A stretch of 64,000 bases of DNA from Olsenella sp. oral taxon 807 (GTDB taxonomy: Bacteria; Actinomycetota; Coriobacteriia; Coriobacteriales; Atopobiaceae). The stretch spans positions 682,001 through 746,000 of the forward strand of contig NZ_CP012069.2 of the NCBI RefSeq assembly GCF_001189515.2. The letters are read 5' to 3'. The position numbers were made by a program, and so were the translations under genes. Shown here one piece after another: positions 1 to 64,000 of this stretch. Each line of letters starts with the position of its first letter. Position 1 is the first letter of the stretch. Below the pieces are notes generated by a model that worked only from the letters and a program-made list of their open reading frames with translations, ran no database searches and was not told the origin of the DNA.

Positions 1-2
1 GG

Positions 3-851
3 CTCGCCACCGGCTCTGGCTGGCTGATCACGGACCGCTTTGGCCAGGGGATGCAGCGCTACTACCTCTACTCGAGAGGTGCCTACTCGGTCGCAAAGCC
101 AGGCGTCTCTCGCGACGGCGCAACTGGCCGGGGCGGCATTGGTGCGTACCACTTCACAACCGGCGCGGGGCATGTTCTGCGTGGGTCATTGAGAAGTGGC
201 TCTATTATCTACCTCGCCGACAACGATGGGAGGCTCGCCACCGGCTCTGGCTGGCTGGTCACGGACCGCTTTTGCCAGGGGCTGCAGCGCTACTACCTCT
301 ACTCGAGGGGTGCCTACTCGGTCGCGCAGCTCGGACGTTCGTCCGATGGCGAATCGGATATCGGTGGCGCCCATTACACGACGACGGCGGGCTATGTCCT
401 AAGAAACATGGACTTTGATGATGGCATGAGCTGGTTCTGGGCCAATAATGACGGGAGGATGTCTGACGTTACCGACGCACAGCGAGATCTCGTGAGCGTG
501 GCGTACTCCACCCCATCACCTGGTGCCGGGCTCTGTGCCATGTGGGTAAGCCAGGTCTTCTCCCGTGCGGGCTATCGTTATGCCGGGGGCAATGCCGATG
601 ACATGTACTGGCGCTGGTGTCACAGTTCAGATAGGGCGCAGCTCAGGGTTGGTATGGTCATTGCCGTTCCGTCACACTCGCACTCGCGCATGGGCAGTAT
701 CTACGGACACATTGGCATCTATGTAGGTCGCGGACAGGTCAGGGATAACGTTGGTGCCGTTCGAGACTCTCCCCTCGACGAGTGGATTCGCTACTACAGT
801 ACGACGGAGGTGGTTCGCTGGGGCTACCTCTTGGGTATCGCGCTTGCCTGA
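3..851 (+). CDS. Secreted cell-wall repeat protein with C-terminal cysteine-hydrolase-like domain (5' truncated by window)
   Basis: The open frame runs in from the left edge, so the true start and any signal peptide lie outside; the ATG at 51 falls inside a repeat. Two near-identical repeats of about 60-70 residues are visible, each with a GSGWL(V/I)TDRF block, a QRYYLYSRGAYSVA block and a short acidic NDGR block. Such repeats occur in surface proteins of Coriobacteriia and resemble wall- or glucan-binding modules. The last ~120 residues (from about 490) look like an NlpC/P60- or CHAP-type fold: a Cys in GLCAMWVSQVF and a His in GHIGIYVGRG would be the catalytic pair. The likely role is an extracellular peptidoglycan amidase or endopeptidase anchored by repeats. 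The family is an inference from motif layout. A hairpin terminator follows. Confidence 0.7.
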   Translation, partial: LATGSGWLITDRFGQGMQRYYLYSRGAYSVAKPGVSRDGATGRGGIGAYHFTTGAGHVLRGSLRSGSIIYLADNDGRLATGSGWLVTDRFCQGLQRYYLYSRGAYSVAQLGRSSDGESDIGGAHYTTTAGYVLRNMDFDDGMSWFWANNDGRMSDVTDAQRDLVSVAYSTPSPGAGLCAMWVSQVFSRAGYRYAGGNADDMYWRWCHSSDRAQLRVGMVIAVPSHSHSRMGSIYGHIGIYVGRGQVRDNVGAVRDSPLDEWIRYYSTTEVVRWGYLLGIALA

Positions 852-871
852 GGCTCGCATGATATGTTCAT

Positions 872-914
872 GGCGGCGTCCAGCATCTGTGTGCTGGGCG
901 TCGCCGTTCTTTCT
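872..914 (+). terminator. Intrinsic terminator after the repeat protein
   Basis: A 14-bp stem (872-885 with 892-905, two positions pairing as G-U in RNA) closes a 6-nt loop and is followed by a T-rich stretch, GTTCTTTCT. It lies 20 bases after the stop codon of the upstream gene, and just beyond the end of the convergent gene. Confidence 0.7.
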
Positions 915-925
915 CGGAGGGATTT

Positions 926-1684
926 CTACGGCCAGATGGCTGGCAGCAGGTAGGGGCAAGCGAGGCCACAGAGGAGGCCAAGGAACAGAAAGGGAGACAG
1001 GGGAAACTCTGTGAGGAACGAGTATGAGCCGGTGAGCAGCTTGAAGAGGAAGTAGACAGCTACAGTGGCAAAAAGCCCTAGGTAGAAGAACACGACTCCG
1101 GGAAAGCCAACCGCCACCGAAAGCGCAAGGGCCATCTTGAAAGCACCAGCTCCTACCCCGTGAGAGATTCCGTTGGACGCCTTTAGTGCGGAAGCTATGC
1201 TGCATACGAAGAGGACAAGGGTGATCATGAATGCGCCGAGAGATCCGAGCAGGGAGGAGAGGACGTCTCCTCTTAGCCAGCCGCTCAGCACCCGATACGC
1301 GAGGCCGAGCAGGAGGGTCAGTATGACAAGCTCGTTGGGTATGATGTTTATAGTCAACTCTATCCACACGGCAACGATCACTGTGGTGAGGAGCATACAG
1401 CCGATCAAAGACTGTGCCATGGGCATGGACGCCAAGGGCGTGGAGGCGGGTAGCGAGCGGCTCGCGAGAAGCCCCATGGCGGCGCAGGCTGCGATGTGAG
1501 TGAGCGGGAGCGCGAGACGGAGGGCGTCCCTTCGGGACGGGTCGATGTCAGGTCCAGCGAGTCCCTTCCTGTGACAAACGTGCTCGGTGGCGCGCTGTGA
1601 AATTCCCTCTGCGCACAGTCCGATAACGATCCCATAAAGGGCTGTGGTGATTAGTATGGCCGTCATGTTCAATTCTCCAATCAT
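926..1684 (-). CDS. Prepilin-peptidase-like (A24 family) membrane protein, catalytic Asp residues missing
   Basis: A 252-residue polytopic membrane protein with about seven hydrophobic segments, the usual size of type IV prepilin leader peptidases. Both aspartyl-protease signature regions can be aligned, but neither keeps its Asp. The first, normally D-x(n)-IPN, reads WIELTINIIPN with Glu in place of Asp. The second, normally GxGDxK, reads GAGAFKM with Ala in place of Asp (GCT codon, one base from GAT). The N-terminal four-Cys motif of classical enzymes is also not evident. It may be a catalytically dead paralogue or a decaying gene; the frame is intact. No pilin genes are adjacent. The start at 1684 could instead be the internal Met seven codons in. 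It is convergent with the upstream repeat protein. Confidence 0.6.
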   Translation of the reverse strand: MIGELNMTAILITTALYGIVIGLCAEGISQRATEHVCHRKGLAGPDIDPSRRDALRLALPLTHIAACAAMGLLASRSLPASTPLASMPMAQSLIGCMLLTTVIVAVWIELTINIIPNELVILTLLLGLAYRVLSGWLRGDVLSSLLGSLGAFMITLVLFVCSIASALKASNGISHGVGAGAFKMALALSVAVGFPGVVFFYLGLFATVAVYFLFKLLTGSYSFLTEFPLSPFLFLGLLCGLACPYLLPAIWP

Positions 1685-2082
1685 AGCCGCTGGGACAGGC
1701 AGTCTGAATTTCTCGCTGACTGACCGTAGGTCCCTGCCGTCGGGCAGCAGATACCGGATACGGTCGCGCTCGCATGTACCTCTCCCTCACCTTTGTCGTT
1801 TTTGGGCCGTGAGAGCGTCGCACAGGACAGCGGCACTTGGTCCATTCTTATCATAGGGGTCCGTGGGTGCAGACGACGTTTATGCGAACGGGGGAGAGTG
1901 CATCGACGGACGGCTCGCAAGGCTCAGTTACAGCTGCGGTGTGGCTTCTGAAAAACAAGGAGTCGCTGGTCTCCTCTCGTTCCTTCGCAGCCTGCGCCAA
2001 AGGCACTTCATGACTTGCGAACAACCAACTTCCCTTCTATCTTGAACGGTAGTGTTCGGTGTGCACAGAAGGAGGCTGGAGC
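1685..2082. other. Divergent intergenic region
   Basis: About 400 bases separate two divergently transcribed genes. A TATGAT-like -10 hexamer for the minus-strand gene is visible at 1850-1855 (read on the minus strand), without a convincing -35. No RNA gene or repeat was recognised. Confidence 0.3.
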
Positions 2083-3261
2083 TTGATTGCCAGAAGCATG
2101 GAAGAGATAGCCCTCAAGATGGCCGGGTGGTTTCCCGTTGTGTCCGTCACGGGACCGCGCCAAAGCGGTAAGTCAACGCTCGTGAGGAAGGTCTTTTCTG
2201 AGTATGACTATGTCAACCTCGAGAACATTGACACGCGAGAAGCGGCACTCGCTGACCCCGTGGGTTTCATACGCGATCGTCCGCAGCGTCTGGTCATCGA
2301 TGAGGCGCAGCTGGCGCCCGAGCTCTTCAATATGATTCAAGTCGTATCGGACGAGACGGGCGAGCCGGGGCAATACATTCTGTCGGGCTCTCAAAACTTC
2401 CTTTTGCTCAGGAGTATCACGCAGTCGCTGGCTGGGCGTGTGGGTCTGCTTCGGCTTATGCCGTTGTCTTTTGCTGAGGCTCGAGCTGAGCAGGGCGACT
2501 TAGGCCTCGATGACTTCATGCGAAAGGGCGGATACCCGCGACTATACGATAGGAAGATTCCAGCACGTGTGTACTACGACGGGTATGTCTCGACCTATCT
2601 GGAGCGTGACGTCGCGGGTTATCTGGATGTCAGGAACATTCGCCAGTTCGAGACGATGCTGCGGCTCGTCGCCCAGACGGCCGGTGGACTCCTTAACATC
2701 ACGCGCCTTGCGCAGGATGCGAGTGTGTCAAGCAAGACGGCACGGGAATGGTTGTCGATACTCGAGTCGAGCTACATCATCTTCCTGCTGCCACCATACT
2801 TCGCCAACATTCGCAAGAGGCTTGTCAAGACTCCAAAGCTATATCTCAACGATACCGGTCTGCTCTGCCATCTCTTGGGTATACGCTCTTTCGAGCAGCT
2901 GCGTGATAGTCCCATGAGAGGTGCCGTATTCGAAAACCTTATTATCGCCGAGTCGATGAAGCAATATCTTAATGCGGGTGTCGTGCCCGAGATGTACTTC
3001 TATAGAGATTCCCGGGGTAAGGAAGTCGACCTCGTCGATCTTACGAATGCACCCAAGCTTGTGGAGATCAAGTCCTCGAGGACGTTCAGAGGTACATTCA
3101 GTGCCACGGTCAACGAGCTTGCCTCACTTGTGCCGGGTGGCGTCCCCAAGGAGTGCCGCTACGTGGTTATGCGGCGTGACGATGATATTGTGGTCGGAGA
3201 TGTTCAGGTAGTCTCCGCCGAAAGCTGGCTCTTGAGGTGTCCCGACGTCTCGTATCGCTAG
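2083..3261 (+). CDS. AAA ATPase with C-terminal DUF4143 domain
   Basis: A 392-residue protein of the AAA_14/DUF4143 family. The Walker A motif GPRQSGKST lies near the N-terminus and a Walker B-like LVIDEAQL about 50 residues later, followed by a sensor-like LSGSQN. The middle part looks like a winged-helix segment, and the C-terminal third carries the DUF4143 nuclease-like fold with FYRDSRGKEVDLV and LVEIKSS, resembling the D...ExK core of restriction-like nucleases. The role of this very common family is unsettled; DNA-linked functions are suspected. A TTG start at 2083 is preferred because AAGGAGG (2068-2074) lies at ideal spacing; the longer GTG start at 2059 has no such site. The gene stands alone, convergent with the DUF5648 gene. 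Confidence 0.85.
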   Translation: MIARSMEEIALKMAGWFPVVSVTGPRQSGKSTLVRKVFSEYDYVNLENIDTREAALADPVGFIRDRPQRLVIDEAQLAPELFNMIQVVSDETGEPGQYILSGSQNFLLLRSITQSLAGRVGLLRLMPLSFAEARAEQGDLGLDDFMRKGGYPRLYDRKIPARVYYDGYVSTYLERDVAGYLDVRNIRQFETMLRLVAQTAGGLLNITRLAQDASVSSKTAREWLSILESSYIIFLLPPYFANIRKRLVKTPKLYLNDTGLLCHLLGIRSFEQLRDSPMRGAVFENLIIAESMKQYLNAGVVPEMYFYRDSRGKEVDLVDLTNAPKLVEIKSSRTFRGTFSATVNELASLVPGGVPKECRYVVMRRDDDIVVGDVQVVSAESWLLRCPDVSYR

Positions 3262-3363
3262 ACTGATGAACCTGCCCAGATTCCCTAGATGAGGTGATGC
3301 CAGGTTCGTGAGTTCGTGTGGGTGGTTGCGTCACCTCCCTGGTGGCGTGGGCCTCAGGTCTGA

Positions 3364-3450
3364 GCCCCATGGCATTACGGGGACCATGGGGCCGTCGATG
3401 TCGTGGGGCCCGTGGCCCCGCCCGGTCGCGCGAGCGGGCGGGGCCACGGG
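3364..3450. repeat. Two strong perfect hairpins in a convergent intergenic region
   Basis: The first hairpin pairs 3364-3372 with 3384-3392 (9 bp, perfect). The second pairs 3409-3423 with 3436-3450 (15 bp, perfect, nearly all G/C, 12-nt loop). Neither is followed by a T-run. They lie between two convergent genes (3262-3783) and directly abut a GTGTACAC pair element. The rest of this 520-base gap holds a tandem 14-mer (CAGGCTCTGCGCGA, twice) near 3605 and nothing else recognised. Confidence 0.6.
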
Positions 3451-3451
3451 A

Positions 3452-3509
3452 GTGTACACAGATCGGTGGAAATGGCCCCTCGGCGCCGTTTTGGGGCATT
3501 CGTGTACAC
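3452..3509. repeat. GTGTACAC pair element, copy 1
   Basis: The self-palindromic octamer GTGTACAC occurs at 3452-3459 and 3502-3509, start to start 50 bp apart, with a 42-nt interior beginning AGATCG and ending GCATTC. Two more pairs with exactly the same spacing are at 54417 and 54500. The right half of the interior resembles that of the copy at 54500, so the copies appear related by descent. Confidence 0.7.
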
Positions 3510-3783
3510 TGTTGCGTCGCGAGCTGCGTCGGGTGGCGCGAGCGGCTCAACCACCATGGTGTGCCGGTGCCCCCTCGGTGGTCGCCTCTTCCCTGGTCGG
3601 AAACAGGCTCTGCGCGACAGGCTCTGCGCGAGTGGTGCTGCCTGCCGCTAGGTTGGCGTTTTCACTGAGACGTCAACCCACACAAGCCTCCGAAAAGCCT
3701 TCTTAAGGACCTCTAGTGTGACCTAAGGCCAAGGTGAGCCATTGCCTTACGGATCGTGTCAATGCTTACCGGATTCCAATGCT

Positions 3784-4935
3784 CTACCAGACCCTCACGA
3801 GTTTGGCATCGTAGAGCCACGGTCCATACGACATGAGCTTGCCAGATCTACGCCAGACAACTCTTCCCGTCACCGTTACCGTTTTACCGACATGGCTCGC
3901 AAACCACTTCTGTGGCTCATTCCACCATGTATTGTAGCCACGTCCAAGCCACTTGACCAAATCGAGACTGTTCGTCGTTTCCGTGGGAGTTGTGTCTACC
4001 GTGCTCGGTGGGATATTACGAATGGTCAACGGCCTCTGGAGCTGCACGCTGTAGGCAGTGCCATCAAAGTCTTGCAGGGACTCTGCAACCGCTTTCCCCG
4101 TGACGGTTATGGTGTCACCGTCGTTCACGCTCGTCGGGTTCCTATCAATGGCGGCCCTAACCTCGGCCTCCCTGCGCTGGGAATCGGTCTGCCCGCTGCG
4201 AGCGCTCACGGCGTAGAACGCGACACCCTCGCCGGACCAACCGTCCCTGATCAGATTGTCGTATTCTGTCTTGTCCGTTGTGAGGAGGTGGGTTCCCGCC
4301 TTGAGCCACCTGTTGTAGAGCCTCCACACCGACACACCGCCACCACTATAGAACGCGACGCCCTCACGGTTCCAGCCGGCCCTACCGAGCGCATCGTACT
4401 CTTTGCGGTCGCTCGTGAGCAGGTGATCACCGCTCTACCTGTTGTAGAGGCGCCAGACCGGGTTCGAGCCCGAGCTTGGTGCTGCCCATGCGGTGCCCTC
4501 GCCCGACCAGCCCACCTTGCCGAGGCTGTTGTACTCGGTCCTGCTCGTGGTATAGAGGTGCTCTCCCGACCATCTGTTATAGAGGCGTAAGACGTCCTGG
4601 GTGGCAGCAGCGAGGGTAGCCGCGTCCGACTCCATGCTGTTTTGAGACGCGGTGTCCTCGCCGGTCTCCTCGGGCTTTTCGCTGGGGGGCGTGATGGCTT
4701 CTTCAGCCGATCCGGCCACGTCCACCCCTGGCGCGCCCTCTGGTCCCAGGTCTGTCATCGTTTCGGCTCCCTGCTCACCGATGGTCGCTTCCACCTGGCC
4801 CATGTCTGTATCAGCCCACGCCAGCTGCGGGAGCAGAGTAGCAAGGCCGATCACGCACACGCATGCCATGGCACGAACCCATGTTACCTTGCAGGTCGTG
4901 CCTCCGACCCGTCCCGGCTGACCCATAGCGCTCAT
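3784..4935 (-). pseudogene. Secreted DUF5648 (LYNR) repeat protein, interrupted by one in-frame stop
   Basis: The frame starts at the ATG at 4935, preceded by a GGAGA ribosome site, with a signal peptide (hydrophobic CVCVIGLATLL, likely cleavage after AWA). An acidic Ser/Thr/Glu-rich linker precedes three DUF5648-type repeats containing RLYNRW, SGEHLYTTSRTEY and GWSGEGTAW. At 4435-4437, where the first and third repeats have Trp after RLYNR, the second has TAG. The frame then continues open for 216 codons through the rest of repeat two, repeat three and a domain with two TVTGK/TVTGR strands, ending at 3784. A single TGG-to-TAG change explains it. DUF5648 repeats are found in secreted proteins and often accompany lytic domains; the exact role is unknown. 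It could be a fresh pseudogene, a readthrough product or a sequencing error. Confidence 0.75.
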
Positions 4936-5099
4936 GTTATCTCCTATCGCTTGCGTTGTACGGATGCTGAAAGGATAACCTTTTGTGCGTGTCTGGGATG
5001 ACCTGTGGGGGCGAGCGCACCAATGAGTCGGATGAGCGGCATGTCTATCTCCAACAGATCTGTGGTGCCTGTATCTCACGCAAGCTAATGACTTGCATA

Positions 5100-6071
5100 C
5101 AAAGTGCGCCTTTCCGTCACGTTGTCGCCCGGAGGGGGCGCAAGGCAACCGCCCGCCAGGATGCGGGGCACTATGGAAAATGGCCCAACTGGGCAAACGC
5201 GCCCGGGCAACCGCCCGCCAGGCTGCGGGGCGGGTTGCGCCGGGGCCCCGAACTTCGGCTTGGGGTCTGGCCTCACGGAAAGGCGCACTCTGCGCGACCG
5301 CTCGCGTACAGACTGCGCCTTTCCGTGAGGTGCTGGGTGCAGACTGCGCTTTTCCGTGAGGCCCAACATGCAGAATGCGCTTTTGCGTGAGGCCCAACGT
5401 ACAGAATGCGCTTTTGCGTGAGGCCCAACGTACAGACTGCGCTTTTGCGTGAGGCGGCTCGACGTTTGCCCAGGTGAGGAAAAGCGCACTCTACGGAAAA
5501 GCGCATTCTGCAACCCGTGCCGTACGGAAAAGCGCATTCTGGCGGCACGATCTCACGGAAAGACGCACTCTGCGGGAGTAGCGGGGACAGAGTGCGCCTT
5601 TCCGTGAGGCCCAACATGCAGACTGCGCTTTTGCGTGAGGCGGTGAGCACAGAATGCGCTTTTCCGTGAGGCAGCGGACACAGAATGCGCTTTTGCGTGA
5701 GGCGGCTCGACGTTTGCCCAGGTGAGAAAAGGCGCACTCTACGGAAAAGCGCATTCTGCAACCCGTGCCGTACGGAAAAGCGCATTCTGGTGGCACGATC
5801 TCACGGAAAGACGCATTCTGCGGGAGTGGCGGGGACAGACTGCGCCTTTCCGTGAGGCCCAACATGCAGAGCGCACTTTTCCGTGAGGCCCAACTTACAG
5901 AATGCACTTTTCCGTGAGGCCCAACATACAGAATGCGCCTTTCCGTGAGGCGGTGAGTACAGACTGCACTTTTCCGTGAGGCCCAACGTGCAGGCTGCGC
6001 CTTTCCGTTACGTCGTTGCTCAGAGAAGGTGTGGGACAACCGCCCGCCAGACTGCGGGGGGGTTGCGCCAA
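5100..6071. repeat. 31-bp-phased intergenic repeat array with inverted blocks
   Basis: This fills most of the 1.3-kb gap between the DUF5648 gene and pflB. The core unit is about 22 nt, approximating ACAGAMTGCGCYTTTSCGTG. Forward units start at 5308, 5339, 5370, 5401 and 5432; at 5587, 5618, 5649 and 5680; and at 5835, 5866, 5897, 5928, 5959 and 5990. All fit 5308 plus a multiple of 31. The two gaps between runs are exactly 155 bp (5 x 31) and hold inverted units; the blocks around 5453-5620 and 5701-5868 are near copies 248 bp (8 x 31) apart. Spacers are about 9 nt, often CCCAAC(A/G)T. Copies of a CAACCGCCCGCCAG hairpin element flank the array (5145, 5209, 6037). Long open frames here are by-products of the repeats. 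Confidence 0.85.
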
Positions 6072-6149
6072 GTGACCTCGAGTCCCGCGAGGTGCGCACT
6101 ACCACTGCGCACTACCGCTTCGCACGATCGTGATCGCCTCGAAGCATCC

Positions 6150-6184
6150 AAAAAGGGCACCCGCCTTGTTACTGCGGGTGCCCC
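6150..6184 (-). terminator. Intrinsic terminator of pflA-pflB
   Basis: A perfect 10-bp stem, GGGCACCCGC (6155-6164) with GCGGGTGCCC (6174-6183), closes a 9-nt loop and on the minus strand is followed by TTTTT (6150-6154 complement). It lies about 65 bases after the pflB stop codon. Confidence 0.9.
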
Positions 6185-6247
6185 AAAGGTCACATGTCAG
6201 CTAGCCCTTACAACGGCGCTGCGCCAGCCCTTCTGCCAGAACTATCC

Positions 6248-8512
6248 TTACATATGGTCGTGGCAGGTGCGCGCGATGACGTCGAGCTGCTGCTCGCGGG
6301 TGAGGTCGATGAACTTCACCGCATAGCCGGAGACTCGAATCGTGAAGTTGGCGTACTCGGGCTTCTCGGGATGCTCCATGGCGTCCTTGAGCTTGTCCAC
6401 ACCGAAGACGTTCACGTTCAGGTGATGTGCGCCGGCGGTAAAGTAGCCATCCATGACGTGCACGAGGTTGACCTTGCGCTGCGTGTCATCGGTACCCAGT
6501 GCGCTCGGGTTGATGGTCTGGGTGTTGGAGATACCATCAAGCGCGTACTCGTAGGGGAGCTTTGCCACGGAATTCAGCGAGGCCAGAAGCCCGTTCTGCT
6601 CTGCGCCATAGGAGGGGTTCGCACCCGGTGCGAAGGGCGTGTAGGCCTTGCGACCGTCGGGAAGGGCACCTGTCGCCCTGCCGTACACCACGTTCGAGGT
6701 GATGGTGAGGATCGAGGTCGTGGCCTCGGAGTTGCGGTAGGTGTGGTATTTCCTAAGCTTGGTCATGAAGGTCTTGAGCAGCCACACGGCGAGGTCATCG
6801 GCGCGTGCGTCGTCGTTGCCGTAGCGGGGGAAGTCGCCCTCGACCTCGAAGCCCGTGGCAACGCCGCTCTCGTCGCGCACTGCTTTGACCTTGGCATACT
6901 TGATGGCGCAGAGCGAATCGACCACGTGCGAGAATCCCGCGATACCCGTCGCGAAGGTACGCCTTACGTCGGTGTCGATGAGGGCCATCAGAGCCGACTC
7001 GTAGTAGTACTTGTCATGCATGTACTGGATGAGGTCCAGGATGTTGACGTAGAGCCCGGCCAGCCAGTCCATCATCAGGTCGTACTTGTGCATGACCTCA
7101 TCGTAGTCGAGGTACTCGGAAGTGATGGGGGCGTACTCGGGACCCACCTGCATGTGCTTGCCCTGCTTGTCCAGGAACTTCTCGTCCTTACCGCCATTGA
7201 TGGCATAGAGCAGGCACTTGGCGAGGTTGGCGCGAGCGCCGAAGAACTGCATCTCCTTGCCGGTCTCTGTGGCCGAGACGCAGCAGCAGATGCTGTAGTC
7301 GTCACCCCAGATGGGACGCATGACATCGTCGTTCTCGTACTGGATCGAGGACGTCTCGATGGAGATCTTGGCCGCGTACTGGCGGAAGTTCTCGGGGAGC
7401 ATCTCGGAGTAGAGCACTGTGAGGTTGGGCTCGGGCGCGGGACCCATGTTCTCGAGCGTGTGCAGGAAGCGATAGTCGCTCTTGGTCACCATGTGACGCC
7501 CGTCCATGCCCAGGCCCGCCATCTCGAGGGTCGCCCATACGGGGTCGCCGGAGAAGAGCTGGTTGTAGGAGGGGATGCGGGCGAACTTGACCATGCGGAA
7601 CTTCAGGACCATGTGGTCGATGAGCTCCTGGGCCTCGGTCTCGGTGAGCTTGCCGGCCTTGAGGTCGCGCTCGATGTAGATGTCCAGGAAGGTCGAGATG
7701 CGGCCCACGGACATGGCGGCGCCGTTCTGGGTCTTGATGGCAGCAAGGTAGCCAAAGTAGAGCCACTGCACGGCCTCGTGAGCATCCTTGGCAGGCGCGG
7801 AGATGTCATAGCCGTAGATCTTGGCCATCTCCTTCATGCCCTTCAGGGCGCGAATCTGATCGGCGATCTCCTCCCTCAGACGGATAATGTCATCGGTCAT
7901 GGTGCCGTTGCCGCAGTTGAGAAGATCCTCCTGCTTCTTGGCGATGAGGAAGTCGATGCCGTAGAGGGCCACCCTGCGGTAGTCGCCCACGATGCGGCCA
8001 CGCCCGTAGGTGTCGGGAAGCCCCGTTACGATGTGAGAGTGGCGGGCGGCGCGCATCTCGGGGGTATATGCATCGAAGACGGCCTGGTTGTGCGTCTTAT
8101 GGTACTCGTTGAAGATCTTGTTGTACTTGTCGTTGATGTGGTAGCCGTAGTTCTCGGCTGCCTCCTGCGCCATCTTGATGCCGCCATAGGGCATGAAGGC
8201 GCGCTTCAGGGGCTTGTCGGTCTGCAGGCCGACTACCTTCTCGAGCTCCTTCATCGACTCGTCGATGTACCCAGGGCCGTAGGCCGTGAGACTCGACACG
8301 ACCTCGGTCTCGCAGTCGAGAACACCGTCATGCTTGCGCTCCTCGGCCTGGAGTTCCTGCAGGCGACCCCAGAGCTTGTCAGTCGCCTCGGTGGGGCCGG
8401 CGAGGAAGCTCTCGTCGCCCTCGTACTGGGTGTAGTTGCGCTGGATGAAGTCGCGCACGTTGACATCATCCACCCAGTGGCCGCCGGTAAAGCCGTTCCA
8501 TGCCTCTTGCAT
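6248..8512 (-). CDS. pflB: Formate C-acetyltransferase (pyruvate formate-lyase)
   Basis: A 754-residue glycyl-radical enzyme, full length for PflB. In the cytoplasm it converts pyruvate and CoA to acetyl-CoA and formate during anaerobic growth. The active-site cysteines are in [10 protein letters not shown] (Cys 409-411, matching the Cys-Cys pair of the E. coli enzyme), and the glycyl-radical site is the Gly in RVSGYAVKF (residue 729), 25 residues from the C-terminus. The start at 8512 has a strong AAGGAGG site. It follows pflA with a 24-base gap, so the pair is one operon in the order pflA-pflB, opposite to the usual pflB-pflA of enterobacteria. A terminator follows, and an Fnr-type box lies upstream of pflA. 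Confidence 0.97.
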
Positions 8513-8536
8513 CTCATACCTCCTTGGTATAAGGTC

Positions 8537-9280
8537 CTAACGCGTCGCGTCTCCTGCGCCCTGCAGGATCCGCTCCGCATTTCTCACACGCTCGACCGCT
8601 GGGGGCTTGGTGTCCCTCAGGGTGTAAGGGATTCCTAACTCATCCCATTTATATATACCCAGACTGTGGTAGGGAAGAACGTCTATACGTTTGACATTTG
8701 AGAGTCCCTTGATGAACTCCCTCGTGAGACGCAGGTAGTCATCATTGTCGGTGATGCCGGGCACCAGTACGTGCCGTATCCAGATGGGCTTGCCGATCTG
8801 CGAGAGGTAACTAAGCCCATCGAGGATGTTGCGGTTGTCGCAGCCCGTGAGCTTCTTGTGCTCAATGGGATCGATGTGTTTGATATCGACGAGCAGAAGA
8901 TCTGTGTCGCGCATCAGCGCCTCGAAGGTACCAAAGAAGGGCTGCTCTCTGGTAAAGGGCTGTAGGGCTGTGTCGATGCAGGTGTTGATGTTGCGCTGCT
9001 TTGCCTTGTGGAGAAGCTCGCGCACGAAGTCGATCTGCAACAAGGGCTCACCGCCACTCACGGTGATGCCGCCCTCCTTACCCCAGTAGCCCCGATAGCG
9101 CTCCGCCTGGTCCAGGAGTTCGTCCGCACTCATGAGCGAGCCCTTGGTCTTGCCCCAGGTGTCAGGGTTATGACAGTAGCGACAGCGCATCTCACAGCCC
9201 TGTAGGAATATGAGGTAGCGCACGCCGGGACCATCGGCCGACCCAAACGACTCGCATGAGTGAACCCTACCCTGCAACAT
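8537..9280 (-). CDS. pflA: Pyruvate formate-lyase activating enzyme (radical SAM)
   Basis: A 247-residue radical SAM activase that uses S-adenosylmethionine and a 4Fe-4S cluster to place the glycyl radical on PflB. The cluster motif CxxxCxxC is CEMRCRYC (Cys 29, 33, 36), followed by HNPDTW as in PflA proteins, and the SAM-binding SGGEPLL comes about 60 residues later. The length matches the E. coli enzyme. It is first in the two-gene operon and is read away from the Fnr-family gene upstream on the same strand. The start at 9280 leaves a 5' leader carrying an Fnr-type palindrome at 9357-9370. Confidence 0.96.
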   Translation of the reverse strand: MLQGRVHSCESFGSADGPGVRYLIFLQGCEMRCRYCHNPDTWGKTKGSLMSADELLDQAERYRGYWGKEGGITVSGGEPLLQIDFVRELLHKAKQRNINTCIDTALQPFTREQPFFGTFEALMRDTDLLLVDIKHIDPIEHKKLTGCDNRNILDGLSYLSQIGKPIWIRHVLVPGITDNDDYLRLTREFIKGLSNVKRIDVLPYHSLGIYKWDELGIPYTLRDTKPPAVERVRNAERILQGAGDATR

Positions 9281-9356
9281 CTAAGCACCCCATACATGAA
9301 AAAGTAAAGGACCATCTGATGTGTGCGACTATAGCCTGGTCACCATATCTGGGTCT

Positions 9357-9370
9357 ATGATTACAATCAA
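9357..9370. promoter_or_regulatory. Fnr-type operator upstream of pflA-pflB
   Basis: ATGAT-TACA-ATCAA matches the TTGAT-N4-ATCAA consensus of Fnr-type boxes at nine of ten defined positions. It is centred about 84 bases upstream of the pflA start codon and lies between the gene for an Fnr-family regulator and its probable target operon. Recognition by that regulator is an inference. Confidence 0.7.
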
Positions 9371-9434
9371 GTTACAGGATTTATTTTTGGTCGGGGACGT
9401 GGGAGCTCCTGCTGCGGACGCTGTTGCTGCGAGG

Positions 9435-10136
9435 CTACTCAATAGAGGCGGACACGTCCCTGAGGCCCTGATGGTTGACTATCTGTATTCGGCCCCTGCC
9501 GAGGCGCGCAACGAGGCCCTTTCGTTCGAAGGTCGTGAAGGTGCGCGAGACCGTCTCGGGCCTGAGGCTGATGGAGCGCGCGATGTCATCGAGTCTGAGG
9601 TCTATCTCTTCGCCTAGGCAGCGGGCGTCGCGGTGCAGGAGATACTCGGCGAGCCTGCGTTTGGGGTCGCGGATACTCAGCATCATGAGCTTCTCCTCTG
9701 CTCCGTCGAGCTCGGTGCTGAGGATGTGGATGAGATCCATGGCAACGTCAGGGTGTAGCGTAAGTATCTGCTCGAAGGCCGCTCGACGGATGGTGCACAG
9801 CGAAAGCTCTGTCAGGCAGGCCACCGAGTAGTGGTAGCTGCGATCATCGAGGAATATGCCGTGCCAAATCGCCTGCCCGTCATGCAGCACGTCCAAGACG
9901 TACTCCTCGCCGTCGGCATCGATGCGAAAGATCTTTATCTTGCCCCTCTGCACGATCAGCACCGAGTCGATGGGGTCACCCTCGTGTACGAGTATGGTGC
10001 CCTTGGGGTGGGAGGATTGTACGGCGCATAGGAGCAGTTCCTGTTGGGTTGCCTCAGGAAGCTTGGAAAGCAGGGGGACGTGACGTATGCAGCTCGCGCC
10101 TGTGTGCCTACAGTCGAAATCGTCTTGCCGTCTCAT
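9435..10136 (-). CDS. Crp/Fnr-family transcriptional regulator
   Basis: A 233-residue protein with a cyclic-nucleotide-binding-like beta roll (residues about 20-145, including KGTILVHEGDP and VQRGKIKIFRID) and a C-terminal winged helix whose recognition helix reads RPETVSRTF, containing the E..SR pattern that reads TGAT half-sites in Fnr proteins. Two cysteines near the N-terminus (C9, C16) and others at 37 and 107 could hold a redox cofactor, but the spacing is not the classical Fnr cluster motif. It lies just upstream of pflA-pflB on the same strand, with an Fnr-type box between, and next to the divergent hyd genes. Control of anaerobic fermentation genes by oxygen or redox is the likely job. 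Confidence 0.88.
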   Translation of the reverse strand: MRRQDDFDCRHTGASCIRHVPLLSKLPEATQQELLLCAVQSSHPKGTILVHEGDPIDSVLIVQRGKIKIFRIDADGEEYVLDVLHDGQAIWHGIFLDDRSYHYSVACLTELSLCTIRRAAFEQILTLHPDVAMDLIHILSTELDGAEEKLMMLSIRDPKRRLAEYLLHRDARCLGEEIDLRLDDIARSISLRPETVSRTFTTFERKGLVARLGRGRIQIVNHQGLRDVSASIE

Positions 10137-10464
10137 CTCGTGCCGACCATCCCGTCATCAGGCCCGGGGACGGGGCGCCCATCTCCCGGTGCTTGCCCAC
10201 CACGTATATGCTAGATATGTTAGCCGTTTCTGATCATGTTAGCTGTCTCTTATCGAGAATTCACTGGCCAGCATCCTCCTGTCCCAATGAGCATAAGCTG
10301 CGGCCGTCGCCCGAGATCCGCCGTGTCGATCCATAGCGTGTGTCAAGGTCCTCTTGGGGGCACAGTTGTTTGTGAGCCCGGCTTACCTGACTCTGCGCTA
10401 AGATGGGGCTGCGATCCAACACCGAGCGTTTTGCGCAGGTTGTAGTTGACGCGAAGGAGCATAT
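10137..10464. other. Divergent intergenic region between the Fnr-family gene and hydE
   Basis: About 330 bases that must hold promoters in both directions. Two direct copies of ATGTTAGCYGT lie at 10217 and 10236 (19 bp apart), with a partial copy at 10208; these could be an operator. A GAAGGAG ribosome site precedes hydE at about 10453. No clear Fnr box was found here. Confidence 0.35.
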
Positions 10465-11586
10465 ATGGTAAACGCTGCTGCCCTCAGCCTCGTAGACCAG
10501 CTGGCCGAGAGGCACTCCCTGTCGCTGGGAGACTACCAGAGGCTCATCGAGGCATTCTCTCCGGACCTTGCAGCCCACGCTGCCGCACGCGCCGACGTCC
10601 AGCGTCGCAGGTATTTTGGTAACGCCGTCTTCGTCCGTGGGCTCATCGAGATATCCAACTACTGTAGGAACGACTGCTACTACTGCGGCATTCGTCGCAG
10701 TGACAGTGGGATTCGGCGCTACCGCCTGACGCCCACCCAGATCCTCAGCTGTTGTGACAGGGGGTACGAACTGGGCTTCAGGACCTTCGTCTTGCAGGGA
10801 GGGGAGGATGCGTTGTTCGATGACGCGCGGCTCGTCTCGCTTATCTTGCGGGTTAAGCGCTCCCACCCTGACTGTGCCGTCACGCTCTCGCTGGGCGAGC
10901 GCTCGTACGAGAGCTACCGAAGGCTCTTTGATGCGGGGGCCGATCGCTATCTTTTGCGCCACGAGACGGCGACGCCTGCCCACTACGCCCGTCTCCATCC
11001 GCGCAGTCTCTCGCTTGAGCACCGCCTCAGCTGCCTGCGCAACCTCAAGGATATCGGCTTTGTCGTGGGGGCCGGCTTTATGGTGGGCTCGCCCTACCAG
11101 GGCCGTGCCGAGCTCGCCGCAGACCTCAAGCTCATCGAGACGCTTCACCCACAGATGTGTGGCATTGGGCCGTTCGTGCCGCATCACGCGACGCCGTTTC
11201 GCGACTTCCCACGAGGCTCGGCAGAGCTGAGCTGCTACCTCCTGTCGCTGTTGCGCCTCATCAAGCCCGACCTCCTGCTGCCCGCGACGACAGCGCTTGC
11301 CTCCATCGATCCCAGAGGGTGTGAGAGGGGTATCCTTGCGGGTGCGAATGTCATCATGCCCAATCTCTCGCCCAAGGAGGTGCGTGGTGACTATGCGCTC
11401 TATGACCACAAGGCCTCCACGGGCGTCGAGGCAGCGGAGGGGCTGCACGAGCTCTCGAGGCGCATGGAGGCGATCGGTTTTCGCGTGGTCGTTGACAGGG
11501 GAGATCCACCCCCACCCCTGTGCCCATCCCGCGTTGGCGCTCGGCATGCCCATGGCGCTCCCGCGCAGGCCAAGCCGGTCACATAG
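10465..11586 (+). CDS. hydE: [FeFe]-hydrogenase H-cluster maturase HydE (radical SAM)
   Basis: A 373-residue radical SAM protein with the cluster motif CRNDCYYC (Cys 67, 71, 74) set in ISNYCRNDCYYCGIR, typical of HydE and the related PylB/BioB group. HydE acts on the Fe(CO)2(CN)-cysteine synthon made by HydG during assembly of the 2Fe subcluster. Downstream motifs FVLQGGEDA and HETATPAHYARLHP match HydE. The final 30 residues after VVDRGDPP are Pro/Ala-rich and probably unstructured. The next gene, hydG, follows after 53 bases with a GGAGAGG site, so hydE-hydG-hydF look like one operon. No hydrogenase structural gene is in the window. Confidence 0.93.
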   Translation: MVNAAALSLVDQLAERHSLSLGDYQRLIEAFSPDLAAHAAARADVQRRRYFGNAVFVRGLIEISNYCRNDCYYCGIRRSDSGIRRYRLTPTQILSCCDRGYELGFRTFVLQGGEDALFDDARLVSLILRVKRSHPDCAVTLSLGERSYESYRRLFDAGADRYLLRHETATPAHYARLHPRSLSLEHRLSCLRNLKDIGFVVGAGFMVGSPYQGRAELAADLKLIETLHPQMCGIGPFVPHHATPFRDFPRGSAELSCYLLSLLRLIKPDLLLPATTALASIDPRGCERGILAGANVIMPNLSPKEVRGDYALYDHKASTGVEAAEGLHELSRRMEAIGFRVVVDRGDPPPPLCPSRVGARHAHGAPAQAKPVT

Positions 11587-11639
11587 TCACATAGATACCA
11601 GTCAGGAGAGGAATACCAGGTAAGGAGAGGAAGCACCAC

Positions 11640-13106
11640 ATGACAGAGAAAGCACAGAGCTGCGCGTACGACCCAAGCTCGTCTCGCGCCGATGAGTTCA
11701 TCAACCACCAGGAGATCTTAGATACGCTTGCCTTCGCGGATGAGCATAAGCATGACCTGAGGCTCATTGACAAGATCCTTGACAAGGCACAGCCCAACCT
11801 CAACCCCGCGCGCGACCACTGCAGCGTGCTCTCGCATCGCGATGCGGCCGTGCTCCTTGCCTGTGACATCCCAGAGGTCAATGAGAGGATCAAGGGACTC
11901 GCCCGTCAGATCAAGCTTGCCTACTACGGCAACCGCATCGTGCTCTTTGCCCCGCTCTACCTCTCGAACTACTGCGTCAACGGGTGCCTGTATTGCCCCT
12001 ACCACGCCAAGAACCGTGACATAGCTCGCCGCAAGCTCTCCCAGGACGAGATTCGCGAGCAGGTCATCGCCCTGCAGGACATGGGTCACAAGCGCCTCGC
12101 CATCGAATCGGGGGAGGATCCCGTCATGAGCCCCATCGAGTACATACTCGAGAGCATGAAGACGATCTACTCCGTCAAGCACAGAAATGGTGCCATCAGG
12201 CGCGTCAACGTGAACATCGCGGCGACCACGGTCGATGAGTACCGCATGCTCAAGGAGGCCGAGATAGGCACCTACATCCTCTTCCAAGAGACCTACCATA
12301 AGGAGTCCTATCTCGCGCTCCATCCCACTGGGCCCAAGCACGATTACGATTGGCACACGGAGGCCATGGACCGTGCCATGGAGGGCGGCATAGACGACGT
12401 GGGCCTGGGTGTCCTCTTTGGGCTGGAGAAGTACCGCTATGAGTTCGTGGGGCTGCTCATGCACGCCGAGCACCTAGAGGCTGTCTGGGGCGTGGGTCCC
12501 CACACCATCAGCGTGCCGCGCGTGAAGCCTGCCATGGACATCGATCCCGCATCATTTGATGACGGGCTCTCGGACGACATGTTCGAGAAGATCATCGCGC
12601 TCATACGCATCGCGGTTCCCTACACCGGCATGATCATCTCGACGCGCGAGAGCCAGGCCGTGCGCGAGAAGGCCCTGCAGTACGGTATCAGTCAGATCTC
12701 GGGCGGCAGTCGCACGAGTGTGGGCGGCTACGAGGAAGAGGAGCGCCCCCATGACACCGAGCAGTTCGACGTCTCTGACCAGCGAACGCTCGATGAGGTC
12801 ATTCATTGGCTCATGGAGTGCGGCCACATCCCCTCGTTCTGCACGGCTTGCTATCGAGCCGGGCGTACGGGCGATCGCTTCATGAGCTTCTGCAAGAGCG
12901 GTCAGATCCTCAACTACTGCCAGCCTAACGCGCTCATGACGCTCGACGAGTACCTCATGGACTACGCCTCGCCCACGACGCGCTCGCTCGGTCGCAGCCT
13001 GATCGCACGTGAGCTCACGCGAATCCCCGACGCCAGGGTGCGACGAGTCACCAGGGAGCACCTGAGTGCCATCGAGAGCTCGAACGCCCGAGACTTCAGG
13101 TTCTAG
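11640..13106 (+). CDS. hydG: [FeFe]-hydrogenase H-cluster maturase HydG (tyrosine lyase)
   Basis: A 488-residue radical SAM enzyme of normal HydG length. HydG cleaves tyrosine to p-cresol, CO and cyanide and builds an Fe(CO)2(CN) unit. The first cluster motif is YCVNGCLYC (Cys 112, 116, 119) within a BATS/ThiH-like radical SAM barrel. The C-terminal region has FCTACYRAGRTGDRFMSFC, which supplies the three Cys for the second, auxiliary cluster that distinguishes HydG from ThiH. It sits between hydE and hydF, and the hydF start lies within ten bases of its stop codon. Confidence 0.96.
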   Translation: MTEKAQSCAYDPSSSRADEFINHQEILDTLAFADEHKHDLRLIDKILDKAQPNLNPARDHCSVLSHRDAAVLLACDIPEVNERIKGLARQIKLAYYGNRIVLFAPLYLSNYCVNGCLYCPYHAKNRDIARRKLSQDEIREQVIALQDMGHKRLAIESGEDPVMSPIEYILESMKTIYSVKHRNGAIRRVNVNIAATTVDEYRMLKEAEIGTYILFQETYHKESYLALHPTGPKHDYDWHTEAMDRAMEGGIDDVGLGVLFGLEKYRYEFVGLLMHAEHLEAVWGVGPHTISVPRVKPAMDIDPASFDDGLSDDMFEKIIALIRIAVPYTGMIISTRESQAVREKALQYGISQISGGSRTSVGGYEEEERPHDTEQFDVSDQRTLDEVIHWLMECGHIPSFCTACYRAGRTGDRFMSFCKSGQILNYCQPNALMTLDEYLMDYASPTTRSLGRSLIARELTRIPDARVRRVTREHLSAIESSNARDFRF

Positions 13107-13115
13107 GTGGCGCCT

Positions 13116-14354
13116 ATGAGCCTCAATGACACGCCCTCGTCCGAGCGTACGCGCATAGGCTTCTTTGGCCTGCGCAACGCTGGCAAGTCCAGCTTGGTGA
13201 ACGCCGTCTGCGCACAGGAGGTCTCTGTGGTGTCGCGCATCAGCGGTACGACGACGGACCCCGTTCGTAAGTCGATGGAACTCTTGCCCTTGGGTCCCGT
13301 GGTGATCGTGGACACGCCGGGCATCGATGATGCGGGGGAGCTGGGGAAGCGGCGTGTGGAGCGTGCCCGCGCGGAGCTCGAGAACTGCGACATCGCGGTG
13401 CTGGTGGTGGACGCTACGCGCGGCTGGAGTCCCGCCGATCGCGCCCTCGCCGCCCTCGCCGAGACGTGCAAGGTGGTGCGGCTCACCGTCTGGAGCAAGG
13501 CAGATCTCCTCGATGGTGAGACGCGTCGGCGCCTGGCGGGCGAGCCTGGGGCGCTTCTCGTGAGCGCGCGTGACGGCAGCGGTGTGAACGCGCTCAAGGA
13601 GCGCCTGGCACGCCTTGTCAGGCCTCAGCCGCCGCGTCCGGTTGTGGCAGACCTCGTTGGTACCGGTGAGCTTGTCATCCTGGTGATACCCATCGACGGC
13701 TCCGCGCCCAAGGGTCGGCTCATTTTGCCTCAGCAGCTCGTCTTGCGCGAGCTGCTGGAGGCGCACGCAGTGGGCGTGTGCACCCGTCCTGAGGAGCTTT
13801 CGGCCACAATGGGGCGCCTGGGAGGGCGTCCTCGCCTCGTGATCTGTGACTCGCAGGTCTTTGCCGAGGTTGCGCGTGCGGTTCCGAGGGACGTCACGCT
13901 CACGTCATTCTCTATCCTCATGGCTCGCCATAAGGGCGAGCTTGCGGCCTATGCGCGTGGTGCAAAGCGACTGGCACGACTTGCGGGATCATCCCGGGTT
14001 CTTATCAGCGAGGGTTGCACCCATCACCGCCAGTGCCAGGACATCGGTACGGTGAAGCTGCCCCTGTGGATAGAGGGCTACATTGGCGCGCGTCCGCACT
14101 TCGAGTTCACGTCGGGCGCAGAGTTTCCCCATGACCCATCCGGCTTCGACCTCGTGGTGCACTGCGGTGCCTGCATGCTTGGTCAAAGGGAGATGGCGCG
14201 TCGCATACGTGCCTGCGAGGGGGCAGGCGTGCCCATCATCAACTACGGTCTGGCCATCGCCCAGATGAGGGGCATCCTGACCCGCAGCCTTGAGGCCTTC
14301 CCTGGCGTAGGCGCGCTCTTTCAGGCTGAGGGCGAGGGGGGCGACACGTCATAG
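13116..14354 (+). CDS. hydF: [FeFe]-hydrogenase H-cluster maturation GTPase HydF
   Basis: About 412 residues. The N-terminal GTPase domain shows G1 GLRNAGKSS, a Thr-rich switch ISGTTTDPV, G3 DTPG and a WSKAD variant of G4. A dimerisation domain follows, and the C-terminal part has CTHHRQC and HCGAC, the CxH...CxxC ligands for the 4Fe-4S cluster that carries the 2Fe precursor before transfer to apo-hydrogenase. The ATG at 13116 is preferred because AGGTGG (13105-13110) is well spaced from it; a GTG at 13107 immediately after the hydG stop is the alternative. It completes the maturase trio; the hydrogenase itself must be elsewhere. Confidence 0.95.
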   Translation: MSLNDTPSSERTRIGFFGLRNAGKSSLVNAVCAQEVSVVSRISGTTTDPVRKSMELLPLGPVVIVDTPGIDDAGELGKRRVERARAELENCDIAVLVVDATRGWSPADRALAALAETCKVVRLTVWSKADLLDGETRRRLAGEPGALLVSARDGSGVNALKERLARLVRPQPPRPVVADLVGTGELVILVIPIDGSAPKGRLILPQQLVLRELLEAHAVGVCTRPEELSATMGRLGGRPRLVICDSQVFAEVARAVPRDVTLTSFSILMARHKGELAAYARGAKRLARLAGSSRVLISEGCTHHRQCQDIGTVKLPLWIEGYIGARPHFEFTSGAEFPHDPSGFDLVVHCGACMLGQREMARRIRACEGAGVPIINYGLAIAQMRGILTRSLEAFPGVGALFQAEGEGGDTS

Positions 14355-14466
14355 GCATGTGGCTGGCGACCTTGGCGCGCTCGGGGATGGCGATGGGGTG
14401 GTACAGCGGTCCTCTGATGGGCTGCGCCGCGCGAGGCAGCCCGTCTGTGTCGCAGGCCTGATGGAT

Positions 14467-14522
14467 GCCCCCTGTCGTTGCGCCAGAAGAGGGCGACAGC
14501 ACAGGGGGCGTTGGGCTATACT
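14467..14522 (+). promoter_or_regulatory. Stem-loop after hydF and candidate -10 element for efp
   Basis: GCCCCCTGT (14467-14475) can pair with ACAGGGGGC near 14501-14509; no T-run follows, so termination is uncertain. A TATACT hexamer at 14517-14522 is a candidate -10 for efp, with a leader of about 60 bases ending in an AGAAGGAGAG ribosome site. No convincing -35 was identified. Confidence 0.4.
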
Positions 14523-14588
14523 TTCTCCCCATGGCATACGCGCGTCGCTCGCACCGTGGCGTGAACAGATCGAGAAGGAGAGCTTCTT

Positions 14589-15152
14589 GTGGCAACTATC
14601 AGCACCGCAGACTTCAGGAACGGCATGGGTCTCAAGATCAACGGCAAGTACTACACCATCGTCGAGTTTCAGCATGTGAAGCCAGGCAAGGGAGGTGCCT
14701 TCGTCCGTTACAAGATCAAGGACCTGCAGAGTGGCCGTACCATTGACCAAACCTGCAACGCTGGCAGCAAGTTCGAGAACGTACAGCTCATTACCCGAGA
14801 GATGCAGTATCTCTACAACGACGGTACGTCCTACTATTTCATGGATAACGAGACCTTTGACCAGATTCCCGTCTCTGAGGGCTTTATCGGGGAAAACGCC
14901 CAGTGGCTCAAGGAGAATGACAACTGCCAGCTGCTCTACGCCGACACCGAGCTCCTTGGCGTGAACCCGCCCATGTTCATAGAGGCTGAGATCACGAGCA
15001 CCGATCCTGGCTTCAAGGGTGACACCGTCCAGGGAGGCACGAAGCCCGCGACCATCGAGACCGGCGCCACCATCCAGGTTCCCATGTATCTCAATCAGGG
15101 GGAGAAGGTCAAGGTCGATACCCGTACGGGCAAGTTCGTCTCGCGAGTCTAG
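14589..15152 (+). CDS. efp: Translation elongation factor P
   Basis: A 187-residue protein, the standard EF-P length, that enters the ribosomal E site and relieves stalling at polyproline stretches. The three beta-barrel domains are recognisable. The modification-loop region reads HVKPGKGGAFVR, with Lys at the tip position that is modified in many bacteria. The start is GTG, preceded by AGAAGGAGAG. It lies downstream of the hyd operon but with its own probable promoter, and heads the series leading through the Asp23 protein and nusB. Confidence 0.97.
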   Translation: MATISTADFRNGMGLKINGKYYTIVEFQHVKPGKGGAFVRYKIKDLQSGRTIDQTCNAGSKFENVQLITREMQYLYNDGTSYYFMDNETFDQIPVSEGFIGENAQWLKENDNCQLLYADTELLGVNPPMFIEAEITSTDPGFKGDTVQGGTKPATIETGATIQVPMYLNQGEKVKVDTRTGKFVSRV

Positions 15153-15304
15153 CGGACTCTTGCGGCGAGAGCCCAAGACCCTGTATGGAGTGAAGGGCGT
15201 ATATCCGGTCGTGCCCGCTCTGCGCACCCTCCTGCGGTTATACTGGTGTGGGGCAGCATACCGTCTCGGGCTTCTCGTGTGCCCGTCGTGTCGAAAGGAT
15301 CCAC

Positions 15305-15667
15305 ATGAGCGCAACTGAACTCTTCATATCTGGGATTGGTATCTCGAGGGGCGTTCTCTCGACCATCGTCGCCCATGCCGTCGAGAAGGTCGAGGGTGTC
15401 GTTCGCGTGGGCGGCAACGACATCGCGTCAAGCCTCGTGTCGGCGTTCACGAGCAGGAGCGTGACGCCTGATGCCGCCGTCGAGTCAAGTGTCGAGGATG
15501 GTGAGCTGCGCATCGTCGTGCACCTCGCGGTGTTCTACGGGTACCCTTTCACCAAGCTCGCGGCGGACGTGCGCAATGCCGTTGTTGTTGCCATTCATGA
15601 GCAGGTGGGCGTCGAAGTGTCAGCGGTGGACGTGTGCATCGATAGCCTTATGTTTCCCAAGGAGTAG
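15305..15667 (+). CDS. Asp23/Gls24-family envelope stress protein
   Basis: A 120-residue Asp23/Gls24-family protein. The core SRGVLSTIVAHAVEKVEGV, the C-terminal strand ELRIVVHLAVFYG and the amphipathic VRNAVVVAIHEQVGVEV match the family, whose members are membrane-associated or cytosolic proteins linked to cell-envelope homeostasis in Gram-positive bacteria. The ATG at 15305 gives the usual family length; upstream in-frame codons lack a ribosome site. It is placed between efp and nusB, a common neighbourhood for Asp23 genes, and nusB starts six bases after its stop. Confidence 0.88.
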   Translation: MSATELFISGIGISRGVLSTIVAHAVEKVEGVVRVGGNDIASSLVSAFTSRSVTPDAAVESSVEDGELRIVVHLAVFYGYPFTKLAADVRNAVVVAIHEQVGVEVSAVDVCIDSLMFPKE

Positions 15668-15672
15668 CGCCT

Positions 15673-16641
15673 GTGTCGAGAACTTCCTTTCGTGGCCGGA
15701 CGCTGGCGCGGAGCCAGGCCGTGCAGATGCTGTATCAGGCAGAGTTCACGGGCAGGAGCGTGCGAGAGGTACTTTCGGGCGAGTATGTGATCTCGGGCGT
15801 GTTTCCGGGCGAATACGCGATAAGCGGGGTGATCGCCGGGAGGGAGAACTCTGCCGAAGACCCCGACGACGGGAGGATCTGGGTCTGGGAGCAGTGGCCG
15901 CAAAGCAGCTCTTGTAGAGGATCCAAGGGTGACGCAGGTGACTATGTGCGTGTGAGGCTGCGGCGCGGCAAGGACAAGGGAACGCTCATCGTGCGTCCGA
16001 AGAGCTTCAGGATCTTGGTCTGGGACAGCCTGCGTGATGGCTACGTCATGGCGCTCTTTCGAAAGGGAGAACCCTTGATCCTCGACGTGGGGCCACGGGA
16101 GTGCGGCATCAGCGATGATCACTCGGGCAGGTACTTGATTGACAATGCCGCAGGTCTCGTAGATGGCTATGCCAAGGAGCTGGCCCTTGGAACCGGCGAG
16201 ATCGTCGGTTGCCTTGACCATATCCTGAACGCCTCATCCCCCAACTGGGGCGTCTCTCGCATGCCCTCGCTCGATCGCAACCTGCTCAGGCTTGCGCTCT
16301 TCGAGATGCTCGAGGTGGATACCGTGGACATCTCAGTGGCCATCGACGAGTGCGTGGAATTGGCGAAGTCGTATGGTACAGACGAGTCATCGCGCTTCGT
16401 GAACGGTCTGCTCGGCACGATCGCCTCGCAGATCAAGGCGGGCATCGACGTCCTCGGCCTCGCGCGGGAGGAACTTGATCGAAAGGCGGCGGAGGCTGTC
16501 GAGGGCGACGAGGGCGCTGGACCGAGAGGGGACGAGCCCGCAGGGGACGCCAGCGACGATGCGATCTCGCTTGTCGGCGCACCTCTGAGCGTCCTTGCGT
16601 CGGCCTCGCCTGACAGCTTAGGTAGTCAGGGAGGCAGCTAG
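15673..16641 (+). CDS. nusB: Transcription antitermination factor NusB with a large internal insertion
   Basis: The 322-residue product is more than twice the usual 140-150. NusB with NusE binds boxA RNA in rRNA antitermination complexes. The first helix (RSQAVQMLYQAEFTG) is at residues 13-27 and the C-terminal bundle (NLLRLALFEML, AIDECVELAKSYG, RFVNGLLG) at about 200-255. Between them sit roughly 110 extra residues containing a strand-rich stretch (YVRVRLRRG, GTLIVRP, FRILVWD). It is bracketed by similar short blocks: GEYVISG, GEYAISG and GRYLID. A Glu/Ala/Asp-rich tail of about 65 residues follows. No frameshift is visible. The start is GTG. xseB begins one base after the stop. Confidence 0.85.
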   Translation: MSRTSFRGRTLARSQAVQMLYQAEFTGRSVREVLSGEYVISGVFPGEYAISGVIAGRENSAEDPDDGRIWVWEQWPQSSSCRGSKGDAGDYVRVRLRRGKDKGTLIVRPKSFRILVWDSLRDGYVMALFRKGEPLILDVGPRECGISDDHSGRYLIDNAAGLVDGYAKELALGTGEIVGCLDHILNASSPNWGVSRMPSLDRNLLRLALFEMLEVDTVDISVAIDECVELAKSYGTDESSRFVNGLLGTIASQIKAGIDVLGLAREELDRKAAEAVEGDEGAGPRGDEPAGDASDDAISLVGAPLSVLASASPDSLGSQGGS

Positions 16642-16642
16642 G

Positions 16643-16957
16643 GTGACAAAGCGGCAGGGCTCCTCCTGCGGGAGCTTCGAGCAGATAACCGATAGGCTCG
16701 ATGAGATCATCGGCATCGTCAAGGACAAGAACACCTCCCTCGAGCGCTCGCTCGACCTCTTCGACGAGGCCATCGTCCTTGGCTCTCAGGCCGTCGACAT
16801 GGTCGACATGACCAACTTCACCGCCGAGGAGAAGGCAAAGCTTCGTGACGGAAGCTCACGACCAAAGCGGTCGAAAAAGTCTGCTGGTGGCGCCAGAGAC
16901 GTACAGGCTCCAGAAACCTCTGGCACCGTGGATGGCGAAGTCTCCCGGGAGAGCTGA
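16643..16957 (+). CDS. xseB: Exodeoxyribonuclease VII small subunit
   Basis: A 104-residue protein whose N-terminal 55-60 residues match XseB: SFEQITDRLDEIIGIVKDKNTSLERSLDLF is condensed here as two predicted helices with the conserved LxxI...L..S..L(Y/F) pattern. XseB coats the XseA nuclease subunit and supports processive degradation of single-stranded DNA. The Lys/Arg-rich and Glu-rich tail is not conserved in the family. The start is GTG at 16643, one base after nusB, and tlyA begins one base after the stop. The large subunit gene xseA, often next to xseB, is not in the window. Confidence 0.8.
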   Translation: MTKRQGSSCGSFEQITDRLDEIIGIVKDKNTSLERSLDLFDEAIVLGSQAVDMVDMTNFTAEEKAKLRDGSSRPKRSKKSAGGARDVQAPETSGTVDGEVSRES

Positions 16958-16958
16958 C

Positions 16959-17855
16959 ATGCCCAAGGGAAGGCGCCTCGACGAGGAGCTGGTTGCCCGC
17001 GGCTTCTTTGCGACGAGGGAAGAGGCCCTGCGCTCCATCATGGCGGGTGAGGTCTCGACCGCAGGAAGGCGGCTCGAGTCTGCGGGTGAGCGTGTGGCCG
17101 CAGATACCGTGATCCACCTCAGGGGTAGGTCGGCCTACGTGAGCCGTGGCGGCCTCAAGCTCGAGCGTGGCCTCGAGGCCCTTGGTGTGGGCCCTACGGG
17201 TAAGGCCTGCCTTGACGTGGGCTGCTCCACGGGAGGCTTCACGGACTGCCTCCTTAGGCATGGCGCTGCCTCGGTCCTGGCGGTTGACGTGGGCTATGCG
17301 CAGTTTGACTGGTCACTGCGGCAGGACCCGCGCGTTGAGCTCCTGGAGCGTACCAACATTGTCGACGTACCCTCGCCCAAGCGCGCAGGCACCATTGACC
17401 TTGCCGTCTGCGACGTCTCCTTTACCTCGATACGGACGATCCTGCCTGCGGTCATGGAACTGCTTATGGAGGAGGGCTTACTTCTTGCCCTTGTGAAGCC
17501 TCAGTTCGAGGCTGGCCGCTCTGAGGTCGGAAAGGGTGGCATCGTAAGTGATCCTGTCGTTCAGCTGCGCGCCCTCAAGAAGGTTGCCGGGGCCTTTTGC
17601 GAGGCTGGCCTCGTCCCCGTGGCCGCCTGCCCAAGCCCTATCTGCGGCCATAAGGGCAATCGCGAATTTCTTCTTTTGGGTGCAAGGACGTCGTCGCAGG
17701 GGGCGCATGTCCCTCAATGTGGTCGTCCCCACCAGGAGGCGAGCGCTCCTGTGGCGCTTGACCTCAAGGCGCTCGTATATGACGATGCCTGCGTCCGTGT
17801 GGTGGACGTGCACGCGTGCCCCGCAGAGTCTGGGGTAGGAGAAAAGGGGGGCTAA
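16959..17855 (+). CDS. tlyA: TlyA-family rRNA 2'-O-methyltransferase
   Basis: A 298-residue protein with an N-terminal S4 RNA-binding domain (residues about 3-62, RRLDEELVARGFFATREEA) and a FtsJ-type methyltransferase domain (DVGCSTGGFTDCLL for SAM binding, AVDVGYAQ, AVCDVSFTS, KPQFEAGR). TlyA proteins methylate ribose in 16S/23S rRNA, and some have been called hemolysins. The ATG at 16959 is used: it follows the xseB stop and gives the family's usual length, whereas the open frame begins earlier inside xseB. The last 45 residues after the ARTSSQG segment are not part of the core domain. It is co-transcribed with nusB and xseB by spacing. Confidence 0.92.
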   Translation: MPKGRRLDEELVARGFFATREEALRSIMAGEVSTAGRRLESAGERVAADTVIHLRGRSAYVSRGGLKLERGLEALGVGPTGKACLDVGCSTGGFTDCLLRHGAASVLAVDVGYAQFDWSLRQDPRVELLERTNIVDVPSPKRAGTIDLAVCDVSFTSIRTILPAVMELLMEEGLLLALVKPQFEAGRSEVGKGGIVSDPVVQLRALKKVAGAFCEAGLVPVAACPSPICGHKGNREFLLLGARTSSQGAHVPQCGRPHQEASAPVALDLKALVYDDACVRVVDVHACPAESGVGEKGG

Positions 17856-18022
17856 CTGGGCGGGTAGTCGTATAGGCTCGTACCTCGCACCTTGTGGGGA
17901 CACGAGGGCGCCACGCTCCCACAAGACGAGGCTCTCGTGGCATGCGCGCCACCTCGCCTGGTGATACACTGCATCTGTCCGGTCCAGCCGCCGCACGAGC
18001 GGCCACGCAAGAAGGCGGTGCC

Positions 18023-18874
18023 ATGAAGGTCCTGCTCGTTCCCAACTACTCGCGCCCCGATGCCGTCGATGACGCAAGCCGTCTGGCGGACTGGCTCAAT
18101 GGTAGGGGCGTCGAGCTGCAGTGGGCTCCCGACATGAAGCTTCATCCGAACGAAGGCGTCGACACAGATGGAGTCGACCTCGTTGTCTCGCTGGGTGGTG
18201 ATGGGACGCTCCTCAGGGCCGCGCGCATCGTCGAATACTCCGAGATTCCCATGCTTGGCCTCTCCTATGGGCATTTGGGCTTTCTCACCTGCGGTGGCCC
18301 GGATGACCTCTTCGAGATCGTGCAGGCCGCGCTTGTGGGCCAGATGCATGCCTCGCATCGGGCGACCCTTGACATAGAGGTCTGCTTCTCCAAACCGGAC
18401 GGCTCCGAGCTGGTCGAGCGACGCTTCGCCCTCAATGACCTGGCACTCACCCGTGGTGTGAAGGGTGACATGATAGCCTTTGACGTCGCGGTGTCGGGCC
18501 ATCACATCGATCGGCTGCGCGGTGACGGCTTTGTGGTCTCGACGGCAACGGGCTCGACCGGTTACGCCCTGGCTGCGGGTGGCCCCATCGTGACACCTGA
18601 GTTCGATGGCATGATCTGCGTCCCCGTGGCCCCGCACTCCATCAGGGCGAGGGCGTTCCTCACGTCCCCGACAGATGTCGTGGAGATCACGATGAGTCAC
18701 GAGCGCCGCTCCGAGCGTCTGTTCTTTTCTGATGGCCAGCCGATGGGAGTGGGGCTTGTCGGCGAGCGGGCCCGGATCAGGCGGGGGCCAGGCGACATCA
18801 TCCTACTCGACCGCAGCGTCAAGAGCTTCTACCGAAGCGTCTCACGCGTCTTCTATGGGGACAGCCGCACATGA
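18023..18874 (+). CDS. nadK: NAD kinase
   Basis: A 283-residue ATP-NAD kinase producing NADP in the cytoplasm. The diagnostic GGDGTLLRA motif lies at about residues 56-64, with GHLGFLT, ALNDLALTRG and the STATGSTGYALAAGGPIV block later. The ATG at 18023 is chosen for a GAAGGCGG ribosome site and normal length; upstream in-frame codons fall in a 167-base gap after tlyA. recN starts within its last four bases (ATGA overlap), so the two are translationally coupled. The tlyA-nadK-recN order is common in Gram-positive bacteria. Confidence 0.96.
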   Translation: MKVLLVPNYSRPDAVDDASRLADWLNGRGVELQWAPDMKLHPNEGVDTDGVDLVVSLGGDGTLLRAARIVEYSEIPMLGLSYGHLGFLTCGGPDDLFEIVQAALVGQMHASHRATLDIEVCFSKPDGSELVERRFALNDLALTRGVKGDMIAFDVAVSGHHIDRLRGDGFVVSTATGSTGYALAAGGPIVTPEFDGMICVPVAPHSIRARAFLTSPTDVVEITMSHERRSERLFFSDGQPMGVGLVGERARIRRGPGDIILLDRSVKSFYRSVSRVFYGDSRT

Positions 18875-20493
18875 TCGACGAACTTTCCGTACATGACGTC
18901 GCCCTCATCCATGAGGCGACGCTTGAGCCCGCAGATGGCCTCACGGTGCTCACGGGTGAGACCGGTGCCGGTAAGACGGCGCTCCTCTCGGCCATTAAGC
19001 TCCTCATGGGGGAGAGGGCAGACGCAGGTGCCGTGCGTGAGGGCTCGGAGGGGCTCCTCGTCGAGGGACGGGTGTATCTCAAGGGAGGGGACCCGGATGG
19101 GACCGTCGTGAGTCGCAGCGTGGGAGCCGACGGTCGCGGCCGCGTGCGCATCGACGGTCGCGTCGCATCGGTGAGGGAGCTGGCCGAAGGGGTGGGCGCC
19201 TCCATCGATCTCTGTGGTCAGCACGAGCACCAGAGGCTCATGAGGAAAGAGACCCACGTCGAGCTCCTCGATGCCTGGGCGCAGGCTGAGGTCAGCTTGG
19301 CCCGTGACGCCTACGAGAAAGCCTTCGCGGAGGCGCGCCGTGCCGAGGCCGAGCTCAGGCAGAGGCGCGAGATGAGCGAGGCGGCAGACTCACAGGTTGA
19401 CGAGGCAGCGTTTATCCTCTCACGCATCGACGAGGTCGCACCCCAGGAGGGCGAGTACGAGGAGCTTGAGGATGCCCTGCCCACGGCGGAGCACGCCGAG
19501 ACGCTCCTGCGCACGGCCTCGGGCGTTCATGAGGCGCTGAGCGGGGACGATGGTGTGATCGACACGATCTCGGGGCTTGTCCGGGAGTTGCGCGAGGCCG
19601 CCGTCCTCGACCGGCGTCTGGAGAGACGAGCTGACGCGCTCGAGAGTTCGCTCATCGACATCGAGGACACGGCAGGCGAGCTCAGGCGCTATCAGGACGG
19701 CATAGACCTCGACGAGGGGTCGCTCGCACGGATGCAGGAGCGCATGAGCCAGCTGCAGGGACTCCTGCATAGTTACGGACCACGCATGCAAGAGGTCTTC
19801 GAGAGGCGTCAGAGGGCCGCAGAACTCGTTGATTCCGCGCGCAACGGTACGGAGCACGTGCGTGCCGCCGCAGAGGCGCTTGCGGCTGCCGAGAGTAGGC
19901 TTGAGGCGGCTGCAGACAGGCTCGACCGCGCGCGCGGAGAGGCTGCCCCTCGCCTTGCCGGAGCCATCAATGAGCAGATGCGCTTCCTCGAGATGGGCAC
20001 GGCAGAGGTTGAGGTCAGTATTGTCCGGCGACCCCGCAGCGAGTGGACGCAGGAGGGTCCCAGCACGGTTGAGCTCATGTACCGTCCCGCTGCGGGGCTC
20101 TCGGCCAGGCCGCTTCGCAAGATCGCCTCGGGGGGCGAGGTCAGTCGTGTGATGCTTGCCTGTAAGGTGGTCCTGGGCAAGGCGGATGGTATCGAGACAC
20201 TCGTTTTCGACGAGGTCGATGCTGGTGTGGGCGGATCGACGGCGCTTGCCTTGGCGCAGGTGCTCGCGCGGCTCGCCGCCACGCATCAGGTCATCGTCGT
20301 CACCCACCTGGCTCAGGTCGCCGTTGCGGGCGGATGCCACTACCTCGTCTTGAAGAGTGGGGGAAAGCTGCCCGAGACTACGCTCAGACGCATTGACGGC
20401 GAGGCTCGTGTGCGCGAGGTCGCCCGCATGCTCTCTGGAGATGAGAGCGATGTGTCGATTGCCCATGCCAGGCAGATGCTCGCCGATGCGTAA
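18871..20493 (+). CDS. recN: DNA repair protein RecN
   Basis: A 540-residue SMC-like ATPase involved in double-strand break repair. Walker A is GETGAGKTAL at about residues 30-39; a long, charged coiled-coil region spans about 145-365; the C-terminal lobe has the signature KIASGGEVSRVMLACK and Walker B TLVFDEVDAGVGG followed by VTHLAQVA. It overlaps nadK by four bases. The length is slightly shorter than the 550-570 usual for the family. No SOS box was recognised upstream, as expected inside an operon. Confidence 0.96.
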   Translation: MIDELSVHDVALIHEATLEPADGLTVLTGETGAGKTALLSAIKLLMGERADAGAVREGSEGLLVEGRVYLKGGDPDGTVVSRSVGADGRGRVRIDGRVASVRELAEGVGASIDLCGQHEHQRLMRKETHVELLDAWAQAEVSLARDAYEKAFAEARRAEAELRQRREMSEAADSQVDEAAFILSRIDEVAPQEGEYEELEDALPTAEHAETLLRTASGVHEALSGDDGVIDTISGLVRELREAAVLDRRLERRADALESSLIDIEDTAGELRRYQDGIDLDEGSLARMQERMSQLQGLLHSYGPRMQEVFERRQRAAELVDSARNGTEHVRAAAEALAAAESRLEAAADRLDRARGEAAPRLAGAINEQMRFLEMGTAEVEVSIVRRPRSEWTQEGPSTVELMYRPAAGLSARPLRKIASGGEVSRVMLACKVVLGKADGIETLVFDEVDAGVGGSTALALAQVLARLAATHQVIVVTHLAQVAVAGGCHYLVLKSGGKLPETTLRRIDGEARVREVARMLSGDESDVSIAHARQMLADA

Positions 20494-20550
20494 GGCTATC
20501 ATAGAGACCCGTAGAAGTGACGGTTTGGCTCTTACGGGAGGGCAAGGCTC

Positions 20551-22215
20551 ATGACCAAGCATATCTTCGTTACCGGTGGGGTCGTCTCCTCTCTGGGCAA
20601 AGGCATTACGGCGGCCTCACTGGGGCGCCTTCTCAAGTCTCGCGGCTACAAGGTCATGATGCAGAAGGCCGACCCGTACCTTAACGTCGATCCCGGCACC
20701 ATGAGCCCCTTTCAGCATGGCGAGGTGTTCGTGACCGAGGACGGCAAGGAGACCGATCTCGACCTTGGTCACTACGAGCGCTTCATCGACGAGAATCTCA
20801 CGCGTGAGTCCAACTTTACGACGGGCCTCATCTATCAGTCACTGATCAGCCGGGAGCGTGCCGGTGACTTTTTGGGTGGCACGGTCCAGGTCATCCCGCA
20901 TGTCACCAACGAGATCAAGAGTCGCTTTTTGCGCATCGAGGAGCAGACTCAGGCCGATGTCGTGATCACTGAGCTCGGCGGTACCATAGGCGATATCGAG
21001 GGCCAGTCCTTCGTGGAGGCCATTCGGCAGTTTCGCAAGGATAAGGGATCCGGCAATACCCTCGTGATACATGTGAGTCTCGTGCCCTACATCGCCGCCG
21101 CCCATGAGGTCAAGACCAAGCCGACGCAGCACTCCGTGAAGGAGCTGCGCTCCATGGGCATCTACCCAGACCTCATCGTCTGCCGCTCTGACCACGAGGT
21201 GGAGGCGGAGATACGCGCCAAGATAGCCCATTTCTGCGACGTGGACGAGGACTGCGTCTTCGAGAACTCGGACTGTCCCTCTATCTACGATGTGCCCGCA
21301 CACCTTGCTGACCAGGGCTTCGACACAAAGGTGCTCTCAAAGCTTGGTCTTGAGCGGCGCGAGAGCGACCTCGCCGACTGGACTGACTTCACGGACTGCA
21401 TGCACGTGGCGAATGCCCGAGACGATACCGTCCGGATCAAGGTTGTCGGCAAGTACGTCAAGCTGCCCGACGCCTACCTCTCCGTCATCGAGGCGCTACG
21501 CCACTCCGGCGTCCACTATGGGCGCCACGTCAGCATCGAGCTCGTCGATGGGGAGGAGCTCGACGCGTCCACCATCGATGAGGTTCTCGCAGGTGCCGAT
21601 GGCATCCTCGTGCCTGGAGGCTTCGGCCAGCGCGGTGTCGAGGGCAAGATCCTCTCGGCTGAGCGCGCGCGCACCAGAAGGATCCCCTTTCTGGGCGTGT
21701 GTCTGGGACTCCAGATTGCCGTCTCGGAGTTTGCCCGTCATGTCTGCGGCCTCACGGGTGCCAACTCCACCGAGTTTGACCCCGAGTGCGCCTATCCGGT
21801 CATCGACCTCATGCCTGACCAAGAGGACGTCACCGACAAGGGAGGTACCATGCGCCTGGGTGCCTACCCGTGCAAGGTCGTGGGCCCGCTCGCCCGGGAG
21901 GCCTATGGCGAGGAGCTCATCTACGAGCGCCATCGTCATCGCTATGAGGTCAATAATGCCTTTCGCACGCAGCTGACCGGGGAGGACGGGGGGCTTATCA
22001 TCGGTGGCCTCTCGCCGGACGACCGCCTCGTCGAGATGATCGAGCTTCCCGAGGGCGAGCATCCATGGTTCGTCGCGAGCCAGGCCCACCCTGAGTTCAA
22101 GAGTCGTCCCACCAAGCCCGCCCCGCTCTTTCGCGAGTTCGTGCGTGCCGCGATCGCGCATCACGAGGGCTTGGGGCGCCATGAGATCATGCCGGTTGAT
22201 CCGGCTGCCCGCTGA
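20551..22215 (+). CDS. pyrG: CTP synthase
   Basis: A 554-residue enzyme that aminates UTP to CTP using glutamine. The N-terminal synthetase domain opens with KHIFVTGGVVSSLGKGI and contains KADPYLNVDPGTMSPFQHGE; the C-terminal class I amidotransferase has the nucleophile region GVCLGLQ and the His-Glu pair in AHPEF. The length is standard. It starts 57 bases after recN with a GGGAGGG ribosome site. The downstream recombinase gene begins within or just after its 3' end. Confidence 0.98.
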   Translation: MTKHIFVTGGVVSSLGKGITAASLGRLLKSRGYKVMMQKADPYLNVDPGTMSPFQHGEVFVTEDGKETDLDLGHYERFIDENLTRESNFTTGLIYQSLISRERAGDFLGGTVQVIPHVTNEIKSRFLRIEEQTQADVVITELGGTIGDIEGQSFVEAIRQFRKDKGSGNTLVIHVSLVPYIAAAHEVKTKPTQHSVKELRSMGIYPDLIVCRSDHEVEAEIRAKIAHFCDVDEDCVFENSDCPSIYDVPAHLADQGFDTKVLSKLGLERRESDLADWTDFTDCMHVANARDDTVRIKVVGKYVKLPDAYLSVIEALRHSGVHYGRHVSIELVDGEELDASTIDEVLAGADGILVPGGFGQRGVEGKILSAERARTRRIPFLGVCLGLQIAVSEFARHVCGLTGANSTEFDPECAYPVIDLMPDQEDVTDKGGTMRLGAYPCKVVGPLAREAYGEELIYERHRHRYEVNNAFRTQLTGEDGGLIIGGLSPDDRLVEMIELPEGEHPWFVASQAHPEFKSRPTKPAPLFREFVRAAIAHHEGLGRHEIMPVDPAAR

Positions 22216-23176
22216 GGTGAGGCTGCGCCGTGCGCTCGAGGAGTACCTGAGCTTCCTCTCCGTCGAGAGAGGAAGCTCCAAAAACACCGTAGACGCCTAT
22301 GCGCGCGACCTCAGGCACTATCTTGGGTTCCTTGAGGGGAGGGCCATCAGCGAGCCCGATGGCGTGAGCCGTCCTGACATCGAGGCGTACCTTGCCTCGC
22401 TCGGGGAGTCAGGACATGCCCCCTCCTCCATCCGGCGAGTCGTCTCGGCCATCAGGGGTTTTCACCGCTTCATGCTGCTTGAGCGGCTCTGTGACTCCCA
22501 CCCCGCAGCAAACCTCGTCCTGCCCAAGAGATCCGAGCGCCTACCTGACGTCATCTCGCGTAAGGAAGCCTTTGAGCTTCTCGACGCACCCTTTGCCCAG
22601 GGCAAGGAACCTCGTCCGCAAGCGCGCAAAGACGGGGTTCTTGACTACAGGGGCGTTGCCTGCTTTTACAGAGACAAGGCGATACTTGAGCTGCTCTATG
22701 GCTGTGGGCTGCGAGTCTCGGAGCTTTGCGGGCTTGACCTGCGTGATGTGTGTTTGGATGAGGAGATGCTGCGTGTCGTCGGCAAGGGTTCGAAGGAGCG
22801 TCTCGTCCCGATTCTGGGTACGGCGAAAGACGCCCTTACCAATTACCTCGATGCGTGGCGTGCCACCCTCGCCGCGCGGGGTAGCCACGGGCCTGCCGTC
22901 TTCCTTAGTGTGCGGGGCAGCCGCATCACGCGCCAGGCGGTCCATGCACTCGTCGAACGCTACGGAAGGTACGTCGGCATCAAAGGGCTGCATCCCCACA
23001 GCCTGAGACACAGCTTCGCGACCCATCTTTTGGAGGGTGGTGCCGACCTGCGTCTCGTACAGGAACTCCTAGGCCATGCGAGCGTCGTGACCACTCAGCT
23101 CTATACCCATGTGGACCGTACTCACATTCGCATGGTCTACCTCGAGGCGCACCCACGCGCACATCCGGGCAGGTAA
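22181..23176 (+). CDS. xerD: Tyrosine recombinase, XerD type
   Basis: About 331 residues, a site-specific recombinase that with XerC resolves chromosome dimers at dif. The N-terminal SAM-like domain begins LEEYLSFLSVERGSSKNT. The catalytic residues are visible: Arg in YGCGLRVSELC, Lys in VVGKGSKERLVP, HPHSLRHSFATHLL giving His and Arg, GHASVVTTQLYTHV giving His and the nucleophilic Tyr. The start is uncertain: ATG 22181 overlaps pyrG by 35 bases, and GTG 22217 just after the pyrG stop is an alternative that fits family length well. No integrase partners or att sites are nearby, which supports a housekeeping role. Confidence 0.9.
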   Translation: MRSCRLIRLPAEVRLRRALEEYLSFLSVERGSSKNTVDAYARDLRHYLGFLEGRAISEPDGVSRPDIEAYLASLGESGHAPSSIRRVVSAIRGFHRFMLLERLCDSHPAANLVLPKRSERLPDVISRKEAFELLDAPFAQGKEPRPQARKDGVLDYRGVACFYRDKAILELLYGCGLRVSELCGLDLRDVCLDEEMLRVVGKGSKERLVPILGTAKDALTNYLDAWRATLAARGSHGPAVFLSVRGSRITRQAVHALVERYGRYVGIKGLHPHSLRHSFATHLLEGGADLRLVQELLGHASVVTTQLYTHVDRTHIRMVYLEAHPRAHPGR

Positions 23177-23364
23177 TCACGTACTGTCACACTTTGTTTG
23201 GGACGGTCTCCCACCGTTGGGGAGGTAGTGCACTCCTGCGGCCGACATGCTGCGTAGTCAACAAAATACCTATGTCTACCAGCGCATTCATGGCTACTAC
23301 ATATCTAGCACTACTAGATAGTCTCAAATGCATCCTCGATGTTTGTGTTGAAAAACACAGGTTC

Positions 23365-23398
23365 CCACAAGATGTGGTATCCATAAGGACCCTTTTTT
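23365..23398 (+). terminator. Possible terminator between xerD and mraZ
   Basis: CCACA (23365-23369) pairs with TGTGG (23373-23377), and an overlapping weaker stem (GGT..CC with GGACC) runs straight into a T6 tract at 23393-23398. The stems are short, so strength is uncertain. The remaining 23177-23364 gap shows another short hairpin (GTGTT/AACAC at 23345-23358) and nothing else recognised. Confidence 0.45.
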
Positions 23399-23420
23399 CG
23401 TCCGCATGTGCCCCGTGTTA

Positions 23421-23460
23421 CCGTTTGTGTCGCAAAGTGTAGAGGGATGTTGCGAAGTGT
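23421..23460 (+). promoter_or_regulatory. 10-bp-phased repeats upstream of mraZ, probable MraZ operator
   Basis: Four consecutive decamers end in GTGT, GTGT, ATGT and GTGT (23421-23430, 23431-23440, 23441-23450, 23451-23460), with CGCAAAGTGT and TGCGAAGTGT the closest pair. MraZ is known to bind short direct repeats with roughly 10-bp phase in front of its own gene in other bacteria, and an AAAGTG-like box is reported for mollicutes. Assignment here rests on position and phasing. Confidence 0.6.
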
Positions 23461-23478
23461 CTTCTTTGACCTTATAGT
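23450..23478 (+). promoter_or_regulatory. Candidate promoter of the division cluster
   Basis: TTGCGA (23450-23455) and TATAGT (23473-23478) are separated by 17 bp. The -35 overlaps the last decamer of the phased repeat, so a protein bound there would block RNA polymerase. mraZ starts about 58 bases after the -10. Confidence 0.5.
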
Positions 23479-23535
23479 GGGAGTCACGTTTTCAAGAGGG
23501 ATGGTCTTCCTGCCAAAGAAGAGAGGAGGGAGGGG

Positions 23536-23967
23536 ATGTACCTGACAGGCACCTATGGTCGTAGCCTAGATGCCAAGTCTCGTATCACCCTCCCCGCGAC
23601 CTTCCGCAAGCAGTTTGACGTCCAGGTTTGCCTGGTTCCTGTTGGGAACGCGCTCTACGGTTTCACTCCCGAGAGTCACCAAGCGTGGATTGCGAGCTTC
23701 TTCCCCAACGGGTTTAACCCCCGCAATCGGAAGGACGACAAGCTACGTCGGGCACTCGCCTCGAGGACTGTCACGGTCGACATCGACTCGGCCGGCCGTG
23801 TCGCCCTCGGCAAGATCAGGGCCGAGGATATCGCGAGGTGTGGGATCGAGCGTGAGGTGGCAATCGTCGGTAATATCGACCACTTTGAGATCTGGGACTC
23901 ATCGAGCTTGAGTGAGCAGATGGACGAGCTTGACCAGGATCTCGACGAGTTGATGTTCTCCGAGTAG
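23536..23967 (+). CDS. mraZ: Transcriptional regulator MraZ
   Basis: A 143-residue protein with two SpoVT/AbrB-like MraZ modules: the first contains GRSLDAKSRITLPATFR and the second VDIDSAGRVALGKIRAEDI, each with the conserved D..GR/KSR core. MraZ forms a ring-shaped oligomer that binds repeats upstream of its own operon and represses the division cluster. The start has a GGAGGGAGGGG purine tract. It is first of the cluster, and rsmH begins 11 bases after its stop. The last 15 residues are strongly acidic. Confidence 0.96.
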   Translation: MYLTGTYGRSLDAKSRITLPATFRKQFDVQVCLVPVGNALYGFTPESHQAWIASFFPNGFNPRNRKDDKLRRALASRTVTVDIDSAGRVALGKIRAEDIARCGIEREVAIVGNIDHFEIWDSSSLSEQMDELDQDLDELMFSE

Positions 23968-23978
23968 GGTAGGGCGTC

Positions 23979-24941
23979 TTGACAGAAGAATATCGGCACG
24001 TACCAGTGATGATCGACGAGGTCATCAGGGAGCTTGATCCCAAGCCGGGCGAGGTCGTCTGTGACTGCACCGTAGGTGGGGCAGGTCATTCGATCGAGCT
24101 TGCTAAGCGGGTCTCGCCTGATGGCCTATCCATAGGCATAGATCAGGATGACATGGCCCTCAATGCCGCGACCGCTCGCTTCAGGCGAGAGGCCCCCGAG
24201 GCACAGGTCAAGCTTCTCAAGGGCAATTTCGCTTCGCTCGACTCGCTCCTCGTCGACGCGGAGGTGCCAGGTGTCGACTGCGTTTTGTTCGACCTTGGCG
24301 TCTCCTCACCACAACTCGACATCCCCCAAAGGGGCTTCTCATACCATGAGGACGCCCCGCTGGATATGCGCATGGACCCGGGGATACATACCACAACCGC
24401 AGCAGAGGTTATTAACACCAAAAATGAAGCCGACCTCACCCGGATCCTGCGCATATACAGTGACGAGAGCTTTGCCCCGCGCATCGCGCGGGCAATCGTC
24501 CGAGAGAGGGAGCGCTGTCCCATCGAGACGACCCTCCAGCTTGCACAAATCGTCAAGGATGCCGTTCCTGCAGCAGCTCGTCGTCAGGGCCATCCCGCCC
24601 GCAAGACCTTCCAGGCCCTGCGAATCGAGGTGAACCACGAGTTTGACGCCCTCGAGAGGGGACTTCGCGCGGCGATCCGCTGGGCGAACACTGGCGGCAG
24701 GATCTGCGTCATCTCCTATCACTCGCGTGAGGACAGGATCGTGAAGCATGTCTTTGTGGAGATGAGCCAAGCTTGCATCTGTCCGCCGGAACTTCCGGTG
24801 TGCGTCTGTGGTTACGTTCCGATACTTAAGGTCAGGACAAAGAAGCCTCTCGTCGCGTCTGATGAGGAGGTCGCGGCCAACCCACGGTCGCGGAGCGCCC
24901 GCATGCGCGTGGCCGTCAAGCAAGACGTCACGAACGTGTAG
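23979..24941 (+). CDS. rsmH: 16S rRNA (cytosine(1402)-N(4))-methyltransferase
   Basis: A 320-residue methyltransferase acting on C1402 in the ribosomal P site. It opens EEYRHVPVMIDEVI, with the SAM motif DCTVGGAGHS, then LFDLGVSSPQLD, RGFSYHEDAPLDMRMD and the C-terminal SYHSREDRIVKHVF, all characteristic. The start codon is TTG at 23979. The position directly after mraZ is nearly universal. The Arg-rich end SRSARMRVAVK is the conserved terminus. Confidence 0.97.
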   Translation: MTEEYRHVPVMIDEVIRELDPKPGEVVCDCTVGGAGHSIELAKRVSPDGLSIGIDQDDMALNAATARFRREAPEAQVKLLKGNFASLDSLLVDAEVPGVDCVLFDLGVSSPQLDIPQRGFSYHEDAPLDMRMDPGIHTTTAAEVINTKNEADLTRILRIYSDESFAPRIARAIVRERERCPIETTLQLAQIVKDAVPAAARRQGHPARKTFQALRIEVNHEFDALERGLRAAIRWANTGGRICVISYHSREDRIVKHVFVEMSQACICPPELPVCVCGYVPILKVRTKKPLVASDEEVAANPRSRSARMRVAVKQDVTNV

Positions 24942-25076
24942 GGTGGTACATGATGCTCCCGGGCTTCGGCCCGCCGCATACCAACGCAGCACCAACGCAA
25001 CGCAAACGTAGTCTAAACGCAGTACCAACACACCACCACGTACCCCGCAGGGTGCGGCAGCACGAAGGAGCATACG

Positions 25077-25505
25077 ATGGCATACATGGGGTCGGCCGCA
25101 TATCGCCTCGATCAGCTTGAGACGCAACATCGGCAGGAGGCGCGCGGCTCATTCCGTGTGGTCGAAGGCGGAGGCCTTGATTCACACGTACGAGAAGGGG
25201 TCTCGGGGCAGTTTCTCTCGAGGCTCAAGATCTTCGTGGTGTGCGTCATGGCCTTCGTCGCCATCGGTGGGGTTCGCGTGGGTATTTCGGCGGCGACCGT
25301 CTCGAGCATGCGCGGCAATATCGCGCTCGAGACCGCCATCTCGAGTGCCCAGAGCCTCAACGCTGACCTTCAGGTTACCAAGTCACAGCTCTCGGCATCG
25401 TCGCGCATCAATGACATCGTCACCCAGAACTACGGCATGGTCGACTCAACGAATGCGGAGATCCAGGGGTCTGCAGAGAATGCGCAGTCAGGCTATGGGA
25501 GGTAG
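25077..25505 (+). CDS. ftsL: FtsL-like septum protein
   Basis: A 142-residue bitopic protein between rsmH and ftsI, the usual place of ftsL. A cytoplasmic segment of about 50 residues is followed by one membrane helix (KIFVVCVMAFVAIGGVRVGI, about 51-70) and an extracytoplasmic helical segment likely to form a coiled coil (about 75-125). FtsL binds FtsB and FtsQ and regulates the FtsWI synthase. Sequence conservation of this family is low, so the name rests on topology and position. An AAGGAG site precedes the ATG. The 135 bases upstream, after rsmH, show only loosely repeated AACGCA runs. Confidence 0.75.
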   Translation: MAYMGSAAYRLDQLETQHRQEARGSFRVVEGGGLDSHVREGVSGQFLSRLKIFVVCVMAFVAIGGVRVGISAATVSSMRGNIALETAISSAQSLNADLQVTKSQLSASSRINDIVTQNYGMVDSTNAEIQGSAENAQSGYGR

Positions 25506-25535
25506 TGGCTGCGCCGCTTGGCGTAGACTCATCTT

Positions 25536-27320
25536 GTGAGACGCGAAGACACATACTCAGGCCCCAGCGGGGCGCGGATGCGAGGGGTCCTTTTCGGAGG
25601 GGCTCCTCGTTGGCATAGGGATGAGCGTAGCTCTGCGACCCTCGACTCGGCGCGCCTCAATTCCGGCCTGCACTCCCTTGCCATCGTTATCGTCGCCATC
25701 ACTGCCCTCGTCTGTGCCCGCCTGCTTTGGCTGCAAGTCTTCGATGTCGCGAACCTCAAGGGCAAGGCGGCCTTGAAGCGCCTCAACGTCATCACCATCG
25801 AGGCAAAGCGTGGCACCATCTATGACCGTAACGGCAACGTGCTCGCCATGAGCATCGACTGCACGACGATCTACTGCAACCCCCACGAGATCTCGGACAA
25901 GGGAACAGCCGCTCGGATTCTCTCCGCTGATCTTGGCGGGGAGGCTTCCTCGTACCTCACGGCGCTTTCGCAGGACACGACCTTCTCCTACGTCAAGATG
26001 AAGGTGAACACGGACAAGGCCGACAAGGTCAAGGGTGACCTCGCGAAGAGCGGCATCAAGGGCATCTACTACCTGAGTGACAGTAAGCGCGAGTATCCCT
26101 ACGGTGACGTCGGTGGTCAGGTGCTTGGCGTCGTCGGCTCTGATGGCGATGGCCTCTCGGGTCTCGAGCACTACTATAACGACGTGCTTGCGGGATCAAA
26201 CGGCTCGATGACGTTCGAGACGGGCAGCGACGGCACGCCGATTGCGGGCGGCATCAGTGAGACGACCGCCACGAAGAATGGCACCGACATTGTCATATCG
26301 CTCGATGTGGACATCCAGAAGGTGGCTGAGGACGCCATCAGGCAAGGTATCGTGAGCTATAAGGCTGAGTCGGGCTCTGTCGTGGTCACCAACCCCAAGA
26401 CGGGGGAGATCCTCGCGCTGTGCTCGACACCGCTCTTTCGGATCACCGACCTCTCGACCGTCGAGGAGGGGGCGCTGAGCCTCAAGGCCGTCTCGTCATC
26501 CTATGAGCCGGGATCGATCTTCAAGCTGCTCACGATGTCCGTGGGCATCGAGGCCGGCCTCATCAGGCCTGACTCGACCTACAGCGTGCCTGCGAAGGTT
26601 CGCGTTGGCGGGGACCTCGTGGGTGACGACGACGGCCGAGACTACACGATGAACATGAGCATCAGGGAGATGCTGCGTCGCTCCTCAAACGCTGGGACTG
26701 CGCTCGTCACGCAGGACGTCATCGGCGCGAAGAATTTCGCGCAGGGCATAGACCGGTTCGGCATCGGGCAGGTGACGGGCATCGACTACCCGGGCGAGGT
26801 GCCAGGCATCGTGAAGACGCACAGCCAGTACGACGGTGCGAGTCTTGGTTCTATGGCCTTCGGTCAGTCTCTCGCCTTCCCGATGATACAGATGGTGAAG
26901 GCCGTGGGCGCCATCGCCAACAAGGGCGTGCTCGAGACCCCGCACTTCCTCATCAGCAAGGGTGGCCAGAACGTCAGCTGGGACAGCCCCGGCAGGGCCA
27001 TCTCGGAGGATACCGCCGAAGAGGTCACGGACATGATGCGCACCGTCGTCCAGGAGGGGACTGCCGTCAAGGCCCAGGTCAAGGGCTATGACATCGCAGG
27101 GAAGACCGGCACGGGCGAGCAGGCTGACGAATCGGGCGGCTATGCGAGCAACAAGTACGTCTCGTCGCTCATCGGATTTGCGCCCGCCGGTGACGCGGAG
27201 CTCCTCGTCTATGTCGGCCTCAATGGAACGCCATACCTTGCGTCGGGCTCTGCGGCGCCACTCTTCTCGACTATCATGGGACCGTCCCTCATCAACATGA
27301 GGGTCAAGCCGAGCGCGTAG
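25536..27320 (+). CDS. ftsI: Septal peptidoglycan transpeptidase (penicillin-binding protein, FtsI type)
   Basis: A 594-residue class B PBP that crosslinks septal peptidoglycan outside the membrane. One N-terminal membrane helix (about 45-65) is followed by the dimerisation domain (KRGTIYDRNGNVLA) and the transpeptidase domain with SxxK as SIFK in YEPGSIFKLLT, SxN as SSN in MLRRSSNAGT, and KTG in AGKTGTGEQ. The start is GTG at 25536 with the preceding gene 30 bases upstream. No PASTA repeats are present. murF follows after 21 bases where murE is commonly found. Confidence 0.95.
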   Translation: MRREDTYSGPSGARMRGVLFGGAPRWHRDERSSATLDSARLNSGLHSLAIVIVAITALVCARLLWLQVFDVANLKGKAALKRLNVITIEAKRGTIYDRNGNVLAMSIDCTTIYCNPHEISDKGTAARILSADLGGEASSYLTALSQDTTFSYVKMKVNTDKADKVKGDLAKSGIKGIYYLSDSKREYPYGDVGGQVLGVVGSDGDGLSGLEHYYNDVLAGSNGSMTFETGSDGTPIAGGISETTATKNGTDIVISLDVDIQKVAEDAIRQGIVSYKAESGSVVVTNPKTGEILALCSTPLFRITDLSTVEEGALSLKAVSSSYEPGSIFKLLTMSVGIEAGLIRPDSTYSVPAKVRVGGDLVGDDDGRDYTMNMSIREMLRRSSNAGTALVTQDVIGAKNFAQGIDRFGIGQVTGIDYPGEVPGIVKTHSQYDGASLGSMAFGQSLAFPMIQMVKAVGAIANKGVLETPHFLISKGGQNVSWDSPGRAISEDTAEEVTDMMRTVVQEGTAVKAQVKGYDIAGKTGTGEQADESGGYASNKYVSSLIGFAPAGDAELLVYVGLNGTPYLASGSAAPLFSTIMGPSLINMRVKPSA

Positions 27321-27341
27321 GTCTGCAAAGGAGAACGCCAG

Positions 27342-28790
27342 ATGCTCGAAACCACCGTTCAGGATGTCGTGGACGCCACAGGGGCAGCGTTGCTCTGCGG
27401 TCGTATGGACGCCGCCGTGCGTGGGGTCTCTATCGACTCGCGTGAGGTGGCTGCAGGTGGGCTCTTTGTCTGCTTCGTCGGCGAGCGCGTCGACGGTAAT
27501 GACTACGCGCTTGGGGCGCTCGAGGCGGGCGCGGCGGCCATCGCGCTCACGCGCGAGCCGGCCGAGGAGCTTGTGGAGCGAGCGAAGGTGGCGGGCCGTG
27601 CCCTGTTCCGCGTCAAGGATGATGATCCCGAACAGTTCATGCTGCGTCTTGCCGGCGCCTGGCGCGCGAAGAACGCGGCGTGGACCGTCGTCGGCGTCAC
27701 AGGCTCTGTGGGCAAGACGACGACCAAGGACATGCTGGCTGCGGCCCTGGCAGAACGCTATCGGGTCCATGCGACCAAGGGCAACCTCAACAACCTCATA
27801 GGCCTGCCCCTCACGCTGCTTACGGCCTCTCCTACAGACGAGGTGCTCGTCTGCGAGATGGGCATGAACCATCCAGGTGAGCTTGCGCGCCTCTCGGCCT
27901 GTGCGAGGCCAACCGTCGCCCTCATCACCAACGTGGGCACGAGCCATGTCGGCATGCTCGGCTCAAGGGAGAACATCGCGCGGGCCAAGGCAGAGATACT
28001 CTCGGCCATGAGGCCGACGTCGGAAGACCAGGGAGGCGTCCACTCCTTTCTTGCCATGACCTCTGACAACGACTTCGCTCGCCTCATTGAGGATGAATTC
28101 GCAAGACCGGCGGGTATTGAGGTCATCTATGTGGGTGGCTCGACGTCTGCGCAGCTGCATGCCGAGGACATCCATCTTGATGGGGAGGGCTTCGCGCGGC
28201 TCACCCTGTCATTTACCGACGGGCTGCGCCTCGACGCCAAGCTGGGCGTGCCTGGACTTCACGTCGTCCCTGATGTTCTTCTCGTCATGGCCGTTGCCGA
28301 GCGCCTCGGCGTCGATCGCCATGCCGCCGTCATGGCGATCGAGAGAATGCCTCAGACCCATATGCGCCTCGAGGTCGTGAAGAGGCAGGGTCGCCCTCGC
28401 GTCATAGACGATTCCTATAACGCCAGCCCCGATTCCATGGCATCCGCCCTTGATGTGCTCTCTTCCATGAGCTGCGTCGGCAGGCGCGTTGCGATCCTCG
28501 GAGAGATGGGCGAGCTGGGGGACGAGGCCCGCCGACTTCATGGCTACGTGGGTGCCTATGCCGCCGCGAAACGACCCGACCTCTTAGTGGTCGTGGGAAA
28601 CGAGTGGGCGAGCGAGATGGCGGAGGCGGCCCTCACGATGGGTCTCTCCGAGGATAGGATCGAGCGCGCCCTTGATGTGGACGAGGCAAGTCGCGTCATC
28701 GTCCCCGCCCTTACCGAAGATGACCTCGTGCTTGTCAAGGCCTCCCGTGCCGTAGGTCTCGATGCCCTCGTCAGGGAGGTGCTCGGCTGA
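27342..28790 (+). CDS. murF: UDP-N-acetylmuramoyl-tripeptide--D-alanyl-D-alanine ligase
   Basis: A 482-residue Mur ligase that adds D-Ala-D-Ala to the UDP-MurNAc-tripeptide in the cytoplasm. The ATP-binding loop is GVTGSVGKTTTKDML, the central domain has EMGMNHPGEL, and the C-terminal domain has DDSYNASPDSM, which is diagnostic for MurF. An AAAGGAGAA ribosome site precedes the ATG. mraY begins inside its last codon (one-base overlap), giving tight coupling. The usual preceding gene murE is not here. Confidence 0.96.
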   Translation: MLETTVQDVVDATGAALLCGRMDAAVRGVSIDSREVAAGGLFVCFVGERVDGNDYALGALEAGAAAIALTREPAEELVERAKVAGRALFRVKDDDPEQFMLRLAGAWRAKNAAWTVVGVTGSVGKTTTKDMLAAALAERYRVHATKGNLNNLIGLPLTLLTASPTDEVLVCEMGMNHPGELARLSACARPTVALITNVGTSHVGMLGSRENIARAKAEILSAMRPTSEDQGGVHSFLAMTSDNDFARLIEDEFARPAGIEVIYVGGSTSAQLHAEDIHLDGEGFARLTLSFTDGLRLDAKLGVPGLHVVPDVLLVMAVAERLGVDRHAAVMAIERMPQTHMRLEVVKRQGRPRVIDDSYNASPDSMASALDVLSSMSCVGRRVAILGEMGELGDEARRLHGYVGAYAAAKRPDLLVVVGNEWASEMAEAALTMGLSEDRIERALDVDEASRVIVPALTEDDLVLVKASRAVGLDALVREVLG

Positions 28791-29821
28791 TGTTTGGCAA
28801 CCCAAGCTACCCCACGTACCAGGTCTTCATCGCGGCAGCCCTCGCCGCGCTCCTTACGGGACTCTTGATGCCCGCCTTCATCAGGCTGATGCGCTACGAG
28901 GGCCTGGGGCAGCAGATCCGTGCGGACGGCCCCCAGCGCCACCTGCAGAAGCAGGGCACGCCCACCATGGGTGGGGTCATCATACTTTTAGGTGTCGTCA
29001 TCACCTGCGCGCTGCAGGCGCGCTGGACGGCAGAACTCATCCTCGCGATGCTCGCGATGCTCGCGACGGGGTCTCTCGGCCTCCTCGATGACATCGAGTC
29101 GGTTGCCCACAAGCGCTCGTTGGGCCTCACGCCCCCCCAGAAGATGGCGGGTCTCATTGCGATCTCGGTCGCATTCTGCCTGGCGGCGGTCAACGTCTGC
29201 GACATCGCCCCGTGGGTCGACTTCCCCGGGGGATTCTCTCTCAATCTGGGCGTGCTCACCTCTGTCATCGAGGTGGGCGGGACACGGATTCACATCCCCT
29301 GGATCTACCTCATCTTCGTGTTCCTGCTCATGGCGGGCCTGTCCAATGCCGTTAACCTCACGGATGGACTTGACGGTCTTGCGGGGGGCTGCACGCTTGT
29401 TGTAATGCTTGCTATGGGCATGGTCGCCTTCAGTATCGGTTCCAAGGACCTTGCCGTCTTTGCTGCGGCCATCGCGGGTGCGTGTGTGGGCTTCCTCTGG
29501 CACAACTGCTACCCCGCGTCGATCTTCATGGGGGACACCGGCTCGCTCGCCTTGGGCGGGGCGTTCGCAGCCTTGGCTGTGCTCACCAAATCGGAGCTCG
29601 TCTCGCTGATCATGGGCGGTCTCTTCATCTGCGAGGCACTCTCGGTCATCATTCAGGTCGTGAGCTTCAAGGCGACGGGTAGGCGCGTCTTTCTGATGGC
29701 GCCCATCCACCATCACTTCGAGAGGCTGGGCTGGAGCGAGACGAAGGTCGTGATCCGCTTTTGGATCATCTCGGCTGCCTTCGCCTCCCTGGGTTTTGCG
29801 CTCTACTTTCAGCTTGGGTAG
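28790..29821 (+). CDS. mraY: Phospho-N-acetylmuramoyl-pentapeptide-transferase
   Basis: A 343-residue polytopic enzyme with about ten membrane helices that makes lipid I from UDP-MurNAc-pentapeptide and undecaprenyl phosphate. Signatures are GTPTMGGVII, LDDIES, NAVNLTDGLDGLAGG, SIFMGDTGSLALGG and the loop MAPIHHHFE, containing the catalytic Asp residues and the HHH nucleotide-binding motif. The start overlaps the murF stop. murD starts 10 bases after it. Confidence 0.97.
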   Translation: MFGNPSYPTYQVFIAAALAALLTGLLMPAFIRLMRYEGLGQQIRADGPQRHLQKQGTPTMGGVIILLGVVITCALQARWTAELILAMLAMLATGSLGLLDDIESVAHKRSLGLTPPQKMAGLIAISVAFCLAAVNVCDIAPWVDFPGGFSLNLGVLTSVIEVGGTRIHIPWIYLIFVFLLMAGLSNAVNLTDGLDGLAGGCTLVVMLAMGMVAFSIGSKDLAVFAAAIAGACVGFLWHNCYPASIFMGDTGSLALGGAFAALAVLTKSELVSLIMGGLFICEALSVIIQVVSFKATGRRVFLMAPIHHHFERLGWSETKVVIRFWIISAAFASLGFALYFQLG

Positions 29822-29831
29822 GAGGCTCATC

Positions 29832-31271
29832 GTGACTGATGCGACGATTGCAAGACGCCAGCTTGGAGACACGCTCGTCCTCGGCGTCGGCAGGACGGGC
29901 AGGGACGTGGCCCTCTACCTGCAGGGGCTGCGTGCCAAAGACAGGGTGTCGTCCGTCACGGTCTACGGCGGCGTCGCGTCCTTTGAGGGCCAGGTCACCC
30001 GTGAGCTTGAGGCAGCGGGCATTCGTGTCATCTTAGGTACAGATGAGATCGAGGACGAGGAGCGCTACGACCTTGCCGTCGTCTCGCCGGGCATTCCTGA
30101 GGACTCGCCCTTCTTCCAGTCCGCACGGGCGCATGCGGTCGAGACAGTGAGTGAGCCTGAGCTTGCGTGGCGCGAGAGCCCTGAGCGCTGGGTGGCCATC
30201 ACCGGGACCAACGGCAAGACGACCACGACCACCCTTGCCTGTCAGCTCCTTAAGAGGGAATGTGGTGCCGCTGTCGCCGCAGGCAACATAGGCACGCCCA
30301 CGATCAGGGCAGTCTCTGAGCGGGACGCCGGCGGCTGGATTGTGGCCGAGCTCTCGAGCTTTCAGCTCGAGACGACCCAGAGGCTTCACCCGCGCGTCGC
30401 CTGTCTGCTCAACATAGCGCCCGACCATCTGGAGTGGCACAAGACCATGGGAGCCTACGCTGCCGCAAAGGAGAAGCTGTTCCAGAACCTTGGCGTGGGC
30501 GACCTGGCAATCGTGTCTGACAGAGACAGATGGTGTGTGCCCATCCGTGAGCGCCTCCTGGCGAGAGGGCTTCGCACCCTGACGCTTGACGTGGCCGCTG
30601 ACTGCGGTGGTGCCTGCGCGGCGTTCGTGCGGGACGATCGCCTCGTCGTGCGCCTTGATGGGATCGAGCACATCCTTTTGCCAGCAGGAGAGATGGGCGT
30701 GAAGGGTGCCCACAACATCGAGGATGCGCTGGCTGCCTCCTCGATCGCGCTCGAGCTTGGCGTGAGCGAACCCGTCGTGAACGACACCCTTCGCGACTTC
30801 AGGCCCCTTGAGCACCGCATCGAGCCCTGTGGTGAGGTGGCGGGCGTCAGCTTTGTGAATGACTCCAAGGCGACCAACCCCGACTCGGTCTCTAAGGCGC
30901 TCAGCTCCTTTCCCATGGGTCACGTCATCGTCCTTCTGGGTGGCTATGACAAGGGCCTCGACCTCGCACCGCTCGCCCGTGACGTGGCCGCTCGCTGTAA
31001 GGTCGCCGTGTGCTTTGGTGACGCTGGAAAGAGGATGGCCCAGGAGGTGGAGGGCGCAGCCACAGCCGAGCGGTCCGCTCGCGTCGTTCGCCGCGAGCAC
31101 CTCCGTGATGCCTTCGCCGCGGCAGTCGAGCTCGCTGCTCCCAAGGACATCGTGCTCCTCTCGCCCGCCTGCTCCTCCTTCGACGAGTTCAAGGACATGG
31201 GGGAGCGCGGCAGGCTCTTCAAGTCGCTCGTGGCAAGGCTCTCGCCAACGGACGTGGGGGGCACACGATGA
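29832..31271 (+). CDS. murD: UDP-N-acetylmuramoylalanine--D-glutamate ligase
   Basis: A 479-residue Mur ligase adding D-Glu. The N-terminal Rossmann domain opens TLVLGVGRTGRDVALYL, the ATP loop is ITGTNGKTTTTTL, and AELSSFQLETT and NIAPDHLEWH are typical of MurD; the C-terminal domain has FVNDSKATNPDSV. The GTG at 29832 is chosen because AGGAGG (29820-29825) is well spaced; the longer open frame begins inside mraY. ftsW overlaps its stop in an ATGA arrangement. Confidence 0.96.
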   Translation: MTDATIARRQLGDTLVLGVGRTGRDVALYLQGLRAKDRVSSVTVYGGVASFEGQVTRELEAAGIRVILGTDEIEDEERYDLAVVSPGIPEDSPFFQSARAHAVETVSEPELAWRESPERWVAITGTNGKTTTTTLACQLLKRECGAAVAAGNIGTPTIRAVSERDAGGWIVAELSSFQLETTQRLHPRVACLLNIAPDHLEWHKTMGAYAAAKEKLFQNLGVGDLAIVSDRDRWCVPIRERLLARGLRTLTLDVAADCGGACAAFVRDDRLVVRLDGIEHILLPAGEMGVKGAHNIEDALAASSIALELGVSEPVVNDTLRDFRPLEHRIEPCGEVAGVSFVNDSKATNPDSVSKALSSFPMGHVIVLLGGYDKGLDLAPLARDVAARCKVAVCFGDAGKRMAQEVEGAATAERSARVVRREHLRDAFAAAVELAAPKDIVLLSPACSSFDEFKDMGERGRLFKSLVARLSPTDVGGTR

Positions 31272-32791
31272 TGGCGCACGTGAAGTCGAGCCGCAGCCTC
31301 CTCAGCCAACGCCTCCGGGAGAGGGGGGAGCGCGATAAGACGCGAGACGATCATATGATCTGGGGCGTTCCCGTTCGCCTCATAAAGCCGCGGCTCATCC
31401 TTCTCGCAGCGATCTTCGCGCTCGTCTCCTTTGGCTTTCTGATGGTCTACTCGAGCTCCTCGGTCACGGCGCTCACCTCGAACGGGGATGCACTGTACTA
31501 CCTCAAGCGTCAGCTCGCCTTCTCTGTCGTCGGTGTCATCTTCGCCGTCGTCATCGTGAGGCTGGGCTATAGGACCATCATCGATAGGTGTCTGAAGCCA
31601 GCCTGGGTGGTTACGCTCGTGCTGCTGCTCGTCATATGGCTACCTATCGCGAGCAGGGACACCAATGGCGCATACAGATGGATCGCCTTGGGGCCCTTCA
31701 CGCTCCAGCCCTCCGAGTTCGCGAAGATCACGGTCATCCTTACAGGCGCGAACCTCATGGAGCGCTACTTTCGCTCGGATGAGCTCGACTGGCAGGAGTT
31801 CAAGAGGCTGTTCGCACTCGGGGTCCTCGCTCCGCTTGCCCTGATACTGCTTCAGCCGGACAAGGGCACTGTCATGGTGCTCGCGCTGACACTGCTCATC
31901 ATGGCCTACTTCGCAGGCTGTCCGGCAAAGGTCGTGATCTCCCTGCTCGTCTTGGGGCTTGTCGCATTCTTTGTCCTCTCCTTTGCCCAACCCTACTCGA
32001 GGGCCCGCCTGCTCGCCATGCTCGACCCCTGGAAATACCAGGAGAAGGAGAGCTACCAACTCGTGCAGGGCTTCTATGCCTTCAGCTCGGGCGGCGTCTT
32101 TGGCCTTGGCATCGGTATGAGTCGTCAGAAGTACAGCTACCTGCCCATGGCGCACAACGATTTCATCTTCGCTGTCATAGGGGAGGAGTGCGGCCTTATC
32201 GGCACCATCGGCGTGATCGTGGGCTTCCTCGTGGTGCTCTGGGCAGGGTTCAAAATCGCCAGGTACGCTCCCGACGCCGCAGGCCAGCTCGTCGCCCTCG
32301 GCTGTTCCTCCATGCTCGCCATCCAAATGCTCCTCAATGTCTGTGGCGTCATTGGGATATTTCCTCTCTCGGGCAAGCCCATACCGTTCATCTCCTACGG
32401 AGGCTCCTCGATCATGTCGAGCATTATGCTGGTCGGCCTGATCTTTTCGGTATCATGCGAGTCGGGACTTTCCCTGACGGAGCTTGACGGGGCGCGTCAG
32501 AACCTGCGGGTGCGCGACGACGATGAGCTCTCGACTTCTGAGTCTGGCCAGGTGGGGGAGGTGACGGTGCGCTCGGCACGGTTGGCGAGACCTCACTCGA
32601 CGTTGAGGCTCGTCGGCGGTGGGCGTGCGGACCACAAGGCCCCATCCCCAGATCCTCCTGGGCGCGTAAGGGTGGACTCCTCGGGCAGGAGGCGCATCGA
32701 CCTGGGCCCGAGCGCCTCTGAGCGACTGCGGTCTAGGCATTCAAGGTCAAAGGCGCGTAGAGCGAGGGATGATCGAAGAGGAAGGAGCTGA
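31268..32791 (+). CDS. ftsW: Septal peptidoglycan polymerase FtsW (SEDS) with long basic tail
   Basis: A 507-residue SEDS protein with about ten membrane helices (residues about 40-395) that polymerises lipid II with FtsI. Family landmarks are LMVYSSSSV, GAYRWIALGPFTLQPSEFAKI, AHNDFIFAVIGEECG and GKPIPFISYGGSS. The start may be either Met of the ATGATG overlapping the murD stop. After the last helix a hydrophilic tail of about 110 residues follows, rich in Arg and Ser, ending RRARDDRRGRS; it is absent from short FtsW proteins and is probably a cytoplasmic interaction or unstructured region. Confidence 0.95.
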   Translation: MMAHVKSSRSLLSQRLRERGERDKTRDDHMIWGVPVRLIKPRLILLAAIFALVSFGFLMVYSSSSVTALTSNGDALYYLKRQLAFSVVGVIFAVVIVRLGYRTIIDRCLKPAWVVTLVLLLVIWLPIASRDTNGAYRWIALGPFTLQPSEFAKITVILTGANLMERYFRSDELDWQEFKRLFALGVLAPLALILLQPDKGTVMVLALTLLIMAYFAGCPAKVVISLLVLGLVAFFVLSFAQPYSRARLLAMLDPWKYQEKESYQLVQGFYAFSSGGVFGLGIGMSRQKYSYLPMAHNDFIFAVIGEECGLIGTIGVIVGFLVVLWAGFKIARYAPDAAGQLVALGCSSMLAIQMLLNVCGVIGIFPLSGKPIPFISYGGSSIMSSIMLVGLIFSVSCESGLSLTELDGARQNLRVRDDDELSTSESGQVGEVTVRSARLARPHSTLRLVGGGRADHKAPSPDPPGRVRVDSSGRRRIDLGPSASERLRSRHSRSKARRARDDRRGRS

Positions 32792-32796
32792 TCGCC

Positions 32797-33927
32797 GTGC
32801 CCGACACGATGCACGTCGCCATCGCGGCTGGGGGGACAGCCGGCCACATCAACCCAGCCCTTGCCCTTGCCGAGGAGCTGAGAAGGCGTGGGCACGAGCT
32901 TACGTTCTTCGGTCAACCCACTCGTCTTGAGGCGACGCTCGTGCCGCAGGCGGGCTTTTCCTTTGTGCCCATCGAGGTGACCGGCTTCGATCGCTCCCGA
33001 CCTTGGACGCTTGCCACAGCGCTTTGGCGCATGCACAGGGCGCAGAGGAGGATCAATGACTACTTCGACGCCCACGGCACCCCCAATGTGGCGGTTGGCT
33101 TTGGCGCCTACGTCGAGATGCCACTGCTCAGATGCTGCCACGCCAAGGGGGTCGCCTGCATACTTCACGAGCAGAACTCGGTGCCCGGACTTGCGAACAG
33201 GTTGCTGGCGCGCAAGGTCGACTGCGTGTGCGTCTCGCTGCCGATTGCCATCGACGCCTTCAAGAGTCGCGTCAGCGCGCAGACCCAGATCGTCGTGACG
33301 GGCAACCCGGTTCGACAGAGCGTCATTGGCGCGAGTCGCGAGGCTGGTCGCGCCAACAATGACATTCCCGATGACGCCATGCTGCTGCTCGTCTTTGGTG
33401 GTTCGCTCGGGGCCCGGCACCTGAATGACGGCCTTGTCGCGCTTAAGGACGAGCTCCTCTCTCATACGGGGCTGTACGTGCTTCACTCAACGGGCAAGAA
33501 GGACTTTGATCGCGTGGTGGCTGAGTTGCGCTTGAGCGAAGAGGAGCGATGCCGCTGGAGGGTAGTGCCCTACATCGACGCCATGGGAGAGGCGCTTGCC
33601 GCCGCCGACCTTGTGCTCTCTCGTGCCGGCGCATCCTCGATCGCCGAGATCGCCGCACTTGCCGTGCCCGCCCTTCTCGTCCCGTACCCCTTCGCGACAG
33701 CCGACCACCAGACGGTCAACGCGCGCTATCTCGTAGATGCCGGCGCGGCCGTCCTGCTTCCGGACGACCAGATAGATACGCCTGCGTTCCTTGAGAGCCT
33801 TCGTAGCCTCATCGATGATGGTGAGAGGCGAACATCCATGCGTCAGGCGGCGAAGAGCCTCGCCCAGGATCGCGCAGCCATGGCGCTTGCGGATCAAGTC
33901 GAGGGCGCCGAGGCGCTTGGTACCTAG
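32797..33927 (+). CDS. murG: UDP-GlcNAc:lipid I N-acetylglucosaminyltransferase
   Basis: A 376-residue GT-B glycosyltransferase making lipid II on the inner membrane face. The N-terminal glycine-rich loop AAGGTAGHINPALALAEEL, GFGAYVEMPLL, ILHEQNSVPGLANRLL, VTGNPVR and GGSLGARHLN are characteristic, as is the acceptor region SRAGASSIAEIAAL. The start is GTG at 32797, five bases after the ftsW stop; an internal ATG four codons later is possible. The gap to murC is 117 bases. Confidence 0.96.
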   Translation: MPDTMHVAIAAGGTAGHINPALALAEELRRRGHELTFFGQPTRLEATLVPQAGFSFVPIEVTGFDRSRPWTLATALWRMHRAQRRINDYFDAHGTPNVAVGFGAYVEMPLLRCCHAKGVACILHEQNSVPGLANRLLARKVDCVCVSLPIAIDAFKSRVSAQTQIVVTGNPVRQSVIGASREAGRANNDIPDDAMLLLVFGGSLGARHLNDGLVALKDELLSHTGLYVLHSTGKKDFDRVVAELRLSEEERCRWRVVPYIDAMGEALAAADLVLSRAGASSIAEIAALAVPALLVPYPFATADHQTVNARYLVDAGAAVLLPDDQIDTPAFLESLRSLIDDGERRTSMRQAAKSLAQDRAAMALADQVEGAEALGT

Positions 33928-34044
33928 ACGGGCGCCTTTGCGCTAGAGTGGTAGGGGGCATGTCGGACGTTGGGTAAACATGCGCACGCACAACAACGTA
34001 CACGCAGGTGACCAGGTCGGTCGCCGTCAGGGCGAGAGGATCTC

Positions 34045-35469
34045 ATGACCATGACAGACGACAACGCAAGCAGCTTCACGAGCGCCCACTTCATTGGTAT
34101 AGGGGGTGCGGGCATGAGTGGGATCGCACACGTGCTCCACGAACGTGGGTGCAGGGTAACGGGTTCCGACCTCAAGGCCTCGAGCTACGTTCGTGACCTT
34201 GTGGACGCGGGCGTCGAGGTCCATATCGGCCACAGAGCCTCGACCATAGACGAGACGGTACCCGACCTTGTCGTGACCTCGTCGGCCGTTCCGGAGGACA
34301 ATCCTGAGGTCGTGCGTGCTCGGGAGCTCAACATTCCCGTCTGGCCCCGTGCCAAGATGCTGTGGGCGCTCTCGAGGGGGTCTTTGACCATTGCCGTGGC
34401 GGGCACGCACGGCAAGACCACTACCTCGTCCATGATCGCGACCATGCTCGACCATCTCGGATGCGACCCCTCCTTCCTCATAGGTGGGATTGTCGAGGAG
34501 TATGGTACCAATGGCAGAAACGGAACGGGGGAGTACTTCGTCTGCGAGGCCGACGAGTCGGACGGCTCCTTTCTCTACCTCGATCCCGATGTGGTCGTCG
34601 TGACCAACATCGAGGCCGACCATCTCGATCACTACGGCTCGCTCGAGAACATCGAGAGGACCTTCTGCCAGTTCATGGACCTTGTCGGAGAGGATGGCTG
34701 CATCATCGTCAACGGTGACGTCCCCCACTACATCGAGCTTGCCCGCTCGACCGGACGCCGCTTCGTATCGTATGGATTTAGCGAGTCCTGCGACTACGTC
34801 TGCACGGCCAAGAGCGACCCCCATAGCCTGAGGAGCCGGCTTTGGGTCAAGACACCGCACTCAACTGCGGTCGAGGTGACCATCAAGGCGAACCCCGGCA
34901 GGCACAACATGGCCAATGCCACCGCCGCCATCGCGGCGGCAGACGTGTGTGGTCTTGACGTCGTGAAGGCCGCCGAGGCGCTCTCGCTCTTCCAGGGTGC
35001 CCACCGTCGCTTCACGCATGTGGGCGACATAGACGGCATCACGGTCGTTGATGACTATGGCCATCATCCGACCGAGATCAAGGCGACGCTCGCCGCAGCC
35101 AAAGGGCTTGGTTTTGCTCGCGTCGTCTGCGTGTTCCAGCCCCATCGCTACAGCAGGACTCAGGCGCTCGCCTCAACGTTTGCTCGCGCCTTCGGTGACG
35201 CCGACGTGCTCGTCGTGACCGAGGTCTTTCCCGCAGGGGAGACGCCGATCCCCGGGGTTTCCGGAAAGGTCGTTGCCAACAACGTCATCGACGCGGGCGG
35301 CGTGGGCGAGGTCCGCTTTGCTCCCACGCCCAAGAAGGTCGTCTCGACGCTCCTTGGCATCTGCCGGGAGGGCGACCTCCTGATAACCTTGGGTGCCGGC
35401 GACGTGACGGCTATAGGACCCGCCTTCATTGAGGCCGTCCGCGAGCGCGATGAGGGTGGGGACGCCTAA
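34045..35469 (+). CDS. murC: UDP-N-acetylmuramate--L-alanine ligase
   Basis: A 474-residue Mur ligase that adds the first amino acid to UDP-MurNAc. The N-terminal IGIGGAGMSGIAHVL, ATP loop VAGTHGKTTTSSM, CEADESDGSFLYL, NIEADHLDHYGS and C-terminal DDYGHHPTEIKATL and QPHRYSRT are all MurC signatures. The murC-murB-ftsQ order that follows matches many Gram-positive clusters. A second in-frame ATG lies two codons in. murB starts one base after its stop codon. Confidence 0.96.
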   Translation: MTMTDDNASSFTSAHFIGIGGAGMSGIAHVLHERGCRVTGSDLKASSYVRDLVDAGVEVHIGHRASTIDETVPDLVVTSSAVPEDNPEVVRARELNIPVWPRAKMLWALSRGSLTIAVAGTHGKTTTSSMIATMLDHLGCDPSFLIGGIVEEYGTNGRNGTGEYFVCEADESDGSFLYLDPDVVVVTNIEADHLDHYGSLENIERTFCQFMDLVGEDGCIIVNGDVPHYIELARSTGRRFVSYGFSESCDYVCTAKSDPHSLRSRLWVKTPHSTAVEVTIKANPGRHNMANATAAIAAADVCGLDVVKAAEALSLFQGAHRRFTHVGDIDGITVVDDYGHHPTEIKATLAAAKGLGFARVVCVFQPHRYSRTQALASTFARAFGDADVLVVTEVFPAGETPIPGVSGKVVANNVIDAGGVGEVRFAPTPKKVVSTLLGICREGDLLITLGAGDVTAIGPAFIEAVRERDEGGDA

Positions 35470-35470
35470 G

Positions 35471-36385
35471 GTGAGTCTCTTCAACGCATACATGTCACTT
35501 TCGGGCGCCTATGACGCCGAGGTGATCAGGGAGGAAAAGCTCTCGCACAGGACGACGTATCGCATCGGTGGCCCTGCTGACCTCTTCGTCTGTGTCCACA
35601 GCTACCCCGCACTCAAGAGGACGCTTGAGGTGCTCGCTCGTGAGGACATCGAGTGGGTCATCTTGGGCAAGGGCTCGAACGTGCTCGTCTCGGATGCGGG
35701 CTATCGTGGCTGTGTCATAGAGCTGGGCAGGGAGTTCTCTAGACTCGCCTTTTTCGAGGACGGCCGGGTGACGGTGGGGGCAGGTGTGCTCCTCCCCAAG
35801 CTCGTGAGGGAGACGCTTTCCCACTCGCTTTCGGGCATCGAGTTCTGCATGGGGATTCCCGGGACTGTCGGCGGGGCCATCTCCATGGACGCGGGTTCCC
35901 GCCACCACTGGATCGGACATTACGTGCAGAGTGTGGTCATCGCGAACGCCGCCGGGAGCCTGAGGCGTCTTTCGGCAGACGAGATTGAGTGGGGCTACCG
36001 CTGGTGCTCGATAGATCCCGCCGCGATCATCCTTGAGGTTGACCTTCTCCTCAAGCCAGGGAGCAAGGATGCGATAGCTGCCGAGATGAATCGACGTACG
36101 TCCCAGCGCAGAAGGGCGCAACCGCTCGGCTTGCCGTCCTGTGGCTCTGTCTTCAGAAATCCCCCCGATGGCTCTGCAGCCAAGATGATCGAGCGCTGCG
36201 GCCTCAAGGGCCGCAGCGTCGGGGGCGCGCAGATCAGCAAGATGCACGCAAACTTCATTGTCAATGCTGGCGGTGCCACGGCCGCAGACGTCGTGGCACT
36301 CATGCGCGAGGTCCATGAAGCCGTTCAAGAACGTTTTGGGGTAGACCTGAGCTGCGAGGTAAAGTTCCTGGGGTTTGGGGCCTAG
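35471..36385 (+). CDS. murB: UDP-N-acetylenolpyruvoylglucosamine reductase
   Basis: A 304-residue FAD enzyme that reduces the enolpyruvyl group to form UDP-MurNAc. Motifs are TTYRIGGPADLFV, WVILGKGSNVLVSD (FAD binding), GIPGTVGGAISMDAG, the proton-donor region PSCGSVFRNPP and a C-terminal KMHANFIVNAGGATA. The start is GTG at 35471 immediately after murC; an ATG at 35492 is the other possibility. ftsQ begins six to twelve bases after its stop. Confidence 0.95.
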   Translation: MSLFNAYMSLSGAYDAEVIREEKLSHRTTYRIGGPADLFVCVHSYPALKRTLEVLAREDIEWVILGKGSNVLVSDAGYRGCVIELGREFSRLAFFEDGRVTVGAGVLLPKLVRETLSHSLSGIEFCMGIPGTVGGAISMDAGSRHHWIGHYVQSVVIANAAGSLRRLSADEIEWGYRWCSIDPAAIILEVDLLLKPGSKDAIAAEMNRRTSQRRRAQPLGLPSCGSVFRNPPDGSAAKMIERCGLKGRSVGGAQISKMHANFIVNAGGATAADVVALMREVHEAVQERFGVDLSCEVKFLGFGA

Positions 36386-36391
36386 GGGAGG

Positions 36392-37486
36392 ATGGCGGTG
36401 CGGGAGAGGGGTGCGAGGCGAGCGACGGCGCGCAACAGAGTATCCCCAGCGCAAGCGGAGATGCGCCACGATGGTAGTCGGCGCGGTGCGGGAGGGACTC
36501 AGAACCCGAGGGATCGCCTGCGCCCCTCTACGCGAGACGGCAAGCCAGCCGCTTCGACCTTGAGGGCGGGAGGTGTCGCCATGGAGGCACGCCGCTCCCC
36601 TTCGCGTCCGATGGCACCGGATCATCGTAAGACCCAAGCCGAGGTCTTTGAGCGTCAGCGTCCCATCAGGCGTGCCATAGTCGCAGGCATCATCGTCGCA
36701 ACCTTGGCGCTTCTCGGACTTCTCACCCTGCTCGTGCTCTCCTACACGCCCCTCTTCACCATCACAGGCATCGACGCTGAGGCCACCGACCACATGAGTG
36801 CGGATGACATCGTCAAGCTCGCTCTCGTCCCCGATGGGGCGACGTTGCTCAACCTCGACGAGGGCGACATCACGAGCAACCTCAAGAGGAACCCATGGGT
36901 AGGCTCGGTGAGCTATGTGCGGGAGTTTCCCGATCACCTCAGGATCACGGTGCATGAGACGAGCGTTCAAGCCATAGTCGTGATGGGAACCGGTAACATC
37001 GCCTGGACGTTGGGGGAGGGCGGCGTGTGGATAGAGCCCTATCCCATCACGGTGGGAGATAAGCAGTCTATAAATGATGTGGCGCTGGCAAAGGCCCAGG
37101 AGCTTGGAGTCCTTCTCCTCACGGATGCGCCTCCATCGGTGAGTCCTATCGCCGGACATGCCGCGACGGATGACGTCATAGGGGCCGTCCAGTCTTATCA
37201 GGAAAACTTTTCCTCTGAGCTCAGGTCGCAGATCGTCAGCTACTCCATCACGAGTCTCGACTCCATCTCCTGCACGCTCTCGAGCGGCGTGCAGGTCTCG
37301 CTTGGCGCCGCGACCGACATTGACGCCAAGCAGACGGCCATCTTGGGTATGCTCGCCCAGCATCAAGACAAGCTCACCTACATCAACGTGCGAACGCCGC
37401 TTAATCCCAGCTATCGCGCCATAGACAGCGATGATGTGAAGGCGGGCACCGGTGCCGTGGGTGCGGGCGAGGGTGTTGGATCCTGA
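36392..37486 (+). CDS. ftsQ: Cell division protein FtsQ/DivIB
   Basis: About 364 residues. A basic, Arg-rich cytoplasmic segment of about 90 residues precedes one membrane helix (about 91-113, AIVAGIIVATLALLGLLTLL), then a POTRA domain (FTITGIDAEATDHMSADDIV ... NLKRNPWVGSVSYVREFPDHLRI in pieces) and the FtsQ beta domain. FtsQ scaffolds FtsL, FtsB and FtsWI at the septum. The GGGGAGG at 36385-36391 touches the ATG at 36392, so the GTG at 36398 may be the true start. A later ATG at 36581 would shorten the cytoplasmic part. Confidence 0.88.
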   Translation: MAVRERGARRATARNRVSPAQAEMRHDGSRRGAGGTQNPRDRLRPSTRDGKPAASTLRAGGVAMEARRSPSRPMAPDHRKTQAEVFERQRPIRRAIVAGIIVATLALLGLLTLLVLSYTPLFTITGIDAEATDHMSADDIVKLALVPDGATLLNLDEGDITSNLKRNPWVGSVSYVREFPDHLRITVHETSVQAIVVMGTGNIAWTLGEGGVWIEPYPITVGDKQSINDVALAKAQELGVLLLTDAPPSVSPIAGHAATDDVIGAVQSYQENFSSELRSQIVSYSITSLDSISCTLSSGVQVSLGAATDIDAKQTAILGMLAQHQDKLTYINVRTPLNPSYRAIDSDDVKAGTGAVGAGEGVGS

Positions 37487-37940
37487 CCTGCCAAGCTCAC
37501 ACCCTTTTGTCTTGTCTCATGATGACTTGAGGGACATGGACGCATTGAGGTCCCGGTGCTGTCTGAGAGGGGATTCACGCGGCAATGAGGGCAAACTCTC
37601 AAGTAGAGCTGGAGACGATGCTTCTCAGTCAACAAGCAATGTACCAGCCCGTTTCATATAATGTACATATGTGTTGACGTCCGGGTGGTCTTATGCGACT
37701 ATAACGCACTTTGTGTGAGCCATAGGGGTCTACCTGAGGTTTAAGGTTTTCACGACGGGCTTTCATGGAGTGGCAACAGGGACGCAAGCAGTAACCGGAG
37801 TAGAGTGAAGCATGAAATCGAAGCAAAAAGCGAGTCACTTCAAGACGAGCGTCATCGCGAGTTCTACCCCAAAGGCCGAGGAGCTGCTCGTGCCCGAGGA
37901 GATTGACGCGCCAAAGGCTGTCGCCAGGCAAGGAGGAACA
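37487..37940 (+). promoter_or_regulatory. Intergenic region before ftsZ
   Basis: This gap probably carries ftsZ promoters. A perfect TATAAT is at 37657-37662 and a TATAAC at 37700-37705; a TTGACG at 37674-37679 lies 20 bp upstream of the second, longer than the optimum. An open frame continuous with ftsZ begins at 37812 but has only a weak ribosome site. No ftsA gene or RNA gene is seen here. Confidence 0.4.
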
Positions 37941-39071
37941 ATGATCGACTCAGACATCCCTAGCAACTACATGGCCGTAATCAAGGTCGTGGGCGTAGGC
38001 GGCGGTGGCTCGAACGCTGTCAACCGCATGATCGAGGAGGGCATTCGCGGTGTCGAGTTCGTTGCCATCAATACCGACGCCCAGGCGCTCGCGATATCGG
38101 ACGCGGACATCAAGGTTCACATTGGCCAGGACATCACGCGTGGTCTTGGCGCCGGTGCCAACCCCGAGGTCGGGGCCGAGGCTGCCGAGGACTCCCATGA
38201 CGAGATCAAGCAGGCTCTCGCAGGTGCCGATATGGTCTTCATCACTGCGGGTGAGGGAGGCGGTACCGGCACGGGAGCTGCCCCTGTCGTTGCGGACATC
38301 GCCAAGAACGATGTGGGAGCTCTGACCGTCGGCGTCGTGACCAAACCCTTCTCCTTCGAGGGGCGCCCCCGCACTAACCGTGCCAGCGATGGCATTCAGA
38401 CCCTTTCGGACAGCGTCGACGCGCTCATCGTGATTCCCAATGACCGCTTGCTCGACCTTTCCGAGAAGAAGACCTCCTTTATCGAGGCCTTCCGTATGGC
38501 CGATGACGTGCTTTGCAAGGGCACCCAGGGCATCACGGACCTCATCACCGTGCCTGGTCTCATCAACCTTGACTTTGCCGACGTCTGCACCATCATGCGC
38601 GGCGCAGGCACCGCGATGATGGGCGTCGGTACCGCCTCCGGCGACAGCCGTGCGACCGACGCGGCCGAGGAGGCGATCGCCTCGCGCCTGCTCGAGAGCT
38701 CCATAGACGGTGCGACGCGCGTCTTGCTCTCCATAGCGGGCAACAAGGACCTCGGCATCCAGGAGATCAACGACGCCGCCGACGTGGTTGCCAAGAACGT
38801 TGATCCAGAGGCAAACATCATCTTCGGCACCGTCGTGGACGAGAGCCTCGGCGACCAGGTGCGCGTCACCGTCATCGCCACTGGCTTCAATGATGCGAAC
38901 GTCCAGCAGTCCATCCCGTCCCTCACGCTTGACAGGAGCCGCTCCTCGCGCTCTTCGCAGTCCGTGCCTAAGTCTCGCAGCACCGGCTCCTCAGACGGCT
39001 CGCGCTCGTCGAGCTCCAGCAACGACAAGGAGTTCGATATCCCCGAGTTCCTCAAGCGCAGTCGCATCTAG
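37941..39071 (+). CDS. ftsZ: Cell division GTPase FtsZ
   Basis: A 376-residue tubulin homologue that forms the Z-ring. The N-terminal nucleotide region has [16 protein letters not shown], the tubulin signature is [12 protein letters not shown], and the synergy loop [11 protein letters not shown] follows. A Ser/Arg-rich linker (about 320-360) leads to the conserved C-terminal peptide [11 protein letters not shown], which binds membrane anchors such as SepF. The ATG at 37941 is chosen because AGGAGG lies at ideal spacing; starting at the ATG at 37812 would add 43 residues with no FtsZ similarity. There is no ftsA, so SepF (downstream) is the likely anchor. Confidence 0.97.
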
Positions 39072-39072
39072 C

Positions 39073-39897
39073 ATGGGCGCGCCTCGTCTCAATCGCCTGA
39101 GCGCGCATGGTGTGACTTTCCTTGGCGACGCAGGACGTCCGAGTGGAGTGGCATTCGCGTTTACGGAGCGTACGGGTGGCGTTTCGGGTGGGCCATGGTC
39201 CTCGCTCAACCTTGGGGCCTTTTGCGGAGATGATCCGGGTCACGTGAGGGAGAACCGTCGCCGCGCCCTGCACGCCCTCGGGGCGGCTGGTCTTCTTGGG
39301 AGGCTTATCTCGCCCAGGCAGGTGCATGGCGACCATGTCGTCGTCGTGAGCTCAGCCACCGACGCTGCGGTCTCCTTGGCGCAGGCAGAGGCCGAGGCAG
39401 GCGCCGATGCCATCGTGTGCTGCGCTCGGGGCGTGCCGGTTTTGCTCTGCTTTGCGGACTGTGTTCCTGTCGTGCTTGTCTCGCAGGGGGGCTTCGCTGT
39501 CGTGCACTCGGGCTGGCGCGGCACGCTGGCGGAGGTCTCCGCCACAGCGGCGCGGGTCCTTGCCGAGGTGAGTGGGTCAGGATTCGAGGGGATCTGTGCC
39601 TACCTCGGGCCTCACATAGGCGCAGAGGACTATGAGGTATCCGAGGAGCTGCTCGGACGCTTCGTGGAGAAGTTCGGCGACGTCGTCTGCGCAGGCGAAC
39701 GCAGGCTTAACCTTGGGGCGGCCATCGCGGTCTCGCTCGAGAGGGCGGGCCTGGCGAGGCAAAACGTCCTTGGCTGCACAGCCTCGACGGTGAGGTTTCC
39801 GAAGAGATTCTTCTCGTATCGCGCGCAGGGCGGTACGTGTGGGCGCCATGGTGCCCTTGCGGTGCGTGGGCCGTGGGAGGAGGATGAGGCGGCATGA
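39073..39897 (+). CDS. pgeF: PgeF-type laccase-domain protein (YfiH family)
   Basis: A 274-residue member of the YfiH/PgeF family, once called polyphenol oxidases; members have been shown to remove mis-incorporated L-Ser from the peptidoglycan precursor or to act on purine nucleosides. The metal ligands are recognisable: His in SPRQVHGDHV, Cys in CFADCVPVVLV, His in VVHSGWRGTL. The position between ftsZ and the yggS homologue is usual and supports a cell-wall link. The ATG at 39073 is one base after the ftsZ stop; the next gene overlaps its end by four bases. Confidence 0.92.
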   Translation: MGAPRLNRLSAHGVTFLGDAGRPSGVAFAFTERTGGVSGGPWSSLNLGAFCGDDPGHVRENRRRALHALGAAGLLGRLISPRQVHGDHVVVVSSATDAAVSLAQAEAEAGADAIVCCARGVPVLLCFADCVPVVLVSQGGFAVVHSGWRGTLAEVSATAARVLAEVSGSGFEGICAYLGPHIGAEDYEVSEELLGRFVEKFGDVVCAGERRLNLGAAIAVSLERAGLARQNVLGCTASTVRFPKRFFSYRAQGGTCGRHGALAVRGPWEEDEAA

Positions 39898-40625
39898 GAG
39901 GCAACGAGCAGACTGAGCTTGATAGCTTCCTTGTCGAGAGGCGAAAGGCCATCTGTGAGCGCATGGCAGCAGCCGCGAGGAGGGCAGGCCGTAGCCCCGA
40001 TGAGGTGACCATGCTCGCGGTCTCGAAGACGGTGGGACCGAAGGAGGTCGTGCTGGCCTGGAAGGCGGGCTACCGGGCCTTTGGTGAGAACAGGCCCCAG
40101 GAGCTCAAGCGCAAGCTTGAGGGCATCGAGGCGTACCCAGAGCTGCGAGGCGCGCGCTTCGATATGATAGGCAATCTCCAGACCAACAAGATCAACCAGG
40201 TCATCGGCAAGGTCTCGCTCATCCACTCGGTGTCGTCCGTGCATCTCGCGCAGTCCATATCTAAGCGTGCCGCAGCGCGTGGCTTGCGCTGCGACGTGCT
40301 CCTTGAGGTCAACGTGAGCGGCGAAAAGTCCAAGGCCGGCTTCTCGCCAGAGGAGCTTCGGGGGGCTATGGATCAGCTCATGGGGCTTGATGGCATTGCC
40401 GTGAGGGGACTCATGACAATGGCGCCGGCCCATGACGCCGACGGTGCCCGCAGGACGTTTTGCGGCCTGCGCGAGCTGGCGGAGGCACTGAGGGCCGATA
40501 CGGGCCTTGGGCTCGAGGTCCTCTCCTCGGGCATGAGCGACGACTTCCACATCGCGATAGAGGAGGGCTCTACCTTGGTCAGGTTGGGCAGGATAGTCTT
40601 CGATCCAGGGTACGAGCTGCGATAG
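39894..40625 (+). CDS. PLP homeostasis protein (YggS/PLPBP family)
   Basis: A 243-residue single-domain TIM-barrel PLP-binding protein without known enzymatic activity, thought to maintain vitamin B6 balance. The PLP lysine is in MLAVSKTVGP, and later blocks FGENRPQELKRK, MIGNLQTNKI and the C-terminal LSSGMSDDFHIAIEEGSTLVR (split here) are conserved. It overlaps pgeF by four bases (ATGA) and precedes sepF, the classic Gram-positive order. Confidence 0.95.
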   Translation: MRGNEQTELDSFLVERRKAICERMAAAARRAGRSPDEVTMLAVSKTVGPKEVVLAWKAGYRAFGENRPQELKRKLEGIEAYPELRGARFDMIGNLQTNKINQVIGKVSLIHSVSSVHLAQSISKRAAARGLRCDVLLEVNVSGEKSKAGFSPEELRGAMDQLMGLDGIAVRGLMTMAPAHDADGARRTFCGLRELAEALRADTGLGLEVLSSGMSDDFHIAIEEGSTLVRLGRIVFDPGYELR

Positions 40626-40685
40626 CGCCAGGCGCACAGCGTGTGGCCGTCTGCCGAGCGTGGTCGGCCGGAAAGGCAGGATGAG

Positions 40686-41459
40686 ATGGGTTTTCTCGAT
40701 AACTTACGCAACAGGCTCCGTCCCCAGGAGGATGACTACGACGACTACTACGACGACTACGATGATAGGCAGGACAGCCGGTCTTCCCGTCGCCGTGACG
40801 AGCGCGAGACCTCGGGCGTCCTTGGCAACACGCGTCGTCCCGAGGCGGAGAGCGTCTCGGTGTACACACGCTCCGGCAGGCCAGTGGCGCAGCAGCAGGG
40901 CGAGAATCCCAACGCACGGGCCTACACGGCGCGAACCCGGGACTACGAAGACGACTACCGTGCGCCCGCCCCGACGGTTCGTAACAATCGTGGATATGCA
41001 ACGCGTGAGCGAGAGTACGCGACGCGCGAGCGCGACGAGCGCGGGTACGGATACCAAGACTACTCGCAGGACGAGACGTCCTCCATCGCGACGCGCGGCG
41101 AGTCGGTTCTCGGCAACACTACGGGAGGCCATACGCCGGGAGACATCGGCCTCAAGCCGATTCCGCGCCAGAGCAGCTCGGGAAAGCTTCCTCCGTACGT
41201 TATCAAGCCCGCCTCCTATGATGACGTCCAGATGGTCGTCAGGCGTGTTCGCACCGGCCAGCCCGTTGTCCTCGCGTTCAGGAACACCAACATCGAGACC
41301 GCCAAGCGCGTGCTCGACTTCTGCTTTGGACTCTCTTGTGGGGTCAATGGGACAGTAGATGAGCTGGGAGATCGCGTATTCGTTGTACTTCCAGAGGGCA
41401 TCGAGCTCTCGCAACAGGACATCGACAAGCTCGTTCAGGACGGGACGATAGAAAGGTAG
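40686..41459 (+). CDS. sepF: Cell division protein SepF
   Basis: A 257-residue FtsZ-binding membrane anchor. The N-terminus MGFLDNLRNRL is the amphipathic membrane-binding helix. Residues about 15-155 form a low-complexity linker rich in Asp, Tyr and Arg with repeated REREYATRERD-type units. The conserved SepF core is at about 160-250 (VIKPASYDDVQMVVRRV, AKRVLDFCFGL, VFVVLPEGIELS). The protein is longer than many Gram-positive SepF proteins because of the linker. With ftsA absent from this cluster, it is probably the main Z-ring tether. The ATG at 40686 is preceded by GGCAGGATGAG. Confidence 0.94.
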   Translation: MGFLDNLRNRLRPQEDDYDDYYDDYDDRQDSRSSRRRDERETSGVLGNTRRPEAESVSVYTRSGRPVAQQQGENPNARAYTARTRDYEDDYRAPAPTVRNNRGYATREREYATRERDERGYGYQDYSQDETSSIATRGESVLGNTTGGHTPGDIGLKPIPRQSSSGKLPPYVIKPASYDDVQMVVRRVRTGQPVVLAFRNTNIETAKRVLDFCFGLSCGVNGTVDELGDRVFVVLPEGIELSQQDIDKLVQDGTIER

Positions 41460-41463
41460 TTGC

Positions 41464-42285
41464 ATGCCGGCTCTGCGTGACAAGACAATCGCCATTGTGG
41501 GCGGCGGCACCATGGGCTCTGCCATAGCCTTGGGACTTGTACGTACGGGTTCACTCGAGCCACAGCGTGTGCTCGTCGCCGATCCCTGTCAAGACAGGCG
41601 CGACCATCTCGCCTCTGAGGGCATCCAGGTGTTTGACGCTGCCTCCTCGATGGGGGCAACGTCTCCCGATGTCGTTATCATCGCGGTCAAGCCGCAGGTT
41701 CTTCCCGACGTCGTGAAAAAAGCCAGCGATCTTCTGGGGGGGAGGCTCGTGATCTCGATCGCGGCAGGCGTCAAGCTCCAGGCACTCGAGTCCCTCATGC
41801 CCACATCGCGCATTATCCGTGCGATGCCTAACCTACCGATATGGGCCGTCTCTGGTGCCACGGCAGTCTGCGCCGGCTCTGCGGTGACTCGCGAGGACGT
41901 TGGGCTTGCGTCTGCCCTGTTCGGTTGTCTCGGCTGCACGCTTGTCATGCGGGAGGACCAGCTTGACGCCGAGGGCGCGGTCGTCTCCTGTGGGCCTGCC
42001 TACATTGCGCTCTTTGCGGATCTGCTTGTGAGGGCCGGCGTCGAGCACGGGCTTCCTGCCGCCGGTTGCCGCGAGATGGTCCTCTCCACGATGAGGGGGG
42101 TGGCAGGGCAGCTTCTGGAGTCGGGTGAGCATCCGAGGGCCTACATGGAGCGAGTGACGTCTCCGGGGGGGACGACTGCGGCCGGCCTCAGGGCGATGGA
42201 GCCGTCGTTGATGCTTGCCGTCGAGGAGGGCATCGACGCGGCTCTTGCGAGAACGGCCGAGCTCGGACAGGCGAAGGGGGAGTGA
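41464..42285 (+). CDS. proC: Pyrroline-5-carboxylate reductase
   Basis: A 273-residue NAD(P)H-dependent enzyme forming proline. The Rossmann motif IAIVGGGTMGSAIALGL is at the N-terminus, and the C-terminal dimerisation domain carries DQLDAEGAVVSCGPAY and VTSPGGTTAAGLRAME, family signatures. It is inserted between sepF and the yggT homologue, a frequent arrangement in Gram-positive division clusters. The start is five bases after the sepF stop. Confidence 0.95.
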   Translation: MPALRDKTIAIVGGGTMGSAIALGLVRTGSLEPQRVLVADPCQDRRDHLASEGIQVFDAASSMGATSPDVVIIAVKPQVLPDVVKKASDLLGGRLVISIAAGVKLQALESLMPTSRIIRAMPNLPIWAVSGATAVCAGSAVTREDVGLASALFGCLGCTLVMREDQLDAEGAVVSCGPAYIALFADLLVRAGVEHGLPAAGCREMVLSTMRGVAGQLLESGEHPRAYMERVTSPGGTTAAGLRAMEPSLMLAVEEGIDAALARTAELGQAKGE

Positions 42286-42291
42286 GCGCCT

Positions 42292-42540
42292 ATGGGATGG
42301 ATACTATTGAAGCTGATAGACGCCTATGTGACCGTCATCATCATCTGGGCCATCTTAAGTTGGGTCCCCTATCGACCGGGAGGACCCACGGAGAGCGTCC
42401 GTAAGGGACTGGGGGCGGTCGTGGAACCCTACATCGGGATCTTCAGGCGCTTTTTGCCTCCGATGGGAGGCATCGACTGCTCGCCAGTCCTCGCGATTAT
42501 CGTGCTGGAGTTCATCGGTCGCGCACTTGCGAGGTTTTAG
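42292..42540 (+). CDS. YggT-family membrane protein
   Basis: An 82-residue protein with two membrane helices (about 5-25 and 58-78) and the central motif SWVPYRPGGPTESVR followed by VEPYIGIFRRFLPPMGGIDCSPVLAI, typical of the YggT family (one domain). Its role is unclear; genetics and gene order tie it to cell division and envelope maintenance. It begins six bases after proC and is 65 bases before divIVA. Confidence 0.93.
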   Translation: MGWILLKLIDAYVTVIIIWAILSWVPYRPGGPTESVRKGLGAVVEPYIGIFRRFLPPMGGIDCSPVLAIIVLEFIGRALARF

Positions 42541-42605
42541 GTTACACTATGCTCAGTGGTATCCCCTGCTGACGTAGCACAGAGACAAACTTGAAAGGAA
42601 CCAAC

Positions 42606-43322
42606 ATGGCTATCACCCCAGCAGACATCGAATCAATGACATTCTCTGCGGCTAAGAAGAATGGCTACAACACCGAGGAGGTTGACGCCTTTCTTGATCA
42701 GCTTTCAGGCGAGGTTGATGCCATGCTTCAGAAGATTGCTGACCTCAAGAGTCGCCTCAACAGCTCCGAGCAGCAGCTGGCGGCCTCTCAGGCACAGGTC
42801 GCGCAGCTTATGGAGCAAAACGAAGGCGCCGGAGCGTTCGGGTTCCCAGCCACTCCGATAGCGGCTGAGCCCCAAGACGCCGGCATCATCGCCTCCGAGC
42901 GCCAGATCTCGCAAGTGCTCATCATCGCGCAGCAAAGTGCCGACAAGCTCATCGCGGACGCCCAGGTCAATGCCGATACCATCCGCAGCGAGGCTGACCA
43001 GAAGGCCCGGGAGGTCATCCGTCAGGCGCTTGCCGAGAAGCAGGCCGAGATGGACGAGATCGACCGCCTCAAGCAGTCTCGCGAGGACTTCCGCGGCGAG
43101 TACAAGAAGCTCCTGCAGCACTTCATGGACGATGCGGACTCCGTCTTCCCCGAGCAGACACTGAATGCTCCAAACGGCTCCTCGTCATCTGTCAACCCGG
43201 TGATCACACCCACGCCTTCGCTGCCGAGGAACTCCACGGGCCAGCCGTCATCTGGCATCGTTGATCAGGAGGCCACAACCTATTCTCCCATGACAGACAC
43301 CAACTTCAACGACTTGGACTAG
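42606..43322 (+). CDS. divIVA: DivIVA-domain cell division/polarity protein
   Basis: A 238-residue coiled-coil protein. The N-terminal lipid-binding domain (ITPADIESMTFSAAKKNGYN, TEEVDAFLDQL) is diagnostic, followed by a coiled coil (about 35-70), a hydrophobic linker and a second predicted coiled coil (about 100-180) with SADKLIADAQ. DivIVA/Wag31 proteins mark curved membrane at poles and septa and organise wall growth in actinobacteria. The ATG at 42606 has a GAAAGGA site; the open frame's earlier Met lies within it. It is the last gene of the cluster; repeats follow. Confidence 0.95.
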   Translation: MAITPADIESMTFSAAKKNGYNTEEVDAFLDQLSGEVDAMLQKIADLKSRLNSSEQQLAASQAQVAQLMEQNEGAGAFGFPATPIAAEPQDAGIIASERQISQVLIIAQQSADKLIADAQVNADTIRSEADQKAREVIRQALAEKQAEMDEIDRLKQSREDFRGEYKKLLQHFMDDADSVFPEQTLNAPNGSSSSVNPVITPTPSLPRNSTGQPSSGIVDQEATTYSPMTDTNFNDLD

Positions 43323-43642
43323 CTGGCAGCAGACGGGCAGTAAGGACCGACGAGCGTTCCTATTCGCTTGCGTCGCGCAGGGGCTGTACCAGCATTGTGC
43401 CCGGTACGGCTCCTGCACTATGGACATGTGGAGCAGATCAGCCTGACCGGCCAGAGGACCGTCCAGCCTGCAAAAAAGGGGACCATCCAGCCTGCAAAAA
43501 GGCCACCCAGTTGCATCCACCCAGTTGCAAAGAGATTCCCCCTCGCGGAGGGGTCGCTCTCGGTAAGGCTTGGGACCCGCCTCACTTAGGGCGCATCCTG
43601 ATGCTGACGTGGCACTTACGAGTTTGGGGCCGTCTCGGCCGG

Positions 43643-43940
43643 CACTGCCACTCGACCCTGAGCGTACCGGTTGCACTGCCACTCGGCCCTGAGCGTACCG
43701 GCCCCGTACGTTCACCATCGAGTGGCAGTGTGAAGTGCACTGCCACTCGACCCTGAGCGTACCGGTTGCCGTGAGTTGCACTGCCACTCGGCCCTGAGCG
43801 TACCGCATCGGCACGCTCGATACCGAGTGGCAGTGTGAAGTGCACTGCCACTCGACCTTGAACGTACCGGTTGCCGTGAGTTGCACTGCCACTCGGCCCT
43901 GAGCGTACCGCATCGGCACGCTCGATACCGAGTGGCAGTG
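43643..43940. repeat. Mirrored CACTGCCACTCG repeat array
   Basis: The 12-mer CACTGCCACTCG occurs in forward orientation at 43643, 43674, 43738, 43779, 43843 and 43884 and inverted (CGAGTGGCAGTG) at 43719, 43824 and 43929. Forward copies are usually followed by RCCCTGAGCGTACCG. The set forward-inverted-forward repeats with a 105-bp period, so the array grew by tandem duplication. It fills part of the 870-base gap after divIVA (43323-44194), which also contains a CCCCTC/GAGGGG hairpin near 43545 and the 5' leader of the downstream membrane-protein gene. A shorter version is present in the second cassette at about 47060-47112. Confidence 0.8.
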
Positions 43941-44194
43941 TCGACGCGCTGCCAGATACCTCTCGAGCTTTTTTCGCAACGATCGTGGGCGAGATCCCGA
44001 TGGGTTATCGATGTGTTTCGCGTGTCCCTCATATGATGAGGTTGACAGGACCCGGCGCTCGCTAGTTCTGTTGCTAGCTCCTTGGGTAAAGGTGTGGAGG
44101 AGTTGCTGCTCCGTGGGGGGCTTCCCTCCTTGGTCTTTTGAGTAGTCTTCCTTCAACTTCTGCTATATTTGTGTGCGAGGCGTAGACGAATGAT

Positions 44195-45984
44195 CCCTAG
44201 TTCTTTCTGATTGTAGAACTACCGCCTGATCAAACCAAAGAAAATCGAGAAAATCGCAGGTCGAGGCCCCAAGGGGCCTCTCTTGTGCTATATTATATGT
44301 AGTGCTACTTACTACTTCCTGTGTGGCACGGGAGGCGACCGGGATGCCGTTCATAAAGGTGCAGAAGCTGGTCAGGGACGAGTCCGGCGCAATCAGGAGC
44401 GGGTCCGCCGCCGTGGTCGACACGTCGTACGTGCGCGGCGCCAAGTACCACTCGGCGCAGGCGGTGCGCGAGAGGCTGGGCAAGGTCGTCTGGCTCGCGG
44501 ACGACAGGCGCTCGGGCGTGTTCGCGTCACCGACGCGCGGCCTGGTGGAGTACGACGCGGACGCCGACGGATTCGCGCCGGTGGCCAAGGGCGACGAGCG
44601 GCTGGCGAACACGGGCGCGTTCCCCGAGCCGCCGCGGCACCTGGAGCTCGGCCCCGAGCACCTGCTGCTGTCGTTCCTGGGCGCCGATGGGGTCGCGGGG
44701 TGCCTCAGGGAGGCGCTCCCCGACGACCGGTCCTACCAGCGCGCCCTCGCCCACGTCACGCACGGCGTGGTGCGGGACGGGAGCCGCGAGACCTGCGACA
44801 ACATGGTGGCCAGGTCCTTCGCGGCTCTGGCGCTGCCGGGCGTGCCGCCCGCGTCGCTGAGATCGGACACGGCGTTCTTCTCGGCGATGGGCGCCGACGG
44901 GGCGAAGGTCGCGTTCTTCAGGGCGTTCGCCAGGCTCATGAGGAGGACGAAGCCCGGCTTCGGCCGCGCATGCTACGTGGACTCCACCCCGCTCCCGAAC
45001 GACGCGGTCGACAACCCGCTCAACGCCCTCTGCAGCCACGGGCTGAGGGGCGCGGCGGTCCAGATGCGCCTCGCGCTCGTGCTCGACGAGACGACGGGGC
45101 TGCCCGTCTGGTACGAGGTCGTGCCCGGCAACGTACTTGACCTCTCGACCATAAAGACCGTGATGGGCGACGTCCTCGCCACGCTCGGCATCGAGGTCGT
45201 AACCGCGGTCCTCGACGCGGGCTACGCGTCGCGCGAGCTGCTCGAGGCCTTCTCCGAGGGCGAGAGGGACGTGCTGGTCAGGATGCCGGCGAGGAGGGGG
45301 TACCCGTACCGCGAGCTCTGGCGGGGCGTCCGCTCTCTGATCGGCAAGGGCAAGTACGCGATCACGCGCTCCGGCCACCTCTACTTCGCCAGGAGGCGCG
45401 ACGTCGAGGTGCAGGGCGTGAGGCTGCACTGCTACGTCTACGTGGACCAGACCAACGCCACGCCGCGCTTCGCCAGGTGGCTGGACAAGAACCAGGAGAG
45501 GTTCGACGGGATGTCGCTCGCCGAGAAGGACTGGGAGACCGTGCGGCAGGGCTACTTCGTGCTGATGTCCACCAAGGTCGCGACGCCCCGCGAGATCCTG
45601 GACGAGTACTTCTGCCGCACCGAGATCGAGGGCGTCTTCAAGACCAGCAAGGACTACCTGGGCCTGCTGCCGCTGCGCAAGTGGAGCGACCTCACCGTGC
45701 GCGGCAAGATCCTCGCCGACATCATCGGCACCATCGTGGTGCTCAGGATGCGCAAGGCGCTCGCCGGGGCCGACGTCTCCCTCACCGAGGTATGGGGCAA
45801 GGCCAGGTCGCTGTCCTGCTACACCAACGCCGACGGCAGGGTCGTGGTCGAGACGCCGTCGAGGCAGGTCCGCGAGTACTACAAGGCGCTCGGGGTGAAG
45901 GTGCCCTCGTCAATCGACGTCAGGGAATTCGACCGTGACGTCCTCGGCCTGGAGCTGTAGTTCTACAATTAGCGTCATCTAGGG
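44195..45984 (+). mobile_element. Intact IS4-superfamily insertion sequence (IS1634-like), about 1.79 kb
   Basis: Ends are defined by inverted repeats CCCTAG-N9-ATTGTAGAACTAC (left from 44195; right mirrored, ending 45984). ATGA flanks both sides (44190-44193 and 45985-45988). Comparison with the uninterrupted second cassette (47359 onward), which reads continuously GACGAATGAGGGG, shows the exact insertion point and confirms a duplication of 4-5 bp. One transposase gene fills the element, and its stop codon lies in the right inverted repeat. Confidence 0.85.
44344..45960 (+). CDS. IS4-superfamily transposase
   Basis: A 538-residue DDE transposase. The catalytic Asp residues are D213 (CYVDSTPLPND) and D291 (VLDAGYAS); the third acidic residue is E429 in the signature Y422-x2-R425-x3-E429-x6-K436, the YREK pattern of IS4-type elements. 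A large beta-strand insertion domain lies between D291 and E429, as in IS1634-like enzymes. The ATG at 44344 follows GGGAGG; an in-frame GTG at 44302 is less likely. Base composition is very GC-rich, higher than the interrupted gene. No frameshift is seen, so it may be active. Confidence 0.9.
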   Translation: MPFIKVQKLVRDESGAIRSGSAAVVDTSYVRGAKYHSAQAVRERLGKVVWLADDRRSGVFASPTRGLVEYDADADGFAPVAKGDERLANTGAFPEPPRHLELGPEHLLLSFLGADGVAGCLREALPDDRSYQRALAHVTHGVVRDGSRETCDNMVARSFAALALPGVPPASLRSDTAFFSAMGADGAKVAFFRAFARLMRRTKPGFGRACYVDSTPLPNDAVDNPLNALCSHGLRGAAVQMRLALVLDETTGLPVWYEVVPGNVLDLSTIKTVMGDVLATLGIEVVTAVLDAGYASRELLEAFSEGERDVLVRMPARRGYPYRELWRGVRSLIGKGKYAITRSGHLYFARRRDVEVQGVRLHCYVYVDQTNATPRFARWLDKNQERFDGMSLAEKDWETVRQGYFVLMSTKVATPREILDEYFCRTEIEGVFKTSKDYLGLLPLRKWSDLTVRGKILADIIGTIVVLRMRKALAGADVSLTEVWGKARSLSCYTNADGRVVVETPSRQVREYYKALGVKVPSSIDVREFDRDVLGLEL

Positions 45985-45999
45985 ATGAGGGGAGCAGTT

Positions 46000-46566
46000 G
46001 TGGATAACTATTCCAACTATGGGGGTTCCAACTATTCCAACTCTGGGGGTCCTAACCTTGGCTATGGGGAGCCCAGCGGTGCCCAGCGCGGCTTGAAGGT
46101 CCTTGCGATCCTACATACGATCGGAGGTGTTCTCATGCTGGGCCTCTTGCTCATGTGGTCTGTCAAGGCACAAGCTAATGCTGAGAGCAAGATCAGTCAG
46201 GCGTCTCTCTTAATCCAGAAGTTGGGTGAGCAAGGCATCGTTTTGTCTGAGTCAGAGAGTGCCTCTCTGATGCTTACTATTATCATCATGGCTATAGCTG
46301 TTCTGCTTAGCGTTGCCGTGTTACTGACGGGTGTCTTTGGTATTCGTGCGGCAAACGATCCTGAAAAGGTGACACCGTATCTGGTGACATCGGGCATCTT
46401 GCTTGCCTATAGGATATTTGATATACTAGCAACTATTCTGAATCAAACCTTCACACTCACGTTCTGGACCCTGATCGGTGTGGGTATTCCTGCGCTTGCG
46501 GTTTGGCTTGGCGTGTCCATCAAGCAGCAGCGGGATCAGGCGCGCATGCCTGGGGTGCAGCGGTGA
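46000..46566 (+). CDS. Small four-helix membrane protein, copy 1 (5' region interrupted by IS)
   Basis: About 188 residues. A Tyr/Asn/Gly-rich N-terminus with YSNYGG-type repeats precedes four predicted membrane helices (about 35-58, 92-118, 128-150, 155-180) and a short basic tail KQQRDQARMPG. It is a paralogue of the gene at 47374, with near-identical second half. GTG at 46000 is preferred because GAGGGGAG lies just upstream; the ATG at 45985, inside the IS target duplication, is in frame five codons earlier. The IS removed the native leader, so expression would depend on a promoter in or before the IS. Family and function are unknown; copy 1 has one fewer N-terminal repeat than copy 2. Confidence 0.7.
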   Translation: MDNYSNYGGSNYSNSGGPNLGYGEPSGAQRGLKVLAILHTIGGVLMLGLLLMWSVKAQANAESKISQASLLIQKLGEQGIVLSESESASLMLTIIIMAIAVLLSVAVLLTGVFGIRAANDPEKVTPYLVTSGILLAYRIFDILATILNQTFTLTFWTLIGVGIPALAVWLGVSIKQQRDQARMPGVQR

Positions 46567-47358
46567 CCTGTAGGGATAGCCTTTGAGGATGTGTGCGGCC
46601 CTTACGCCTCGACTGACCCCAAGAGAGCGGTAGGACAGCGCCTTAGCTGACTCAGTCTTCTTGGCAGCACTCGTTGCTGCCGTCAGGGGGCAGGGAGAGA
46701 GCAATCATGTCGTGGGTCCAGGAACATGGGCGGGCATTGCGAGGAGGATCCGTAGGCAATGGCCTTGGCCCCTCGCCTTGGAGCCGGGCAGCGCTAGCTG
46801 GCAGCGGACGGGCATTCCTAAGTGCCCATGTGGCACAGAGGTCGTACCAACACTGTGCCTGGTGCAGCCCCCTGCGCTAATGCGATGCGGGACAAATCCG
46901 CTTGACCAGCCGAGAAAGCTCCCTGCCTGCAGAAGCGACCTCCCTGCCTGCAAAGAGATTCCCCCTCGCGGAAGGGTCGTTCCCGGCAAGGTCAGAGGCG
47001 CGTCCCGATGCCGATGCTGCGCCCCTAGGCCCAAAGGTCGTCCCGAGCGTACCGCTCGCACTGCCACTCGCTCCCGAGCGTGCAGCCCCGTACGTTCAAG
47101 ACCGAGTGGCAGTGTCGGCGTACCGCTAGCAGTTTCAATCGCCTCTCGCACCGGCCGTGGGCGAGATCTCCGCAGTCTATCGATTGCTCCGCGTGCCCCT
47201 CATGCGATTGGGACGCTAGAATCAGCGTCTGTCAGTCCGGCGGCCGGTGCTCTGGGCCAAAGCGTGGGAGAGTCGCCGTCTCTCGGGGACCTCCATCCTT
47301 GATCTTTTGAGTAGTCTTCCTTCAACTTCTGCTATATTTGTGTGCGAGGCGTAGACGA
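46567..47358. repeat. Duplicated intergenic leader (second cassette)
   Basis: This 790-base gap is a diverged copy of 43380-44193. Shared blocks include a GTACCA(A/G)CA(C/T)TGTGCC start (46846 and 43387), CAAAGAGATTCCCCCTCGCG (46959 and 43533 areas), a CACTGCCACTCG/CGAGTGGCAGTG pair (about 47060 and 47101), and a nearly perfect 60-base stretch ending GCGAGGCGTAGACGAATGA (44135-44193 and 47303-47362). The last block holds a TGCTATATT extended -10 candidate. No gene is recognised in it. Confidence 0.7.
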
Positions 47359-47373
47359 ATGAGGGGAGCAGTT

Positions 47374-47961
47374 GTGGATAACTATTCCAATTATGGGGGA
47401 TCTAACTATTCCAACTATGGGGGTTCCAACTATTCCAACTATGGGGGCTCTAACCTTGGCTATGGGGAGCGCAGCGGTGCCCAGCGCGGTTTGAAGGTCC
47501 TTGCGATTCTACATGTGGTCGGAGGCGTTCTCATGCTCTTGGCTCTCTTATTCATATGGTCTCTTTATGTACGTGAGGAAGCTGGGGCCGGGGGTAGCTT
47601 GACAACTTACTTAGTCCAGGAGTTAGGGGCGCGAGGCATCGCTATATCTGAGTCAGAGCTTACCTCTCTATTATTTGTTATTGCCGTCAAGGCTGTTCTG
47701 ATTAGTGTTGCCGTGTTGCTGACGGGTGTCTTTGGTATTCGTGCGGCAAACGATCCTGAGAAGGTGACACCGTATCTGGTGACATCGGGCATCTTGCTTG
47801 CCTATACGATATTTGATGTTCTAGAGAGCATTTTTGCTCAGACCTTCAAACTCACGTTCGGGACCCTGATCGGTGTGGGTATTCCTGCGCTTGCGGTTTG
47901 GCTTGGCGTGTCCATCAAGCAGCAGAGGGACCAGGCGCGCATGCCCGGGGCCCAGTGGTAG
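47374..47961 (+). CDS. Small four-helix membrane protein, copy 2
   Basis: About 195 residues. Three to four YSNYGG(S) repeats at the N-terminus are followed by four predicted membrane helices; the segment TGVFGIRAANDPEKVTPYL between helices two and three and the C-terminal half are almost identical to copy 1, while helix one and the first loop (REEAGAGGSL versus KAQANAES) differ. GTG at 47374 with GAGGGGAG just upstream is the preferred start; ATG at 47359 is possible. The intact leader has a TGCTATATT extended -10 candidate. I do not recognise the family. It is convergent with the gene at 47977, 15 bases away. Confidence 0.75.
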   Translation: MDNYSNYGGSNYSNYGGSNYSNYGGSNLGYGERSGAQRGLKVLAILHVVGGVLMLLALLFIWSLYVREEAGAGGSLTTYLVQELGARGIAISESELTSLLFVIAVKAVLISVAVLLTGVFGIRAANDPEKVTPYLVTSGILLAYTIFDVLESIFAQTFKLTFGTLIGVGIPALAVWLGVSIKQQRDQARMPGAQW

Positions 47962-47976
47962 TCTGAGGGATGGCAT

Positions 47977-48945
47977 CTAGGCTTCTCGATGGTGCTCGGG
48001 CCCACGACTGGTGAGCTCGGGCACCAGCTCTGTGAGGTTCTTCCAAAGGCGCTTGGGCATCCAGCTCGTGCGCAGGTCATAGCCGCGTTGGGACGCATCT
48101 CTGCCGGGGAGTGCCATCGCCCTGTAGAAGCCACGCCATAGATTGCGGATGAGTGGCTCCTCGTTGGCGAGGTCGTGCTGTCGCATAAGGAGGGTCCGCG
48201 TGAGTGTGTCGTCGAGGTGAAGGAGGCTGGTCGTGGCTTCTCCCGTGTGATGGAATGCCGCCACGTGGTGGATGGGGTCCACGATACAGAAGCGCTCAGC
48301 CTGCATGCGTCGTGCAAAGTGCTGTGCCGTAAGGGGGAGGGTGTTGGCCCGAGGCTCGAACGTGGAGGCCCAACTCCCGTCCGAGAGTCGTGAGAAGCGC
48401 ACAAACTGCCGGGTCTTTTCACACTCGCTCAGTGTGCGGCGAGCCAAGCTGTTCAGTCGAGCGCAGCGAGGATCGGCGACTCTCCCGTACAGCTGACGTC
48501 TCACGGAAAAGCCCAGACGCAAGTACTCGTGTGCTACCTGTGGCAGGGCCGGGTCGTCGCATGCCGCAGCCAGCGCGAGCCGTGTGGCGCAGGCCTCGCC
48601 GCAGGCTCGAGCGAAGGCTGCATGGACGCGTGCGGCAAGTTGTACGACGCCTCGGTCGTCAGTAGGGGGCATGACAACGCACGTCTCGCCGAGCTGCAGC
48701 TGAACCTGTCCTTGGGGTGCGAGCCTCAGGCGGGTGGGATGTGCGTGGGCGAGGTAGCCCACACCCACCGCTGCGAGCACACCCTCGAGCGTGGTCTCTG
48801 CCGCGAGCACGGCTTGGCCACCTTGGGTGAGCGCGGCAATGAGCTCGTCCACGACCTGCAGCACGGAGGGCGTCAGCTCTTCAGAAGAGTGAGAGCTGCC
48901 CTTCCGCCTCACGACGACGTTGATTGTATCGTGTTGTTGTGACAT
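47977..48945 (-). CDS. DNA-metabolism protein partnered with a radical SAM enzyme (TIGR03915/DUF4130 type)
   Basis: A 322-residue protein whose C-terminal half (QFVRFSRLSDGSWASTFEP, HFARRMQAERFCIVDPIHH, LWRGFYRAMALPGR) matches DUF4130/TIGR03915, proteins that resemble uracil-DNA glycosylase-associated factors and nearly always accompany the TIGR03916 radical SAM protein. A role in DNA modification or repair is inferred from this association; the reaction is unknown. It overlaps the 3' end of the upstream radical SAM gene by 65 bases, so the two are coupled. The N-terminal 30 residues are hydrophilic and variable. Confidence 0.8.
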   Translation of the reverse strand: MSQQHDTINVVVRRKGSSHSSEELTPSVLQVVDELIAALTQGGQAVLAAETTLEGVLAAVGVGYLAHAHPTRLRLAPQGQVQLQLGETCVVMPPTDDRGVVQLAARVHAAFARACGEACATRLALAAACDDPALPQVAHEYLRLGFSVRRQLYGRVADPRCARLNSLARRTLSECEKTRQFVRFSRLSDGSWASTFEPRANTLPLTAQHFARRMQAERFCIVDPIHHVAAFHHTGEATTSLLHLDDTLTRTLLMRQHDLANEEPLIRNLWRGFYRAMALPGRDASQRGYDLRTSWMPKRLWKNLTELVPELTSRGPEHHREA

Positions 48946-50266
48946 CGCTCACCATCCTCTGACGTATGAGCCCCTCGTCGAGGGGACAGTCCTTGTCACG
49001 TATCCCCGAGCAGGTGAGGAAGTGCCTCGCCCGCTTGAGCGTGACGTTGAGGCGTTTGAGATCGCTAAAGCTGAGGCGCGTGTGCCCGCGTGCGGCGATG
49101 ATGCGCCTCGCCCCCACGGGTCCAACGCCAGGAACGCGCAGCAGAAGCTCGAGCGGGGCGTCCATGACCTCAACGGGAAAGCGGTCCATGTGCTTGAGCG
49201 CCCAGGCGAGCTTTGGGTCGAGGTCAAGATCGAGCCAAGGCTCCTCTGGCGTCGCGAGCTCGTCTGGCGAAAAAGCGTAGTAGCGCATGAGCCAGTCAGC
49301 CTGGTAGAGGCGATGCTCCCGCCTGAGGGGTACGGGAGTGTCTCGCTCGGGCAGGCGCTCGTCCTCCATGATGGGCATATAGGCCGAGAAGAACACGCGA
49401 CGGATGTCATAGCGCCGGTACAGCGACTGGGAAAGCTGCAGGATGTGATTGTCGCTCTCTGGTGTGGCACCAACGATGAGCTGCGTTGACTGGCCAGCAG
49501 GAACAAAGCTGCGCCTGGTGGCAGGCACTCGGCTTTTGGGCCTGCCCAAGAGGAGGGCGTTGCCGTTCGAGCGAAGGGATAGTCCCTCCTGTGCGGCGGT
49601 GCGTCTCTGGCGCAAGGTGAGCGTACGCCGCTGCTCAGGTGCCGTGCAGGCAGGCAGAGACCGCTCCTCCTGCGCGCGCGTGCACGCGATCTGCCCCATG
49701 GGCGCAAGCACGGATCGTGCGCTCTTGTTAGGGCAGAGGCGACTGAGCGAGGCAGAGCTTGGGAGCTCCAGGTTAGAACTCAAACGATCCGCGAGCCTGC
49801 CCAGGCGGTCGAGGAGCTCGGGTGAGGTTCCGGGAATGACCTTTGCGTGCACGTAGCCATTGAAGCGAAGCTCCTCACGCAGTATCCGCAGGCATTCGAT
49901 CATGCGCTCCGTCGTGGCATCGGGCGTTCCCATGACGCCCGATGAGAGGAAGAGCCCCTCGACGTAGTTGCGCCTGTAGAAGTCCACCGTGAGCTCCGCC
50001 AGCTCGCGTGGGGAGAAGGTCGCCCGTCTGCAGCACGCCGACGCACGGCTCACGCAGTAGGCGCAGTCGTAGCTACAGGCATTTGACATGAGCACCTTGA
50101 GTAGGGTGATGCAGCGTCCGTCGGGGGTGAAGCTGTGACAGCAGCCTGCAGCGGTAGTGCAACCGAGCGCACCCTTGCGTGGTCTGCGTCCGACACCGGA
50201 GGAAGTGCAGGCCGCATCGTACTTGGCCGCATCGGCCAGAAGCTCGAGCTTGTCCAAGGTATCCAT
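48881..50266 (-). CDS. Putative DNA modification/repair radical SAM protein (TIGR03916 type)
   Basis: A 461-residue protein. The N-terminal LADAAKYDAACTSSG and CCHSFTPDGRCITLLKVL are typical; the radical SAM cluster is SNACSYDCAYC; the C-terminus has a helix-hairpin-helix DNA-binding motif (LRVPGVGPVGARRIIAAR). About 90 residues rich in Arg and Gln, between SNLELPS and QSTQLIVGAT, appear to be an insertion relative to the usual ~420-residue family length. The ATG at 50266 follows GAGGAG; the longer frame upstream lacks a site. The partner gene overlaps its end. The substrate is unknown. Confidence 0.87.
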   Translation of the reverse strand: MDTLDKLELLADAAKYDAACTSSGVGRRPRKGALGCTTAAGCCHSFTPDGRCITLLKVLMSNACSYDCAYCVSRASACCRRATFSPRELAELTVDFYRRNYVEGLFLSSGVMGTPDATTERMIECLRILREELRFNGYVHAKVIPGTSPELLDRLGRLADRLSSNLELPSSASLSRLCPNKSARSVLAPMGQIACTRAQEERSLPACTAPEQRRTLTLRQRRTAAQEGLSLRSNGNALLLGRPKSRVPATRRSFVPAGQSTQLIVGATPESDNHILQLSQSLYRRYDIRRVFFSAYMPIMEDERLPERDTPVPLRREHRLYQADWLMRYYAFSPDELATPEEPWLDLDLDPKLAWALKHMDRFPVEVMDAPLELLLRVPGVGPVGARRIIAARGHTRLSFSDLKRLNVTLKRARHFLTCSGIRDKDCPLDEGLIRQRMVSDVTTTRYNQRRREAEGQLSLF

Positions 50267-50468
50267 GCTCCTCCTCGTGTTTCTGGACACACTGGTAAAA
50301 AACCTATGTTCTAATATGTTAGCAAACGATAGTAACAAGTACAAATGTTTCTTTTATGATGAGTTGAGTGCAGGCTAAGCGTGCATCGTGCCCTGCCACA
50401 CATCCATCTGCGTTGTAGCTGCCAGTTGCATACCGTCCAACGACAGACGCCTTAGGGGAGGAGCATAC

Positions 50469-50504
50469 ACTTGATACATCGGATCGACTTGATACATCGG
50501 ATCG
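50469..50504 (+). repeat. Perfect 18-bp tandem repeat upstream of the LuxR-type gene
   Basis: ACTTGATACATCGGATCG occurs twice head to tail (50469-50486, 50487-50504), ending 54 bases before the start codon at 50559. It may be an operator for the downstream regulator. A GCAGGG/CCCTGC hairpin follows at about 50511-50532. The rest of the 290-base divergent gap shows nothing else clear. Confidence 0.65.
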
Positions 50505-50558
50505 CAGGCAGGGTGAGAAAGAAGCCCTGCGTGCAAGAGTCTGAGGGAGAGGGCGCGC

Positions 50559-52151
50559 ATGAGACAGCTGCGATTGATGTTGGACCTTGCAAGAACGGGA
50601 GCTTGCATGAGGGCAAGAGCTGCAGTACCCCAGCTGGGTTGCTCCATAGGAGCGGCCACCCTCATCTTTATTCCCATGCTTGTGTCTGCGGATCCCACCC
50701 TTACAGCTGTGCTCTCCCATACCGCGTCTTCCGCTGTCGCATGCGCGCTGGTCGCCGTTGCGGGCGCAACGTATCTTGCGCAGCGAGATGTCGCGCCGCC
50801 CGCAGCCCTCGCGCCGGCTTTGCTGGTCTCGTTCGTCGCGTCCTCCCTCGTCTATGCGCTCAGGCTGGACGTGACCACATCGATCGCAGGCGATGCCTTG
50901 GGGTGGGTGTCGCGCCTGGTCGCATGGATGAGCCTCGCAGCACTCGGGCCGCTCTGGGTGTTTCCTGCAGGCGGCGGTGCCGAGGGCCTCAGGGCCTCCC
51001 GGCTGGCCTTCATGGAGATGGTGGGCCTGCTCGTCCTCTTCACGCTTGGGGTGGCCGCACATGTGTGCATGGCTGGGGTCGTGGCTGAGGGTATGCTTGA
51101 TCAAAGTGGCCGTCTTGGCTTTGCGGTAGCCGCCTTTGCGTTGGTGATGTCCTGGCGGTGTCTCTCGAGGCTGCTCTCACACATACGCCTTGCCCCTGGT
51201 GTCCCTCAAGATGGCGCGCAGGGCGATGCCGAGGCGTGGGGCCAGGCCCGTGCAATCGAGAGGCTTGACGGGGCCGAGAGGCTGACGGGACGTGAGAGGT
51301 CGGTCCTTGGCCTGCTCTCAGAGGGCAAAGCTCAGGTACAGGTCGCAGTCCAGCTCGGCATTAGCCCCTCCACAGTCTCCACCTATCGTGCTCGGGCACT
51401 CAGGAAGCTTGGACTTCCTGCCGACTGCGATCTGCGCCACCTCGGGACAAAGGACGCGGCGCCCGTCGTGCATCCTGCCGTCCGTGTGTCCCGGGTGGCT
51501 CCTCTCGGGGGCTTTCTGCTTCCTTTGGCGTGCGTCCTTTTGGGGGTGCTCCTGGAGGGCCTGAGTCTCTCCCAGGGTTGGGACGCAGGCCATGTGGGGG
51601 TGCGCCTCGCCCTGTCGTGGGTAGTCATGCTTTGGCTGGCGGTTCGTCTTTGGGTACCTAAGGAGCTGAGCCTCGACACGATGATGGGAACAAGGGCTCT
51701 CGCTGTGGCGTCGGCCTGTTGCTTGGGGCTGCTGCTTGGTCCGACGGCAGCGACCGAGCAGGGCGTCTCTCTCTTCGGCTTCCTGCAATTCAACCTCAGC
51801 ACAAGCAACTTCCTCTTACTGCTCCTCTGCTGCGCCGTCCTACTTGCTGTGGCACATTCGCTCTTGTCTAGGGGACCTTCCTGTGATATACCCATGGGTC
51901 CCCAGGGAGAGGAGGCCTGCCTGCACTACCTCATCGGCCGAGGGCTCAACGAGCTGCAGGCGAAGGTCACCTTGGAGCTTGCCCGGGGCCAGAGCCGAAG
52001 GGACATAGGCCAGAGGCTTCACGTGGCCTTGGGTACGGTGAGCTCATACAGTTTTGGTGCGTATCGCCGCCTCGGCGTCCACTCAAGAGCCGAGCTTGCC
52101 AGGCTCTTGTCCAGAGACGTCGGTTACAAGGGGGATGGGCGCATCGCGTAG
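50559..52151 (+). CDS. Membrane-embedded regulator with two LuxR-type HTH domains
   Basis: A 530-residue protein with the order membrane domain, HTH, membrane domain, HTH. About six hydrophobic helices span residues 25-205; a LuxR/GerE HTH is at about 242-290 (LTGRERSVLGLLSEGKAQ, GISPSTVSTYRARALRKLG); a second hydrophobic region spans about 310-430; a second, more diverged HTH is at about 464-515 (LARGQSRRDIGQRL, TVSSYSFGAYRRLGV). Coriobacteriia commonly encode membrane proteins with one C-terminal LuxR HTH; two are unusual and suggest a fused tandem duplication. The signal sensed and targets are unknown. A purine-rich GAGGGAGAGG precedes the ATG. An 18-bp tandem lies upstream. Confidence 0.8.
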   Translation: MRQLRLMLDLARTGACMRARAAVPQLGCSIGAATLIFIPMLVSADPTLTAVLSHTASSAVACALVAVAGATYLAQRDVAPPAALAPALLVSFVASSLVYALRLDVTTSIAGDALGWVSRLVAWMSLAALGPLWVFPAGGGAEGLRASRLAFMEMVGLLVLFTLGVAAHVCMAGVVAEGMLDQSGRLGFAVAAFALVMSWRCLSRLLSHIRLAPGVPQDGAQGDAEAWGQARAIERLDGAERLTGRERSVLGLLSEGKAQVQVAVQLGISPSTVSTYRARALRKLGLPADCDLRHLGTKDAAPVVHPAVRVSRVAPLGGFLLPLACVLLGVLLEGLSLSQGWDAGHVGVRLALSWVVMLWLAVRLWVPKELSLDTMMGTRALAVASACCLGLLLGPTAATEQGVSLFGFLQFNLSTSNFLLLLLCCAVLLAVAHSLLSRGPSCDIPMGPQGEEACLHYLIGRGLNELQAKVTLELARGQSRRDIGQRLHVALGTVSSYSFGAYRRLGVHSRAELARLLSRDVGYKGDGRIA

Positions 52152-52272
52152 GTGGAACGTAGAGTCCTATCATCCGCCGTCGAGCTGTGCAGTCCGCAGT
52201 CGGGTCCTCCGCCTCGTTCGGCCTTTCACCTCGTTCGCAGTCGGGCCCTCTGCCCCGTCCTTGGGGCGCATG

Positions 52273-52650
52273 AGCGAAGTGGGCCGATAAGCCGGGTTCT
52301 GTCGTGGACGGCCATTTATCTACGGGCACCGTTACCGGTGCTCTCTAGCACGCAACCCGAGCGCAGTGCGGGCCACACCATGGCGCTCCTATTTGCGCTT
52401 GCTCCGAAAGGGGCTTGCCAAGCCGCCTGGTCGCCCAGGCGCTGGTGGTCTCTTACACCACCGTTTCAGCTTTTCTCTCACCCGCCTGAGCGGGCAGCGG
52501 GAGTCTTCTTTTCTGCGGCGCTTTCCGTCGGGTCACCCCGCCTGGCCGTTAGCCAGCTTCCTGCCCTGTGGAGCCCGGACTTTCCTCATGGCCCGCCCTC
52601 CGGTCTACAGATGACGGGCCCCGCAGTCGTCTGGCCCACTTCGCGCGACC
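52273..52650 (-). ncRNA. rnpB: RNase P RNA (bacterial type A)
   Basis: Read on the minus strand, the conserved 5' region GAGGAAAGTCCGGGCTCC is complementary to about 52573-52590, and the 3' region ACAGAACCCGGCTTATC to about 52285-52301. The ends pair: GCGAAGTGGGCC (5') with GGCCCACTTCGC (3'). The size, about 375 nt, fits type A RNA of high-GC Gram-positive bacteria. It is the catalytic subunit that matures tRNA 5' ends. A TACAAT hexamer just upstream on the minus strand (about 52655-52660) is a likely -10. It is convergent with the LuxR-type gene. Exact ends are estimated. Confidence 0.95.
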
Positions 52651-52743
52651 GATTGTAGCACAGGTGTAAGAGTTGACCTAATCTAGCCGTTTTTTGCATG
52701 TACCATAGGGGGAGAAGGCGGAAACGTTTGGCGGGAGGTGGGC

Positions 52744-53385
52744 GTGGGTCAAGCTGAGTTTCTTACCCTTAGGAAGGGTGCTGAGGTCACGGGCGAGGTC
52801 GTGGATCGCCGCAGTCGCTTCATCGCCCAGATCGCCCCTGTGTCGAGCGAGGCCGAGGCGGGTTCTTTCATCGAGAGGGTTCGCTCCCGTCATCGCGATG
52901 CCCGCCATAACGTGCCCGCGTGGCTTCTCTCCGACGGGCGCGAGCGCTGCTCGGACGATGGCGAGCCACAACGCAGCGCTGGCATGCCGACGCTCGAGGT
53001 TCTGCGGGGTGCGGGGCTCGCCAATGTTTGCTGTGTGGTCACGCGCTACTTTGGCGGCACGCTCTTGGGGACGGGTGGGCTCGTGCGCGCCTATGCCGCA
53101 GCGACACAGGCGGCGGTGGCGGCGGCGCGGGACGCTGGCGACATCGTGCGCATGGCGCTCGTGCGTCGCGTGACCTGCGTCATCCCCTACGGGGCCTACG
53201 AGCGGGTCAAAAGGATGGTGATGGACATGCAGGGAAGAGTCAAGGACAGTATCTTTGCGAAGGATGTGCAGATGAACTGCGTCTTTCCAAGTGGGAGCGA
53301 GGGAGCCTTCGTCGAGGCCCTACGTGAGCTTTCTGGTGGGGAGGAGCTCTGCATCGTGGGTGAGCCCATGTTTGGGGAGCTTTGA
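52744..53385 (+). CDS. YigZ/IMPACT-family protein
   Basis: A 213-residue protein of the YigZ family (UPF0029 and DUF1949 domains). The N-terminal domain has RSRFIAQIAPV, ARHNVPAWLL, ERCSDDGEPQRSAGMPTLEVL and TRYFGGTLLGTGGLVRAY, all highly conserved. The molecular role is unclear; the eukaryotic relative IMPACT modulates translation control. The GTG at 52744 is preferred, as GGGAGG sits six bases upstream; a GTG at 52738 is inside that site. The HAD gene that follows overlaps its stop by four bases. Confidence 0.92.
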   Translation: MGQAEFLTLRKGAEVTGEVVDRRSRFIAQIAPVSSEAEAGSFIERVRSRHRDARHNVPAWLLSDGRERCSDDGEPQRSAGMPTLEVLRGAGLANVCCVVTRYFGGTLLGTGGLVRAYAAATQAAVAAARDAGDIVRMALVRRVTCVIPYGAYERVKRMVMDMQGRVKDSIFAKDVQMNCVFPSGSEGAFVEALRELSGGEELCIVGEPMFGEL

Positions 53386-54236
53386 TGATCGGCCTTTTCG
53401 CAAGTGACCTCGACGGTACGCTCCTCGGTGCGACCCATCGCGTGGGCAGGCAGGTCCTCTCTGCGGTCAGGGTCGCCTGCGACTCCGACAGGCATTTTGC
53501 CGTGGCGACGGGACGAACCCTTCGCTCAACCGATGACCTCGGTTTCTCGAAGCTGCCCATCGAGGCAATATGTGCCAACGGTGCCATCGTCTTAGGGCGT
53601 GACAGCGAGGTCATGTACCATGTGCCCCTCGATGCGGACTTCGTGGGGGAGCTTTTGGAGAGCTTTCCCCAGGTCTCCTTCGAGTGCATATCGCTTGACC
53701 ATACCTATCTACGCATCTCGAAGGAGCAGTGGGAGGAGGGCTGGCGGCGCAGGATGGGCCTGCTTGCGCGTGTCGCGATGCGTGGCATGAGGATGCGGGA
53801 GGGGGAGTGCGTCTTCGACCAGACGGACGCACGCATTCTCAGCCACGAGATCGTGAAGGTGAACTGCCGCGTCAGTGACGACCCAGCGCTCACACAAGGT
53901 GTCCTCGACTTCGTGGCGGCCCATGCCGACAGGGCCATCAACGCGCCGTTCAGCGTTCGCCTGTTCGAGATAACCGACCCCCGAGCGACCAAGGGCGATG
54001 CCGTCGCGTGGCTGGCCAGGCAGCTTGGACTTTCCGAGGGTGAGGTCGCCGTCTATGGGGATGGCGGCAACGACCTCACGATGCTCTCGCGCTTCGAGCA
54101 CTCGTACGCGCCCTCGGGGGCGATTGCCGATGCCAAGCGGGCTGCGGCGAAGGTCATCGGATCGAACCTTCTCTATGCCGTGCCGCGCCACATTCGCTCG
54201 ACTGTAAGGCGAGAGAGGCGCGCCAGCAGGGCATAG
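53382..54236 (+). CDS. Cof-type HAD hydrolase
   Basis: A 284-residue haloacid-dehalogenase phosphatase of the Cof/IIB type. Motif I is FASDLDGTLLG at the N-terminus with the nucleophilic Asp, motif II ATGRT, and motif IV YGDGGNDLTMLSRF near the C-terminus, with a IIB cap between. Members dephosphorylate sugar phosphates, flavin or PLP-type substrates; the substrate here cannot be told. It overlaps the YigZ-family gene by four bases and is convergent with the HAD-IA gene beyond the repeats. Confidence 0.9.
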   Translation: MMIGLFASDLDGTLLGATHRVGRQVLSAVRVACDSDRHFAVATGRTLRSTDDLGFSKLPIEAICANGAIVLGRDSEVMYHVPLDADFVGELLESFPQVSFECISLDHTYLRISKEQWEEGWRRRMGLLARVAMRGMRMREGECVFDQTDARILSHEIVKVNCRVSDDPALTQGVLDFVAAHADRAINAPFSVRLFEITDPRATKGDAVAWLARQLGLSEGEVAVYGDGGNDLTMLSRFEHSYAPSGAIADAKRAAAKVIGSNLLYAVPRHIRSTVRRERRASRA

Positions 54237-54284
54237 CCAAGGGGATGCGGTTGGCCACGCGCTGGGTGAACAGCCCTGCTGGGC

Positions 54285-54410
54285 AGCCCGATGCTAGCCC
54301 GCCGCATAGCCCGATGCTAGCCCGCCGCATAGCCCGATGCCAGCCCGCCGCATAACCCGATGCTAGCCCGACGCACAGCCCGCTGCCAGCCCGACGCACA
54401 GCCTCGCCGC
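54285..54410. repeat. 23-bp tandem repeat, about five and a half copies
   Basis: Units begin at 54285, 54308, 54331, 54354, 54377 and 54400 with consensus near AGCCCGATGCTAGCCCGCCG plus three bases; each unit itself contains two AGCCCG half-units. Copies diverge to the right. It lies in the 423-base convergent gap 54237-54659, just before two GTGTACAC pair elements. Confidence 0.8.
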
Positions 54411-54416
54411 GCAATA

Positions 54417-54474
54417 GTGTACACAGATCGCCAAAAACCGCTACTTGACACGAAATATCCCAATTTGTGTACAC
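54417..54474. repeat. GTGTACAC pair element, copy 2
   Basis: GTGTACAC at 54417-54424 and 54467-54474, 50 bp start to start. The outer arms extend the symmetry to AATAGTGTACACA and TGTGTACACTATT, a perfect 13-bp inverted repeat. The 42-nt interior begins AGATCG as in copy 1. Confidence 0.75.
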
Positions 54475-54499
54475 TATTGAACGAGCGGGGAAATCATTA

Positions 54500-54557
54500 G
54501 TGTACACAAATTGAGAAAATCCATCGTTTGCGCGTGTTTGAGGCCATTTGTGTACAC
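54500..54557. repeat. GTGTACAC pair element, copy 3
   Basis: GTGTACAC at 54500-54507 and 54550-54557, again 50 bp start to start, 33 bp (start to start) after the end octamer of copy 2. The interior begins AAATTG and ends GGCCATTT; its right half resembles copy 1. Beyond it, 54558-54659 holds no recognised feature. Confidence 0.75.
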
Positions 54558-54659
54558 TCTTTGCCCGCACTCACGTGGCGCCACTTACTTGCCCGCACAC
54601 AGGCGCCACCCGCCCGCGCACACAGAGAGTTACCCGAGAGCGGATGCGCACGCGCCCTC

Positions 54660-55268
54660 CTATAGCACGGTGCCTCGGCGCCTAAGCTCGGCCTCCAAGC
54701 CCTTGGCGTCATCGAAGAGGTAGGCCGCAAGCCCTGCCGCACGGGCGCCAATCACGTTGTCCTCATTGTCGTCCACAAAGAGACAGCTCGAAGGCTCCAG
54801 CCCGTAGCGATCACAGAGTAGCAGGTAGATGCTCGGGTCAGGTTTCATGAGCCTCTCGAAGGCGGAGACCACCCAACCGTCCATGAGAGACCAACAGGGG
54901 ATGCGCGTGCATGCTCGCTCAAAGCGCAGCCCTGCATTTGAGAGCAGGTAGATGCCACGGCCCGCCTCGTGCAGACGTCTCGCGAGCTCGTTGGTTTCGG
55001 GAATGGGGGGCTGGTTGAGGTCCCATTCGGCGAGAGCGCTATGGAGCGCCGCGTGCAGGCGCTCGGGCAGTCTCGTTTGGGCGATCCTCTCCATCGTGTC
55101 TTCGTCGATCACGCCGGCATCGAGCAGGGCCCAGGACGGGTTGGCAAAGAGCGCCTCGTTGAGCAGTCGCGCGTCATCCTCGTCCTTCGTGAAGATGCGC
55201 GAGAAGAGCATCCCGTCAAAGCGCAGCAGCACGTTTCCCATGTCAAAGATAACGTTCTCGATGCCCAT
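54660..55268 (-). CDS. HAD-superfamily (subfamily IA) hydrolase
   Basis: A 202-residue HAD phosphatase with motif I NVIFDMGNVLLRFDG, motif II LLSNAGLRF, a Lys in LMKPDPSIYLLL and motif IV FVDDNEDNVIGA. The helical cap between residues about 18-80 is of the C1 type. Similar proteins hydrolyse sugar or nucleotide phosphates (YihX-like alpha-glucose-1-phosphatases share FDMGNVL); the exact substrate is uncertain. It is divergent from the VOC gene and convergent with the Cof-type HAD. Confidence 0.88.
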   Translation of the reverse strand: MGIENVIFDMGNVLLRFDGMLFSRIFTKDEDDARLLNEALFANPSWALLDAGVIDEDTMERIAQTRLPERLHAALHSALAEWDLNQPPIPETNELARRLHEAGRGIYLLSNAGLRFERACTRIPCWSLMDGWVVSAFERLMKPDPSIYLLLCDRYGLEPSSCLFVDDNEDNVIGARAAGLAAYLFDDAKGLEAELRRRGTVL

Positions 55269-55363
55269 CGGACCTCCTCGACCTGCCCCTTGTCTGTATG
55301 CCCCTGCGCGTGGGGCACATGCTGTTACAATGATATATCGACCACGTCGACCAAGGGGGTCTC

Positions 55364-55729
55364 ATGAAGACAAGATTCGTCCATCGCTGCACGCACGTGC
55401 TCGATAAGGAGAAGACCATCGACTTCTACAGGGAGGCGTTGGGACTGCGCGTAGACAGGGAGCACGGTCCCGATGACGGCTCATGGACCAACACCTTTCT
55501 GGTGGATGACAACTCGGGCTTCGAGCTTGAGCTCACGTGGAATCGCGGGCGCACCGAGCCCTATGACAACGGCGGCCTGGATACCCACATCGCCTTCGTC
55601 GTGGATGACTTCGAGGCTGCTCACGCCCTCCATAAGAGGATGGGCTGCATCCAGTATGAGAACGAGGAGATGGGACTCTACTTCATCCTCGATCCTGACG
55701 GCCAGCGCATCGAGATCCTGCCCGAGTAG
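55364..55729 (+). CDS. VOC-superfamily (glyoxalase I-like) protein
   Basis: A 121-residue protein of the vicinal-oxygen-chelate fold with two beta-alpha-beta-beta-beta units. Candidate metal ligands are His 9 region (FVHRCTHVLD), Glu in FELELTWN, His in LDTHIAFVVDD and Glu in RIEILPE, matching the H/E/H/E order of glyoxalase I, with YREALGLRV also typical. It may be lactoylglutathione-lyase-like, detoxifying methylglyoxal, but many VOC proteins act otherwise. It is convergent with pepC. Confidence 0.85.
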   Translation: MKTRFVHRCTHVLDKEKTIDFYREALGLRVDREHGPDDGSWTNTFLVDDNSGFELELTWNRGRTEPYDNGGLDTHIAFVVDDFEAAHALHKRMGCIQYENEEMGLYFILDPDGQRIEILPE

Positions 55730-55770
55730 CCTGCCTGCCCTGCCTGTCGAACCTGTCTGGGTAGCCCTGC

Positions 55771-57270
55771 TCAGTCACGCCTGCCGGCGCCGAGTGCCCT
55801 GCCCATGCTGCTCCAGGGCTCGACCTCGATGTCCTGACTCTCGTCGTCCCAGCTGTCCAGTAGCTCCGTGGGCACGTACTCACGCCGGACGTCGATCTCG
55901 CCGCCATAGAGGTGGAACCAGTCGGCGCTCATGATGAGGTAGCCGTCCTTGCCGGCATCCTTGCCCCAGCTGTTCTCGACGCGCCAGGCCTTGGGACTTC
56001 CGTTCCCATCGAGCTCGACGCCCTGGAAGGTCATGGCGTGCGTGAGCGAGGTCTCGTGCAGGTCCAGCATGTCAGTGCGACTCATGGAAAGGTCGATGCC
56101 AAAGAGGCCGTCCACATCCACGGCATCGGTCGAGAGCACGTACTTGAAGTCCTCTATGTGGCGGGGGAAGTTCTGCATGACATCGCAGGCCATAGCCAGG
56201 GGTCTGCCGTCCTTGAGGCTGGCTATGGCAGCCTGGTCGAGCAGCTCGGGCTCGACGTTCAAGAAGCGCGTCCTCATGCCGGCGATGAAGGAGTCCGTCC
56301 TGAGCAGCCTATAGACCCTGCCGTAGGGGAAGCGCTCGCTGGGAATGGAGACGAGGCTGACGTAGGCCGTAGGGTCTGTCGGCACGTAGCGCTCGACGAA
56401 CTCGAGCGGCGTGAGGCCAAGGTCGCGCAAAATCTGCGAGGGTTTCTCGTCCTTGTCCTTCGTGCCTGTGGCGGCATCGCTCCCCGTGCCCTCGCCTTGT
56501 CCTTGTCCCTTCACCTGTGGTGCGGGCTCGATGGGAAAGAGCTTCTTAGGGTCTGCCTTGCAATCCTTGCCAACCTTGAGCTCGAGGTCGAAGCGGGCGG
56601 GTGGCTCACCCAGGCAGACGCAGAGGATCTGGTGAACGTCGGCCAGAAGCTCCTGCTTCCTGGCACGCAGGTCGTCCGTGCCCACGCCGCCTTGTGCCTC
56701 ACTGCGCAGGATTCCTGCGGCCCTGCGCAGCGCACGGTTCAGCTGGCCATCCATCTGTGCGGAGTTCTTGGAGCAGGCGGTCTCGCCCATTGCGTCCTTG
56801 GGGACAAGCCCCCACTTTCTGACGATGTTCATGGCAAAGGGATAGTAGCCCCCATCGTCCAGACCGTTCTCAAGTAGGTCCTCGACTTCCCGGGAGTCGG
56901 TGGGCAAGTCGGTGGTGTCGATGATGCGCTCGAGCGTGGCGTTGGCCTTCTCGAGCTTGTCGTAGAACATGCCAAAGGACTGGGAAAACTCGAACGTGTC
57001 CACATCGAGGAAGCGCATGGTCTCCTGACGCAGCACGTTGAAGGCAGAGAACATCCAGCAGCGACCGCTCTGGCGCTGATTTGTGATCTCGCCCGTCTTG
57101 GCGATGGCGATGCTGTAGGTATCGGTGTAACTGCGCATGCGAGAGATGTCGCGCGCGGCTGCCATGACATCCATGGAGGTCACGGAGTTGCGTGCGATGC
57201 GATTGGCGCGCTCGCCTGAAAAGGCGCAGCTGCGCTTGCGTGTCCAGGTCGTATCAAGCTCTGCGGTCAT
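55771..57270 (-). CDS. pepC: Aminopeptidase C (bleomycin hydrolase family, C1B)
   Basis: A 499-residue papain-fold cytoplasmic aminopeptidase. The catalytic Cys 71 lies in QSGRCWMFSAFN, His 411 in LTHAMTFQGV and Asn 433 in ENSWGKD, with the usual order and spacing. Between about residues 240 and 275 there is a low-complexity insertion (VKGQGQGEGTGSDAATGTKD) not typical of the family, which averages about 450 residues. It completes breakdown of imported peptides. A truncated second copy is at 60437. Single-gene unit. Confidence 0.95.
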   Translation of the reverse strand: MTAELDTTWTRKRSCAFSGERANRIARNSVTSMDVMAAARDISRMRSYTDTYSIAIAKTGEITNQRQSGRCWMFSAFNVLRQETMRFLDVDTFEFSQSFGMFYDKLEKANATLERIIDTTDLPTDSREVEDLLENGLDDGGYYPFAMNIVRKWGLVPKDAMGETACSKNSAQMDGQLNRALRRAAGILRSEAQGGVGTDDLRARKQELLADVHQILCVCLGEPPARFDLELKVGKDCKADPKKLFPIEPAPQVKGQGQGEGTGSDAATGTKDKDEKPSQILRDLGLTPLEFVERYVPTDPTAYVSLVSIPSERFPYGRVYRLLRTDSFIAGMRTRFLNVEPELLDQAAIASLKDGRPLAMACDVMQNFPRHIEDFKYVLSTDAVDVDGLFGIDLSMSRTDMLDLHETSLTHAMTFQGVELDGNGSPKAWRVENSWGKDAGKDGYLIMSADWFHLYGGEIDVRREYVPTELLDSWDDESQDIEVEPWSSMGRALGAGRRD

Positions 57271-57410
57271 GCGGATCCTCTCGGTGGGTGGAACGTTGCT
57301 GGTTTTGAATCGTGGCGTCTCATTCTAAGGCGCGCTTGTCGAGCCTTGCAGCAAATCTGGATGAGTTTAGGGTTATTGTAAGAGGGTCGGCGAGACTCTG
57401 GGGGAATTCC

Positions 57411-57581
57411 ATGGGTAGCTTTCTGCGTCGGGTATTGGGAGGCATCGGCTGGGGGAGGTTCTGTGGACGCATGATCCTGCAGCTTGCCTGCTACGTGCTG
57501 TATTTTGCCCAGCCGTTTCTCTTGCGCGAGCTTGTCGGCAGGGATGTCGGCCCGCTGTGGGGTGTGCTGTTTGTGAGATGA
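57411..57581 (+). CDS. Short hydrophobic open frame, possible gene remnant
   Basis: 56 codons with one membrane-like helix (LQLACYVLYFAQPFLLREL) and a basic N-terminus. No family is recognised, and the ribosome site is poor. It sits at the border between the high-GC pepC region and the AT-richer ABC island. It may be the relic of a larger membrane protein. Confidence 0.2.
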   Translation: MGSFLRRVLGGIGWGRFCGRMILQLACYVLYFAQPFLLRELVGRDVGPLWGVLFVR

Positions 57582-57646
57582 AGCTGCAAGCTGACAGGTC
57601 ATAAGAGATTTAAGGGCGCCATTGGAACATGCCAAGGAGGAGGATG

Positions 57647-58159
57647 ATGAACGATAAGAAAAGAATTTGGTTTCCTTGGATTTCCTGCAGTACTCTGCGG
57701 GCATTTGAGGAGATGCTGGAGAAGGAAGCTGCAAATGGTTGGTTTCCCGTGATTGGTATATGGAACTTCCTCTTTTTGACTTTTATAAGAGGCGAGGGAG
57801 GGAGGTTCTCCTATTTTATAGATTTCCAGATAGGATACAGAAAGGGACAAGAGGGGCTACAGGGTTGGAAATTAATCGGGAACTTCTCAAATTTGTTCTT
57901 CTGGAGGTGTCGGACAGGAAACGGTGAGCATATCAGCTCCACCAAGAAGGCGGAGGCTTCTAGAAGCTTTCGTAGAACTCTAATCCTCATGACAGTCTGG
58001 GCCGGTGCTATTGCCATCGCAGCGCTAACAGGGTATTTTATCCGGGCCTCTCACCCTGTCATTTACTGGTTGATTGCCTTGGCTGCTTTGATTGTTGCTG
58101 TAGTTGTCGGTAGAAAGGCGGCCTACATAGAAAGTGAGTACAAAGGAGATGCAGTATAG
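57647..58159 (+). CDS. DUF2812-like membrane-associated protein
   Basis: A 170-residue protein. The N-terminal half (LRAFEEMLEKEAANGWFPVIG, RFSYFIDFQIGY) resembles DUF2812 proteins, which start with a helix and an E(K)MAxxGW motif, and the C-terminal half has two membrane helices (about 110-132 and 137-158). DUF2812 genes often accompany PadR regulators or ABC transporters. ATG 57647 follows AAGGAGGAGG. It overlaps the permease gene by one base, and it is clearly AT-richer than the surroundings, with AGA/AAA-type codons, suggesting acquisition from a Firmicutes-like donor. The function is unknown. Confidence 0.7.
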   Translation: MNDKKRIWFPWISCSTLRAFEEMLEKEAANGWFPVIGIWNFLFLTFIRGEGGRFSYFIDFQIGYRKGQEGLQGWKLIGNFSNLFFWRCRTGNGEHISSTKKAEASRSFRRTLILMTVWAGAIAIAALTGYFIRASHPVIYWLIALAALIVAVVVGRKAAYIESEYKGDAV

Positions 58160-59235
58160 TGGGGGCATTCATATATTTCCGAAAAAATAAGAAGAAGGCA
58201 GTACTAATCAGTCTCGTCATTGCCCTAGCTGCTTTCTGCATCTATTTCATTACAACTCTGGTAGGCTCTGTATACGCAACCGCCTTTGACGCCGGTGTAG
58301 TTCCTTTCAGTAAGTTTTCTGTAGCAGTGTATAAGGGAAAGGCAGAGGACGGTGGGATATCTCAAATTGAGAATCTAGCAGATATAGATAAATATTATCA
58401 GGTTGGGGTTTCCAGCATGCAAATCAGCACTGTAATGGGAACCACCTCCTCCTATGTTATCCTGACTGACCAAACAGGCGAACTAAAGGAAATCCTGGAT
58501 AGGTGCGGAATAACGAGCGATGTGGAAGTCAATGACCTTAGGGAGAATGATCTGATTCTCCATCAGGATTTATTAACGAATAAGAAGAAAAAGATAGGGG
58601 ACAAGTTAGAAGAGCTAAGGATCACAGGTGTCTATAAGGGAGATGTTAAAGAAGCCTTTGGTCTAGTGTCGGAAGAAGACTTCTTTACCATTGGTGGTCC
58701 CCAAAGCTATTTAATTTTTCCTAAAGAAGGCCGGATGACAGATCTCAATCAGGAATTGAGTGATTTTGACCAAGGAGAATGGACAATTCAGTCTTACGAC
58801 TCTGCACTCAGCAATCTGGATAAGGACTTCTCTACTATTAACTTAATTCTTACTATTGTTGTCATTATGGTCTCTATCTGCATTGCAATAGCTTTGGCGG
58901 CGTTGGTTTACACCATGTATTCCCACCGCTATGAGGAGTTTGCTATTCTCAATGCTATGGGGTACAGAAAAGGACAGATTTCGAAGATGATATTTGTAGA
59001 GATTATCATGATTTCGACCATAGCTACGGCAACAGGCTATGCACTCTCGTTGATAGCTCTGACACTGGTGAACCACTTTGTCTATTCCGGAATGGGACAG
59101 ACTATGCAAATATTTTCTATCCGCAACAGCCTGTATACGCTTATCCTGCCTTTATTGGTAACTGTATGTGCGTTGGTATCCATTCTACAAAAGCTGAATG
59201 GCACAGATCTAATTTCGATCATAGAGAGGAGATGA
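58159..59235 (+). CDS. ABC transporter permease (MacB/FtsX type)
   Basis: A 358-residue permease with one N-terminal helix (ISLVIALAAFCIYFITTLVG), an extracytoplasmic domain of about 200 residues (about 35-225), then three helices in a C-terminal FtsX domain containing VYTMYSHRYEEFAILNAMGYRKGQI, the coupling-helix region. This is the MacB-like layout used by mechanotransmission exporters. The start is GTG with AAAGGAG upstream. The ATPase gene follows four bases later. Codon use is AT-rich like its neighbours. The substrate is unknown; peptide resistance or lipid extrusion are common for this class. Confidence 0.88.
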   Translation: MGAFIYFRKNKKKAVLISLVIALAAFCIYFITTLVGSVYATAFDAGVVPFSKFSVAVYKGKAEDGGISQIENLADIDKYYQVGVSSMQISTVMGTTSSYVILTDQTGELKEILDRCGITSDVEVNDLRENDLILHQDLLTNKKKKIGDKLEELRITGVYKGDVKEAFGLVSEEDFFTIGGPQSYLIFPKEGRMTDLNQELSDFDQGEWTIQSYDSALSNLDKDFSTINLILTIVVIMVSICIAIALAALVYTMYSHRYEEFAILNAMGYRKGQISKMIFVEIIMISTIATATGYALSLIALTLVNHFVYSGMGQTMQIFSIRNSLYTLILPLLVTVCALVSILQKLNGTDLISIIERR

Positions 59236-59239
59236 GCTG

Positions 59240-59881
59240 ATGGTACTTTCAGCGGTAAATTTGAGCCTTGCGTATAAGGATGGGGAGTCGTCACGTACAG
59301 TTCTGGATAATATTTCTATTAATCTGGATGATTCTAAGGCCAACATTATTATTGGTCCGTCCGGCTCTGGCAAGAGTTCGCTCATTTATCTCCTATCTAC
59401 TCTACGGAAACCAACTTCCGGGAAGATTTTGTTGAACGGAAGGGATTTGACAACTACAAGGGATACCGCAAAGGTTCGCTATGATCATTTCGGCTTTGTA
59501 TTTCAGCAGCACTTCCTAGTGCCATATCTCACTGTTAGAGAAAATGTATGTCTGGCAAGGAAGGATAAGAACCTGAAAGAAGAGGCAAGTAGAATACTGA
59601 CAGCGCTCGATATAGAGAAAATCTCGGATAAATGCTCTTATGAGATTTCTGGAGGCGAGAGACAGAGAGTTGCTATTGCCAGAGCCCTGGTCAAGAATCC
59701 AGATGTAATCTTTGCAGATGAACCGACTGCTTCCCTGGATAAAGAAAATGCCCATAATGTCTTTTCGCTGCTTAAGGAAAAAACCAAGGATAGAATATTG
59801 GTTTTATCTACCCATGATACCTCTCTTCTGGAGGGTGATGAGAGGGTGATCAGAATCGAAAATTGCAAGCTGATTGGGTGA
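59240..59881 (+). CDS. ABC transporter ATP-binding protein (MacB/LolD type)
   Basis: A 213-residue ATPase with Walker A GPSGSGKSS, Q-loop FVFQQHFLVP, signature SGGERQRVAIARAL, Walker B VIFADEPTASLD and switch His in STHDTSL. The FQQHFL and GxxxxxSGGExQR layout is typical of the LolD/MacB group that pairs with FtsX-type permeases. It begins just after the permease and ends the AT-rich island. A GATGAGCTG-type weak ribosome site suggests translational coupling to the permease. Confidence 0.93.
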   Translation: MVLSAVNLSLAYKDGESSRTVLDNISINLDDSKANIIIGPSGSGKSSLIYLLSTLRKPTSGKILLNGRDLTTTRDTAKVRYDHFGFVFQQHFLVPYLTVRENVCLARKDKNLKEEASRILTALDIEKISDKCSYEISGGERQRVAIARALVKNPDVIFADEPTASLDKENAHNVFSLLKEKTKDRILVLSTHDTSLLEGDERVIRIENCKLIG

Positions 59882-60042
59882 GACGCTGTTATTTTCTACA
59901 AATAATCTGATAATTCAATACCTTTAGGACTTTTGCATACTTCTCGACACTACCTACTGAGTAGCGACTTCACCGCATTCGTCTGTGTTTGACAACCTGA
60001 CTTTGGCAGCTGATTTAACATGAACCAGCCGGCCACCTGCGA

Positions 60043-60345
60043 CTACCGTTTCTCCCCCGCGTCCTTTTCCCGTTGCGTCTTCTGGCCCCACGCAACGTCC
60101 TTGCCCTTCCCGAACAGGGACTTGATGTCGGAGCGGCGCATCCACCTCCTCGGGGCCTCCTCGCCGACCAGCGCGAACAGCTCGTCGGTGAGGTCTGTGC
60201 GGTGGTCGAACAGCCATCAGCCGTCGCCCGCGTCCGAACACTCCAGGGCACGCAGGTCGGCCAGGATGGCGTCGGCGCCATGGCGGTGCCCGAGGGCGTG
60301 CTCGATCAGCCTCTCGATGAGGAGGGCTGTTAGCGTCGGAAGAGT
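60043..60345 (-). pseudogene. Decayed coding remnant with in-frame stop
   Basis: A minus-strand frame with protein-like character (ERLIEHALGHRHGADAILAD; then WLFDHRTDLTDELFALVGEE and RRWMRRSDIKSLFGKGKDVA) is interrupted by TGA at 60217-60219 and stops at 60043. High-GC codon use contrasts with the AT-rich genes just before it. I do not recognise the family. The stretch 59882-60042 looks non-coding, and 60346-60436 shows nothing clear. Confidence 0.4.
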
Positions 60346-60436
60346 TTAGCCACATCCAGTCAGGCGACAATCGCCAATCCCGGTAAGCCGATTCTGGCCA
60401 ATGCGCCGGCAGCCGGTTGCCTAACTTATGTAGTGG

Positions 60437-60910
60437 CTACACTCCCTTGGGCTGCATCCCCCTGACCTTCGTCGCCTGCGGCACCGCCTCGACCGAGTAG
60501 GTGTCGAGCCCGCGGCCGCGGTAGCTCGGGCCGCGCATCATGAAGACCGATGCCTTGTCGAATACCCTGTCGAGCGCACAGGGCAGGGCCTCGTCCCCCG
60601 CGCGCTCCTCGTCCGTGAGGTACGCCCTGTCAACGACCACCTGATACACGTACTCGTCGAACCAGGCGTCGCTGAGCGTGTCGAAGCCGTCCCGCCCGTG
60701 GTCCTTGCCCCAGGAGTTCTCGACCTTCCAGAGCGCGGGGCGCCCGGCGCCGTCCAGGCGCACGCCCTCCAGCACCATGGCGTGGGTCATGAGCGACTCG
60801 CCAAAGTCCAGGCGCTCCGCCTTGTCGAGCGCGCCCTCCACGGGAAAGCCCAGGAGGCCGTCCACGTCGAGCGAGGCCGTCCACGTCGAGCGAGGCCGTC
60901 CACGTCGAGC
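60437..60910 (-). pseudogene. C-terminal fragment of a second aminopeptidase C
   Basis: About 150 residues align with the last third of PepC: LDVDGLLGFPVEG, ESLMTHAMVLEGVRL with the catalytic His, and KVENSWGKDHGRDGF with the catalytic Asn, then a complete C-terminus. The Cys-containing N-terminal two thirds is missing. The homology stops at a triplicated 19-bp tract (60854-60910), whose period is not a multiple of three and shifts the frame. It is a different paralogue from the intact copy at 55771 (KAERLDFGES versus TDMLDLHETS). It cannot encode an active peptidase. Confidence 0.8.
60854..60910. repeat. 19-bp tandem repeat, three copies
   Basis: GAGGCCGTCCACGTCGAGC is repeated at 60854, 60873 and 60892 without mismatch, at the truncated 5' edge of the pepC fragment. 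It is a likely slippage or end-joining scar. Confidence 0.85.
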
Positions 60911-60977
60911 GCCGCCGTGTCCATGGGAGGGGCAGATGCCACCTGTGACCATGAATTACGTTGGGGAGCGTACCCGC

Positions 60978-62579
60978 CTAATGAGGCACGTACTTGTATC
61001 CGCCTTGGCGAGCCATGTCCAAGGCCACTCTGATGGCGATCAGGCCAAGGATGAGGCAGGACCACAGGGCGTACCCCCTGGCCGAGAGACCCGCCCCCTG
61101 CTGGAACACGTGACGCATGGGATGCATGTCTGCCAGTCCGAGGGAGGCGAGCAGCCCGATCCCCGCCGAGGCCTGGAGCGCCGCCCACGTCGCGAAGAGC
61201 GCCAGCCTCGGGGCCAGCCGGCCTTGCCCCCACGAACCTTCGGACGCCATCGCCAGGGCCGGAAACAGCATCGTGGGAACCAGTCCGTCAAGGAACAGGT
61301 CGCATGGTGACCCCACCCCCATGAGCGCCCACCATCCGCTTGCGGCAAGGAGCACGAGCGCGCAGAATGCCTCGGTAGCCAGACACCTGAGTAACCTTAC
61401 CTGAGGGTACTTGGGGGAGAGCGCGACAAAGGCGCCGGCGCGATCTGGCAGCTCCGCATCGCCCGTCCCGACGAGCGCGAGGCCGAGAGCGAGCGGGAGG
61501 ACGGAGCAGGTCATGACGGACGCACCCCGCGAGGGGCTGTTCGAGAGGAAGACGAGGGGCGAGAGGACCAAGGCCAGGGCAAGCGTCGCTCGCAGCGGCC
61601 GCGCGAGGCCGATCGTCCTGATCAGCGCCGTCGCGCGCCCCTGGGACAGGATGGGGGCGCGTGCCCTCGACCCCGGACCGCCGCTGACCCCGCCCACCCG
61701 GCAGACCCCCAGGGCGACGTAGCACGCGACGAGCGAGATGACGCTCGCGCAGAGGAGGAACGGGAGGTTGAGAGAGGCCGCAGCCCTCACGGCTGCGTCG
61801 TGGCCCGCCATCGACTCCCACACGGCGCGAGGTATCCCCAAGGAGGGATCATAGGGGCTCCTGATCTCGAAGGGGGGCTCGAAGAGGGCGAGGTTGAGCG
61901 ACTCGCCCGTCACGGTTACCGTTGCGAGCGACTCGGGGACCCGTCCTGTGCCTGTGACCCCCCCGAGGAGCCCGATGGACCACAGTATGCTCAGGACCCA
62001 CCAGACGCCGTACGCGGCGACCGGGGCCGACCCCGAACGGAGGATGGGGGCCAGGGAGGCGCCGACGCAGGCGGCAAAAAGCGTGGTGGGGACGTAGACG
62101 AGGACAAGGGCACCCATCAGCTCTGGAAGGCCGACCGGGGCCGCGAGGTAGAAGCACGGGACGCACACGAGTCCTATGGCCCAGAGGTACGCGCAGGACG
62201 CCAGCGCCGAGAAGACGGCGGGAAGCCCAGGTGGGTAGCCGGATGCGAGGAGCATCTCTGCCCGTCCCCCCGACGTGCCCTTCCGCGCGGATCCCGCCGC
62301 CAGGCTGCAGCCGACCAGCCCGGCGATGGCCGCGACCCCCTGCATCGAGCGACCGGCGAACCTGCTCGCGGCGCCCGCCCCCGAGACGGTCGATGGGTTC
62401 ACCAGCGCGTCGAGGGGTCCGCCCAAGGCGAATCCGAGCGCCACGATGGCGACGGCAGACAGCGCGAGACGCGGGACCCGGGCCGAGGCCCCGGCGACGG
62501 CCGCCTTGGCCTGTAAGATGAGAAGCCTCACGCGGCGACTTGGGGCGCGACTCATGCGGACGGGGGATCTGCTACCCAT
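60978..62579 (-). CDS. Multi-pass membrane protein, probable ABC exporter permease
   Basis: A 533-residue protein with about twelve hydrophobic segments in two halves (about 30-300 and 330-530) and an Arg-rich N-terminus. It is paired with the ATPase upstream, whose last codons overlap its start, so it is most likely the membrane subunit of that exporter, organised like ABC-2 type permeases. Family-specific motifs were not recognised. The loop about residues 225-275 (TGESLNLALFEPPFEIRSPY) would be extracytoplasmic. Base composition is very high in GC, unlike the island at 57.6-59.9 kb. The substrate is unknown. Confidence 0.65.
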   Translation of the reverse strand: MGSRSPVRMSRAPSRRVRLLILQAKAAVAGASARVPRLALSAVAIVALGFALGGPLDALVNPSTVSGAGAASRFAGRSMQGVAAIAGLVGCSLAAGSARKGTSGGRAEMLLASGYPPGLPAVFSALASCAYLWAIGLVCVPCFYLAAPVGLPELMGALVLVYVPTTLFAACVGASLAPILRSGSAPVAAYGVWWVLSILWSIGLLGGVTGTGRVPESLATVTVTGESLNLALFEPPFEIRSPYDPSLGIPRAVWESMAGHDAAVRAAASLNLPFLLCASVISLVACYVALGVCRVGGVSGGPGSRARAPILSQGRATALIRTIGLARPLRATLALALVLSPLVFLSNSPSRGASVMTCSVLPLALGLALVGTGDAELPDRAGAFVALSPKYPQVRLLRCLATEAFCALVLLAASGWWALMGVGSPCDLFLDGLVPTMLFPALAMASEGSWGQGRLAPRLALFATWAALQASAGIGLLASLGLADMHPMRHVFQQGAGLSARGYALWSCLILGLIAIRVALDMARQGGYKYVPH

Positions 62580-63453
62580 TGGACGAGAGCCTTCTCATGA
62601 GCTCCGCGTAGGCGTCCTCGACGGTGGGCTCGCGTCGCTCGCCGCCTTGGTCCCCGGGATCGGCGACGACGCGCACGCCCAAGAGTCCGCCCGGGAGACT
62701 GGCGCAGGACAGGACGGGGTGCCCCCTGCGGATGGACCGGAGCTCATCGGCCCGGATGGTCATGTACCTGACGCGATCCCCCAGGGCGGACGTGAAGTCG
62801 CTGGGACTGTCGTCCGCGACCAGGGAACCCTCCCTCAGGATGACGAGCCTCGCGCAGCCCATCTCGACGTCTTGGGTCACGTGGGTTGCCATCACGACGA
62901 CCGCCTGACGGGAGACCTCCTCGATGAGCAGGCGGAACCTGATCCTCTCCTCGAGATCGAGGCCGGACGTCGGCTCGTCGAGCAGGATCAGTCTTGGGTG
63001 TCCGATGAGCGTCGCGGCGATCGCGACCCGCTGGACCGTGCCGCCCGACAGCTCGGAGAGCCTGCCTTCCGAGAGCACCTCGGTGAGGTTGAGCGCATCC
63101 GCCAGGCCCTCGATCTGGGCATAAGCCTCCCTGCGCGTGACGCCACGCAGCACGCTCATGAGGTTGAGGAAATCGAGGGGCGTGAGCGACGGGTGCAGCT
63201 CGAAGGATTGGGGCATGAAGGCGACCATGCCCCTGTACGCCCTGAGGTTCGTGCGGGGGTTTAGCCCCTCGAGCTCGATTGCGCCCTCCGACGGTCGCAG
63301 CGTCGTGGCCAGGATGCGGAGCAGGGTGCTCTTCCCCGAGCCGTTCGGCCCCAGCAGGCCCGTCATGCCGTCACCCAGCTCGAGGCTCAGCTTGTGGAGC
63401 ACCTCCTGCCCGCGGAAGCTCTTCGTGACCTCCCGAATGCTAAGATGCGGCAT
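62572..63453 (-). CDS. ABC transporter ATP-binding protein
   Basis: A 293-residue ATPase with Walker A GPNGSGKSTLL, Q-loop FMPQSFELHP, signature ELSGGTVQRVAIA, Walker B LILLDEPTSGLD and switch His in MATHVTQDVE. A C-terminal extension of about 70 residues follows the core. The pattern (short ATPase plus one large permease) fits ABC-2 exporters, such as those for antibiotics or bacteriocin self-protection. The ATG at 63453 is chosen for GAGGGGAG just upstream; the frame is open further but without similarity. The permease start overlaps its last eight bases. Confidence 0.92.
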   Translation of the reverse strand: MPHLSIREVTKSFRGQEVLHKLSLELGDGMTGLLGPNGSGKSTLLRILATTLRPSEGAIELEGLNPRTNLRAYRGMVAFMPQSFELHPSLTPLDFLNLMSVLRGVTRREAYAQIEGLADALNLTEVLSEGRLSELSGGTVQRVAIAATLIGHPRLILLDEPTSGLDLEERIRFRLLIEEVSRQAVVVMATHVTQDVEMGCARLVILREGSLVADDSPSDFTSALGDRVRYMTIRADELRSIRRGHPVLSCASLPGGLLGVRVVADPGDQGGERREPTVEDAYAELMRRLSSNG

Positions 63454-64000
63454 TGTTGCTCCCCTCTCGAAGGCGGCGGGACTGCGGTGGGAATCTTGGA
63501 CCAAGATTCGCTCGATCGCGGAGCCAGCTGCATGGTAAGGGGGTATGGCCCAAGCCCCGGACACGACACGTGGTGCGGACCGGGCGCCACCCCTATGATA
63601 GCCCAATCTCCGGCCGACTCCCCTGACATGCCCGGCCAATGAGTCGAGCCCCGCCCCTGCCGTCGTCCCGGGCCCCACGCTCGCGCCGATCGCCGGCCTC
63701 CTTCGAGGCGCACCCCGGCCCCGACCCCCTCGTCCTCGTCGTAGTCCTCGGGGTACCCTGCCGTCTGGCCTACGTCCGTGCCGCCGACCCCAAATACGTT
63801 TCACTCCCTCAGTTCGGGTCATATCGTCTAGGGCACCTACCACCACATCCACACGTCCGATCAGCCGCGCGACGTCACCACCAGGCACGACGTCACCGGC
63901 GTCTCGGCGATCCCGGAGGTGGCCATGGGCAGGCCCGGCCCGAGATACGGCGAGCCACTCTTCGGTCGGACCCACGTCTCCCGGTCTGCCTGGCCAGGCG
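63454..64000. other. Right-edge region, mostly debris
   Basis: No complete gene is recognised. Frames in several directions are open because of high GC. On the plus strand near 63827-63900 a stretch reads GTYHHI followed by DQPRDVTTRHDV, faintly like the C-terminal GTYHH segment of IS1595-type transposases; on the minus strand a GTDVGQTAGYPEDYDEDEG segment near 63700-63780 is protein-like but unplaced. Promoters for the ABC exporter pair should lie in the first 150 bases; none is convincing. Confidence 0.25.

Follow-up and report, generated by a model that had tools for sequence, protein, structure and literature searches.

A putative membrane regulator of Olsenella sp. oral taxon 807 with two LuxR-type HTH domains separated by a predicted membrane segment

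How might a protein that stays in the membrane act on a promoter when two DNA-binding domains of the same chain flank part of its membrane domain? The question is raised by a gene in the 64,000-nucleotide stretch of the Olsenella sp. oral taxon 807 chromosome analyzed here (the window), and a related one has been posed for regulators of gut Coriobacteriia. According to the main text of Dong et al. (2022, PMC9734109), DadR, HcdR, and CadR of Eggerthella lenta carry 10 to 12 N-terminal transmembrane (TM) helices followed by one C-terminal LuxR-type (pfam00196) helix-turn-helix (HTH) domain, and were shown genetically to regulate enzyme genes. The same text reports that induction was restored neither by DadR without its TM domain nor by a version without the HTH (whose expression was unconfirmed), that membrane LuxR proteins with a single HTH are frequent in Coriobacteriia, and that the molecular mechanism of these TM-LuxR regulators is unclear. 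For this group it has yet to be explained how a polytopic protein controls a promoter from within the membrane, and a membrane domain lying between two DNA-binding domains provides a concrete, testable geometry for membrane-DNA coupling.

The gene (positions 50559 to 52151, forward strand, as are all features of the gene given below) is an intact open reading frame (ORF) of 530 amino acids with an ATG start, preceded by a ribosome-binding-site-like sequence (GAGGGAGAGG, 50543 to 50552). Pfam GerE (PF00196) matched the protein with 79.9 bits in two stretches, which in a genome-wide search scored 54.8 bits (E value of 2.4e-14, window 51279 to 51434) for the first domain, HTH1, and 33.3 bits (E value of 1.3e-7, window 51966 to 52106) for the second, HTH2, both above the curated cutoff of 23.5 bits. 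TM segments were predicted from hydropathy with a crude, home-made positive-inside predictor. The N-terminal membrane part (residues 26 to 203, 50634 to 51167) contains six of them (26-44, 48-68, 82-101, 120-137, 154-176, and 186-203), with low-confidence AlphaFold2 helices in support; the close orthologue block has 22 rows, and 18 of them have four predicted in this part. It is followed by HTH1 (residues 238 to 293, 51270 to 51437), in a loop that joins TM6 to TM7 and is predicted to be cytoplasmic, by a middle membrane part (residues 313 to 436, 51495 to 51866) with four segments (313-332, 346-366, 380-398, and 418-436), and by the C-terminal HTH2 (residues 458 to 518, 51930 to 52112). The membrane-HTH-membrane-HTH order read in the first-pass annotation was thus recovered, as six TM, HTH1, four TM, and HTH2 within one ORF. 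Pfam searches with this protein and with three others (L036, L037, and L047) matched solely HTH-type and sigma-70 region 4 DNA-binding families.

Structure prediction with AlphaFold2 (24 input sequences) folded each HTH with high confidence, with 10-residue pLDDT means of 88 to 96 for residues 231 to 290 (70 for 291 to 300) in HTH1 and of 93 to 98 for residues 451 to 520 in HTH2. Over the full protein the mean pLDDT was 62.7 and the pTM 0.33; the membrane parts were poorly modeled, and the placing of the two HTHs relative to each other is not readable from the model. Four helices of low confidence (316-336, 343-365, 372-392, and 415-437) separate HTH1 from HTH2. When the whole model was compared to the PDB with Foldseek, no match reached an E value of 0.001 or better; the top matches were LuxR/NarL-type DNA-binding proteins, with FixJ, StyR, EL222, DosR, and NarL within the first seven.

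To see how widely this arrangement recurs, we searched 140 genomes of the window's family (Atopobiaceae) and found matches at an E value of ≤1e-6 in 45. The best 21 after the window's own came from 21 other genomes and spanned both HTHs, while in most of the weaker ones HTH2 alone was covered. Both HTHs were present in every row of a 24-row alignment selected by layout. We also searched 296 Coriobacteriia genomes with an 18-row profile of the HTH1-TM-HTH2 region, from which the N-terminal membrane part was left out; at most seven candidates per genome were scored, so that the counts are lower bounds. Matches at an E value of ≤1e-18 were found in at least 47 of these genomes (35 from the window's family, 9 from family f5, and 3 from family f2). 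At least 52 of the 85 match rows, from at least 36 genomes, of which 32 belong to the window's family and 4 to f5, covered the full span, that is, from profile position 10 or before to position 320 or beyond (profile length of 345). In one f2 genome (G282), a single frame of 815 amino acids gave two partial matches that jointly cover both profile ends, and the double-HTH layout may also be present in that family. A GerE search of four genomes from outside the family, with the frames read by eye, gave one two-HTH frame in G149 (f2, with 83 GerE matches) and one in G144 (f5), the HTHs being adjacent in both, and none in G140 and G142.

A stop codon fell within the match in 5 of the 52 full-span rows. 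One of these comes from another two-HTH locus of the genome that contains the window, which lies in two overlapping reverse-strand frames (L002:1498-2469 and L002:2318-3313; G000:C1, about 224,800 to 226,700), a 331-amino-acid ORF that is hydrophobic by eye and a 323-amino-acid HTH1-TM-HTH2 ORF. The N-terminal frame had no Pfam match; a frameshift in the gene, an error in the sequence, or a genuine split form would each explain the locus. This copy shows that split or broken copies exist, and it is what could be said for regarding the 530-amino-acid gene as an assembly fusion, a frameshift artifact, or a decaying gene. The window ORF is intact, however, and its fused layout is shared by the 21 orthologues and the full-span rows. 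As HTH1-TM-HTH2 recurs in related bacteria, it is not a sequencing error; this conservation led us to reject assembly fusion or chance, and an artifact or decay is hardly credible here. As a separate observation, one orthologue (L021, L076), matched to residues 130 to 524 with one stop, has its N-terminal part interrupted by an in-frame TGA; it comes from a metagenome-assembled genome, so that either decay or error could be involved. The same genome as the window also encodes a third two-HTH membrane protein of 756 amino acids (L036:823-3090, forward strand; G000:C1:1650822-1653089), laid out by the crude predictor as about 10 TM, HTH, 8 TM, and HTH.

Both HTHs of the window protein are probably cytoplasmic, judging from the parity of the predicted segments. 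We compared 43 widely spaced two-HTH proteins, a set that includes near-copies (L037/L038 and L049/L054), and excluded TM segments overlapping an HTH from the even/odd count. In the charge-aware prediction, 42 proteins had an even number (4, 6, 8, 10, or 12) of TM segments lying entirely between the HTHs, and both HTHs were placed inside in 39. Among the exceptions, HTH1 was placed outside in L022, L027, and L028, while L040 had five TM and both HTHs outside; all four have a predicted TM segment overlapping an HTH. Because positive charge on the inside raises the predictor's score and HTHs are basic, we repeated the prediction blind to charge at six settings. The count was then even in 37 to 38 of the 43 proteins and, depending on the setting, in 16 to 19 of the 21 rows that do not belong to the close orthologue block. 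For the window protein, four TM from HTH1 to HTH2 were predicted at all six settings as well as in the charge-aware run.

The first-pass annotation had also suggested that a single-HTH membrane regulator was duplicated in tandem and fused to give this protein, with the second HTH more diverged. The latter holds against the Pfam consensus but not among the 21 close orthologues, where HTH2 is the best-conserved region (mean identity of 78%, versus 72% for HTH1, 45% for the middle membrane part, and 41% for the N-terminal one). As for the duplication, single-HTH membrane LuxR proteins are frequent in the class, many GerE matches fall in open frames of about 500 amino acids, and hhalign shows homology of HTH1 with HTH2 (probability of 95.8 to 96.7%). 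The two membrane parts, however, have no detectable homology (0.2 to 0.6%, with profiles of 21 to 22 rows), on which ground we rejected a tandem duplication of the whole protein. Neither is the identity between HTH1 and HTH2 any higher within one protein than across proteins (27.8% in both cases, 40 proteins), and HTH1s and HTH2s each group away from the single HTHs. A very old event could be masked by the low conservation of the membrane parts and the small profiles, and a fused duplication of a complete single-HTH regulator is, all in all, very improbable. The tree is consistent with a duplication confined to the HTH and old enough to predate the radiation of these proteins.

In a tree of 78 HTH rows (61 columns, L060 left out), HTH1, HTH2, and single HTHs were separated with the minimum of two changes (supports of 85/82, 78/70, and 87/83, unstarred and with the bootstrap unsettled). 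In a fuller tree of 108 rows, where long branches meet, the five groups given by layout labels needed nine changes versus a least number of four. Identity among HTH1s and among HTH2s was about 37% each in a 21-protein subset. The distances among HTH1s and among HTH2s were correlated (Mantel r of 0.89 for 40 proteins and 0.57 for the 21-protein subset, with 0 of 2,000 permutations as high), which is the expected outcome of coinheritance. The consensus of the recognition helix was TVxTYRxRA for HTH1 and TVNAYRA for HTH2, versus TVKxHVS for the single HTHs.

A further set of proteins (L056 to L062) has two HTHs close together with no TM between them as read. In L056 to L059, L061, and L062, which belong to the same taxonomic order as the window protein, the HTHs are of the same two types, grouping in the trees with HTH1 and HTH2, and the recognition-helix consensus of these back-to-back pairs is TVGSxRQRA and TVxSARA. 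Whereas the pair is split by a membrane domain in the window protein, the HTHs are adjacent in these relatives, with one hydrophobic segment (by eye) after the pair in L056 to L059 and before it in L061. We conclude that the pairing of the two HTHs probably predates the radiation of these proteins; a membrane block would then have been either inserted into the pair or lost in the adjacent forms. The relatives with adjacent HTHs would offer this pair in a more tractable form. L056, L057, L058, and L059 likely have an extracytoplasmic part beyond the single TM read from their sequences, and weak PASTA matches below the cutoff were seen in L056 and L058 (20.2 and 21.5 versus 23.2 bits). The protein L060, from the f2 genome G149, is hydrophobic by eye and has two nearby C-terminal LuxR HTHs, which grouped with single HTHs in the 108-row tree and are perhaps an independent doubling.

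Compared to DadR, HcdR, and CadR, the window protein is alike in combining a polytopic membrane part and a LuxR-type HTH on one polypeptide, in belonging to the same class, and in its one-component logic. While those regulators have 10 to 12 TM before the HTH, here ten are predicted, split 6 + 4 (with four before HTH1 in most of the close block), and the single C-terminal HTH of the former is represented by HTH2, to which the internal HTH1 is added. Since two defining features, the number of TM before the HTH and the single HTH, do not apply, the protein is a double-HTH variant of the 10-12-TM LuxR regulators and not a member of the family as published. With an even number of predicted TM separating two HTHs on one chain, it belongs with the double-HTH membrane proteins described here. 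A further trait of the published family is substrate-dependent activation of an adjacent enzyme gene. ToxR and CadC have a winged-helix OmpR-type domain, with one TM helix and one DNA-binding domain per chain. They share with the window protein a membrane-tethered DNA-binding domain that acts from the membrane, but the latter is LuxR-type and polytopic and has two HTHs. The main text of the study of the E. lenta regulators (PMC9734109) contains no occurrence of two HTH, Olsenella, or Atopobi*, and that of PMC3466318, which surveys the LuxR proteins of actinobacteria, none of Coriobacteri*, transmembrane, or two HTH. We found no description of a two-HTH LuxR membrane protein in a literature search by title and start of abstract, with subscription journals and preprints mostly outside its coverage; one of the papers that it returned, PMC11585353, contains the words 'membrane-bound LuxR'.

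By analogy with DadR, HcdR, and CadR, we infer a one-component membrane regulator. The reading that we favor, with modest confidence, is that of a membrane-embedded transcription regulator in which HTH1 and HTH2 form an old built-in pair acting together on two neighboring half-sites. The six N-terminal and four middle TM would anchor the protein and presumably sense a small molecule or the state of the membrane or envelope. HTH1 from its loop and HTH2 from the C terminus are both predicted to face the cytoplasm, and trees and alignments suggest a coinherited pair of distinct LuxR-type domains with related recognition helices. Most likely they would contact two adjoining half-sites, and movements of the membrane parts would change the position of one HTH relative to the other. 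DNA binding by an intramolecular pair, as suggested at first reading, is plausible, and is made more likely by the relatives in which these two HTH types stand side by side. Joint action is favored here because the HTHs are coinherited, have similar recognition-helix patterns, and are adjacent in those relatives.

The form of the pair would not necessarily be the textbook one. The last helix is the dimer helix in NarL and GerE. Since in HTH1 this helix is very short in the AlphaFold2 model (residues 292 to 294), in a stretch that in many orthologues of the 24-row alignment runs soon into proline, a canonical symmetric HTH1-HTH2 dimer is doubtful, and there may instead be an asymmetric pair, a dimer with four HTHs, or a regulatory role for one HTH. 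Two copies of the built-in pair may also associate, for instance by way of the last helix of HTH2. This asymmetry with HTH2, whose last helix is full length (510 to 521) and whose start is altered (GELQA in place of TxRER), could also mean that one HTH alone binds DNA, HTH2 (or HTH1) now having a protein-protein or regulatory function, for example as a dimerization module or as an internal inhibitor masking the other HTH until a signal arrives. Ser498 in HTH2 of the window protein, at a position occupied by Arg in at least 90% of the 24 rows, points the same way. However, the TV-x-x-Y pattern appears in both consensuses of the widely spaced proteins, the HTHs are the most conserved regions, and the back-to-back relatives have retained both types, so we regard a single binding HTH as unlikely. 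The last helix kept by HTH2 would also suit two proteins dimerizing through HTH2, with each HTH1 adding flanking contacts, in which case the working unit would be four HTHs and the intramolecular pair alone would not bind; this arrangement we judge improbable.

Returning to the built-in pair, a tentative generalization, for which we claim rather less confidence, is that in Coriobacteriales an old heterotypic pair of LuxR HTHs acts as one DNA-binding unit that has been built into several architectures, namely HTH1-HTH2-TM-outside, TM-HTH1-HTH2, and TM(4-10)-HTH1-TM(4-12)-HTH2. If so, in the last of these the membrane domain would sit inside the DNA-binding pair, and a membrane signal could directly set the distance or angle of the two DNA grips.

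The surroundings of the gene were examined for possible targets. A perfect 18-bp direct repeat in two copies (50469 to 50504, forward strand) ends 54 bp upstream of the start codon and may be an operator or a product of slippage; autoregulation through it is possible. As its 17-base core had no copies in the whole genome, at up to two mismatches, beyond these two, no regulon can be derived from it. Upstream, on the opposite strand, are genes for a radical SAM protein and a DUF4130 protein; RNase P RNA (52272 to 52642, reverse strand) is found downstream, as are a UPF0029 protein and a HAD-type hydrolase. In 19 of 22 orthologue loci from Olsenella, Thermophilibacter, and others (L076 to L097), frames with L35 and L20 motifs, recognized by short patterns, precede the gene on its own strand; in the other three the upstream flank is short, and a Gordonia locus (L098), a weak one-HTH match, was left out of the count. 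A family of downstream frames occurs in 10 of the 22, and the two of the ten that were scanned (in L076 and L078) are Acyl_transf_3. The window copy is located outside this neighborhood, so that no target can be inferred from its neighbors, and no conserved neighbor pointing to a target was found in the window locus and the 22 orthologue loci. Elsewhere in the window, two similar neighboring ORFs (45985 to 46566 and 47338 to 47961) with SNYSNYGG-type N-terminal repeats and hydrophobic stretches appear to be a tandem gene pair.
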